Below are positions 1 through 44,177 of a stretch of DNA of 44,177 nucleotides, one piece after another. This stretch comes from Woeseiaceae bacterium. GTDB lineage: Bacteria > Pseudomonadota > Gammaproteobacteria > Steroidobacterales > Woeseiaceae. The notes below the pieces were generated by a model. It did not search any database and had not been told where the DNA came from. It saw nothing but the letters and a program-made list of their open reading frames with translations. The translations under genes and the position numbers were made by a program. Numbering within the stretch: position 1 is the stretch's first letter; every line of letters starts with the position of its first letter. The stretch is taken from assembly GCA_029246105.1 (NCBI GenBank), contig JAQWOA010000042.1:1-44177 (forward strand), written 5' to 3'.

Positions 1-183
1 ATTTTTATTGAATTGATAAACAATAATCAGCTTGATGAATTTATAACAAAGACACTTATTCCTTACGGTAAATTCTTTGTGGAGCAGACAGGATGGCCCC
101 CCGATCATATCTCAAGATACAATTTCAGAACAATTGAGGGGTTTGAAAAAATATGTATAAGAGAAAAGCAGAATTACAAATAA
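1..183 (+). CDS. C-terminal fragment of an unrecognised protein (5' end outside window)
   Basis: An open frame runs from the first base to a TAA at 181-183 and would encode the last 60 residues of a longer protein. The frame has no stop, uses AT-rich codons (AGA, ATA) and holds aromatic-rich text such as GKFFVEQTGWPP, so it is probably a real gene tail rather than a chance frame. I recognise no domain in it. It converges on the beta-lactamase-family gene with only one base between the two stop codons. Both genes look more AT-rich than guaA next door, which hints at a small accessory segment at this edge. Confidence 0.5.
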   Translation: MFIELINNNQLDEFITKTLIPYGKFFVEQTGWPPDHISRYNFRTIEGFEKICIREKQNYK

Positions 184-184
184 A

Positions 185-1393
185 CTAAGTCTCATCTGCC
201 TCAAGAGTGGCTAAGGTATCTACAATTTCGATATATTGCTCGTAAAATTCCTTTGATTCTCCTTCTTCGAGGGTAACTGGAGTTTGAACATTCCCTCCGG
301 AAAACTTAATTAAACCAATGTTATTGAAAAACCTCGCTACACCAACTGCAGCATCAACACTACCTAAGAATTTTAAAAATCTTAGTGGGCCAAAGTTTTG
401 CACTTCCCCACTTGTTGGATAGTATTTGGTGATACGTGTAAAAATAATATCTCTCTCTTTATCTATAAAAACAAACTGTCCAAACTTTCCGCTAGTGTTG
501 TATATTTTTGCTTGATCATCATATTTTGAAACCCACCATTGTAAGCTGTAGCCTCTGGTATCGCTGTGAATCCAGCCCATGCTAGGTGTGCTGCCCCAAT
601 ATAGTTTTAACGATTCATCAACATAATCTTTAGAAATAATTTTCTCTCCATTCCAATTGCCGTCTCTTGAAAACAGCAATCCAAATCTTGAATAATCTCT
701 TGCAGACATATCTAAGCAACAATAAGTTAACGTATTCCCAGCACTGTCTTCCCAAGCAATATAATCATCTAAACCAATCTTGCTAAATATTCTTTCATCT
801 ATGAGTGTTTTTGCTGTTTTACCAGTCGCATTTCTTAGAATTTCAGCCATCAACATCGAGTTCACATTGTTGTATTCAAATTTTGCACCTGGTTCGCTTT
901 CTACATCAACCTTAAGAGCGTATTCCATGTGATCATCTTCAAAAAACATCTTTTCATGTTCATGGCTTGGAAACTCAAGACCACTTGTCATATTAAGAAT
1001 CTGCCTAATGGTGATATCTTTCTTTTCTGATGTATCGTATTCCTTCACATATTTACTTACCGGGTCATCTAAGCTATTGATTTCGCCTCTATCAAGTGAA
1101 ATACCAATTAAAGCTGCGTAAAAACTTTTTGCTGTTGACCATGATGTGCCATATGAGTTTTGATCAAAACCATCTGCATATTGCTCTTTAACTATGTATC
1201 CATCTTTAATTAGAACAGCACCCATGGTTGCTTGATCACTAAAAGTTAACTCGAAAAGCTTATCAAGCTGCTCTTCATTTAGATTTAACTCTTGTGCTGT
1301 TCGTGCTTCCCATGTGTTGCCTGGAAAATAAGCTTCAGCTGATGCTTCAGCTATGGTGAAGCTTGATATTAAGAGCGTTATAAGTAGACGCAT
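185..1393 (-). CDS. Exported serine hydrolase of the beta-lactamase (class C / penicillin-binding) fold
   Basis: The protein has 402 residues. It begins with a signal peptide (about residues 1-20, ending near AEASAEA), so it should act in the periplasm or outside the cell. The nucleophile motif SxxK is S86-T-A-K89 (in GTSWSTAKS) and the second motif YxN is Y174-N-N176. A late SGKFGQ stretch could serve as the third, KTG-like motif. The family includes class C beta-lactamases, D,D-peptidases and esterases, and sequence alone does not separate them; the 6-aminohexanoate-dimer hydrolase/esterase type is as likely as antibiotic resistance. A strong ribosome site (AGGGGGTGG) precedes the ATG. It lies downstream of guaA on the same strand, separated by 45 bases that contain an AT-rich inverted repeat. 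Confidence 0.85.
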   Translation of the reverse strand: MRLLITLLISSFTIAEASAEAYFPGNTWEARTAQELNLNEEQLDKLFELTFSDQATMGAVLIKDGYIVKEQYADGFDQNSYGTSWSTAKSFYAALIGISLDRGEINSLDDPVSKYVKEYDTSEKKDITIRQILNMTSGLEFPSHEHEKMFFEDDHMEYALKVDVESEPGAKFEYNNVNSMLMAEILRNATGKTAKTLIDERIFSKIGLDDYIAWEDSAGNTLTYCCLDMSARDYSRFGLLFSRDGNWNGEKIISKDYVDESLKLYWGSTPSMGWIHSDTRGYSLQWWVSKYDDQAKIYNTSGKFGQFVFIDKERDIIFTRITKYYPTSGEVQNFGPLRFLKFLGSVDAAVGVARFFNNIGLIKFSGGNVQTPVTLEEGESKEFYEQYIEIVDTLATLEADET

Positions 1394-1410
1394 TTCACCA
1401 CCCCCTCATT

Positions 1411-1428
1411 ATCAATTAAATAATTGAT
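1411..1428. repeat. Perfect 8-bp inverted repeat with 2-bp spacer between guaA and the hydrolase gene
   Basis: The sequence ATCAATTA-AA-TAATTGAT reads the same on both strands apart from the central pair. It sits 18 bases upstream of the hydrolase start and 10 bases after the guaA stop. It could be an operator for a dimeric regulator or a weak AT-only hairpin. No GC-rich stem or long T run supports a strong terminator. Confidence 0.45.
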
Positions 1429-1438
1429 TTTATTCACT

Positions 1439-3001
1439 TTATTCCCACTCAATAGTTGCTGGCGGCTTACCGCTAATATCGTAGGTAACTCTTGAAATGC
1501 CATCGATCTCATTAATAATCCTAAGTGAAACATGCTCAAGAAACTCATATGGCAATCGGGCCCAGCGCGCGGTCATAAAATCGACAGTTTCAACGGCACG
1601 TAAAGCAACAACATAATCGTACTTTCGGCCATCACCCATCACGCCAACTGATTTGACCGGCAAAAAAACTGCAAACGCCTGACTGGTTTTGCTATACAAA
1701 TCATTCTTATGTAGCTCTTCAATAAAAATATCGTCAGCCAACTGAAGTAATACTGCAAATTCTCGCTTAACCTCCCCCAGTATACGCACTCCTAATCCGG
1801 GTCCTGGAAATGGATGGCGATAAACCATCTTTTCCGGCAGGCCAAGCTCTATGCCAATTTTACGAACTTCGTCTTTAAATAACTCACGCAAAGGCTCGAT
1901 GAGCGACATTCGCATATGTTCTGGAAGCCCACCGACATTGTGATGAGACTTGATAACGTGCGCTTTACCTGTCTTTGTGCCAGCAGACTCGATAACATCC
2001 GGATATATAGTGCCTTGCGCCAACCACTGAATATCATCCAGCTTATTGGCCTCTTCGTCGAATACTTCAATAAATTGTGCACCGATAATTTTGCGTTTTT
2101 GCTCAGGATCCGAGACACCTTCCAATGCACTAAAAAATCTATCGGCTGCATTTACTCGAATAACGTTGAGCTTCATGTGCTCAGAAAAAGTCTCCATGAC
2201 TTGATCACCTTCATTATGGCGCATAAGTCCATGGTCAACGAATACGCAAACAAGCTGGTCGCCAATCGCTTCATGCAATAAGGCCGCTACTACCGAAGAA
2301 TCAACGCCACCGGATAATCCAAGCAAAACTTTTTCATTGCCAACTTTTTCACGAACCGTGTCTATTGCATCAGAAACAATGTTACTGGCTGTCCAATCGC
2401 CTGGACAGCCACAAATATCTCGAACAAAGCGACGGAGTATTTCTTTACCCTGCAGTGTATGAGTAACTTCGGGATGAAACTGAACACCATAAAAGTGCCG
2501 TACGGTATCCTCCATCGCTGCGAGTGGTGAATTTGAACTACTAGCAGTCGCCTTAAATCCCGGCGGTATCTCAGCAACACGGTCGCCATGGCTCATCCAG
2601 ACTTTCAGAAGTGATTCTTCTTCATCATATAAACCCGCTAGAAGGGTTGAATGATTTGTAATGATTTCAGCATAGCCAAATTCGCGGTGCGATGACGTCT
2701 CCACTTTACCGCCAAGCTCAGCTGCCATGGTCTGCATACCATAACAAATGCCCAGAACTGGAATACCTAATTCAAATACAAAATTTGAGACACGTGGTCC
2801 ATCTTCGAAATGAACAGACTCAGGACTGCCAGACAAAATCACGCCATTCGGTTTGAATGCGCTGATATCCTCATCCAATATATCCCAAGGGTGGACCTCT
2901 GAATATACGCCTTGCTCTCGAACGCGACGGGCTATTAATTGCGTGTACTGACTGCCGAAATCAAGAATCAGCAGTCGGTGGGCATGAATATCAGGGAGCA
3001 T
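1439..3001 (-). CDS. guaA: GMP synthase (glutamine-hydrolysing)
   Basis: GuaA converts XMP to GMP with ATP and glutamine in the cytoplasm. The protein has 520 residues, close to the usual 525. The N-terminal class I glutamine amidotransferase domain carries C86 in GICYGMQ and the His-Glu pair in QFHPEVTHT. The ATP-pyrophosphatase domain has the P-loop LSGGVDSS, and the C-terminal dimerisation domain ends in PPATIEWE. A longer frame reaches 3061, but the start at 3001 ([16 protein letters not shown]) matches the family, and the extra 20 residues would lie inside guaB. The ATG follows the guaB stop by 4 bases with an AGTAGG ribosome site, so guaB and guaA form one operon. Confidence 0.97.
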
Positions 3002-3005
3002 GAAC

Positions 3006-4475
3006 CTACTTATTAGTGCCGTAATTAGGAGCTTCTTTAGTGATGGATACATCGTGAACATGACTCTCAGCTATACCGGCGCCCGTAATCTTCACGAACT
3101 TCGGTTTAGTACGCATTTCATCGATATTGGCACTTCCCGTGTACCCCATCGCTGCGCGAATGCCACCGATAAGCTGATGCACAATCGCTGTGAACGCGCC
3201 TTTATAAGGAACGCGCCCTTCAATACCCTCGGGAACCAGCTTTTCAAGCTCTTCGGTTGCATCTTGAAAATAACGATCCGATGAGCCATGTGATCTACTC
3301 ATTGCACCAACTGATCCCATGCCGCGATATGCCTTATAAGAACGGCCTTGATAAAGCTCGACTTCGCCTGGCGATTCTTCAGTGCCGGCAAACATGCCAC
3401 CGATCATTACAGAATGTGCTCCTGCGACCAATGCTTTTGCGATATCGCCTGAGTATCGCATGCCGCCGTCAGCAATTAACGGTACGCCGGATTTCTTGAG
3501 AGCCTTAGTAACTTCTGCAACTGCCGAAATCTGCGGTACACCGACACCCGCAATAACACGTGTCGTACAAATAGAGCCTGGTCCAATGCCAACTTTTACA
3601 CCGTCTGCACCTGCGCTGACTAAAGCAAGTGCCGCTTCAGCCGTAACAACGTTGACGCCAATAATCTGCAAATTAGGGTGTGCCGATTTCACTCGAGTAA
3701 TTCGATCCAGTACACCTTTCGAATGGCCATGTGACGTATCAACCACAATCAAATCAACACCAGCCTCGACCAATGCATCAACACGATCATCAGTGTCTTG
3801 CGCGGTTCCAACTGCAGCGCCAACTCGCAATGCACCGCTATCATCTTTGCAGGCCATCGGAAAATCTTTAGCTTTCTGAAAATCCTTCGCCGTGATCATG
3901 CCGCGCAATTCGAAATTATTGTCTACGACTAGAACTTTCTCGATGCGATGTTGATGCAGTAATGACAATACTTCCTCGTCATCCGCACCTTCCTTGACTG
4001 TCACGAGACGCTCTTTTGGTGTCATGACTGCTGATACTGGAGCATCTAACTTTGTTTCAAATCGTAGGTCACGGTTTGTCACAATGCCGACAGTCTGCTT
4101 ACCATCCACGACTGGAACGCCAGAAATACCCATTGAGTGAGTCAACTCAATTACTTCGTGAATTGTCATATTTGGTGAAACTGTAATCGGTTTTCTCACC
4201 ATCCCAGATTCGAATTTCTTAACCTTTAACACTTGATTGGCATGGTTCTCGATAGACATATTTTTATGAATAATGCCAATGCCACCCTCTTGCGCGAGCG
4301 CAATCGCGAGTCTTGATTCTGTGACCGTGTCCATTGCTGCTGATAAAAGTGGGATATTCAAACGAATTTCGTGCGTTAATGATGTACTTAGATCTACCTC
4401 GCCAGGCAATACCTCGGAATACCCGGGTTGCAGGAGGACATCGTCGAATGTGAGGGCTTCGAGGGCTATTCGCAT
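3006..4475 (-). CDS. guaB: IMP dehydrogenase
   Basis: GuaB oxidises IMP to XMP with NAD, the first committed step of GMP synthesis. The protein has 489 residues, the normal length. The TIM-barrel begins with ALTFDDVLL. Two CBS modules lie at about residues 95-150 and 153-208. The catalytic loop [13 protein letters not shown] has C303, followed by the phosphate-binding and flap region ([13 protein letters not shown]). It is the first gene of guaB-guaA and is divergent from xseA, the same arrangement as in E. coli and Pseudomonas. A sigma70-like promoter lies just upstream. Confidence 0.98.
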
Positions 4476-4513
4476 GAAATTTACGTCTTAGGTTTTGTGA
4501 TAATAATCAACTG

Positions 4514-4542
4514 ATTGTACTCGGGTCAGATTTGCGGGTAAA
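4514..4542 (-). promoter_or_regulatory. Putative sigma70 promoter of guaBA
   Basis: Reading the minus strand, a -35 box TTTACC (4537-4542) and a -10 box TACAAT (4514-4519) are separated by 17 bases. The predicted start site falls near 4507, giving a leader of about 30 bases before the guaB ATG. It abuts a candidate xseA promoter on the other strand. Confidence 0.45.
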
Positions 4543-4559
4543 CGGCAGACGGTTAGATA
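4531..4559 (+). promoter_or_regulatory. Putative promoter of xseA
   Basis: The -35-like TTTGCG (4531-4536) and -10-like TAGATA (4554-4559) are 17 bases apart. A second -10-like TATACT overlaps at 4558-4563. Either would start transcription within a few bases of the xseA ATG at 4570, so the mRNA would have almost no leader. Confidence 0.35.
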
Positions 4560-4569
4560 TACTATAAAG

Positions 4570-5925
4570 ATGCAACCAAATACCCCTATAACCGCCGCAA
4601 TTTCCGTCAGTCAACTCAATCGACGCGTCAAGACACTGATTGAGCAAGGAATGACCCGACTTTGGGTGGAAGGCGAAATATCTAACCTTTCTCGTCCCGC
4701 ATCTGGTCACATGTATCTGAGTTTGAAGGATAATTCTGCACAAGTCAGCGCTGCATGGTTCCGCTCTCGCCAGCGTAAATCTACAATTAATTTCAAAAAC
4801 GGTGACCGCGTTTTAGCTTTCGGTCGTGTCAGCCTGTATGAGCCCCGCGGCAATTATCAACTAATTATCGAAGAGCTAGAGCCTGCCGGCGAGGGTATCC
4901 TAAAGCGCCGTTTCGACGAGCTTAAACTTAAATTAGCTAACGAGGGCTTATTTGATGAGGACCGCAAGCAAGCTTTACCAGAGTTGCCAACGCGCATTGG
5001 AATTATCACATCACCGAGCGGCGCGGCGATCCGTGATGTACTGAGTATCTTAGGGCGTCGCTTTCCTGCGGTACCGGTCGTTATATATCCAGCCACTGTG
5101 CAAGGGGACGCTGCACCAAACGAATTATTAAACGCGTTGTCTACGGCTATTCATCGAAATGAATGCGATGTACTAATTTTGTGTCGTGGTGGTGGGTCCA
5201 TTGAAGATCTTTGGGCATTCAATAACGAGACACTAGCTCGTGCTATATCAGACTGCACTCTTCCCATTATAAGTGCCATAGGGCATGAAACTGATTTCAC
5301 AATTGCCGACTTTGTAGCTGATATAAGAGCGCCAACACCATCGGGTGCTGCAGAGATCATCGTACCAAATCAAGATGACTGGCTACGACAGATCTCCAAT
5401 ATCACAACACGCATTACGAGAATTGGGCAGCGTGCGCTAGATAATAAAACGCAAGAACTTGATTGGTTAAGCCGACGATTAGTTGTCAACAGCCCAGCCG
5501 CAAAACTACAACAACAGCGTCAGAGTCTTCGTGAGCAATGCGGTCGGCTTAACTCCGCTATAAGACAGCAGCTACTGGAGCAAAAAAATGAGTTGCAAAG
5601 TGTTGGCAGCGAGTTGATAACTCTATCGCCCGCATTATCTGTTCAACAATCAATTGCAAATCTTCAACAGCTTCGACAGCGCCTCGCTACGTCAATAAAG
5701 CATTCGATGTCCGATACTGGTCATAAAATCGCTCTTCTTGGAAGATCATTGAATTCTGTCAGCCCCATCGCAACGCTTGATCGGGGCTACGCTATTGTGA
5801 AAGATAATAACTCCGGCAAAGTAATTTTAAGCTCCTCAGAAGTAAAAGCTGGAGAAGATATTCGAGCACGCTTATCCCAAGGAGAACTCATTGCAACCAT
5901 TAAGAAGGTAATTAGTAATGATTAG
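4570..5925 (+). CDS. xseA: Exodeoxyribonuclease VII large subunit
   Basis: XseA is the catalytic subunit of exonuclease VII, which degrades single-stranded DNA with the small subunit XseB. The protein has 451 residues, near the usual 456. The N-terminal OB fold is clear (SVSQLNRRV, LWVEGEISNLSRPASGHMYL). The catalytic middle domain contains GIITSPSGAAIRD, CRGGGSIEDLWAFN and SAIGHETDFTIADFVAD, followed by a long helical coiled-coil region and a C-terminal segment around LDRGYAIV. The start aligns with E. coli XseA but has no clear ribosome site. xseB is not in the window. Its end overlaps the next gene by 8 bases. Confidence 0.96.
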   Translation: MQPNTPITAAISVSQLNRRVKTLIEQGMTRLWVEGEISNLSRPASGHMYLSLKDNSAQVSAAWFRSRQRKSTINFKNGDRVLAFGRVSLYEPRGNYQLIIEELEPAGEGILKRRFDELKLKLANEGLFDEDRKQALPELPTRIGIITSPSGAAIRDVLSILGRRFPAVPVVIYPATVQGDAAPNELLNALSTAIHRNECDVLILCRGGGSIEDLWAFNNETLARAISDCTLPIISAIGHETDFTIADFVADIRAPTPSGAAEIIVPNQDDWLRQISNITTRITRIGQRALDNKTQELDWLSRRLVVNSPAAKLQQQRQSLREQCGRLNSAIRQQLLEQKNELQSVGSELITLSPALSVQQSIANLQQLRQRLATSIKHSMSDTGHKIALLGRSLNSVSPIATLDRGYAIVKDNNSGKVILSSSEVKAGEDIRARLSQGELIATIKKVISND

Positions 5926-6715
5926 TCGATTTGCGCTTTGTTTAATATTGCTTGGCTTAATTGAGCCCACAATGGCCATTGAAGAATCGCTACGGCCTGG
6001 CGGGGTTGCCATCATTAAAATCGACTCTACTAATGCTTCTCGACCTATGGCGCAATATAAAGGTAAGCCTGTGATGGTTATCCTCCGCGACGAGCATTGG
6101 TATGCAATCGTCGGAATCCCCCTAAACGCAACTCCTGGCAAAATAAAAATCGTTGTAGATGGTATCGATAAAACGATTTTGATTCGCAGCCATGCCTATC
6201 GCGAACAGAGGTTGACGATCAAGAATAAGTCTCAGGTCAACCCAGACCAGGAACAGTTAAATCGAATTTTTAGTGAGCGTAAGATTATTAATGCTGCCCT
6301 GAATAATTTTCGCAAAATTACACTGAATAGCGTTTCATTGAAAAAACCAGTTGCTGGCCCGCATAGCTCTAGTTTTGGCTCGCGGCGTTTTTTCAATGAT
6401 CAGCCTCGCGCACCACACTCTGGCATGGATATTTCTGCTGACACAGGCACCCCTATAATCGCTCCTCGAGATGGTATTGTGACTGCTACTGGAAATTATT
6501 TCTTCAACGGCAATACAGTTATTATCGATCATGGGCAGGGACTGATAACTATGTACTGCCATTTAAGTGCGTTAAATGTTGAAGTAGATGACCAGCTTTT
6601 TACAGGTGATGTGATTGGCGCTGTCGGAGCCACTGGCCGTGTTACTGGTCCACATCTGCATTTTGGGACGTATTTAAATGGGACGGCAGTTGACCCTGAA
6701 ATTTTTATTGATTGA
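5918..6715 (+). CDS. Exported M23 (LytM-type) zinc metallopeptidase
   Basis: The protein has 265 residues with a signal peptide at about 1-20 (ends TMA), so it acts in the periplasm. The first half resembles the beta-rich N-terminal region found ahead of many M23 domains. The M23 domain (about 145-265) keeps the zinc and catalytic residues H167 and D171 (HSGMD), H215 (CHLS) and H246/H248 (GPHLHFG), so it should be an active peptidoglycan-crosslink endopeptidase rather than a degenerate activator such as NlpD or EnvC. It overlaps xseA by 8 bases and is probably translated from the same message. I cannot assign a more specific gene name. Confidence 0.9.
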   Translation: MISRFALCLILLGLIEPTMAIEESLRPGGVAIIKIDSTNASRPMAQYKGKPVMVILRDEHWYAIVGIPLNATPGKIKIVVDGIDKTILIRSHAYREQRLTIKNKSQVNPDQEQLNRIFSERKIINAALNNFRKITLNSVSLKKPVAGPHSSSFGSRRFFNDQPRAPHSGMDISADTGTPIIAPRDGIVTATGNYFFNGNTVIIDHGQGLITMYCHLSALNVEVDDQLFTGDVIGAVGATGRVTGPHLHFGTYLNGTAVDPEIFID

Positions 6716-6767
6716 TGATTTGTTATCTATCTGTATTTCTAAATCACCATCTTGAGCCGCTACTAAA

Positions 6768-7868
6768 TTAGTCGCAAGACTCAAAGAATTTGTCAATCAC
6801 TGGGCAAAACGCATCCATATCCACCAAGAATGAATCATGACCACGGATGCAGTCCAGTTCGACTAACCGAGTGTCGCTACAAACGCTCGAAATACCCTCT
6901 TTGAGCTCTCGTTGCTGTTCAATAGGAAATAATATATCGGTCCTGACACCGATGACCAGCGCCTTTTTTAATTGGAGCTGCTTAAATCCTTCCGCCAGAG
7001 AACCGCCATACTCGGCAAGATCAAACAGGTCTGATGCATACGATAAATAGAGATAGCAATTTGGATCGAAAACATCGCTGAATGTATTTGCATGAGCTTC
7101 GAGGTAGGACTCAATCGAAAATTCCGCAAAAAATTGATCCTCAATTCGAGCATGATCTGTCAATCGTTCGCGTCCAAATCTTTGCGTCCACTCTTCTGTT
7201 GAACGATAAGTAATCATTCCAAGCTTTCGTGCTAATCGTTGCCCAGTAATTGGCGGATCACCCAGATCATAGTTACCCTTTTGCCATTTTGTATCTGACC
7301 GAATCATTTCACGTTGCAAAGAACGAACCGCGATCGAGAATGGTAATGCCCGCGCTGCAGACGAAATAGAAATAAAACGATTCACAGCATTAGGATGACG
7401 TACACAGTAGACAAGGCCACTCATGCCGCCCATTGAGCATCCAATAACAGTATGTAAACATTTAATACCCAAATGCTGAACGATCATATAAGACGCCTCA
7501 GCGACATCCTCTAGTGTCAGCACGGGAAAAGTCAGCCGATAACGTTCACCTGTTTCTGGATTAATAGACGCGGGTCCCGTAGAACCGAAACAACTACCCA
7601 ATGAGTTGACGGAGATGATGAAATATTTATCAGTATCAATTGGTAACCCTGAACCGATCATGTTTTCCCACCACCCAGGAGACTTATCGTCCTTCGAAGA
7701 TGCTGCATGTGCCGAAGGCGATAAACCACTGAAAATCAATATAGCGTTATCTTTAGCTGTATTTAATTCGCCCCACGTCTCATAGACCAAAGTGGGTGAC
7801 TTCAGATGGCCAGCACGATGCATACGAAAATTTCCGTCAAACGTGTACGATTTTAGAGCTGTGGTCAT
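6768..7868 (-). CDS. metX: MetX-family O-acyltransferase (homoserine or serine acyltransferase)
   Basis: This alpha/beta hydrolase-fold enzyme has 366 residues and the triad S145 (GCSMGG), D311 (RTDILFP) and H344 (GHDSFLVD). The family transfers an acetyl or succinyl group from CoA to homoserine for methionine synthesis. Several stretches (LSPSAHAAS, PGWWE, VNSLGSCFGSTGPASINP, LPFSIAVRSLQRE, FDPNCYLYLS) remind me more of the branch from Xanthomonas shown to be L-serine O-succinyltransferase, a cysteine-pathway enzyme, than of classic MetX. The substrate is therefore uncertain. Its ATG overlaps the der stop by 4 bases, so it is translationally coupled to der. No metW lies beside it. Confidence 0.85.
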   Translation of the reverse strand: MTTALKSYTFDGNFRMHRAGHLKSPTLVYETWGELNTAKDNAILIFSGLSPSAHAASSKDDKSPGWWENMIGSGLPIDTDKYFIISVNSLGSCFGSTGPASINPETGERYRLTFPVLTLEDVAEASYMIVQHLGIKCLHTVIGCSMGGMSGLVYCVRHPNAVNRFISISSAARALPFSIAVRSLQREMIRSDTKWQKGNYDLGDPPITGQRLARKLGMITYRSTEEWTQRFGRERLTDHARIEDQFFAEFSIESYLEAHANTFSDVFDPNCYLYLSYASDLFDLAEYGGSLAEGFKQLQLKKALVIGVRTDILFPIEQQRELKEGISSVCSDTRLVELDCIRGHDSFLVDMDAFCPVIDKFFESCD

Positions 7869-9325
7869 TTCTTATCCCTTTTTATCAGACGCTTGCGCTT
7901 GCGCTCCTGTCGGGGTGTCAACGTATTGCGACGCCCCGCATAAGGGTTCTTACCCTTCTTGAATGACAATCGCACTGGCGTACCTGTGAGTTTAAACACT
8001 TTTCTGAATCGATTGATCAGATACCGCCGATAAGAATCTGGAAGACGCTCAGTCTGATTACCATGAATAACGATCACTGGGGGGTTTCTTCCGCCTTGGT
8101 GGGCATAACGAAGCTTAACTCGACGGCCACGAACCAATGGAGTTGGATGCGCCATAATGGCACTTTTCAATTCTCGTGTGAGTTCAGTTGTAGACATACC
8201 GCGCATTGCCGCTGCATAAGCGCGCTCGACAGCCGGTAAAAGGTCGCCAACTGCGGTTCCGTATAGCGCCGATATTGTTATTCGCTCTGCAAAATCCAGA
8301 AATGGCAGGCGCCGCTCAAGATCATCGCGTACTTTTTTTCGGGCTTCAGATTGAAGTCCGTCCCATTTATTCATAACAACAATGAGTGCGCGACCACGCT
8401 CCATCACAAGACCGAGCAAACTAACGTCTTGCTCAGTAACACCCACATGAGCATCCAATACTGAAATAACAACCTCAGCTCGTTCGATTGCCTGGAGTGC
8501 TTTTATGATGCTAAATTTCTCAATTGCCTCATGCACACGAGCTTTACGGCGAATACCCGCAGTGTCGATCAAGATATACTTTCGATTGTTACGTTCAAAC
8601 GGCACAGAAACGCTATCACGCGTAGTTCCAGGCTTATCAAAAACAACTAACCGGTCTTCGCCCAGCAATCGATTGATAAGCGTTGACTTGCCGACATTTG
8701 GCCGTCCAATTACAGCGATCTTTAGATTGCGATCCTCATCACCTTTCTCATGTAAATTCTCGATGCCCTCATTATCTAGTTCGTCAATTAACTCTTGGTC
8801 CCATTTTTCATCAACAACTTCCAGTTCTTCTTTGAGGGTGAAAGAGCTCAGAATGTCATCCATGAGCGCACCAATGCGATCACCGTGAGCAGCTGACACT
8901 GCAATAGGATTACCCAGACCGAGCGCATGAAATTCACTATTAGCAATAGCAGAATCAAGGCCTTCCGCTTTGTTAACGGCTAACCATGTTTTTTTTGCAT
9001 GCCTGCGAGCAAGGTCAGCAACATGCTGATCTGCGGCAGTGAGGCCACTCCGCCCATCGACCATAATGATTGCGGCATCAGCTTCCTGAAGAGCAATAAT
9101 GGTCTGTTCAACCATCGCCTCTTCGATACCCTCCTCACCACCTGCGACACCGCCGGTATCAATAACAAGATAAGGAATAGGACCCAGTTTTCCAAAACCA
9201 TAGTTCCGATCACGAGTTAGGCCTGGATAATCGGCAACAAGCGCTTCACGAGAACGCGTTAATTTATTAAATAACGTCGATTTGCCAACATTAGGTCGGC
9301 CAATAAGAGCAATGACAGGAAGCAT
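7865..9325 (-). CDS. der: Ribosome-assembly GTPase Der (EngA)
   Basis: Der is a double-domain GTPase needed for 50S ribosome assembly. The protein has 486 residues (E. coli 490). Two complete G domains are visible, each with the P-loop GRPNVGKST: the first near residue 8, the second near residue 207. DTGG and DTAG switch II motifs and NKxxG/NKWD base-recognition motifs are present. A KH-like domain and a basic tail (RQERKRKRLIKRDKK) follow. It lies 25 bases after bamB, as in many gammaproteobacteria. Confidence 0.98.
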   Translation of the reverse strand: MLPVIALIGRPNVGKSTLFNKLTRSREALVADYPGLTRDRNYGFGKLGPIPYLVIDTGGVAGGEEGIEEAMVEQTIIALQEADAAIIMVDGRSGLTAADQHVADLARRHAKKTWLAVNKAEGLDSAIANSEFHALGLGNPIAVSAAHGDRIGALMDDILSSFTLKEELEVVDEKWDQELIDELDNEGIENLHEKGDEDRNLKIAVIGRPNVGKSTLINRLLGEDRLVVFDKPGTTRDSVSVPFERNNRKYILIDTAGIRRKARVHEAIEKFSIIKALQAIERAEVVISVLDAHVGVTEQDVSLLGLVMERGRALIVVMNKWDGLQSEARKKVRDDLERRLPFLDFAERITISALYGTAVGDLLPAVERAYAAAMRGMSTTELTRELKSAIMAHPTPLVRGRRVKLRYAHQGGRNPPVIVIHGNQTERLPDSYRRYLINRFRKVFKLTGTPVRLSFKKGKNPYAGRRNTLTPRQERKRKRLIKRDKK

Positions 9326-9350
9326 AATTAGACACCGTCAATGAAGCCGA

Positions 9351-10601
9351 TCAAGAATCGTCTGCAGCTGGATTTATATCAGAACTGGAATCATCAAGTT
9401 CTTTGGAAGTATCTGGTGTACTTTGTGTCGATCGATTTTGTACAACTTCATAAGCGCCAATAGTTCCATTGTCGCTTTGCACATAAAGTCGATTTCCCAT
9501 GACTAATGGATCGCTTGTAATTGCGTCACGACCGAAACGAACACGCGCAACGAGCTCACCGCTGAATCCACTTATGAAATGTAAATAACCTTGAAAGTCT
9601 CCTACAACAACCGCCTTATTAAACGGTACTGGTAGAGTTAGTTCGCGACGCAACAAATCATCATTTGTCCAAATTTCATCACCGTTACTACGCTTAAGCG
9701 CAATAACTTCGCCGTCATCACGCACGGTATAAATGCTATTCCAATCTGCTGCCACACCAACATATGATGATATTTCACGTGACCACAAAAGCTGGCCAGA
9801 TTCAGCAGCAATTGCAGCAAGACGCCCCTGATACCCAGCCGCATAAACATCTTGACCGACAACAGCGATAACCCCATCAATATCAGATAAACGATCAAGA
9901 TCCGATCGCCCAGTTGGCATCGCCAACATCGAGTCCCATTGGATGTCGCCTGTTTCCAAGTTGATCCCAACCAAACGGCCATTATCAAAGCCTGCAACTA
10001 TCAATGGACCAACTATTAACGGTGATGCAGTGCCGCGCATTGTAAGCAATGGCATCGTTTGTTCAATTTCCCAGCGCTGTTTACCATTGACTCGCGCTAA
10101 TGCAAGAAGGCGATTATCAATCGTCTGAACAATCACCGTATCACCATCGATTAGTGGACGAGCTAACATCTCACCACCGACAGATTTACGCCACTGTTCT
10201 TCACCAGTTGCGGCATTGAGGAGAATGGCCTCACCATCTTTTGTAGCAACTGCGACAAATCCCTCATTAACTCCTGGGCCAGCTGAAAGCTCAGCTGTAA
10301 GATCTGTCTCCCAACGAGAGTTCCCAGTTTCAGGGTCCACGGCCAAGACCTTACCATCCTGACTTGCGGCGTATATTAGATTGCCATCATCAGCTAAGCG
10401 TAAACCAACTAACAGCTGATTCGATGCGCCACCAATTTTAGCACTCCATACTTTTTTAACCCGCAAGGTAGCATTAAAATCGACCAATTCTTCTGGCTTA
10501 AGTTCTTCGTCTTCCTTAGATTCAAAAACACCACAGGCGGAGAGCAGTGCTGACATAATGAGCAACCCAATAGGACCAACCAATCGCCAAAAAGTATTCA
10601 C
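9351..10601 (-). CDS. bamB: Outer-membrane assembly lipoprotein BamB
   Basis: BamB is an accessory lipoprotein of the BAM complex, which inserts beta-barrel proteins into the outer membrane. The protein has 416 residues, slightly longer than E. coli BamB (392) because of an acidic Ser/Asp-rich tail. The lipobox LLSAC puts the lipidated cysteine at residue 23. The rest is an eight-bladed PQQ-type propeller with repeated units such as NLIYAASQDGKVLAVDPETG and W-rich turns (GNSRWE, GEEQWR, GKQRWE). The start overlaps the end of the yfgM-type gene upstream by 4 bases. Confidence 0.95.
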   Translation of the reverse strand: MNTFWRLVGPIGLLIMSALLSACGVFESKEDEELKPEELVDFNATLRVKKVWSAKIGGASNQLLVGLRLADDGNLIYAASQDGKVLAVDPETGNSRWETDLTAELSAGPGVNEGFVAVATKDGEAILLNAATGEEQWRKSVGGEMLARPLIDGDTVIVQTIDNRLLALARVNGKQRWEIEQTMPLLTMRGTASPLIVGPLIVAGFDNGRLVGINLETGDIQWDSMLAMPTGRSDLDRLSDIDGVIAVVGQDVYAAGYQGRLAAIAAESGQLLWSREISSYVGVAADWNSIYTVRDDGEVIALKRSNGDEIWTNDDLLRRELTLPVPFNKAVVVGDFQGYLHFISGFSGELVARVRFGRDAITSDPLVMGNRLYVQSDNGTIGAYEVVQNRSTQSTPDTSKELDDSSSDINPAADDS

Positions 10602-11311
10602 TCAGCATCCTTAGGTTCGGATCTATGCACTTCAACCATCTCTTCAATTTCTGATTCAGTCATTACTTTTATTGCAGGTTCTAACTCAGGTAAATCCAAC
10701 GCTTTCCATTTCACCAACTGTTGATCAACTGTGGCTTCCGATAATGGATTCATTAAAACTCTCTGATAAGAATCCGCAGCTTCAGCGGTCCGACCAAGCA
10801 TTGTATAAGCATCACCAAGTACTTCACCAAATATTGCAGAAAATGCATCACCTTCTTGGTTGATCAGAAGATTAATAGCCTCTTCTGGTTTGTCCTGATA
10901 TAAATAAATTCGGGCAAGACGTAATCGTGCAATATTCTTTAATTCGTTATCACTGCTCCCATCTATTACGCCAAGGAGGGCATCTGCTGCTGCTTCGTCA
11001 CGATTCTTATCCATATAAAGACGCGCCATCGCCAGGCCCGCTTGAGCGACATAAATTGTGTCTCTATATGACATTGAGATTTCAATCTCAGTCAACTTCG
11101 CATCATCCAGCCTACCAGCAGAGACATGATTAATTAGTATCTCATATGCTGCGGAAGCATTAAGCTGAGATTGTAAAGTTTTATTTTGATAATAATTGAT
11201 ACCTAGCAGTAAACTGGCGCCAATAACAATACCGCCGATAACAAATGAACCATACTCCGACCACCAATATCGCATTTGGTCAAGTTGTTCTTTCTCTGAT
11301 AGATCGTCCAC
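10598..11311 (-). CDS. yfgM: YfgM-like inner-membrane TPR protein
   Basis: The protein has 237 residues with a single membrane span at about 21-41 and a periplasmic region of TPR-like helices (residues 90-205, for example ARIYLYQDKPEEAI and GDAYTMLGRTAEAADSY). In E. coli YfgM associates with the SecYEG translocon and PpiD and helps hand over exported proteins. The GTG start has an AAGGA ribosome site. It sits between hisS and bamB exactly as in E. coli and Pseudomonas, which supports the identification despite low sequence conservation. Confidence 0.88.
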   Translation of the reverse strand: MDDLSEKEQLDQMRYWWSEYGSFVIGGIVIGASLLLGINYYQNKTLQSQLNASAAYEILINHVSAGRLDDAKLTEIEISMSYRDTIYVAQAGLAMARLYMDKNRDEAAADALLGVIDGSSDNELKNIARLRLARIYLYQDKPEEAINLLINQEGDAFSAIFGEVLGDAYTMLGRTAEAADSYQRVLMNPLSEATVDQQLVKWKALDLPELEPAIKVMTESEIEEMVEVHRSEPKDAE

Positions 11312-11321
11312 AAAACTGTCC

Positions 11322-12593
11322 TTAAAGTAATTTCTGTTTCAGTTTTTCTGCCAGCTCTTCAAGCGCAATATTTATTTGCTCATCAGAGCTACGCATTGGT
11401 TTAAGGCCAATACAACCATCGATAAGTTCTTGTTCACCCAATACCAAAGCAAACTCAGCACCACTTTTATCAGCACGCTTGATTTGAGACTTCAAACTTC
11501 CACCACCTAGGTTCATTTCCAACTTTATTCCTGCAATGGCATCTCGTAGCTCTTCCGCCAATACAAACGCTCGTTCAAGTGCTCCTTCACCCAACGCCAC
11601 TATGTAGACATCCAAATCAGATGCAGGTGTTTGGCCGCCACATGCCTTGTAAAGCGCAACAAGGCGCTCAATACCTATCGCCCATCCAATCGCCGTAGTC
11701 TCACGCCCACCTAACTTCTGCACAAGTCCATCATAACGACCGCCAGAACAAACAGCACCTTGAGAGCCAAGCGCGTCTGTAACCCACTCAAAAACCGTGC
11801 GAGAGTAATAATCTAGACCACGCACCAATCTTGGATTGACGATATAAGTCACACCCGCTTCATCCAGTAAAGTTCGAAGCTCACTAAAATGCGTCGCCGA
11901 TTCCTCATCCAAATAATCAAGCATCATAGGTGCCGCCTCAATAATTGCCTGCATATCAGGATTCTTACTATCGAGGATTCTGAGCGGATTTTGCTCAAGG
12001 CGGCGAATACTATCCTCATCCAACTTATTTTTCACGCCTGTGAAGTATTCAACTAGCGCATCCCGGTAGGAGGCACGCGCTTCAGGTATACCCAGTGAAT
12101 TAATTTCTAACTTTATCTTAGATATTCCTAATTGCTGCCACATGCGAGCACTCATAATTATGAGCTCCGCATCAACGTCAGGGCCTTCGTATCCGATTGC
12201 CTCAACATCGAACTGATAAAATTGCCTATATCTTCCCTGCTGTGGCTTTTCGTAACGGAACATCGGGCCAGACGTCCATAGCTTCTGCTTTTGATTGTGA
12301 AATAGACCGTTCGTCATTCCGGCGCGCATCATTCCAACAGTAGCTTCAGGACGTAATGTCAAACTCTCACCATTTCGATCGAGAAATGTATACATCTCTT
12401 TCTCAACGATATCCGTTGTCTCACCGATCGAACGCTTAAATAACTCAGTATGTTCAAGCAACGGCAATCTAATTTCTGAATAACCATAAGATGCAACGAT
12501 GCTCTGTATAACTGATTCGAGGTACCGAAAAGTATTCGAAGCTTCAGGCAAAATATCATTCATCCCACGGATAGTTCTTGGTTTAGTACTCAT
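11322..12593 (-). CDS. hisS: Histidyl-tRNA synthetase
   Basis: HisS charges tRNA-His. The protein has 423 residues (E. coli 424). Class II motifs are present: RGMNDILP at the start, RPEATVGMMRA, the motif 2 region with FRYEKPQQGRYRQFYQFD, the histidine-binding RGLDYYSRTVFEW, CSGGRYDGL, and motif 3 AIGWAIGIERL. A C-terminal anticodon-binding domain ends the protein. The ATG overlaps the rodZ stop by 4 bases (ATGA). In most relatives ispG lies between rodZ and hisS; here it is absent. Confidence 0.98.
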   Translation of the reverse strand: MSTKPRTIRGMNDILPEASNTFRYLESVIQSIVASYGYSEIRLPLLEHTELFKRSIGETTDIVEKEMYTFLDRNGESLTLRPEATVGMMRAGMTNGLFHNQKQKLWTSGPMFRYEKPQQGRYRQFYQFDVEAIGYEGPDVDAELIIMSARMWQQLGISKIKLEINSLGIPEARASYRDALVEYFTGVKNKLDEDSIRRLEQNPLRILDSKNPDMQAIIEAAPMMLDYLDEESATHFSELRTLLDEAGVTYIVNPRLVRGLDYYSRTVFEWVTDALGSQGAVCSGGRYDGLVQKLGGRETTAIGWAIGIERLVALYKACGGQTPASDLDVYIVALGEGALERAFVLAEELRDAIAGIKLEMNLGGGSLKSQIKRADKSGAEFALVLGEQELIDGCIGLKPMRSSDEQINIALEELAEKLKQKLL

Positions 12594-13435
12594 GGCGCTA
12601 TAATCGTTAACCTTGCAGTTCTACCACGTAGATCTTCGGCGGGAATATCAAACCGCGAACCATTAATCAAAAGGATCACGTTGGCCGCGTCACCAAATAA
12701 GATGTTGAATGGTGCTACGCCAGAAAGATTGACTGTACGACCAGACTTACCGAGATCAAAAAAAAGACGGTGTCCGTTGGCATCCGAAATCTCAGTCCAA
12801 CAATCACCAGAATAAGTAATGCTGAGCTGCGTTTCAGATACATCAGGAATACTAACTATCTCTATGGGTAACTCTGTCACAGTAGCGACTTTTCTCTTAT
12901 CTTCTAGAGCAGAAATCGAGTCATCATGACTCTTGGTGCTTAAATTCAGCTCAACCTCTAGCTTATCTATGGTGGGCAATGGTGCAACTTCACCAATTAC
13001 TGGCTGTACTGGCTCCATGTCGAGATTCTTAAACCACCAATACGCTATCGCTGCAACTGCAATAACCACAATCGCAAAAATCCAAGGCCCTAGAGAAATA
13101 GTTCGGTAAGGCTTACTTCGCGACATTATGAACGACGGCGGACTAATTGTTCGAGTTAATTGATAGTAGTCAGCCATAACTTCAGTCTCATTAACCTTAA
13201 CCAACTGCGCGTACTTTCTGAGATACCCCTTGGCAAACACAGGAGCTCCTAGAACATCAAAGTTATTGCACTCAAGAGCACGAACTTTGTGTTCGTCCAA
13301 ATGTAATTCTTTAACAATGTCAATCAAAGCTATCTGCGAGTCACGGCGAGCCCCTGCTAGGCGTTCGCCCGCCATTGGAACAACTGATTCATCAGCGTCT
13401 TTCTTTTTGTCGTCATTTTCCGTTTTATTACTCAT
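12590..13435 (-). CDS. rodZ: Cytoskeletal cell-shape protein RodZ
   Basis: RodZ links the MreB cytoskeleton to the elongation machinery. The protein has 281 residues. A cytoplasmic helix-turn-helix domain lies at about residues 23-95 (GERLAGARRDSQIAL, VFAKGYLRKYAQLVKV), a membrane span at about 113-135, a linker, and a periplasmic beta domain at about 200-281 (YSGDCWTEISDANG), a typical RodZ C-terminus. The linker is short compared with E. coli RodZ (337 residues). The ribosome site is weak. It is transcribed towards hisS and overlaps it. Confidence 0.93.
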   Translation of the reverse strand: MSNKTENDDKKKDADESVVPMAGERLAGARRDSQIALIDIVKELHLDEHKVRALECNNFDVLGAPVFAKGYLRKYAQLVKVNETEVMADYYQLTRTISPPSFIMSRSKPYRTISLGPWIFAIVVIAVAAIAYWWFKNLDMEPVQPVIGEVAPLPTIDKLEVELNLSTKSHDDSISALEDKRKVATVTELPIEIVSIPDVSETQLSITYSGDCWTEISDANGHRLFFDLGKSGRTVNLSGVAPFNILFGDAANVILLINGSRFDIPAEDLRGRTARLTIIAP

Positions 13436-13441
13436 TACCAG

Positions 13442-13456
13442 TAGTATCGCATACTA
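13442..13456. repeat. Short inverted repeat upstream of rodZ
   Basis: TAGTAT-CGC-ATACTA is a perfect 6-bp inverted repeat 6 bases upstream of the rodZ ATG. Each arm also resembles a -10 box. It could be a small hairpin over the ribosome site, an operator, or chance. The remaining spacer to rlmN (13457-13584) shows no gene and no clear terminator. Confidence 0.3.
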
Positions 13457-13584
13457 GGTTCGTGATTTAGATCGGCTATATATTTGTCGCCTCAAATTAA
13501 ATCGATTATTTATCCTTTAATTGCGAAATATCTTTAGTCATCAAAAAATATAAGGGGGCTCAGCATCAATGGATTACTCATTTT

Positions 13585-14736
13585 TCATACTGATGGAGTC
13601 CTTATCCCTTTATCTTGATTAGCTTTTCCCGAAGATATCTTTGGTGCAATAATCTTCCTTCCTAGCGGTTTTTTGACTCGATCGCTGACTTTGCCAGCCA
13701 GCTGTCCGCAAGCAGCATCAATATCGTCGCCCCGCGTCTTACGTGTAGTCGCAATAAGACCACGTTCCCGAAGTCTGCTCTGAAAGTGTCGTATAGATTC
13801 CACAGAAGAGCGTTTGAATTCGGTTCCAGGAAAAGGGTTGAAGGGTATTAAATTCACTTTCGCCGGCTTACCTTTAAGCAAGCTGACCAACTGATTAGCT
13901 TGTTTAATTGAATCATTCACATCACGCAACATTACGTACTCAAACGTGATAAATCGCCTCGAGCGTTTTTCTGCATATTGCCAACAAGCTTCGAGAAGCG
14001 TTTTAATCGGATGAAGCTTATTAATGGGAACGATTTGATCGCGCAAATCATCAGTTGGAGCATGTAGGGATACTGCTAAAGCAACGTTGCAATCATCGGC
14101 CAATTTATTAATATGCGGAACAATTCCAGAAGTACTCACCGTCACCCGACGACGCGAGATACCATAGGACCAGTCAGACACCAGTATCTCGAGCACTGAT
14201 ACTACATTTCGATAATTAGCTAATGGCTCGCCCATGCCCATAAAAACCACATTGGTTACTGCTGGCTCACCATTGCTGCGCCGAGGTAAATCACGAATCG
14301 CATAACGCACCTGACCTATGATTTCAGCACTTGAAAGATTTCGATTAAAACCTTGAGCTCCCGTTGCACAAAACGAGCAGTCCAGCGCACAACCTACCTG
14401 CGATGAAATACACAACGTTCCTCGATCAGACTCTGGAATAAACACAGTTTCGACCGCCTGTCCAAGGCCGCTCGAGAACAACCACTTGACACAACCATCC
14501 TTGGACTCATATTTAGCCTGTACCTTTGGTGAAGCAATCTCCGCCTCCTCTTTAAGCTGAGTACGCAGTGATTTTGAAAGATCAGTCATTTCGTCAAAAT
14601 CATCAATATCGCGCTGATAAATCCATTGCATAATCTGTCGTGCGCGAAATGGTTTTTCCGATCTCGCAACAAGAAACTTCTCAAGATCGGTCTGTGATGA
14701 TCCGAGCAGATTTATTTTTGTTGTAGTAGTAGTCAT
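13585..14736 (-). CDS. rlmN: Dual-specificity 23S rRNA/tRNA adenine-C2 methyltransferase RlmN
   Basis: RlmN is a radical-SAM enzyme that methylates A2503 of 23S rRNA and A37 of several tRNAs. The protein has 383 residues (E. coli 384). The radical-SAM cluster cysteines are C116, C120 and C123 (CALDCSFC). The glycine-rich SAM-binding segment GMGEPLANY and the C-terminal GDDIDAACGQL, which holds the cysteine that takes part in methyl transfer, are present. It follows ndk by 12 bases on the same strand. pilF, usually next in Pseudomonas and E. coli, is not between rlmN and rodZ. Confidence 0.97.
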   Translation of the reverse strand: MTTTTTKINLLGSSQTDLEKFLVARSEKPFRARQIMQWIYQRDIDDFDEMTDLSKSLRTQLKEEAEIASPKVQAKYESKDGCVKWLFSSGLGQAVETVFIPESDRGTLCISSQVGCALDCSFCATGAQGFNRNLSSAEIIGQVRYAIRDLPRRSNGEPAVTNVVFMGMGEPLANYRNVVSVLEILVSDWSYGISRRRVTVSTSGIVPHINKLADDCNVALAVSLHAPTDDLRDQIVPINKLHPIKTLLEACWQYAEKRSRRFITFEYVMLRDVNDSIKQANQLVSLLKGKPAKVNLIPFNPFPGTEFKRSSVESIRHFQSRLRERGLIATTRKTRGDDIDAACGQLAGKVSDRVKKPLGRKIIAPKISSGKANQDKGIRTPSV

Positions 14737-14748
14737 TTCTAATTCTAA

Positions 14749-15180
14749 TTAACGAGTTCTTGGACAGACGCCGTCATCACCAAAGAAGTAATTGATTTCA
14801 ACAGCCGCCGTCTCTGTTGCGTCTGATCCATGGCAAATATTCTCTTCGATACTCATAGCAAAGTCAGCACGAATAGTGCCTGAATCAGCATCGGCTGGAT
14901 TTGTCGCACCCATAAGATCGCGGTGCTTTATAACTGCCTCATCACCACTCAGAACCGAAATCATGACAGGGCCAGAAGTCATGTAACTAACTAAATCATT
15001 GAAAAATGGACGTTCGCTATGAACGGCATAAAATCCTTCTGCCTGATCTTTGCTAAGGTGCAGCATACGTGCGGCGACAACTTCAAGGCCAGCCTTCTCA
15101 AATCGACCGTAAATCTCTCCGATCAAGTTTTTTTGTATACCGTCAGGCTTAATAATTGAGAGAGTTTGCTCAACTGCCAT
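14749..15180 (-). CDS. ndk: Nucleoside diphosphate kinase
   Basis: Ndk exchanges phosphate between nucleoside di- and triphosphates through a phosphohistidine. The protein has 143 residues, the normal size. The active-site histidine is H117 in [12 protein letters not shown]. The nucleotide-binding residues in [15 protein letters not shown] and [14 protein letters not shown] are intact. A good ribosome site (AGGGAG) lies ahead of the ATG. The 88-base AT-rich spacer up to iscA may hold its promoter. Confidence 0.98.
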
Positions 15181-15268
15181 TTGATGCTCCCTTTATTTAA
15201 TAAATATTAACTAAGTTATTTAAGTATTTGTTGATTGCTTGTTCGTAAATTCTTGTCTCAAAAAACTT

Positions 15269-15592
15269 TCAAACATTGAAGCTTTCACCGCAACCGCACT
15301 CACCAGAAATATTTGGATTGCGAAAACTGAAAGCCTCATTTAGGCCCTTTTTAACAAAATCGACTTCTGTGCCATCAATAAACTCCAATGCACCTGAATC
15401 AACGACTACGATAATGCCCTTATCTTTAAAGATAAGATCAGAATCATTAATTTTATCGGCATAGTTGATCACATAAGAATATCCAGAACAGCCTGTCTGA
15501 GTAACTCCCAGACGCAAACCGACACTATTGCCAGACTTATTAAGATAAGTGCGAATTCGATCTGCAGCCGAATTCGTTAGAGAAATTGCCAT
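15269..15592 (-). CDS. iscA: A-type iron-sulfur carrier protein
   Basis: The protein has 107 residues and all three conserved cysteines of A-type carriers: C35 (TGCSGY) and the C99-G-C101 pair near the end (GECGCGESF). The FRNPN text before the CGC motif is typical of IscA. These proteins hold iron or [2Fe-2S]/[4Fe-4S] clusters and pass them to target proteins. It follows the IscU-like gene by 7 bases and ends the trmJ-iscS-iscU-iscA group. hscB, hscA, fdx and iscX, which follow iscA in Pseudomonas and E. coli, are absent; ndk comes next. Confidence 0.93.
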   Translation of the reverse strand: MAISLTNSAADRIRTYLNKSGNSVGLRLGVTQTGCSGYSYVINYADKINDSDLIFKDKGIIVVVDSGALEFIDGTEVDFVKKGLNEAFSFRNPNISGECGCGESFNV

Positions 15593-15599
15593 ATAAGCC

Positions 15600-15974
15600 C
15601 TATTTTATTGTTAGATGATCGTTGATTGCCGCCTTAAGCGATCGAATCGTGTCTTCAAGCACTAGTATACGTCCGGTTTTCTCTATAGGTACAGCAAGAT
15701 CCTGCATTATTGGACCTGTTTCAAATTGTTCAAGATCTTGAACATTGCGACCTTCAAATTGACGGCAAAATAGCTCTACTGCTGCGATAATATGAGGGCA
15801 ACCCCAGGCGCGAAAGCGCAACTCGACTATCGAACTGTCAATAATCCCTGCCGAGAGTCGAATACGCATACCTTGATCCTCAAAATAAGCGGTCGGCCCA
15901 CCTATCACATCGCCAACGTGTATTGGATTTGTAAAGCAGTCATGAACAACTGGATTGTAAGGACTGTCACTCAT
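15600..15974 (-). CDS. Divergent IscU/NifU N-terminal-like protein lacking most cluster ligands
   Basis: The protein has 124 residues. Text such as FTNPIHVGD, VELRFRAWGCPHIIAA and ILVLEDTIRSLKAAI aligns with the IscU scaffold, which assembles [2Fe-2S] clusters on three cysteines. Only the middle one is kept, C59 in WGCPH (E. coli C63). By hand alignment the first cysteine-aspartate (E. coli C37/D39) falls in YFEDQGM, and the E. coli H105-C106 pair is G101-R102. About ten residues are missing after FTNP. A 140-residue frame starting at 16022 exists, but the ATG at 15974 overlaps the iscS stop as ATGA and matches the family start. It probably cannot hold a cluster as IscU does; a sulfur-acceptor or regulatory role is possible. 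Confidence 0.8.
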   Translation of the reverse strand: MSDSPYNPVVHDCFTNPIHVGDVIGGPTAYFEDQGMRIRLSAGIIDSSIVELRFRAWGCPHIIAAVELFCRQFEGRNVQDLEQFETGPIMQDLAVPIEKTGRILVLEDTIRSLKAAINDHLTIK

Positions 15975-17128
15975 AATATCGGACCAGGTGATATACTGCG
16001 AAGCCTCTTTACTGCGCGACAATATAACGATACAGCCTTGTCAATTTCATCTGATGTTGTCATGCGACCTAAACTAAAGCGAATCGCGCTTTGCGCCTCA
16101 ATATCGCTCCTACCTATAGCCCTTAGAACATAGGACGGCTCAAGGCTTTGAGAGTTACATGCTGAGCCCGTCGCAACACATAGAGGTTCGAGGGCTTTTA
16201 GTAAACTCTCGCCCTCTATATCTTCAACTCCAACATTTAAGATACCCGGATATCCATCTTTACTTGGGCCATTAATATGTAAACCATCAATACCTTGTAG
16301 GCCTTGCATTAGTTGTTTTTTTAGTGACGAGAGGTGTTTTAGGTCATCCGTCATTTTCCGCTGCGCCACTGATGCTGCCTTACCGAGCCCCGCAATCAAA
16401 TCAACAGCCAAAGTACCCGGTCGCATACGATGCTGTTGATTACCACCGAACATAAGCGGCTCAATTAAAACATCTTCGGCAACATAAAGTGAGCCCGCAC
16501 CCTTTGGCCCGTAAAATTTGTGCGCAGTCATTGAATACAAATCCACGGGCAGCGCCGCAAGGTCCACAGCAATCTTTCCAGTTGCCTGCGCACCATCAAC
16601 ATGAAACGTAATATCACGCTTGCGGCATATGGAACCGATTTTCTCAATATCTTGTATGGTGCCAATTTCATTATTGATGTGCATAATCGAAACAAGTTGT
16701 GTGTCATCTCGTAAAGCAGCTTCGAATAGATCAAGTGGAAGTTGGCCATCAAGATTTGGCGCAAGCCAAGTCACCTCAAAACCTTGCTTCTCGAGGAAAA
16801 GAAAAGCATCCACAACCGCTTTATGCTCTGTGCGCATGGTAATCAGATGCTTACCGCGATGCTCCCGTTGTTTAGCAGCACCTAAAATAGCTAAATTGTT
16901 CGACTCCGTCGCACCTGACGTCCAAATAAACCTCTCTGGATTCACGTTAAATAACTGCGCAAGCTCTATAGCAGCGTGATGCACAACCGCCAAACTCAAG
17001 CGGCCAGCAGCATGATTTGACGCTGGATTGAAGTAAGCTTCGCTTTGCACTTTTCGCATGTACTCAGCGACACTAGGATGAAGCGGCGTCGTTGCTGCAT
17101 AATCAAGATAGATAAGATCAAGAATCAT
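15971..17128 (-). CDS. iscS: Cysteine desulfurase (IscS/NifS family)
   Basis: This PLP enzyme takes sulfur from cysteine as a persulfide for Fe-S clusters and thiolated tRNAs. The protein has 385 residues (E. coli IscS 404). The N-terminal YLDYAATTPL, PLP lysine K204 (TAHKFYGPKG) and catalytic C324 in a long mobile loop (GSACNSQSLEPSYVL) place it in the IscS/NifS class rather than the SufS class. It starts on the last base of the trmJ stop (TAATG) and overlaps the IscU-like gene at its end, so the three are translationally coupled. The C-terminus is shorter than IscS, so IscU binding may differ. Confidence 0.92.
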   Translation of the reverse strand: MILDLIYLDYAATTPLHPSVAEYMRKVQSEAYFNPASNHAAGRLSLAVVHHAAIELAQLFNVNPERFIWTSGATESNNLAILGAAKQREHRGKHLITMRTEHKAVVDAFLFLEKQGFEVTWLAPNLDGQLPLDLFEAALRDDTQLVSIMHINNEIGTIQDIEKIGSICRKRDITFHVDGAQATGKIAVDLAALPVDLYSMTAHKFYGPKGAGSLYVAEDVLIEPLMFGGNQQHRMRPGTLAVDLIAGLGKAASVAQRKMTDDLKHLSSLKKQLMQGLQGIDGLHINGPSKDGYPGILNVGVEDIEGESLLKALEPLCVATGSACNSQSLEPSYVLRAIGRSDIEAQSAIRFSLGRMTTSDEIDKAVSLYCRAVKRLRSISPGPIL

Positions 17129-17844
17129 TAGCTAGATCCTTTCTTGCGGTCAATGGCAGTCAGAAATCCACGTAAAATATTGATCTCATTCTTGTCTGGA
17201 CGGGCACGAATAAACATTCTTCGCAAGCGACGCATTAAAAAGCGCGGATTGTCTAAGTCAAGAAATTCGAGATCAATCATCGTTTGCTCAAGATGGTCAT
17301 AAAAATGTTCCATTTCATCACCAGTTGCCGGTGACGCTTCGCTTTTAAATCCAGGGTTACCGCCAAGCGAACTAGCGACTCTAAGTTCATACGTTAATAT
17401 TTGCACCGCCATTGCCAAATTGAGCGATCTGAAATTCTGATTCGTTGGTATTGTAAGTAGGGCGTGGCACAGATCCAGATCGTCATTATGCAGCCCAGTT
17501 TTTTCAGGCCCAAAAACAGCTGCAATTTTACCTTTTTTACTCTCCAGTATCATGCGTTCCGCGCAATCGCGCGGCTGCATGCTGGGCCAATTAATGGCTC
17601 GATCACGCGCACTCGCTCCCACAACGTAAACGCAATCGATCAAGGCTTTACTTAAAGTTGTTACAACACTCGCAGCATCCAGCACATCAGACGCTCCTGA
17701 TGCGCGAGCCGTAGCGTCCTCATGTGGGAAGCATTTTGGATTAACTAGTATGAGATCATTCAGATCCATATTCTTCATAGCGCGTGCGACCGCCCCGATA
17801 TTACCAGGGTGCGTTGTTCCGACGAGTACAATACGTATGCTCAT
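17128..17844 (-). CDS. trmJ: tRNA (Cm32/Um32) 2'-O-methyltransferase TrmJ
   Basis: TrmJ is a SPOUT-class methyltransferase that modifies position 32 of several tRNAs. The protein has 238 residues (E. coli 246). The N-terminal VLVGTTHPGNIGAVARAMKNM, the middle VFGPEKTGL and the knot motif TNQNFRSLNLAMAVQI are characteristic. It is the first gene of the trmJ-iscS-iscU-iscA group and divergent from suhB, as in E. coli and Pseudomonas. In those genomes iscR (and cysE in Pseudomonas) lies between trmJ and iscS; here they are absent. Confidence 0.95.
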   Translation of the reverse strand: MSIRIVLVGTTHPGNIGAVARAMKNMDLNDLILVNPKCFPHEDATARASGASDVLDAASVVTTLSKALIDCVYVVGASARDRAINWPSMQPRDCAERMILESKKGKIAAVFGPEKTGLHNDDLDLCHALLTIPTNQNFRSLNLAMAVQILTYELRVASSLGGNPGFKSEASPATGDEMEHFYDHLEQTMIDLEFLDLDNPRFLMRRLRRMFIRARPDKNEINILRGFLTAIDRKKGSS

Positions 17845-17883
17845 TGTTATGACATCTCTGGGACAGGTAACTAAAAGTCCGGT

Positions 17884-17914
17884 ATTCTAACGCTCTGGCT
17901 ACCCCAGCTGACAA
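17884..17914 (-). promoter_or_regulatory. Possible trmJ/isc promoter
   Basis: On the minus strand TTGTCA (17909-17914) and TAGAAT (17884-17889) resemble -35 and -10 boxes, but the spacer is 19 bases, longer than ideal. It would drive trmJ and the genes behind it. No IscR-type operator was recognised. Confidence 0.25.
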
Positions 17915-17963
17915 TAAAGTCTTGAGGAATTGCCAAGTTCTTTGACATCGATGGAATCATTAA

Positions 17964-18758
17964 ATGCACGCATTACTCAACGTAGCGGTGATGGCGGCGC
18001 GCCGCGCCGGCGCCGTATTAGGAAGAAACTTCAACAAACGTGAGAAACTTACTGTTGAGAATAAGAGTCATAATGATTTCGTCAGCTCGGCAGATCTCGC
18101 TGCTGAGAAAGCCATCATAGATGTAATTTATAAACACTATCCTGATCATGCTATTCATGCCGAAGAATCTGGCATCCAGGGCGAATCTGATCATATTTGG
18201 ATTATCGACCCGCTTGATGGCACAACCAATTATCTACATGGCTTTCCTGTATTTGCTGTTTCTATTGGCCTCCAAATCAATGGGCGTCTAGAACATGCAG
18301 TTGTTTATGATCCAATGCGCGAAGAATTATTCACCGCATCACGTGGGCAAGGCGCACAGCTTGATGGACACAAAATTCGGGTTAGTGGTAACAAAGACCT
18401 CTACCGATCATTAATTGGAACTGGCATTCCGTTTCGTGATGCAGATGAAGATCTGGGCCCATATCTTGCGATGCTTAGCAAAATCGCAAAAAGCACGTCC
18501 GGTGTTCGTCGCCCGGGTGCGGCAGCTCTTGACTTATGTTATGTGGCTTGCGGCCGACTTGATGCGTTCTGGGAAACCGGCCTAGCTCCCTGGGATTTGG
18601 CGGCGGGCACGCTAATTATTCGTGAAGCAGGTGGCATAATCAGCGCTCTAGATGGTTCAGAAGATCATATAAAAAGCGGTCATGTGCTTGCCGGCACACC
18701 ACGAATTTATCGCAGCCTTGCCAAGCTCTGTGCAAAAGAAATCAAGGCTCTTGTATAA
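17964..18758 (+). CDS. suhB: Inositol-1-monophosphatase family protein SuhB
   Basis: The protein has 264 residues (E. coli SuhB 267). The metal-binding motifs are E67 (HAEESG), D82 and D85 (IDPLDGTTNYLHG) and the late WDLAAGTLIIREAGG. SuhB hydrolyses inositol-1-phosphate in vitro and in E. coli also acts with Nus factors in rRNA transcription. Its position next to trmJ and the absence of an inositol pathway nearby make the SuhB role the better reading. It is divergent from trmJ and its stop lies one base from that of secF, so the two converge. Confidence 0.95.
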   Translation: MHALLNVAVMAARRAGAVLGRNFNKREKLTVENKSHNDFVSSADLAAEKAIIDVIYKHYPDHAIHAEESGIQGESDHIWIIDPLDGTTNYLHGFPVFAVSIGLQINGRLEHAVVYDPMREELFTASRGQGAQLDGHKIRVSGNKDLYRSLIGTGIPFRDADEDLGPYLAMLSKIAKSTSGVRRPGAAALDLCYVACGRLDAFWETGLAPWDLAAGTLIIREAGGIISALDGSEDHIKSGHVLAGTPRIYRSLAKLCAKEIKALV

Positions 18759-18759
18759 A

Positions 18760-19698
18760 TTACGGCAAGTCGTCGTGCAGCGATACATCCTTGATCGGTT
18801 CGATCAGATCTTGCGCAGTTACATTCAAAGCTAATGCAGTCGCACTTGCCATATAGATTGACGAGTAAGTTCCGACAATAATTCCAACTATTAGTGCAAT
18901 TGAAAATGGGGCTATAGACTCACCGCCAAAATATAAAAGCGCAACCAGTACAAGTAGAGTAGTCAAGCCGGTAATAATAGTGCGAGCTAACATCTCGTTG
19001 ATTGAAACATTCATCGATTCTTTAGCTGTCATGCCGCGCAAGGAAAAGAAATTCTCGCGAATTCGATCAAAGGCTACAACAGTATCATTTAATGAATAAC
19101 CGATGACCGCAAGAACAGCTGCAACAACAGTGAGATCAAAAGGTAATCCAAAAATCGAAAAAAAGCCGACCGTTACAATTGCATCATGTGCCAGGGCAGC
19201 TACAGCGCCCGCTGAAAATTTCCACTGAAAACGAATCATCACATAAATGAAGATCAACATAAGTGCAATTACTAATGCCAATGCACCACTTTCCGCCAAT
19301 TCACTGCCAACTTGTGGGCTAACAAACTCAACACGTCGTAGAACTGTGCTTTGATTACCTGCATACAGCACCTGCTGTAACCGAGCACGAATCTGATCGG
19401 CGGCACCTTCCTGCGGTGGCAATCGAACAAGCACTACCTCCTCAGCACCAAAAAGCTGCACCTGTGCATTCATATAACCAGCTCTTTCGAGATCACCACG
19501 AATCTTGACCAAATTTGCCGACTCTTCATAGCCGACTTCGAGCAAGACCCCCCCAGTGAAGTCAATGCCAAACTCAAGGCCTCTAGTAGAAAGCGATACA
19601 AGCGATACAATAACGAGAATTATAGATAACATCAGGGCAAACTTTCGACGCATAGAGCCAAGAAAATTAATACTGGTTTTTTCTTTAATTAGTCGCAT
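18760..19698 (-). CDS. secF: Protein translocase subunit SecF
   Basis: SecF works with SecD to drive late steps of Sec export with the proton gradient. The protein has 312 residues with six predicted membrane spans. The first is at about 18-35, followed by FGIDFTGGVLLEV and a periplasmic region; the other five fall in the second half. The conserved VIGYSLNDTVVAFDRIRE is present. It follows secD by 11 bases. Confidence 0.98.
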   Translation of the reverse strand: MRLIKEKTSINFLGSMRRKFALMLSIILVIVSLVSLSTRGLEFGIDFTGGVLLEVGYEESANLVKIRGDLERAGYMNAQVQLFGAEEVVLVRLPPQEGAADQIRARLQQVLYAGNQSTVLRRVEFVSPQVGSELAESGALALVIALMLIFIYVMIRFQWKFSAGAVAALAHDAIVTVGFFSIFGLPFDLTVVAAVLAVIGYSLNDTVVAFDRIRENFFSLRGMTAKESMNVSINEMLARTIITGLTTLLVLVALLYFGGESIAPFSIALIVGIIVGTYSSIYMASATALALNVTAQDLIEPIKDVSLHDDLP

Positions 19699-19709
19699 AA
19701 TTTAATGCC

Positions 19710-21521
19710 CTAAACCGGTACCGACGTTAATTTTCGTCCGCCAAAAATCAGATTAACTATAGCTCGAGTTCCGATAATCGATGTGAACATCGATGTAATA
19801 ATGCCAAGCATTAAAGTAATCGCAAAACCCTTGATAGGGCCAGTGCCGAAACCAAATAATACGACCGCCGCAATCAGAGTCGTTATATTTGCATCCGCAA
19901 TAGATGAAAAGGCTTTTTCATAACCTGAATGAATTGCCGCCTGAGGTGGTTGTCCAGCCGAGAGCTCTTCACGTATTCTTTCAAAAATTAGAACATTTGC
20001 ATCAACCGCCATTCCCACCGTGAGGACAATGCCTGCGATACCTGGCAGTGTTAGAGATGCTTGCAACAAAGATAGCATCGCAACGATAAATATGAGATTG
20101 GAAAAAAGCGCTACATTAGCAATTAACCCAAAGGCTCGATAGTAAATAACCATAAAGAGAATGACGGCCAAGAATCCGATCTTAATAGCATTAAATCCAC
20201 GATCGATATTGTCCTGCCCGAGGCTTGGACCAATTGTTCGTTCATCGATCTTAAAAACGGGAGCAGCTAGAGCACCGGCGCGTAGTAATAGTGCAAGATC
20301 ACGGGCTTCACCTGGATTCAAACCAGTAATCTGAAAGCGACTTTTAAAGACGCCTTGAATCGTTGCGGTGCTAATAATCTCTTCTGTTTTAACATCTCGA
20401 TACTCGAGTTCATCACCACGCCGAACAGCTTCTCTACGAGTTTCAATGAAGACAGTAGACATTGGTTTACCCAAATGCTCCATCGTCGTCTTCAACATAT
20501 TCTCACCGCCAGCAGAATCTAAAGATATAGAAACGATTGGTCGACCCTCACTAAAGCCTGCTGATGCATCAATAATCTGATCGCCTGACGCAATTACCTT
20601 ACGCCTCAAAACTTGTGCATTTTGGCCAGAGCGTCCTACATAGCGCCTTGAGCCTGGCTCAGTACCAGATTGGTCAACCATTCGAAATTCGAGCGTCGCA
20701 GTTGCCGTCAATATATTGTTGATTTCATTTGGATCCTGAACACCAGGCAGCTGCACGACGATTCGATCCACTCCTTGTCGCTGAACAAGCGGCTCAGCAA
20801 CACCGAGCTGATTGACTCGATTACGCAATGTAGTGATATTTTGATCAACGGCGAAATCTTCACGAGCCTTGATCTGTATGTCACTCATGCGAACAGTGAG
20901 AGACTTTCCATCTGTGCTATCTGAAATAACAAGATCAGGATCGACACGCTTGATGATTTCCCTTGTTTCTTCGAGGTCTGCACTCGCATTTAAGCGTACA
21001 CGAAGCACTTGATTGTTAAGCTCAACACGATGCAAACCCTCTGCCTCACGTAAACTATCGATTAAATTTTCCTGATAAATAACCATTCGCGTATCGATTG
21101 CAGATTTCATATCGACTTCAAGTAACACATAAACACCGCCGCGAAGGTCCAATCCAAGGCTCATGGGGCCCAATCCCGCTTCGCGTATCCAAGTTGGCAA
21201 CTTAGGTGCCAGTGTTTGAGCTATATTGGCTGTCCGCTCGAAGCGAGCTTTTAGACCCTCACTAATCGGCGTCAAATCAGTGCCAGTATCGAATCGCAAT
21301 ACAACTCGCCCATCTTGCAAATAGGCAGCTTCTGGTTTCGTACCAATTTTCTTTACAGTCTCGACATATTCTTCTAGACGCGCTTCATCATATGCAACCG
21401 CATTCTTATCTGCGATCTGCACCGCTGGCACGCTGCCGTATATATTAGGCAACGCGAAAATGCAGCCCATGATCAGAATGACAAAGACTAGACTGTTTAA
21501 CCAAGCAGGATATTTATTCAC
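19710..21521 (-). CDS. secD: Protein translocase subunit SecD
   Basis: The protein has 603 residues (E. coli 615). It has an N-terminal membrane span (about 9-28), a large periplasmic P1 region (LGLDLRGGVYVLLEVDM, VVQLPGVQDPNEI) and five C-terminal spans with TVGMAVDANVLIFERIREEL. It forms the SecDF complex with the next gene. The GTG start directly follows the yajC TAA with no gap, so translation is likely coupled. Confidence 0.98.
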   Translation of the reverse strand: MNKYPAWLNSLVFVILIMGCIFALPNIYGSVPAVQIADKNAVAYDEARLEEYVETVKKIGTKPEAAYLQDGRVVLRFDTGTDLTPISEGLKARFERTANIAQTLAPKLPTWIREAGLGPMSLGLDLRGGVYVLLEVDMKSAIDTRMVIYQENLIDSLREAEGLHRVELNNQVLRVRLNASADLEETREIIKRVDPDLVISDSTDGKSLTVRMSDIQIKAREDFAVDQNITTLRNRVNQLGVAEPLVQRQGVDRIVVQLPGVQDPNEINNILTATATLEFRMVDQSGTEPGSRRYVGRSGQNAQVLRRKVIASGDQIIDASAGFSEGRPIVSISLDSAGGENMLKTTMEHLGKPMSTVFIETRREAVRRGDELEYRDVKTEEIISTATIQGVFKSRFQITGLNPGEARDLALLLRAGALAAPVFKIDERTIGPSLGQDNIDRGFNAIKIGFLAVILFMVIYYRAFGLIANVALFSNLIFIVAMLSLLQASLTLPGIAGIVLTVGMAVDANVLIFERIREELSAGQPPQAAIHSGYEKAFSSIADANITTLIAAVVLFGFGTGPIKGFAITLMLGIITSMFTSIIGTRAIVNLIFGGRKLTSVPV

Positions 21522-21848
21522 TTAGACTTCGTCGTACGTACCTTTTGGCACCACCATAGAGACACTGGACTTCTGGATTTTAATCTCAGTATTCTCATCA
21601 ATATTAACGATGGCATAATGTTCGCTGACGCCTACTACCTTCCCAAGAATTCCACCAGCAGTCAGAACCTCATCGCCAACACTCAATCCAGACACAAGAG
21701 CCATATGGGCTTTTTGCTTTTTTTGTTGCGGACGAATCAGCAAGAAATAAAAAACGGCAAACATTAACACCATCATGATTATGAAGCTGCCTGAACCGCC
21801 CTGAGCCGATGCGCCTTGCGCGTAAGCACTTTGAATGAAGAAATTCAT
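21522..21848 (-). CDS. yajC: Sec translocase accessory subunit YajC
   Basis: The protein has 108 residues: a short N-terminus, one membrane span (about 22-40, ending FYFLLIRPQQKKQK) and a small cytoplasmic beta domain (VGDEVLTAGGILGKVVGV). YajC binds SecDF. It is the first of the yajC-secD-secF run and lies 119 bases from tgt, a spacer in which I see no gene and no clear terminator. Confidence 0.97.
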   Translation of the reverse strand: MNFFIQSAYAQGASAQGGSGSFIIMMVLMFAVFYFLLIRPQQKKQKAHMALVSGLSVGDEVLTAGGILGKVVGVSEHYAIVNIDENTEIKIQKSSVSMVVPKGTYDEV

Positions 21849-21967
21849 AATTTATTACTTCTATATTGAAGAACTTAAGAGATGTTCAAAAAATTAGCGC
21901 AATATTATGGCACAAGAAAACATATTGGGGGTGACAAAAGCGAAGGTAAATTCAAGCATAAAAAAAC

Positions 21968-24102
<2,135 letters not shown>

Positions 24103-24321
24103 GAGCATGCATAATATCAAAGCCAAGCGCGCCCTTCTTTGCTGAATCAGGTCAATATGTTATTGGCCGCTAGGAAAGTGAGAAATGATTGCAATATTTC
24201 ATTACTATTATGTATCAAATTCCCCTAAGCTCAATTTGCTTGTAGCACTCAAGCGCAGCGGCGAATATACTATTCGAAGTTCGAGCCGGGCAACATCCGT
24301 CGAACGTACCCATCACAATGT

Positions 24322-24406
24322 GCCGGGGTGGCGGAACTGGTAGACGCGCCGGATTCAAAATCCGGTTTCTTCGGAAGTGGGGGTTCGATTCCCCCCCTCG
24401 GCACCA
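24322..24406 (+). tRNA. tRNA-Leu (anticodon CAA)
   Basis: The acceptor stem GCCGGGG pairs with CCTCGGC (one G-U pair). The D arm has GGCGGAACTGGTAGACGC, typical of leucine tRNAs. The anticodon stem CCGGA/TCCGG encloses the loop TTCAAAA, giving anticodon CAA. A long variable arm (TTTCTTCGGAAGTG) and the T arm GGGGTTCGATTCCCC follow. The 3' CCA is encoded. A -10-like TATACT lies at 24266-24271, but no good -35 was found. The Nudix gene begins 11 bases after the CCA on the same strand. Confidence 0.96.
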
Positions 24407-24417
24407 TCTTATAATTA

Positions 24418-24960
24418 ATGAAAAAAATGAATTATTGTCCAAAGTGCGGAAGCACTGTCAGCTATAAAACTCCCAAAGGCGATAACCACGAACGTGCGAT
24501 TTGTGATGCCTGTGGAATGGTGCATTATCAAAACCCTTTGATCGTAGTCGGCTGCGTCGTCGAAAGTGAAGGTAAGATACTACTTTGCAAGCGATCAATC
24601 GAACCACGTTATGGCTTCTGGACCATTCCAGCTGGCTACATGGAACTAGGTGAAACCTTGGTTGATGGAGCTGCTCGAGAGACCTTTGAGGAGGCCTGCG
24701 CCAAAGTCGAGATCAGCCATCAATTTGCATCAGTTGATGTGCCTGACGCAGGACAAGTGCATATCTTCTTTTGTGGCAAACTTAAAGGGGGTTTCGGCGT
24801 TGGGGAGGAAAGCCTGGACACCCAGTTATTCAGCGAAGAAGAAATTCCTTGGGATGATATTGCTTTTCGTAGTGGCAGTTTTGCGCTCAAAAAATACTTC
24901 GAAGATCGAGGTGAAAATAATGGCGTTCATTTATATGAATTAAGACGCTCGAAGTCTTAG
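24418..24960 (+). CDS. Zinc-ribbon Nudix hydrolase
   Basis: The protein has 180 residues. An N-terminal zinc ribbon uses C7, C10, C29 and C32 (CPKCG and CDACG). The Nudix box starts at G73 and has E79, R87-E88 and E91-E92, the metal-binding core; the usual late glycine is C94. Relatives hydrolyse nucleotide sugars, NADH or ADP-ribose, and the substrate cannot be read from the sequence. No ribosome site precedes the ATG at 24418 or the in-frame ATG at 24427. It follows tRNA-Leu by 11 bases and converges on dsbC with a 2-base gap. Confidence 0.88.
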   Translation: MKKMNYCPKCGSTVSYKTPKGDNHERAICDACGMVHYQNPLIVVGCVVESEGKILLCKRSIEPRYGFWTIPAGYMELGETLVDGAARETFEEACAKVEISHQFASVDVPDAGQVHIFFCGKLKGGFGVGEESLDTQLFSEEEIPWDDIAFRSGSFALKKYFEDRGENNGVHLYELRRSKS

Positions 24961-24962
24961 CC

Positions 24963-25712
24963 CTAATTAGCTATGGCTGTCTCTAAAATTTGCAAGCGAC
25001 TGACTAAAGCTTCTGGCGGCAGGTAACCATTAACTATAGTGCCGTCTTCAAAAACGATGGCAGGCGTTCCAGTAAGGCCAACACTCTGTCCAAGCATATA
25101 TTGTTCGGAGATCGCTGACATATCACAATTTTTTGAATCAAAACTACGGTCCAACTTGGCTGCCGTCAACGCGGCATTTCGATCCCCAGAACACCAAACA
25201 TCTTCAGATGTATTCCATGAAGGTGAAGCAGGTCCATTTCTTGGATACAGTATGTAACGTATTTCTATCCCGGCAGCGAGATAATCATTGATCTGGCTAT
25301 GTAGCTTGCGGCAATAAGTGCAGTCAATATCCGTAAATATTGTGACTCTATGTTTCACAACTTCAGGCGTAAATGATATGAACTGATCATCCTCAAATGA
25401 CAATATCAAAGTCCGACGAGAATCTGTTCGTGTAATCTCGCTGAGGTTAACCTGACTATCTAAATCAATTAAATCGCCCTGTAGCAGATAGCGGCCATCC
25501 TTTGATACATAAGCAACCATCAGGCCTTTTTGTACTGTGTACCAACCATCTACTGGACTAGAATTAATGTGCTCTGGCTCAATCTCTTGGAACATTGAAC
25601 TCATTTTAGCTCGAACATCTTCTAGAACAGAGTCGTCAACTGCAAATGAAGGCATGCCACTCATCGTGATAATAATCAGTGCAGAATAGAATATTTTCAT
25701 GGCAAAACTCAT
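24963..25712 (-). CDS. dsbC: Periplasmic disulfide isomerase DsbC
   Basis: DsbC repairs wrong disulfides in the periplasm. The protein has 249 residues with a signal peptide ending near residue 24 (PSFA). The N-terminal dimerisation domain is followed by a thioredoxin fold with the active site C131-T-Y-C134 (E. coli has CGYC). The structural cysteine pair C174 and C196 is also kept, and the cis-proline loop is in TGTPAIVF. The first ATG has an AAGGAG ribosome site 9 bases upstream. It lies downstream of xerD on the same strand, the same neighbour as in E. coli. Confidence 0.94.
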   Translation of the reverse strand: MSFAMKIFYSALIIITMSGMPSFAVDDSVLEDVRAKMSSMFQEIEPEHINSSPVDGWYTVQKGLMVAYVSKDGRYLLQGDLIDLDSQVNLSEITRTDSRRTLILSFEDDQFISFTPEVVKHRVTIFTDIDCTYCRKLHSQINDYLAAGIEIRYILYPRNGPASPSWNTSEDVWCSGDRNAALTAAKLDRSFDSKNCDMSAISEQYMLGQSVGLTGTPAIVFEDGTIVNGYLPPEALVSRLQILETAIAN

Positions 25713-25755
25713 TTAACACTGCTCCTTATTCAATAAAATTCTGAACTTAAGATCT

Positions 25756-25783
25756 ATATTACATTGACCGGCATGATGAGCAA
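25756..25783 (-). promoter_or_regulatory. Possible dsbC promoter
   Basis: In the 109-base spacer after xerD, the minus strand carries TTGCTC (25778-25783) and TAATAT (25756-25761), 16 bases apart. It would give dsbC its own start site about 40 bases before the ATG, in addition to read-through from xerD. Confidence 0.3.
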
Positions 25784-25821
25784 GATAAGACCGTCAAAGA
25801 TAATTAAAGTACCAATATGAT

Positions 25822-26721
25822 TTAACCCCTCGGATGATGCTCACCATGCAAGCTCTTCAAGCGCTCTCGCGCTACATGCGTATATATCTGCGTAGTTGAC
25901 AGATCACTATGGCCTAACAACATCTGAACAACACGTAAATCAGCACCCCGATTCAAAAGATGTGTAGCGAAGGCATGGCGCAAGCTGTGAGGTGACATCT
26001 TTTGACGCACACCCGATTTTTCAGCATAACGCTTAATAATGTGCCAGAACGCCTGGCGAGTCATACATTCGCTGCGACGAGTCGGGAATAGATAATCAGT
26101 TTGTCGCTCAAGAAGAATCTCCATTCGCGGACCATCTATAAATTCCTTCAGCCAGCGTTGTGATTCTTCGCCAAGCGGAATTAAGCGTTCTTGGTCGCCC
26201 TTACCAATGATGCGAAGCACACCCTGATTGAAATTTATTTGCGATTGTTTGATGTTGATAAGCTCAGAAACTCTAAGCCCCGTCGCATATAGCAACTCAA
26301 GCATTGCGCGATCACGATGACCAAGAGGTTCGCCTATGTTTGGTGCATTCAACAATAAATCGACTTCTTCTTCAGTCAGGGTCTTTGGTAACGAACGGCC
26401 AATGAAGGGCATTTCAATATCGACAGTCGGGTCATCACTGCGCAATCCCTCACGCTGCATATAACGAAAAAATCGACGAAAACTAGAAAGCTGCCTAGCA
26501 GTTGATTTGGGTTTAGCGCCACTCTTAATGCGCTTGGCAATAAAGTCGAGCAAATCAGATTTCCTAGCACCATTAATGTTTTTGTCAGATTTAGCCAAGG
26601 ATTGTGCCAATGACATAAGATCAGCGCGATAAGCTCTGAGAGTATTTTTCGATAACCCCTGTTCCATCCAAATGGCATCAAGAAATTGATCCACGAGCTC
26701 CTCTGAGCGAACAAAACCCAA
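25822..26721 (-). CDS. xerD: Site-specific tyrosine recombinase XerD
   Basis: XerD resolves chromosome dimers at dif together with XerC. The protein has 299 residues (E. coli 298). The N-terminal core-binding domain (about 8-92) opens with DQFLDAIWMEQGLSKNTL. The catalytic domain keeps R150, K174, H245, R248, H271 and nucleophile Y280. The pairing with dsbC supports XerD over XerC. The start is unclear: the TTG at 26721 gives the expected length but has no ribosome site, while an ATG with purine-rich upstream sequence at 26758 is out of frame across an A8 run (26735-26742). Confidence 0.93.
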   Translation of the reverse strand: MGFVRSEELVDQFLDAIWMEQGLSKNTLRAYRADLMSLAQSLAKSDKNINGARKSDLLDFIAKRIKSGAKPKSTARQLSSFRRFFRYMQREGLRSDDPTVDIEMPFIGRSLPKTLTEEEVDLLLNAPNIGEPLGHRDRAMLELLYATGLRVSELINIKQSQINFNQGVLRIIGKGDQERLIPLGEESQRWLKEFIDGPRMEILLERQTDYLFPTRRSECMTRQAFWHIIKRYAEKSGVRQKMSPHSLRHAFATHLLNRGADLRVVQMLLGHSDLSTTQIYTHVARERLKSLHGEHHPRG

Positions 26722-26964
26722 CGATTCAGATGTATTTTTTTTGATAATACTGCTCCATCCTACCTGTCCTCATTGTATGAGCTATTCACTGAGTCGACAC
26801 TGTCGCCAACTAGGCTACCGTCCTGGTAGGATAAATCATCGCATATTCCGATGAGGTTTTTGATACGCTGCCAAACAATAGATTTATTGATGATCATAAG
26901 TATGAGAAAGGCCCTTAAAATGAAATGTGATGCCTGTTACAGAAACCATAAGGGGTTAATATAA

Positions 26965-27702
26965 GTGAGCTGGGTCACTTTTGTCGTGCAAACCCTTTGG
27001 GGGCTCTGGGCATGGCTCAGCTTCATACTTGCATGCGTATTTTCGCTAATAGTGACATTAATTGTCCCTAGGCTTCAGCGACGACAGCAATTGGTCACTC
27101 ACGCTGCCAGAATAGTCTTTGTATTATCCGGCGTAAAGGTATCAGTCCATGGAATCGATAATTTACCATCAGATAGTTGTGTAGTGGTCGCAAATCATGC
27201 CAGCTATATTGATGGCATTCTACTGAAAGGTTATTTGCCAGCACGATTCGGATTCGTAGTAAAAGGCGAAATGCGAGATTTTCCAATAGCCCATTTCTTG
27301 TTACGTCGTTCAGGCTCAAAATTCGTTGAGCGTAAAGAGCAAATTGGCAGTAGCCGAGATGCCAGACAGCTTATTAAAGCTGCACAAGGCGGCGAGTCTC
27401 TTAGTTTTTTTCCAGAAGGCACATTTATTCTTGAGCCAGGCATTGGGCGTTTTCGCCCAGGAGCCTTCGTTGCCGCTTTAAAAGGCAAAATGCCAGTCGT
27501 TCCAATTGCCATTTCTGGAGCTCGTGAAATGCTACCTTCAGGGAAACTGCTGCCGCGACCTTCTGATCTCGTAATTGACATACTCCCAGCTATTGCACCA
27601 GGTGACGCCAGTTTCGAATCCTCCAAGAAATTGGCTGAAACCTCTCGACAACAAATTCTTGATGCTGTTAGCGAGCCTGATTTACTCGCCAATGAAAAAT
27701 AG
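26965..27702 (+). CDS. plsC: 1-acyl-sn-glycerol-3-phosphate acyltransferase (PlsC family)
   Basis: The enzyme adds the second acyl chain in phosphatidic acid synthesis at the inner membrane. The protein has 245 residues, the usual size, with N-terminal hydrophobic segments (about 5-34). The acyltransferase motif I is H78-A-S-Y-I-D83 (NHASYID), and the substrate-binding motif is FPEGT at 149-153. The start is GTG with AGGGG nine bases upstream. It is divergent from xerD across 243 bases that hold a short hairpin and a speculative small frame but no recognised gene. Confidence 0.92.
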   Translation: MSWVTFVVQTLWGLWAWLSFILACVFSLIVTLIVPRLQRRQQLVTHAARIVFVLSGVKVSVHGIDNLPSDSCVVVANHASYIDGILLKGYLPARFGFVVKGEMRDFPIAHFLLRRSGSKFVERKEQIGSSRDARQLIKAAQGGESLSFFPEGTFILEPGIGRFRPGAFVAALKGKMPVVPIAISGAREMLPSGKLLPRPSDLVIDILPAIAPGDASFESSKKLAETSRQQILDAVSEPDLLANEK

Positions 27703-27802
27703 TACAAGTTATCCTTTTAATTAATATTGCGCTTCGCTATCGATTAGTTGAAAGTAGCGTACTTATATATTCATAAGAATCTTAAATTAACTGGGAAAAA
27801 TC

Positions 27803-28570
27803 ATAAATCTCTTAAGTGCAAAAGCCATCATAACGGGTGGCGCCTCAGGGCTCGGGCTCGCAACCGCCAAGCGTATCATCGCCGAAGGTGGCCAAGTCGT
27901 CCTCATGGACATCAATGAAGAATTGGGTATGGCACAAACTATCAAACTCGGTGATCGTGCAATATTTGTTCATACTGACGTTTCTGATGAGAATAATGTT
28001 AAAACTTCTATCCAATTAGCCAACAAATTCATGGGTGGCATTACTCTAGCAGTAAACTGTGCCGGCATCGCAACAGCAGGTCGAACGCTCGGCCGCAACG
28101 GTCCATGGCCGAGCGATAGCTTTAACCGCGTAATACAGATTAATTTAGTTGGTAGCTACAATGTTACAAAAGAGTCTGCGGCAATTATGCAGCTGAATGA
28201 ACCAAATAATGAAGGTGAACGAGGAGTAATCATCTGCACTGCATCAATTGCTGCATTCGAAGGTCAGATCGGTCAGGCTGCATATTCAGCATCAAAAGGT
28301 GGAGTTGTAGGCATGATGTTGCCGCTAGCGCGCGAATTCGCTCAATTCGGCATTCGAGTAAACGCGATCGCTCCTGGTATTTTCATGACCCCAATGATGG
28401 CTGGTATGCCAGAGGATGTTCAGGAATCACTCGGCAATCAAATCCCCTTTCCACCAAGATTAGGTCGACCAGAAGAATATTCAGATACGGTAGCGTTTAT
28501 TTATGGCAATGCAGTCGTCAACGGCGAGACTATTCGTATTGATGGCGCAATCCGCATGCAACCAAAGTAA
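27803..28570 (+). CDS. HSD10-like short-chain 3-hydroxyacyl-CoA dehydrogenase
   Basis: The protein closely resembles animal HSD10, which oxidises 3-hydroxyacyl-CoA and 2-methyl-3-hydroxybutyryl-CoA with NAD. The Rossmann motif TGGASGLG (residues 11-18) and acidic D36 (NAD preference) lie upstream of the first ATG at 27905. The active site is S148, Y161 and K165 (YSASK), and the C-terminus NGETIRIDGAIRMQP matches HSD10. Without the upstream part the fold would lose its nucleotide site, so the true start must be near 27800. The only candidates are ATA at 27803 (with GGGA six bases upstream), ATC at 27800 or CTG at 27791; TAA at 27788-27790 closes the frame. It converges on the ETF-QO gene. Confidence 0.85.
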   Translation: MNLLSAKAIITGGASGLGLATAKRIIAEGGQVVLMDINEELGMAQTIKLGDRAIFVHTDVSDENNVKTSIQLANKFMGGITLAVNCAGIATAGRTLGRNGPWPSDSFNRVIQINLVGSYNVTKESAAIMQLNEPNNEGERGVIICTASIAAFEGQIGQAAYSASKGGVVGMMLPLAREFAQFGIRVNAIAPGIFMTPMMAGMPEDVQESLGNQIPFPPRLGRPEEYSDTVAFIYGNAVVNGETIRIDGAIRMQPK

Positions 28571-28576
28571 ATATGA

Positions 28577-30226
28577 TTACATGTTCGAATAGTTAGGTCC
28601 GCCACCACCTTCAGGAACAGTCCAGACGATATTCTGCTGAGGATCTTTAATATCGCAAGTTTTACAGTGAACACAATTCACTGCGTTGATCTGAAATTTC
28701 TTCTTACCATTCTCTTCGACAATTTCATAAACACCGGCCGGACAGTAAAGCTGAGCTGGTTCTCCGAACTTCGGGAGGTTATAAAGCAACGGTATTGAAT
28801 CATCTTTGAGCCTTAAATGTGACGGTTGATCTTCTTCATGATTGGTACTAGATAAGAATACTGACGAAAGACGATCAAATGTGAACTTGCCGTCAGGCTT
28901 AGGATATTCGATTACTTTCGCCTCAGATAATTTCATCAACGATTTATGATCTGGCTTTTTATTACGCCATGTAAAAGGAAGCTTGCCAAAAAAAATATTT
29001 TGGTCAATAAAAGCGAAAGCTGCACCCCAAAACGTGCCCAACTTATGCAGGCCCGGGCCAAAATTTCTACCTTTATGTAGCTCTTTATACGCCCAAGAAT
29101 TTTTTACACTTTCTTCAAAATCTGATAATTCTGCAGCTGCAGCATCACCAGTAATCAGTGCTTTTTGTATGCTTTCAGCAGCCAGCATTCCGGTCTTAAT
29201 TGCAGTATGTGCGCCCTTAATCTTGACATTATTAAGGAAGCCTGCGGCGCAACCAATCAACATACCACCTGGAAAAGTCAGCCTCGGAAGTGACTGAACT
29301 CCTCCCTTATTGACTGCTCGTGCACCATACGCAATCCGCTTGCCTCCTTCGAGGTATCGTCTAATTTTTGGATGCTTCTTCCAGCGCTGGAATTCTTCGA
29401 ACGGCGATAGATACGGATTTTTATAATTTAACGCAATGATAAATCCAGCAAAAACCTCATTATTAGCAGCATGGTAAAGAAATCCACCACCCTCAGTACG
29501 AGTATCCAGTGGCCAACCTACCGTATGAACAACCAGGCCTTCTTCATGCAGATTTGGATCAACCTCCCAAACTTCTTTGATCCCGATGCCATAATGTTGA
29601 GGGTCCGCACTTTTTCGCAGATCAAATTTATCCATTATCTGCTCACTTAGATTGCCACGTACACCTTCTGCGAAAATGACATATTTACCCAACAATTCGT
29701 AGCCAGCCTGGAATGATGGTTTCTGCACACCATTCTTTCCTAAACCTACATCATTTGTGGCTACGCCAGTTACGCGGCCACCTTTATCGTAAAGGACCTC
29801 CGCAGCTGCAAAGCCCGGAAAGACATTAACACCCATATCTTCTGCCTGTTTGCCCATCCACTGGCAGAGCTGGCCGAGACTGATTATATAATTACCATGG
29901 TTGTGCATCGGTTTTGGTAGAAATAATCCAGGAACAGGCATCGCACCTTTTTCACTCGTGAGATAATGCACTCGATCACCTATGACGGCTGTTTTTACCG
30001 GTGCGCCTCTCTCCTGCCAATCAGGAAAAAGCTCATTGAGCCCAGTCGGTTCAAATACATTGCCAGAGAGAATATGTGCGCCAATTTCGGAGCCCTTCTC
30101 CACTACAACAACTGATAGGCTATCGTCCAACTGCATTAATCTACATGCCGCAGACAAGCCTGCTGGCCCGCCGCCGACAATTACGACGTCAAATTCCATT
30201 GATTCGCGTTCGATTATTTCAGACAT
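28577..30226 (-). CDS. Electron transfer flavoprotein-ubiquinone oxidoreductase
   Basis: ETF-QO takes electrons from electron-transfer flavoprotein, reduced by acyl-CoA dehydrogenases, and gives them to ubiquinone at the inner membrane. The protein has 549 residues, as in the family. The N-terminal FAD site is VVIVGGGPAGLSAACRL. The middle carries the ubiquinone-binding and membrane-associated region, and the C-terminus has a ferredoxin-type [4Fe-4S] site (YCPAGVYE and NCVHCKTCDIKDP). A GGGGAAG ribosome site precedes the ATG. The etfBA genes are not in the window. It fits with the two acyl-CoA dehydrogenases at 40-42.6 kb. Confidence 0.96.
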   Translation of the reverse strand: MSEIIERESMEFDVVIVGGGPAGLSAACRLMQLDDSLSVVVVEKGSEIGAHILSGNVFEPTGLNELFPDWQERGAPVKTAVIGDRVHYLTSEKGAMPVPGLFLPKPMHNHGNYIISLGQLCQWMGKQAEDMGVNVFPGFAAAEVLYDKGGRVTGVATNDVGLGKNGVQKPSFQAGYELLGKYVIFAEGVRGNLSEQIMDKFDLRKSADPQHYGIGIKEVWEVDPNLHEEGLVVHTVGWPLDTRTEGGGFLYHAANNEVFAGFIIALNYKNPYLSPFEEFQRWKKHPKIRRYLEGGKRIAYGARAVNKGGVQSLPRLTFPGGMLIGCAAGFLNNVKIKGAHTAIKTGMLAAESIQKALITGDAAAAELSDFEESVKNSWAYKELHKGRNFGPGLHKLGTFWGAAFAFIDQNIFFGKLPFTWRNKKPDHKSLMKLSEAKVIEYPKPDGKFTFDRLSSVFLSSTNHEEDQPSHLRLKDDSIPLLYNLPKFGEPAQLYCPAGVYEIVEENGKKKFQINAVNCVHCKTCDIKDPQQNIVWTVPEGGGGPNYSNM

Positions 30227-30344
30227 TGGCGTTGCTTCCCCATATGATTCGAATGGATTGTAACAGTGCTTGTGGCAGCTATATTTTGAGCGATGTAATC
30301 TTGCTAGGTCAAAACAATGTCAAAAATACAAATTAAAGAATAAA

Positions 30345-31439
30345 TTGAATATTCGTCAAGCATACAAAGATAGCCTTGCCCGTGAGGGATATGTCCGCGA
30401 TCCTGCTCAAATCGAGCTTATCGGCCATCTCGAAATTCTGCAGCGACGCTTAGAGTCTCACAAACCACAAAGAAATAAACTGTTTCGCTTACTCTCCTGT
30501 CATAGTCGAACAAATCAATATGGCATCAATGGGCTCTATATCTGGGGCGGCGTCGGGCGCGGCAAGACCTTCTTGATGGACTTATTTTTTGACAGTCTAA
30601 ATATTAAACAAAAGAAACGCATTCATTTTCATCGCATGATGCATGATATTCATGAACGCCTACGCATTATTGGCGATATCAAAGATCCCTTAGATTGTGT
30701 CGCTAAAGACATTGCCAAGGAAACCAGGGTGTTGTGCTTTGATGAGTTCTTTGTCAGTGATATCGCAGATGCCATGATCTTGGGGCGACTCCTCGACGGT
30801 CTTTTCAGTCGCGGAGTAACTCTTGTGGCTACCTCGAATTCCAAGCCGAATGATCTGTATAAAGATGGCCTTCAAAGAGATCGCTTTATACCAGCAATTT
30901 CACAATTAAATCTTTACACAAGTGTAATTGAACTGGAAAGCGACATAGACTATCGACTGCGCCTTCTGCGACAGGCAGGCGCTTATTTGACGCCTAATAA
31001 CAAATCGGCACATCAGAAACTGCGCTTCTATTTTGACGAATCGGCTACCAGCGAAATTCGCGAAAACCATAGCCTCATGATCAATGGTCGCCAAATATCG
31101 GCGCTTCATTGCGCAAAAAGTATTGTATGGTTCGACTTTTTCGACTTATGCGATGGTCCTCGAAACCAGTCAGACTATATAGAAATTGCTCGCTGGTATT
31201 CGAGCGTTATCATTTCGGACGTGCCTCAATTTGAAGCGATACATGACGATCAAGTCCGTCGCTTTATAGCGCTAGTTGATGAATTCTATGATCGCCGCGT
31301 AAAGCTCATCATTTCGTCGGCCGTAGCTGCCAAAAACTTGTATGGCGGCAAACGTCTTACATTTGAATTTGAGCGTACCATTAGCAGATTAATTGAGATG
31401 CAATCTACGGAGTATCTCGCCCTGCCGCATCTCGCGTGA
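30345..31439 (+). CDS. zapE: AFG1-like ATPase ZapE
   Basis: ZapE is a cytoplasmic P-loop ATPase that binds the division Z-ring in E. coli and is related to mitochondrial AFG1/LACE1. With the TTG start at 30345 the protein has 364 residues (E. coli 375). Walker A is GGVGRGKT (68-75) and Walker B is VLCFDEFFVSD. LVATSNSKPNDLYKDGLQRDRFIPAI is also diagnostic. A longer frame begins with TTG at 30270, but its first 25 residues are unlike the family. No strong ribosome site is seen for either. A MarR regulator follows after 12 bases. Confidence 0.92.
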   Translation: MNIRQAYKDSLAREGYVRDPAQIELIGHLEILQRRLESHKPQRNKLFRLLSCHSRTNQYGINGLYIWGGVGRGKTFLMDLFFDSLNIKQKKRIHFHRMMHDIHERLRIIGDIKDPLDCVAKDIAKETRVLCFDEFFVSDIADAMILGRLLDGLFSRGVTLVATSNSKPNDLYKDGLQRDRFIPAISQLNLYTSVIELESDIDYRLRLLRQAGAYLTPNNKSAHQKLRFYFDESATSEIRENHSLMINGRQISALHCAKSIVWFDFFDLCDGPRNQSDYIEIARWYSSVIISDVPQFEAIHDDQVRRFIALVDEFYDRRVKLIISSAVAAKNLYGGKRLTFEFERTISRLIEMQSTEYLALPHLA

Positions 31440-31451
31440 TAAATTCTGCGT

Positions 31452-31901
31452 ATGGAAAATGAATTACGCCTAGAAGATTTCTTGCCTTATCGATTGGCTG
31501 TATTATCCAATACTGTTAGTACGACTGTCGCTAGGGCCTATGATAAAAGATTCAATGTCTCAATTCCGGAGTGGCGTGTAATTGCTGTGCTCGGAAGATT
31601 TCCGGGCCTATCTGCGGTTGAGGTCGCTGAACGAACGTTAATGGATAAGGTGGCGGTAAGTCGAGCCGTGACCAAGCTTATAAAAAATGGTCGTATTGAT
31701 CGAGATTTTGCGGATACTGATAAGCGCCGTTCTATTTTGAACCTCTCAGAAAATGGCAAACAATTGCATGACGAAATTGCGCAACTCGCACTTGAATTCG
31801 AACAAGACTTACTTCAAGGATTTAGCACAGAAGAAATAGAAAATCTGAATAGCACCATGGAAAAATTACTAGTACGCGCAAGCTTAATTGGATCCAGTTA
31901 A
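31452..31901 (+). CDS. MarR-family transcriptional regulator
   Basis: The protein has 149 residues with the winged helix-turn-helix of MarR proteins at about 40-110: FNVSIPEWRVIAVLG, the recognition-helix region TLMDKVAVSRAVTKLIKNG and the wing DTDKRRSILNLSENG. MarR proteins are dimeric repressors released by small ligands, often aromatic or phenolic compounds or CoA esters. It lies 12 bases after zapE with no ribosome site of its own, so it is probably co-transcribed. Its target is unknown; the next gene, gpmA, follows after 219 bases with no gene in between. Confidence 0.9.
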   Translation: MENELRLEDFLPYRLAVLSNTVSTTVARAYDKRFNVSIPEWRVIAVLGRFPGLSAVEVAERTLMDKVAVSRAVTKLIKNGRIDRDFADTDKRRSILNLSENGKQLHDEIAQLALEFEQDLLQGFSTEEIENLNSTMEKLLVRASLIGSS

Positions 31902-32120
31902 TTCCAGCTGATAAGTCGCTTACTTTGGACTTCACATATTTTGATCCATGATATTCGCAAAGATTTTCATAATAGTTAATCACTTCAATGACGTGCCTTA
32001 ATGAAAAAATATTACGTAATTAAGTTGATTTTGCTACGCTCATATTCGCAGCGCGCATGCGCAATCTTAATAAAAACATAAGTGCGACCCGTGATCAGGG
32101 TCATCAATACTGGAGCAGAA

Positions 32121-32864
32121 ATGGTTGGCAAACTCGTTTTGTGTCGTCATGGTGAAAGTGACTGGAATCTAAAGAACCTTTTCACTGGCTGGACTGACGT
32201 CGATCTCACGGAAAAGGGAAATCAGGAAGCTATAGATGCTGGACATCTTTTAAGAGAGCTTGGTTTCGAATTCGATGTTGCCTATACCTCGGTACTTAAA
32301 CGAGCTATTCGCACTCTATGGCATATTCAAGATCAGATGGACCTTATGTGGATGCCCATTATTCGGGATTGGCGCTTAAATGAACGTCATTACGGTGCAC
32401 TCCAAGGACTAAATAAGGCTGAGACGGCAGCAAAGTATGGCGATGATCAGGTGCATATTTGGCGTCGCAGTTACGACACTCCACCGCCAGATCTTGATGC
32501 CGATGATAAGCGCCATCCAGCGCATGATTCTCGTTATGCAGGAATTGAAAATCTTCCGGCAGCAGAATCACTAGCCACAACCCTGGACAGAGTTAAGCCC
32601 TGCTGGAACGATCTCATCGCGCCGAATCTTCTTGCGGGCAAGAATGTTCTCGTTGCAGCTCATGGCAATAGTCTACGAGCATTGGTTAAAATGCTAGATC
32701 GTATTTCTGATGAAGAAATTACCGGATTTAATATTCCAACAGGTATTCCTCTGGCCTATGAGCTGGATGACCAATTACAGCCTACTTCCAGAAAGTTCCT
32801 TGGTGATAGCGATGCGATCGCAAAAGCTGCAGCAGCTGTAGCTGCTCAAGGAAAATCTGGTTAA
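32121..32864 (+). CDS. gpmA: 2,3-bisphosphoglycerate-dependent phosphoglycerate mutase
   Basis: GpmA interconverts 3- and 2-phosphoglycerate in glycolysis and gluconeogenesis through a phosphohistidine. The protein has 247 residues (E. coli 250). The catalytic H10 lies in CRHGESDWN, followed by [40 protein letters not shown] and the second histidine in [13 protein letters not shown] longer frame starts at 32082, but the ATG at 32121 has a GGAG ribosome site and fits the family. A palindrome GCGCATGCGC lies upstream at 32053-32062, of unknown meaning. Confidence 0.97.
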
Positions 32865-32879
32865 ACATCAAAAATAGAT

Positions 32880-33779
32880 TTAGTTTTGGGTGCCCGGTTT
32901 AGAGCGCGGCTTTCTTTTATCTGGATCAACAACACGCATCAAACCCTCTTGTGCTGTTGATGCAATTAAGCGGCCGTCTTGACTAAAAATCTGCCCTCGA
33001 GCTAAGCCGCGCGCGCCTGATGATGCTGGGCTATCCATTGCATACAGCAGCCACTCGTCCATTTTAGCCTCACTGTGAAACCAAAGTGCATGATCAAGGC
33101 TTGCCATGATGACGCTACCACGCATAAAAGGCAGTCCATGAGGCAAAATCGCAGTTCTAAGAAGCTCGAAGTCAGACGCATAAGTCAGCAAATTTTGATG
33201 CAAGACTGGATTGTCAGGAAGTGAATCGACTGCGCGAATCCAAACATGCTTTTTTGGTGGTAATTTTTCGGGTGCTTCGAAATTAAGTGGCTCTACATGA
33301 CGAAACTCAAAAGGTCGCTTATCCGTTAAGAGTCGCCGCATTTTCGACGGAATGAATTCAAGCATATCTTTTGCAACTTCTGTGAGCTCTTTTAAGCCGT
33401 CTGGACCTGGAACGTCTGGCATTTCTGCTTGATGCAAAAGACCTTCTTCTGGAGTCTGAAACGATGCCGCCAAATTCAGTATGGGCCTGCCATGCTGAAT
33501 GGCGACCACACGGCGATTTGAAAAGCTACCACCATCGCGTGAACGATCAACCTCATAAATAATGGGTGAATTAACATCACCACGACGCAGAAAATATCCA
33601 TGTAAAGAATGCGCTACACGACCCTCTACCGTATTTTGCGCCGCGGACAATGCTTGGCCAACTACCTGTCCACCAAATACCTGCGGACTGCCAATGTCAC
33701 GGCTATCGCCACGAAAAATATTTTCTTCAATGCGTTCGAGACGTAGAAGCCCAATGAGATCTTTTAGTACTGGATGCAT
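32880..33779 (-). CDS. tesB: Acyl-CoA thioesterase II
   Basis: TesB hydrolyses medium- and long-chain acyl-CoA to free acid and CoA. The protein has 299 residues (E. coli 286) with two hot-dog domains. The first has FRGDSRDIGSPQVFGGQVVGQAL and the second MASLDHALWFH. The catalytic residues known from E. coli (D204, T228, Q278) correspond here to D203, S227 and Q277; serine for threonine is a conservative change. It converges with gpmA with a 15-base gap. Confidence 0.94.
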   Translation of the reverse strand: MHPVLKDLIGLLRLERIEENIFRGDSRDIGSPQVFGGQVVGQALSAAQNTVEGRVAHSLHGYFLRRGDVNSPIIYEVDRSRDGGSFSNRRVVAIQHGRPILNLAASFQTPEEGLLHQAEMPDVPGPDGLKELTEVAKDMLEFIPSKMRRLLTDKRPFEFRHVEPLNFEAPEKLPPKKHVWIRAVDSLPDNPVLHQNLLTYASDFELLRTAILPHGLPFMRGSVIMASLDHALWFHSEAKMDEWLLYAMDSPASSGARGLARGQIFSQDGRLIASTAQEGLMRVVDPDKRKPRSKPGTQN

Positions 33780-33980
33780 ATAGATCAGCTGCCTGTTCGA
33801 TCAATTCCAATATTCATGGTTTTAACGACAAAATATGGAAATACCATACCTGAATAATGTGCTTACAGCTTCTTCATCGACACCGCTGCCAGTATTGAAT
33901 ATCAACACATTCAGGTCTCAAGACCATAGTAAAGATCGCGTATCAAAGCTAATTATAGTGCTTGCCCACTATTTGTCTCC

Positions 33981-34008
33981 TTCACTTAGTCGAAAAATGT
34001 AGTATCCT
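33981..34008 (+). promoter_or_regulatory. Possible promoter of the TonB-dependent receptor gene
   Basis: TTCACT (33981-33986) and TATCCT (34003-34008) are 16 bases apart and would give a leader of about 30 bases. A strong ribosome site GGGGGA lies before the ATG at 34045. No Fur-like box was recognised. The rest of the 265-base spacer from 33780 shows no gene. Confidence 0.3.
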
Positions 34009-34044
34009 CAGTATCAGTGCAATTCCATTTTTTGGGGGAAAAAC

Positions 34045-36657
34045 ATGAAATTGGCGAAATCTAGCCTAGGTAAACTCGGACGCAATCTTTCAATTGCGCT
34101 CGCTTTAATTGCAACTTCGAGTGCAGGAACTAGCGTACTTGCTCAAGACGACGAACCAGCAATGATTGACGAAATAATCGTACAGTCTCAACGTCGAGAC
34201 CAAAGCCTATCAGATGTTCCGTTATCCGTAACACTGGTATCCGGTGCTGAAATCGAAGCATCAGGTATAAAAGATATGTTTGACATGCGACAGAATGTAC
34301 CTGGTTTGATCGTTGCTCAAAGCCAAACAACCACTTCTTCCAATTTCTCTATTCGAGGTATAGGCAGTACCTCCAACAACTTCGGCGTTGAATCCTCTGT
34401 AGGTCTATATGTCGATGGTGTTTACCGATCTCGACAAGGTTCGTTGATTAATGAATTGATTGATGTTGAGGCTGTTGAAGTTTTGCGTGGCCCTCAAGGA
34501 ACATTATTTGGTAAAAATACAGCTGCCGGTGCAATCCTGCTTCGAACCGTAGCGCCAGAAGCTGGCAATGCAAATGCTTTCATCAATGTAGAGACTGGCA
34601 ACTATGGACTTAGTCGAATTTCGGCAGCGACCAATATCGACCTGAAGGAAAATTTAACCTTCCGCGGTACTCTATTTTCATCGCAGAGAGATGGATATAT
34701 CAGTGATTTAGCTCTGGGCGAGAACTTGTACAACGATCGAGACCGTCACGGGATACGTATGCAATTGGGCGTAAACGACCCCAGCGATGATTTCAATATG
34801 CGAGTCATCGTCGATTACTCAGAAATTGATGAGGCATGCTGCGGTGTGGTCTCGCGCATTGATGGTTTATTCTCACAGGCTAGTGTGCCTAAATTCCCTA
34901 CTCTGGTGCCAGGATCTGACTCAGCAATAATTGCCTTGGGTGGCAGGGTCCAGCAAAGCTTCCCTTATCCTCAGGCTATTTTAAATGGTGCTTTCGGAGC
35001 AGGAGCGGCAAATATTAAGAACATTCCATTTGAAGATTACAGCACGACACAAAATTATCTTCCACAATCAACAAATAAGGATCGCGGCATATCATTTGAG
35101 ATAAACAAATCAATAGATGATTTTATGTTTTCGTCAGTAACTGCGTTACGCAATTATGACACCTATGACCGCATCGACGCCGACTTCACCAATGTCGACA
35201 TATTAGAGCGTATAAACAATGCTGAACAGGATTCGATTTCGCAAGAATTTCGCCTGTCTGGCAACATCGGTGACAAAGGAAGTTTCTTCCAGGCCGGCTT
35301 GTACCTCTTTTCGCAAGACATTCATAACTTGACGCACACCAATGGTGGCACACGAATGAATGACTATGTGCTTGCCCTCCAACCTGACGTAGTGTCCTTG
35401 CTTACTGGTGTAGGTCAAGTCGTGGCAGGTGCCGGCGGAGCGTTGCCAGCCGTTGCAACGCCGTTCCCGGCAGGCTTCTATGTGACAGAGGACATGGCGC
35501 AAGAACACAATAGTTGGGCTGCTTTTGGTCAAACTGATTTAGTTCTCTCTGACAGAGTTACATTGACTCTGGGTGCACGCTATACGAATGAAAAGAAAAC
35601 AATTGCTGGTGCGTTTACACAGACGGCATCTGGGCCGCCGATTGACATTACAGCAATGGGCACAAATCTGGCTTACATAAACCCAGCCAGCCCTGCTTAC
35701 GGCCTAGGAACACTTAATCCTGCGGTTTTTCTGCCTATCTTGGCACCAAACGATGGCTGGGGTGGGTACTTGTTTGACGTACTCGCACCTCGCCCTAATC
35801 TCAATGCAAAACTAGATGACAGCCAAGTCACAGGAACGGCCAAGCTGGCTTTCCAAGCCAATGATAACGTCATGCTCTACGGCTCCTACGCAACCGGATT
35901 CAAGGCTGGTGGCACTAACACAGACCGCATCAACCCTGCGTTAAGCCCAATTTTCAAACCGGAGACGTCAGCGTCCTTTGAGGCTGGTCTCAAGGGTAAT
36001 TGGGATCGTTTCCGTATCGGTCTATCTGTTTATAAAACTAACTTTGATGACTTCCAGGCTAACTCATTCACAGGCACAGGCTTCAACCTTCAGAATGCAG
36101 GTAAAATCGAAACTGAAGGTTGGGAGCTTGAATACTCGCTACAGCCATTCGAGAACACGAATATTAGCGGCTTTTTCGCAAATAACACTGGTAACTACAA
36201 GAGCTTTATTGGCGGCACCTGCCAGGATGCGTTCGTTTTCCACACAGGAACAGCAGATCCGGGTGGTGCTGGTAACGTTGATGCCGAGGTTTGCGATCGA
36301 TCTGGCGGCGTTATTAGTGCCAACCCTGAAAATCGCTCCTTTGTTTCAGTAACTCAGACCTATCCGGTAAGCATTGGAAGCCTTTTTCTTCGCGCAGAGT
36401 ATTCCTATGCATCTGAATTCTTCACAGACGGTGATCTTGATCCAAACACACTGCAGGGCGGTACAGAACTGGTTAACATTAGAATGGGTATAGACATTGA
36501 CAGCTGGGACTCAAGAATCACGCTTTGGGGTCGAAACATCATGGACGAGCGTACATTTTATGGCTCGTTTGATCAGCCGCTGGGTGCTGGTCGTATGAAT
36601 TCCTACCCGATTGAGCCTCGCACCTATGGGCTTTCTCTTACTAAAAACTGGAACTAA
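34045..36657 (+). CDS. TonB-dependent outer-membrane receptor
   Basis: The protein has 870 residues. A signal peptide (about 1-33, ends SVLA) is followed by a TonB-box-like IDEIIVQSQ. The plug domain (about 50-165) has VPLSVTLVSGAEIE, NFSIRGIGS and VEVLRGPQGTLFGKNTAAGAI. A large beta-barrel ends in KNWN, with aromatic-rich strands and the receptor-type RNPEN/RTYGL end region. The plug is of the kind common in receptors of sphingomonads and marine gammaproteobacteria that import siderophores, sugars or hydrophobic compounds, so the substrate cannot be told. It stands alone with no TonB, ExbBD or ABC transporter genes beside it and is followed by a strong terminator. Confidence 0.94.
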   Translation: MKLAKSSLGKLGRNLSIALALIATSSAGTSVLAQDDEPAMIDEIIVQSQRRDQSLSDVPLSVTLVSGAEIEASGIKDMFDMRQNVPGLIVAQSQTTTSSNFSIRGIGSTSNNFGVESSVGLYVDGVYRSRQGSLINELIDVEAVEVLRGPQGTLFGKNTAAGAILLRTVAPEAGNANAFINVETGNYGLSRISAATNIDLKENLTFRGTLFSSQRDGYISDLALGENLYNDRDRHGIRMQLGVNDPSDDFNMRVIVDYSEIDEACCGVVSRIDGLFSQASVPKFPTLVPGSDSAIIALGGRVQQSFPYPQAILNGAFGAGAANIKNIPFEDYSTTQNYLPQSTNKDRGISFEINKSIDDFMFSSVTALRNYDTYDRIDADFTNVDILERINNAEQDSISQEFRLSGNIGDKGSFFQAGLYLFSQDIHNLTHTNGGTRMNDYVLALQPDVVSLLTGVGQVVAGAGGALPAVATPFPAGFYVTEDMAQEHNSWAAFGQTDLVLSDRVTLTLGARYTNEKKTIAGAFTQTASGPPIDITAMGTNLAYINPASPAYGLGTLNPAVFLPILAPNDGWGGYLFDVLAPRPNLNAKLDDSQVTGTAKLAFQANDNVMLYGSYATGFKAGGTNTDRINPALSPIFKPETSASFEAGLKGNWDRFRIGLSVYKTNFDDFQANSFTGTGFNLQNAGKIETEGWELEYSLQPFENTNISGFFANNTGNYKSFIGGTCQDAFVFHTGTADPGGAGNVDAEVCDRSGGVISANPENRSFVSVTQTYPVSIGSLFLRAEYSYASEFFTDGDLDPNTLQGGTELVNIRMGIDIDSWDSRITLWGRNIMDERTFYGSFDQPLGAGRMNSYPIEPRTYGLSLTKNWN

Positions 36658-36684
36658 CGGCCCACTATCTAGCTCATCCTGAGA

Positions 36685-36725
36685 CAAAAAGGCCCTGTCG
36701 GAAACAACCGACAGGGCCTTTTATT
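36685..36725 (+). terminator. Strong rho-independent terminator after the TonB receptor
   Basis: An 11-bp perfect stem, GGCCCTGTCGG (36691-36701) and CCGACAGGGCC (36708-36718), encloses a 6-base loop AAACAA. It is followed by TTTTATTTG and preceded by an A run, so it may work in both directions. It lies 28 bases after the receptor stop. Confidence 0.92.
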
Positions 36726-36860
36726 TGCAACCTATACTCAGTAAATAACTTATTAATTGTACCGCCGAAGTCTTAAGAAAAATCACAAAAGTTCAAATTA
36801 CACAGATAATAAAAACAAAAACACGATACAGTATTTTCGCAATAAACTGACTGCGGTGAT

Positions 36861-37331
36861 TTAGTCCTCCCTATCGTTGAAAAAATACATGCTAAGAGTT
36901 TCGGCAACGCAAACCGGTTTCTTCTGATTCTCGACTTCGATGTGAACCTCAGAGGTTAAAACCAATGCACCAGCACGCTGCCGAGCCTGCAGTATGCTCG
37001 CGCGAGCGCGTAAGCGAGAACCAACGTTAATCGGCGCGTAAAAGCGAACCTTATTTAGACCAAAATTGACGGCACGTGCCAGATTCTCTACGTATATAAA
37101 TTTATTGGTTAGCATAGGAATAAGGGAAATCGTCAGATAACCATGAAGGATTGTTTTACCGTCGGGCATTTCTCTTGCCGCTCGTTCGGTATCGACATGA
37201 ATCCATTGATGATCAGCGGTGGCTTCGGCGAATTGGTCAATATGATGCTGATCGATAACACTCCAATCAGACAGACCAATTTCCTCGCCTATGAGTTTCC
37301 TTGCATCATCGATGGACTTTATGGTGCGCAA
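36861..37331 (-). CDS. MaoC-family (R)-specific enoyl-CoA hydratase-like protein
   Basis: The protein has 156 residues with a hot-dog fold. The hydratase motif FAEATADHQWIHVD supplies the catalytic pair D40 and H45, followed by ILHGYLTISLIP, typical of MaoC-like dehydratases. Relatives hydrate trans-2-enoyl-CoA to (R)-3-hydroxyacyl-CoA for degradation, polyhydroxyalkanoate or lipid synthesis. It stands 29 bases downstream of moaE on the same strand and may be read through from the moa genes, but a functional tie is not evident. On the other side is the receptor terminator. Confidence 0.9.
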   Translation of the reverse strand: MRTIKSIDDARKLIGEEIGLSDWSVIDQHHIDQFAEATADHQWIHVDTERAAREMPDGKTILHGYLTISLIPMLTNKFIYVENLARAVNFGLNKVRFYAPINVGSRLRARASILQARQRAGALVLTSEVHIEVENQKKPVCVAETLSMYFFNDRED

Positions 37332-37360
37332 ATTAAATCATCCTTTTATTATGATTCATA

Positions 37361-37795
37361 TCAGAGCGATAAAGCATTAGAACAGCGTTCGCAATTTACC
37401 CACCCAGAGTCACCGTCAACATAGTGTTCTTTTTTCCATATCGGCAAATGAATCTTAATTGCATCAATGATGAAGCGACATGCCTTAAACGCTTCGTCGC
37501 GATGAGGCGAAGACACACCTACCCAAACTGCACAATCCCCAATCTCTAGTAGGCCAGATCGATGCACACAACTAGCTTCAAGAAATGGAAATTTCTGCAA
37601 GGCTTCAGCGATAACCTTCTCGCCCTCCAAGGCAGCCAGCGGCTCATATACTTCATATTCCAGCTGCCTTACTGTTCGCCCTTCATTTTGATTGCGCGCC
37701 CAACCTTCGAAAATACAAACTCCACCCGATTTAGGGTTCTTGATTCCCTTGCGAAGTTGTTCGACATCAATCCTTTCATTCGAAACTTCGAACAT
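37361..37795 (-). CDS. moaE: Molybdopterin synthase catalytic subunit MoaE
   Basis: MoaE with thiocarboxylated MoaD converts cyclic pyranopterin monophosphate to molybdopterin. The protein has 144 residues (E. coli 150). FEGWARNQNEGR, the LEYEVYEPLA segment and the active-site lysine region PIWKKEHYVDG (K121) are present. A longer frame reaches 37873, but the ATG at 37795 starts just after the moaD stop, has a GGGGG ribosome site and matches the family length. It is the last gene of the moa group. Confidence 0.96.
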   Translation of the reverse strand: MFEVSNERIDVEQLRKGIKNPKSGGVCIFEGWARNQNEGRTVRQLEYEVYEPLAALEGEKVIAEALQKFPFLEASCVHRSGLLEIGDCAVWVGVSSPHRDEAFKACRFIIDAIKIHLPIWKKEHYVDGDSGWVNCERCSNALSL

Positions 37796-37796
37796 G

Positions 37797-38039
37797 TCAG
37801 CCCCCCGCAACCGGCGGGAATAGCAGGACCGTATCACCGTCACTAACAGCTGAAGACCAATCAGCCATTTCATCGTTTATCGCTACCTTACAGTGTCCTG
37901 TCGGCTCAATTGATCCATGCCGATTTTGAGTTAATTCAAAAACATCCAAAGCTGTCCTTGCATCAAGCTCTAAAGTCTCCTCATTCAACCCAGCATGCTC
38001 ACGAAATATCGCAAAATAACGAACAGTAATTTTCTTCAT
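37797..38039 (-). CDS. moaD: Molybdopterin synthase sulfur carrier subunit MoaD
   Basis: The protein has 80 residues with a ubiquitin-like fold and the C-terminal Gly-Gly (FPPVAGG) that is adenylated and turned into a thiocarboxylate. The N-terminus ITVRYFAIFREHAG is characteristic. The ATG shares a base with the mobA stop (TAATG), and moaE starts one base after its own stop, so translation is coupled. Its activating enzyme MoeB is not in the window. Confidence 0.96.
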   Translation of the reverse strand: MKKITVRYFAIFREHAGLNEETLELDARTALDVFELTQNRHGSIEPTGHCKVAINDEMADWSSAVSDGDTVLLFPPVAGG

Positions 38040-38626
38040 TAGGAAGCCCTCAAAACGCTGTCTTGCAGTTCATGTGGCGTATTTATGTTATCGAGCGCAC
38101 GCGGATCAGGCTGCTCAAGCAAACGAGTTGCCGATCGAATTAAAATTTTGCGTGGGCAATTAACACCATCATCGACGAACTTTCTAACAACGTCGATACA
38201 GCTCGAATGGTAAACAGCGCATAAGGGCTCCGGAAGACTATCAAAACTACTCATGTACGCCGTAAACAATTGTTCACCGTCCCTATGAGCTAGCAAATGC
38301 TGAACCGTTTTCGTCGTGATGTTTGGAAGGTCGCAAGCGACAATCAACCAGTCGACGTCCGGATGTTCATCAAAAGCAGAAAGAATTCCAGCTACAGGTC
38401 CAATACCATTGTAGCGATCAATGATCTGCTCAAACTGAGAGCGCTCGCTGTCTCCAACTTGATCAGATCGACTCGATACAAAGCTTCTATCGACGCATTC
38501 AGCTATCACACCCATAATGAAAGCGAGCTGGGATTGGCCGCCACGATTTATGAGCGCTTTATCCGTCCCCATACGACGGCTCTTACCGCCAGAAAGTATT
38601 AGGCCGTATATGGGTCTATTTATCAC
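38039..38626 (-). CDS. mobA: Molybdenum cofactor guanylyltransferase MobA
   Basis: MobA joins GMP to molybdenum cofactor to make the dinucleotide form used by DMSO-reductase-family enzymes. The protein has 195 residues. The nucleotide-binding LSGGKSRRMGTDKALI (from residue 11), NGIGPVAGILSAF, and WLIVACDLPNI with a metal-binding aspartate are typical. The proposed GTG start at 38626 overlaps the moaC end by 11 bases and follows GGGA. A longer frame to 38689 is less likely because it would overlap moaC by 74 bases. Confidence 0.92.
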   Translation of the reverse strand: MINRPIYGLILSGGKSRRMGTDKALINRGGQSQLAFIMGVIAECVDRSFVSSRSDQVGDSERSQFEQIIDRYNGIGPVAGILSAFDEHPDVDWLIVACDLPNITTKTVQHLLAHRDGEQLFTAYMSSFDSLPEPLCAVYHSSCIDVVRKFVDDGVNCPRKILIRSATRLLEQPDPRALDNINTPHELQDSVLRAS

Positions 38627-39092
38627 GATCAAAATCCCGTTTTCCACCCACTTTGGAGATGAGTTTTGTTTCACGAATGACGATATCATGCGATAGAGCC
38701 TTCAACATATCGTACATCGTTAGTGCAGCAACGCTGGCGCCTGTGAGAGCCTCCATTTCAACACCTGTCTTATGAGTGATCTTACAGCGACAAATAATAA
38801 TCGCGTTCTTGCCCTCGACTTCAATCATAATTTTACAGCTATCCAGCCCCAGTGGATGACAGAACGGAATCAACTCATGTGTCTTCTTTGCCGCCATTAC
38901 ACCAGCAATAATAGCTGTAGAGAAAACAGGGCCTTTCTTAGTTGTAATCTCATCGCCAGAGATTTGAGCCAAAACGTTGTCTGGCAAAACAACGATAGAC
39001 TGAGCATGTGCCTCACGCTCACTGATTAACTTTCTACTAATGTCGACCATTGTCGGCCTGTTCTTACTATCAATATGATTCAATTTACTCAC
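38616..39092 (-). CDS. moaC: Cyclic pyranopterin monophosphate synthase MoaC
   Basis: MoaC makes cyclic pyranopterin monophosphate from the MoaA product. The protein has 158 residues (E. coli 161). MVDISRK, AGVMAAKKTHELIPFCHPL, THKTGVEMEALTGASVAALTMYDM and the C-terminal SKVGGK are family hallmarks. The GTG start at 39092 follows the moaA TGA by one base with GGTGGG upstream. The longer frame to 39134 runs into moaA and is rejected. Confidence 0.96.
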   Translation of the reverse strand: MSKLNHIDSKNRPTMVDISRKLISEREAHAQSIVVLPDNVLAQISGDEITTKKGPVFSTAIIAGVMAAKKTHELIPFCHPLGLDSCKIMIEVEGKNAIIICRCKITHKTGVEMEALTGASVAALTMYDMLKALSHDIVIRETKLISKVGGKRDFDRDK

Positions 39093-39093
39093 A

Positions 39094-40164
39094 TCACCCA
39101 CCCATTCTGTACATTTCAACTTTACGCAACACATGATGTTCGGCCACTTCCGGCCGCCTCAACTCACTGTAACGATCGGCACGCTGTAACCATATTCTCG
39201 AGAGAATATCGCGTAACTCATCATCGTCTGCCCCATTCCTCAACGACTCACGAAGATCTGTTCCCTGATTTGCAAATAGACAGGTATACAACATGCCATC
39301 TGCTGATAAGCGAGCTCGACTGCAATCACCACAAAAGGGTTCTGTAACAGATGATATAAATCCTATCTCCCCACTACCATCAACATATTCATAGCGACGT
39401 GCTACTTCGCCGGTGTAGTTCTGATCAATGGGCTGCAAGGCCCACCGTTTTTGGATGCTTTCAAGTAAAACATGAGACGGTACCACTTGATTCATTTGCC
39501 AACCGTTTCGATTACCAACGTCCATAAACTCAATCAAACGAACAATAGTTCCAGTGCCACGAAAATATTCAAGAAGATCGAGTATCGTATGGTCATTTAC
39601 AGCTTTTTGTACGACGACGTTAATTTTAATAGGGCCAAGACCAATATTTTCTGCCGCCTTGATACCTGCAAGAACTTTCTCTAAATCGCCTTTTCCACCA
39701 CTCATCTTGCGAAAGATGTTCTTATCGATACTATCAAGGCTCACTGTAACCCTATGAAGTCCTGCCGCAGCCAGTTTCTCCGCATATGATGAGAGCAGAA
39801 TACCGTTTGTTGTTAATGCTAGATCGTCAACACCTGACAACTTCACAATTCGTTCAATCAAATCACAAATGTTCTTATCGAGCAGGGGTTCCCCACCAGT
39901 CAGACGTATCTTGCTAACCCCCAAACTACACGCGCTAGTAGCAACTCTTATTATCTCATCATAGGTCAGTCGTTGATGTCGCTTCAAGAATTCATAATCA
40001 GCATGAAACTTTGCCTCAGGCATGCAATAAGGGCAACGAAAATTGCACTGATCAAGCAATGAGATGCGAAGGTCGTGTAAAGGTCTTCCCATAGCATCAG
40101 CAATGGGCCGACTGACCGACCTTTTTTCAGTATCTAAGTATGAGGACATTTTGGTATTGTGCAT
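39094..40164 (-). CDS. moaA: GTP 3',8-cyclase MoaA
   Basis: MoaA is a radical-SAM enzyme that starts molybdenum cofactor synthesis from GTP. The protein has 356 residues, longer than E. coli MoaA (329) because of an N-terminal extension of about 20 residues before GRPLHDLRISL. The SAM cluster cysteines are C40, C44 and C47, and the GTP-side cluster has C278, C281 and C295 (FCGDCSRARL then YTC). The C-terminal Gly-Gly needed for activity is present (YRMGG). It leads moaA-moaC-mobA-moaD-moaE. moaB is absent. Confidence 0.97.
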   Translation of the reverse strand: MHNTKMSSYLDTEKRSVSRPIADAMGRPLHDLRISLLDQCNFRCPYCMPEAKFHADYEFLKRHQRLTYDEIIRVATSACSLGVSKIRLTGGEPLLDKNICDLIERIVKLSGVDDLALTTNGILLSSYAEKLAAAGLHRVTVSLDSIDKNIFRKMSGGKGDLEKVLAGIKAAENIGLGPIKINVVVQKAVNDHTILDLLEYFRGTGTIVRLIEFMDVGNRNGWQMNQVVPSHVLLESIQKRWALQPIDQNYTGEVARRYEYVDGSGEIGFISSVTEPFCGDCSRARLSADGMLYTCLFANQGTDLRESLRNGADDDELRDILSRIWLQRADRYSELRRPEVAEHHVLRKVEMYRMGG

Positions 40165-40252
40165 TAAGAGCTTAAAGTAACCTATAGATACAGACGAAAA
40201 TTCTTCGGTTTGCTAAGCTCTTACTCCATCTGTTCAATGCTAGGCTTTTCAC

Positions 40253-41455
40253 ATGAATGTAACCTTTACCACTGCTGAAAACGAATTTCGCTCCGAGGTC
40301 CGCAAATATTTCGAAGAGGAATTCCCACAAGACGTGTTAGAAAAGCAGAGAAAAGCCATCCCTTTGACCCGCGATGACACAGTTCGCTGGCACAAACATA
40401 TATATCGAAAAGGTTGGGCTGCTCCAAATTGGCCAGTAGAATATGGCGGTACGGGTTGGTCATCAGTGCAAAAGTACATATTTTATGATGAGCAGGCCCG
40501 TGCTTCGGCGCCAGCATTTTTGCCATTCGGAGTATCGATGGTCGGCCCTATCGTTTATACGTTCGGTAATGATGAACAAAAAAAGCGTTTCTTACCCGAT
40601 ATCTTGGAGTTCAACACATGGTGGTGTCAGGGTTACTCAGAACCTGGTGCGGGGTCTGATTTAGCTTCTCTCAAATTACGTGCAGACTTGAAAGGTGATC
40701 ATTATGTTTTAAATGGCACCAAGACTTGGACAACATTAGGTCAATATGCAGATTGGATATTTTGCCTGGTTCGCACAAGCTCTGATGTTGCGCGACGCCA
40801 AGAAGGCATTAGCTTTGTACTCGTTGACATGAATCAGCCAGGTGTTTCAGTAAAGCCAATCGTGCTCCTCGATGGTGAACATGAAGTTAACGAAATCCAT
40901 TTTGATAATGCACATGTTCCAATCAAAAACCTCGTTGGAGAGGAAGGGCAAGGCTGGACCTATGGCAAGGTATTGCTACAACATGAGAGAACTGCGATTA
41001 CTGATTTTGCAAGCTCAAAATATATGCTTAAAAATCTGCGCAATCTTTGTGCTAAATCAATCAAATCCGCCGAACCACTATCTAAAGATCAAAATTTCAT
41101 GCGGAAAGTCGCTGCAGCCGAAGTTGAACTGAAGGCCCTTGAATATACAGAATTGCGAACATTGGCATCGGTTGCCTCTAATAAAGCGCCTGGGCCAGAA
41201 TCTTCTATTCTGAAAATTGTAGGAACTGAGCTCCGTCAACGCATTGATTCTCTCTATCTTGAAGCCTCTGGGTATTATGCTTTGCCGTATGTTCGAGACC
41301 AATATGATTTGAGTTATTCCGAAAAGAACCGAGTCGGCGAAGGCTCTGAAACCAATGCTTCATTGGTTTACTTTAATAATCGGAAGGTATCAATTTATGG
41401 CGGCTCAAACGAAATTCAGAAAAATATCATCGCTAAACATGTGCTTGGTCTTTAA
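40253..41455 (+). CDS. Acyl-CoA dehydrogenase, large partner (PimC-like)
   Basis: The protein has 400 residues and resembles the large subunit annotated as pimeloyl-CoA dehydrogenase (PimC). FAD and substrate motifs include WCQGYSEPGAGSDLASL, YVLNGTKTWTT and EGISFVLVDM. The usual catalytic glutamate of the YEG motif is replaced: the text is IYGGSNEIQ (G383). A glutamate at E245 (LLQHERT) sits where isovaleryl-CoA dehydrogenase has its catalytic base, so the enzyme is probably active. It is followed after 11 bases by a second dehydrogenase gene. Electrons would go to ETF and then to the ETF-QO at 28.6-30.2 kb. Substrate unknown; a branched, cyclic or dicarboxylic acyl-CoA is possible. Confidence 0.92.
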   Translation: MNVTFTTAENEFRSEVRKYFEEEFPQDVLEKQRKAIPLTRDDTVRWHKHIYRKGWAAPNWPVEYGGTGWSSVQKYIFYDEQARASAPAFLPFGVSMVGPIVYTFGNDEQKKRFLPDILEFNTWWCQGYSEPGAGSDLASLKLRADLKGDHYVLNGTKTWTTLGQYADWIFCLVRTSSDVARRQEGISFVLVDMNQPGVSVKPIVLLDGEHEVNEIHFDNAHVPIKNLVGEEGQGWTYGKVLLQHERTAITDFASSKYMLKNLRNLCAKSIKSAEPLSKDQNFMRKVAAAEVELKALEYTELRTLASVASNKAPGPESSILKIVGTELRQRIDSLYLEASGYYALPYVRDQYDLSYSEKNRVGEGSETNASLVYFNNRKVSIYGGSNEIQKNIIAKHVLGL

Positions 41456-41466
41456 GAGGTATAGAA

Positions 41467-42603
41467 ATGGATTTCTCACTTAATGAAGTACAGACGATGC
41501 TGGCTGACAGTATTGAGAAATTTATCGCAAATGAATACGATTTTGATACGCGCCAAAAACACTCTGAGAGCAATTTAGGATACAGCGAAGAAGTCTGGAA
41601 AAAATTCGCTGAATTAGGCTGGACAGCCGTGCCGTATAGCGAAGAAGATGGTGGTTTCGATGGTGGCCCCGTTGACATGATGGTCATCATGGAACGTCTA
41701 GGACGAGGCCTGATTGTAGAACCTTATCTAGCTAATATTGTCTTGGCTGGAGGCGCTCTACGACGCGCTGGTAATAGTGCTCAAAAATCCGAGTGGTTAC
41801 ACCCCATTATCAATGGAGAATTGCAGGCAACGCTCGCCTTTACAGAACCTCAAGCTCGTTACGATATTGCAAATATACTGACTACTGCAGTTCGTGATGA
41901 CGAGTCTTTCATTATTAATGGGTCTAAAGGATATGTATTAAATGGGGGTAACTCAAAGCTTCTAATTGTTCCAGCGCGTACAGCTGGAAACCAAAAAGAT
42001 CAACATGGAATTACCTTGTTTGGAATCAATTCAGATACAGAAGGTGTTTCGATTCAAGGTTATGAAACCATTGATGGGCAATGCGCAGCAGAAATTCAGC
42101 TCACGAATGTATCGCTTACCGCAGCAAACGTTATTGGGGAAGTTGACGGAGGCTTCGAAACACTGCAGTTAGTAATTGCCGATGCGACTTTTGCTATTTC
42201 TGCGGAGGCCGTTGGCATTATGAATGTGCTAACAGAAAAGACCATTGAATACACAAAAAATCGAACTCAGTTCGGTGTCCCTATAAGCAGCTTTCAGGCT
42301 TTGCAACATCGTATGGTCGAAATGTACACAGCCTGTGAACAGAGTCGTTCAATAATGATGTGGGCCGCGATGGCAGTTACTGAGAACGGTGAAATATCAG
42401 CTCATGCGATTCATTCATTAAAATATCAAATCTGTATAGCGGGCACTCGCGTTGGCGAAGAAGCGGTACAAATATACGGTGGCATGGGAGTGACATGGGA
42501 AATGGATGTCGCTCATTACTTCAAGCGCCTGACTACAATCAATCTAATGTTCGGCAATGCCGATTGGCACCTTGACCGATTAGCAAACTTGTCTGACCCA
42601 TAA
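41467..42603 (+). CDS. Acyl-CoA dehydrogenase, small partner (PimD-like)
   Basis: The protein has 378 residues and the acyl-CoA dehydrogenase fold (LGWTAVPYSEEDGGFDGG, TLAFTEPQAR, KNRTQFGVPISSFQALQHR, AVQIYGGMGVTWEMDVAHYFKR). Neither usual catalytic glutamate is apparent: the YEG position is IYGG (G338), and the position matching E245 of its partner is A240 by hand alignment. It probably forms a mixed tetramer with the upstream protein, contributing structure and FAD-binding arginine rather than the base. The ATG follows the upstream stop closely, with an AAGAGG ribosome site, so the two are one operon. Confidence 0.9.
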   Translation: MDFSLNEVQTMLADSIEKFIANEYDFDTRQKHSESNLGYSEEVWKKFAELGWTAVPYSEEDGGFDGGPVDMMVIMERLGRGLIVEPYLANIVLAGGALRRAGNSAQKSEWLHPIINGELQATLAFTEPQARYDIANILTTAVRDDESFIINGSKGYVLNGGNSKLLIVPARTAGNQKDQHGITLFGINSDTEGVSIQGYETIDGQCAAEIQLTNVSLTAANVIGEVDGGFETLQLVIADATFAISAEAVGIMNVLTEKTIEYTKNRTQFGVPISSFQALQHRMVEMYTACEQSRSIMMWAAMAVTENGEISAHAIHSLKYQICIAGTRVGEEAVQIYGGMGVTWEMDVAHYFKRLTTINLMFGNADWHLDRLANLSDP

Positions 42604-42609
42604 TTCTAT

Positions 42610-44177
42610 CTATATTTTACTCTGCTGTTGCATCGCCTGTTTCTCAAGTTTCGCCCAGGAATCACGCAGCGTTACAATACGATTGATTACACAGGTATTG
42701 GCAGAATGCTCTTTATTATCGATGCAGAAATAACCAAGACGCTCAAACTGCACCGCAGTTTCTGGCTTGAGCTTAACGAGTGACGGCTCTAGTTTTGCGC
42801 TGACTATTTCCAGAGATCTTGTATTCAGCACAGCACGAAAATCTTCTGCTAAATTTGGATTCACCTCAGTGAATAAACGGTCATAAAGTCTCACAGTAGC
42901 ATCAACTGCATGCCTACAAGACACCCAATGAATTGTTCCTTTAACTTTCCGGTCACTACTCCCCGTTCCACTCCGAGTGTCCAGATCGTAGCTACAATGA
43001 AGCTCAACTACCTCGCCAACATCATTCTTAATAACATCGTCACAACGAATAATATAACCAAAACGTAATCGTACTTCACCGCCAGGCTTCAGTCGGAAGA
43101 ATTTTCGAGGAGCATCTTCCATGAAGTCATCCCGCTCAATCCATAAATTTTTCGAAAACGGAATTTCGCGAGTGCCCATTTCTGGGCAGTTTGGATGGTT
43201 CATAGCTTCCATCATCTCAACTTTATCGTCTGGATAGTTAGTCAGAACAACTTTCAGCGGCCGTAGCACCGCCATACGTCGCTCTGATTCGTCACCGAGA
43301 CTCTCGCGCACACAATTTTCGAGTACACCCATTTCAATCAGCTTATTTTTCTTGGTTACTCCAGCACGTTTGACAAAATCTCGCAGTGCTATAGCCGGGT
43401 AACCACGGCGACGCATACCTGCGATTGTTGGCATGCGTGGGTCATCCCATCCCTCAACAATGCCTTCCTCAACCAATGCGTTCAACTTACGTTTACTGGT
43501 AATAGCATAGGCTAAATTCAAGCGCGAAAATTCTATCTGTCGAGGAAGATGAGGCGGCTTCAATTGATCCAAAAACCAATTGTAAAGTGGACGGTGATCT
43601 TCAAACTCCAAAGTACACAATGAATGTGTAATCCCCTCAAACGCATCCGACATCGTATGTGCGAAATCATACATTGGGTAAATGTTCCAGATATCACCAG
43701 TGCGCTGATGAACTATATGTCGAATTCGATAAAGCACTGGGTCTCGAAGATTTATATTTGGCGAACTCATGTCGATCTTGGCGCGCAACAAATACTCACC
43801 ATCTGCAAATTCACCTTTACGCATTCGTTCGAATAAATCGAGATTTTCCTCGATACTTCGATCGCGGTGTGGGCTGTTACGCCCGGGTTTAGTCAAAGTT
43901 CCACGATACTCACGAATTTCATCAGCATTAAGACTATCAACATACGCTAGACCTCCCTCGATCAAAGTCACCGCAGCTGAATATAGCTGATCAAAATAAT
44001 CTGAAGCGTGAGTCAGGCGTTCCTTCCAGTCAAAGCCCAGCCAATAAACATCACGCTTGATTGCTGAAACGTATTCTTCACTCTCTTTAATAGGATTTGT
44101 GTCGTCAAAACGAAGATACGCATGACCAAACGTTTCCTCTGAAACCCCAAAGTTAAGGCAAATCGACATGACATGCC
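42610..44177 (-). CDS. glnS: Glutaminyl-tRNA synthetase (N-terminus beyond window)
   Basis: GlnS charges tRNA-Gln. About 522 of the usual 550 or so residues are visible; the frame stays open to the last base, where GHVMSICLNFG corresponds to the HIGHAKSICLNFG signature, so the true start lies outside. LRFDDTNPIKE, YDFAHTMSDAFEGITHSLCTLEF, LNLAYAITSKRKL (the KMSKR-like region is degenerate in GlnS) and the C-terminal anticodon-binding barrels (RLKPGGEVRLRFGYIIRCDDV) are present. It converges on the acyl-CoA dehydrogenase operon with a 6-base gap. Confidence 0.96.
   Translation of the reverse strand, partial: HVMSICLNFGVSEETFGHAYLRFDDTNPIKESEEYVSAIKRDVYWLGFDWKERLTHASDYFDQLYSAAVTLIEGGLAYVDSLNADEIREYRGTLTKPGRNSPHRDRSIEENLDLFERMRKGEFADGEYLLRAKIDMSSPNINLRDPVLYRIRHIVHQRTGDIWNIYPMYDFAHTMSDAFEGITHSLCTLEFEDHRPLYNWFLDQLKPPHLPRQIEFSRLNLAYAITSKRKLNALVEEGIVEGWDDPRMPTIAGMRRRGYPAIALRDFVKRAGVTKKNKLIEMGVLENCVRESLGDESERRMAVLRPLKVVLTNYPDDKVEMMEAMNHPNCPEMGTREIPFSKNLWIERDDFMEDAPRKFFRLKPGGEVRLRFGYIIRCDDVIKNDVGEVVELHCSYDLDTRSGTGSSDRKVKGTIHWVSCRHAVDATVRLYDRLFTEVNPNLAEDFRAVLNTRSLEIVSAKLEPSLVKLKPETAVQFERLGYFCIDNKEHSANTCVINRIVTLRDSWAKLEKQAMQQQSKI

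Follow-up and report, generated by a model that had tools for sequence, protein, structure and literature searches.

An IscU-like protein that has lost four of the five cluster-scaffold ligands of E. coli IscU is encoded directly behind iscS in a contig of a Woeseiaceae bacterium (GenBank assembly GCA_029246105.1, contig JAQWOA010000042.1; the whole stretch of 44,177 nt is referred to as the window). The most probable reading, to which we assign a rough probability of 55%, is that, in bacteria relying on SUF, this former scaffold now serves IscS as a dedicated accessory subunit and does not assemble clusters. The argument is built on the loss of ligands, the retention of the gene, its coupling or fusion to iscS, the conservation of the docking positions, HscA and CyaY staying below cut-off in the genomes searched, and the presence of SUF. 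The protein, here designated IscU*, is probably an IscU by descent and fold, not by function.

A sequence-only reading of the window had placed the gene at positions 15600-15974 and described it as an iscS-coupled IscU stripped of most ligands. The coordinates are correct and the strand is minus, as the plus-strand frame over these positions contains stops (Table 1). In comparison with E. coli IscU, C63 (here C59) and K103 (K99) are retained, while C37, D39, H105 and C106 are gone, which leaves one of five scaffold ligands. The alignment and the checked codons bear out the earlier assignments, namely that the middle cysteine is the sole cluster cysteine kept, that G101 and R102 replace the last His-Cys pair, and that the first Cys and Asp are replaced beside a short deletion (approximately six residues of the C37 loop). 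The LPPVK of IscU, the HscA-binding motif, reads VPIEK in IscU*.

Table 1 Features of the iscU* locus in the window (positions on the forward strand)
Feature	Positions	Strand	Remarks
rlmN	13585..14736	minus	conserved neighbour
ndk	14749..15180	minus	conserved neighbour
iscA	15269..15592	minus	Cys motifs GCSG and CGCG kept
iscU*	15600..15974	minus	ligandless IscU-fold protein, 124 aa; ATG start at 15974
codons of G101-R102	15669..15674	minus	replacing H105-C106
codon of K99	15678..15680	minus	E. coli K103
codon of H61	15792..15794	minus	E. coli S65; new conserved His
codon of C59	15798..15800	minus	E. coli C63; motif FRAWGCPH, codon TGC
codon of H19	15918..15920	minus	E. coli N16; Woeseiaceae-conserved
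ATGA overlap	15971..15974	minus	iscS end and iscU* start, 4 nt
iscS	15971..17128	minus	385 aa; active-site Cys motif GSAC kept, C-terminal tail missing (E. coli IscS W387 onward)
trmJ	17128..17844	minus	conserved neighbour
suhB	17964..18758	plus	conserved neighbour, divergent

Profile searches place the protein in the broad family and outside the curated one: Pfam NifU_N (PF01592) scored 31.5 bits, above its cut-off of 22, and NCBIfam iscU (TIGR01999) scored 30.9 bits, below its curated cut-off of 192.4. An AlphaFold2 (AF2) model built from 34 family sequences (mean pLDDT 94.6) has the fold of IscU. Its best match among solved structures was human ISCU (5wlw_D; Z 19.3, rmsd 1.5, 121 aligned residues), followed by E. 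coli IscU from the complex with IscS (3lvl_A; Z 18.5, rmsd 1.4, 118 aligned; Foldseek E 4.3e-8), a difference that the tool treats as a tie. IscU/ISCU chains at Z 16-19 stood in the best 18 rows of the comparison, SufU chains scored Z 11-15, and SufE/CsdE chains reached Z ~8-9, a range that may mean a mere common arrangement; hhalign gave 99.6% against true IscU. The alignment with IscU and the structural model, which the earlier reading had proposed as a check, returned an IscU fold with an incomplete scaffold ligand set.

The substitutions are no local accident, since the search for them in relatives returned a large family. A match to the protein was present in 57 of 60 genomes of the window's order or its relatives (own genome counted), and of the 97 genomes searched in the order, 94 matched the family profile, the sole match in genome G082 being SufU-like; the three order genomes with no match are assemblies of 70-81% completeness. 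For the alignment, 236 loci were reduced to 193 distinct sequences, E. coli included, after the exclusion of SufU, phage-contig copies, non-family matches, a 100-base stub and repeats of genomes already included (L001, L002, L043, L044, L208, L219, L265, L281, L174-L193 and 17 of L144-L173). Counted by how many of the five ligands they keep, these sequences comprised nine with none, 144 with one, five with two, five with three (one of which, L269, is an intact gene cut by a contig break), one with four and 29 with all five. The 158 with at most two ligands are hereafter the degenerate set. Partly stripped forms (SDCHC, SNCHC, ATCHC, ARCHC and SDSHC, in the order C37, D39, C63, H105, C106) suggest that the C37 loop is usually the first to go. 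True IscU elsewhere in the order was considered and rejected: two full-ligand copies were encountered, both on contigs that look phage-like by eye and both lacking isc neighbours (L208:2519-2914 in G096 contig 115, and L219:2521-2895 in G103 contig 28). One of the two contigs also carries a gene resembling the small subunit of ribonucleotide reductase, and both copies may be phage-borne genes binned with bacteria.

The order suhB'-trmJ-iscS-iscU*-iscA-ndk-rlmN was found in nearly all operon loci compared, with trmJ and suhB sitting as they do beside the isc operon of E. coli. Within the degenerate set, iscS was adjacent or fused in 154 of 158 sequences (15 of them fused); of the 139 unfused loci that have iscS in the sequence, all but one (138) have it no more than 200 nt away. 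Among the IscS proteins checked for it, the active-site Cys motif was intact in 118/118. The iscA gene was found in 151 of the 158 loci, with intact Cys motifs in 150 of these, and was not found in the available flanks of the other seven. No hscBA, fdx or iscX was seen in the operon loci compared, the window's operon included for hscBA. In the flanks searched, which were unequal (mostly 1.5-4 kb, shorter at contig ends), hscA or hscB was present in 0 of 158 degenerate vs. 21 of 29 intact loci.

The complement of sulfur and Fe-S genes was surveyed in the source assembly (1.35 Mb, 88% complete), of which the window is contig 57, and in related genomes. NifU_N also matches a further gene of this genome, which encodes a 159-aa SufU with its ligand cysteines present. 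This gene lies on a different contig from iscU*, where contig 47 begins, and its neighbour is SufT-like by eye. Profile searches of this 88% complete assembly found no SufB, MnmA (over cut-off), TusA or CyaY; the missing SufB and MnmA are taken as assembly gaps, because contig 47 starts just before sufU and the assembly is incomplete. The genome search for a suf operon, also proposed earlier, returned a separate SufU, with SufB not found in the genome's own assembly. Across the 60 genomes of the order or its relatives (own genome counted), SufB passed the cut-off in 56, and HscA passed in none, with E. coli scoring positive as the control; the HscA profile has its cut-off at 708.55 bits, and its best matches, probably DnaK, stopped at 641 bits. 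Among the 39 genomes of the order (own counted), CyaY passed in none, MnmA in 36 and TusA in 6, i.e., 33 genomes of this order had no TusA over the cut-off though MnmA is nearly universal. SufS-like desulfurases stood alongside the main IscS match in all eight genomes inspected. A class-wide search covered 114 genomes, from which 45 outside the order with IscU or IscU* were taken for reading, 28 with intact IscU (L269 included) and 17 without. SufB was over the cut-off in 13 of the 17 genomes with stripped IscU, some of them picked for low scores, vs. 4 of 17 tested genomes with intact IscU, so that stripped IscU goes along with SUF at several places in the class.

Purifying selection is still visible on the gene. 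In seven pairs, dN/dS of iscU* was 0.11-0.28, compared with 0.09-0.13 for iscS and 0.04-0.14 for iscA in the same pairs, the value for iscU* exceeding that of iscS in 7/7 pairs and that of iscA in 6/7. The higher ratio, the lost ligands and the low profile scores are what a decaying relic with no function would present, but ratios this far below one, a match in nearly all relatives, conserved docking positions and fusions to IscS make such a relic extremely improbable, and a pseudogene was ruled out by selection and retention. The statement of the sequence-only reading that the gene is kept and coupled to iscS is thus upheld by the 4-nt overlap, the dN/dS values and the 57 of 60 genomes with a match.

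What selection keeps appears to be the face that meets IscS. In E. coli, IscU contacts IscS through Y3, Y11, G38, V40, K42, K59-G64 and K103, and the charge reversal K103E abolishes binding, as reported in the accessible part of PMC2854127. Conservation at these positions was assessed with 20000 random draws on the unfused degenerate sequences, of which 108 were used after thinning at 70% identity. The contact positions had a mean conservation of 0.607 vs. 0.362 for all positions, a value as high in 0 of 20000 draws, burial being uncorrected. With positions 62-64 left out, the mean was 0.559, reached in 0.00065 of draws, and the four lost-ligand positions had 0.386, reached in 0.39 of draws. 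The K99 position is Lys in 137 of 138 rows of the family alignment and in 130 of the 158 degenerate sequences.

Docking would nevertheless differ at least in part from that of E. coli, whose IscS fails to bind IscU when residues 374/376-404 are removed (PMC2854127, accessible part). Among operons with IscS in the sequence, all 23 intact ones carry the IscS tail motif, which was found in none of the 139 unfused degenerate ones, so that a stripped IscU goes along with an IscS that lacks a portion of the contacting helix. Relationships were taken from a quick IscS tree of 118 of the 179 usable proteins (every one from outside the window's close group and, from inside it, the window's own and 12 chosen at random), in which 40 of 115 inner branches are weakly supported. 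On this tree the contrast between tail and ligands amounts to two independent pairs (sign test p 0.5), and no statistical claim is made for correlated loss. The tail may have served cluster work; alternatively, IscU* may dock with less of it.

In 15 of the 158 degenerate sequences, IscS and a ligandless domain form one open frame. Nine of the fusions are in family f12, where all sampled genomes have one, four in family f10, one in family f15 and one in another order, and the fused state corresponds to six changes on the best IscS tree. The f12 fusions (L216:2317-3792, L198, L199, L200, L201, L202, L203, L215 and L217) are the most reduced, as the domain has zero ligand cysteines, Pro at the C63 position in 9/9, Ala or Ser in place of K103, and no N-terminal docking helix. 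In a model of one of them, the C-terminal part retains the IscU order with three strands and three helices (pLDDT 88-94), the N-terminal helix being absent. The f12 domain profile matched the IscU* family profile at 96.9% (hhalign, E 1.4e-10) and true IscU weakly (34%); Foldseek with the fusion model listed desulfurase-type enzymes alone, with no IscU chains, among the 50 matches listed, and was uninformative for the C-terminal domain. Pfam named the fused domain in one of six fusions tested (L267, 20 bits, under the cut-off of 22) and left the C-terminal domain of L216 unnamed. Two further cases were recorded. A single f10 genome encodes a 799-aa frame with TrmJ, IscS and IscU* in this order (L214:1520-3916, G045), apparently a triple fusion, and in the fusion from another order (L267:2415-4118, G143), apparently of separate origin, the IscU domain still has its N-terminal portion.

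The surviving cysteine speaks for a chemical role. It is Cys in 137 of 138 alignment rows, and together with H61 (His in 131 of 138 rows) it is invariant in the Woeseiaceae-like sequences (n = 75), in which H19, C59, H61 and C70 (E. coli positions 16, 63, 65 and 74) are kept in 74, 75, 75 and 75, respectively; the invariance of C59 and H61 suggests chemistry at these residues in the window's own group. This could be a persulfide relay, in which C59 takes the sulfur from the loop cysteine of IscS and passes it to MnmA or another acceptor in the manner of SufE or TusA. Such a relay would fit the rarity of TusA next to MnmA in the order (6 vs. 36 of 39 genomes) and the possible distant fold likeness of SufE/CsdE (Z ~8-9). 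MnmA can, on the other hand, receive sulfur straight from a desulfurase, as with B. subtilis YrvO. C63 is the position reported to be disulfide-linked to C328 of E. coli IscS (PMC2854127, accessible part, citing its reference 51). However, 24 of the 158 degenerate sequences (25 of all 193 distinct sequences) lack this cysteine, with ten changes on the best IscS tree, while the domain and its operon or fusion persist. Its chemistry is therefore dispensable for what is kept there, and since the losses include all sampled f12 genomes, a relay cannot be the family-wide function. As an account of the family we hold it to be unlikely, roughly one chance in five, while a relay is possible where the cysteine survives, the window included. 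The earlier suggestion that IscU* accepts a persulfide from IscS may hold for lineages with the cysteine, such as the Woeseiaceae-like sequences, but not for the family as a whole. Cysteine loss is also found in unfused IscU*, with GGPDA, GNPYA or GSPYA in its place (L204:2392-2790 in G118, L045, L205 and L206).

The same conserved residues could instead form an alternative metal or cluster site in the Woeseiaceae, with H19, C59 and H61 holding zinc or a bridging cluster together with either the loop cysteine of IscS or a partner subunit. The sequence-only reading had left room for other Cys or His residues, such as C70, completing a site, and their near-invariance in the 75 sequences is in keeping with this. 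In the AF2 model, though, C70 lies 11 residues beyond C59 along the same predicted helix, a spacing that would be too great for sharing a metal, and C59 and C70 as joint cluster ligands were rejected on this ground. Outside the Woeseiaceae-like group, the H19 position is His in 24 of 83 degenerate sequences and His16, Cys63 and His65 occur together in 14 of 83; moreover, HscA (0/60) and CyaY (0/39) were not over cut-off and no fdx turned up in the operon loci. Taken together, this leaves the metal site improbable.

Because the tie to IscS is common to the family and the cysteine is not, a structural or allosteric subunit is ranked first and the relay second, and docking on IscS with tuning of its activity is the more likely shared role. 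In this preferred reading SUF would take over cluster assembly, and the former scaffold would bind IscS by the face that IscU uses, i.e., the N-terminal Tyr or Phe, the strand ending in GCPH and the Lys of the old LPPVK. Once docked, IscU* would stabilise or tune IscS and its persulfide loop, and we infer that the effect shared by the family is structural or allosteric, not chemical. The IscS work left for it to support would probably be tRNA thiolation and other non-cluster sulfur traffic, and cluster assembly would not be one of its jobs. A different view is that IscU* docks in order to hand the sulfur of IscS, or IscS itself, to SUF or IscA, and so contributes to cluster assembly without being a scaffold. 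The intact Cys motifs of iscA (150 of 151 loci) and the presence of SUF are compatible with this, but SUF has its own SufU and SufS-like desulfurases were present in every genome inspected, and we regard such a handover as very unlikely. The changed, IscS-centred job proposed earlier hence agrees with our best reading of the sequences, given that the scaffold site is lost and the gene is kept and coupled to iscS. Of the destinations that had been named for the sulfur, tRNA thiolation would be compatible with the distribution of MnmA and TusA, and molybdopterin finds no support, as the moa genes of the window (approximately 37.4-40.2 kb, named by eye and in the earlier reading) lie 21-24 kb away with no other link seen.

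Compared with known systems, IscU* shares with E. coli IscU the fold, the gene order iscS-iscU-iscA, the location beside trmJ and suhB, C63, K103 and the N-terminal aromatics, and differs from it by the absence of C37, D39, H105, C106 and most of LPPVK. Its loci likewise differ from the E. coli isc operon in having no hscBA, fdx, iscX or IscS tail, and in being sometimes fused to iscS. The fold (Z 11-15) and the partnering with a desulfurase are also common to SufU, whose zinc ligand set is Cys/Asp/Cys/Cys; IscU* has one Cys of this set, adjoins iscS and not sufS or sufB, and coexists with a separate SufU in the same genome. SufE and CsdE may resemble it distantly in fold, and in the action on a desulfurase that is proposed for IscU*. 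The acceptor cysteine of SufE corresponds to another loop, whereas that of IscU* is at the IscU C63 place and is lost in some relatives. A reduced ISC next to a complete SUF recalls M. tuberculosis, which according to the accessible part of PMC10848736 has a lone iscS with no surrounding iscA or iscU; the window, unlike M. tuberculosis, keeps both iscU* and iscA. Natural desulfurase-rhodanese chimeras (PMC8931425, accessible part) similarly join a desulfurase to a partner domain, which here is an IscU-fold domain devoid of most ligands. Ligandless IscU and IscS-IscU fusions were not found described in the open-access literature searched, and the accessible part of PMC8300815 held nothing on ligandless IscU. 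We tentatively suggest, at somewhat short of even odds, that ligandless IscU belongs with SufE/CsdE, SufU and ISD11 as a type of desulfurase subunit not recognised before: a scaffold stripped of its chemistry, bound to IscS so tightly that several lineages have joined the two in one protein (in one case apparently along with TrmJ), and with the last cysteine lost in one family.

According to the accessible part of PMC11559095, a single Fe-S system is the rule in most bacteria, and SUF is the most frequent one. As NifU_N passes its cut-off for IscU*, family searches count such genes as Fe-S scaffolds, and ISC can be wrongly attributed to bacteria that rely on SUF. The naturally occurring forms, which grade from intact IscU over partly stripped IscU to fused, cysteine-free domains, separate the building of clusters from the partnering with IscS, which is hard to do in E. 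coli, and make testable both a cluster-independent role of IscU as a regulator of IscS and the service of IscS to tRNA thiolation in the absence of TusA.
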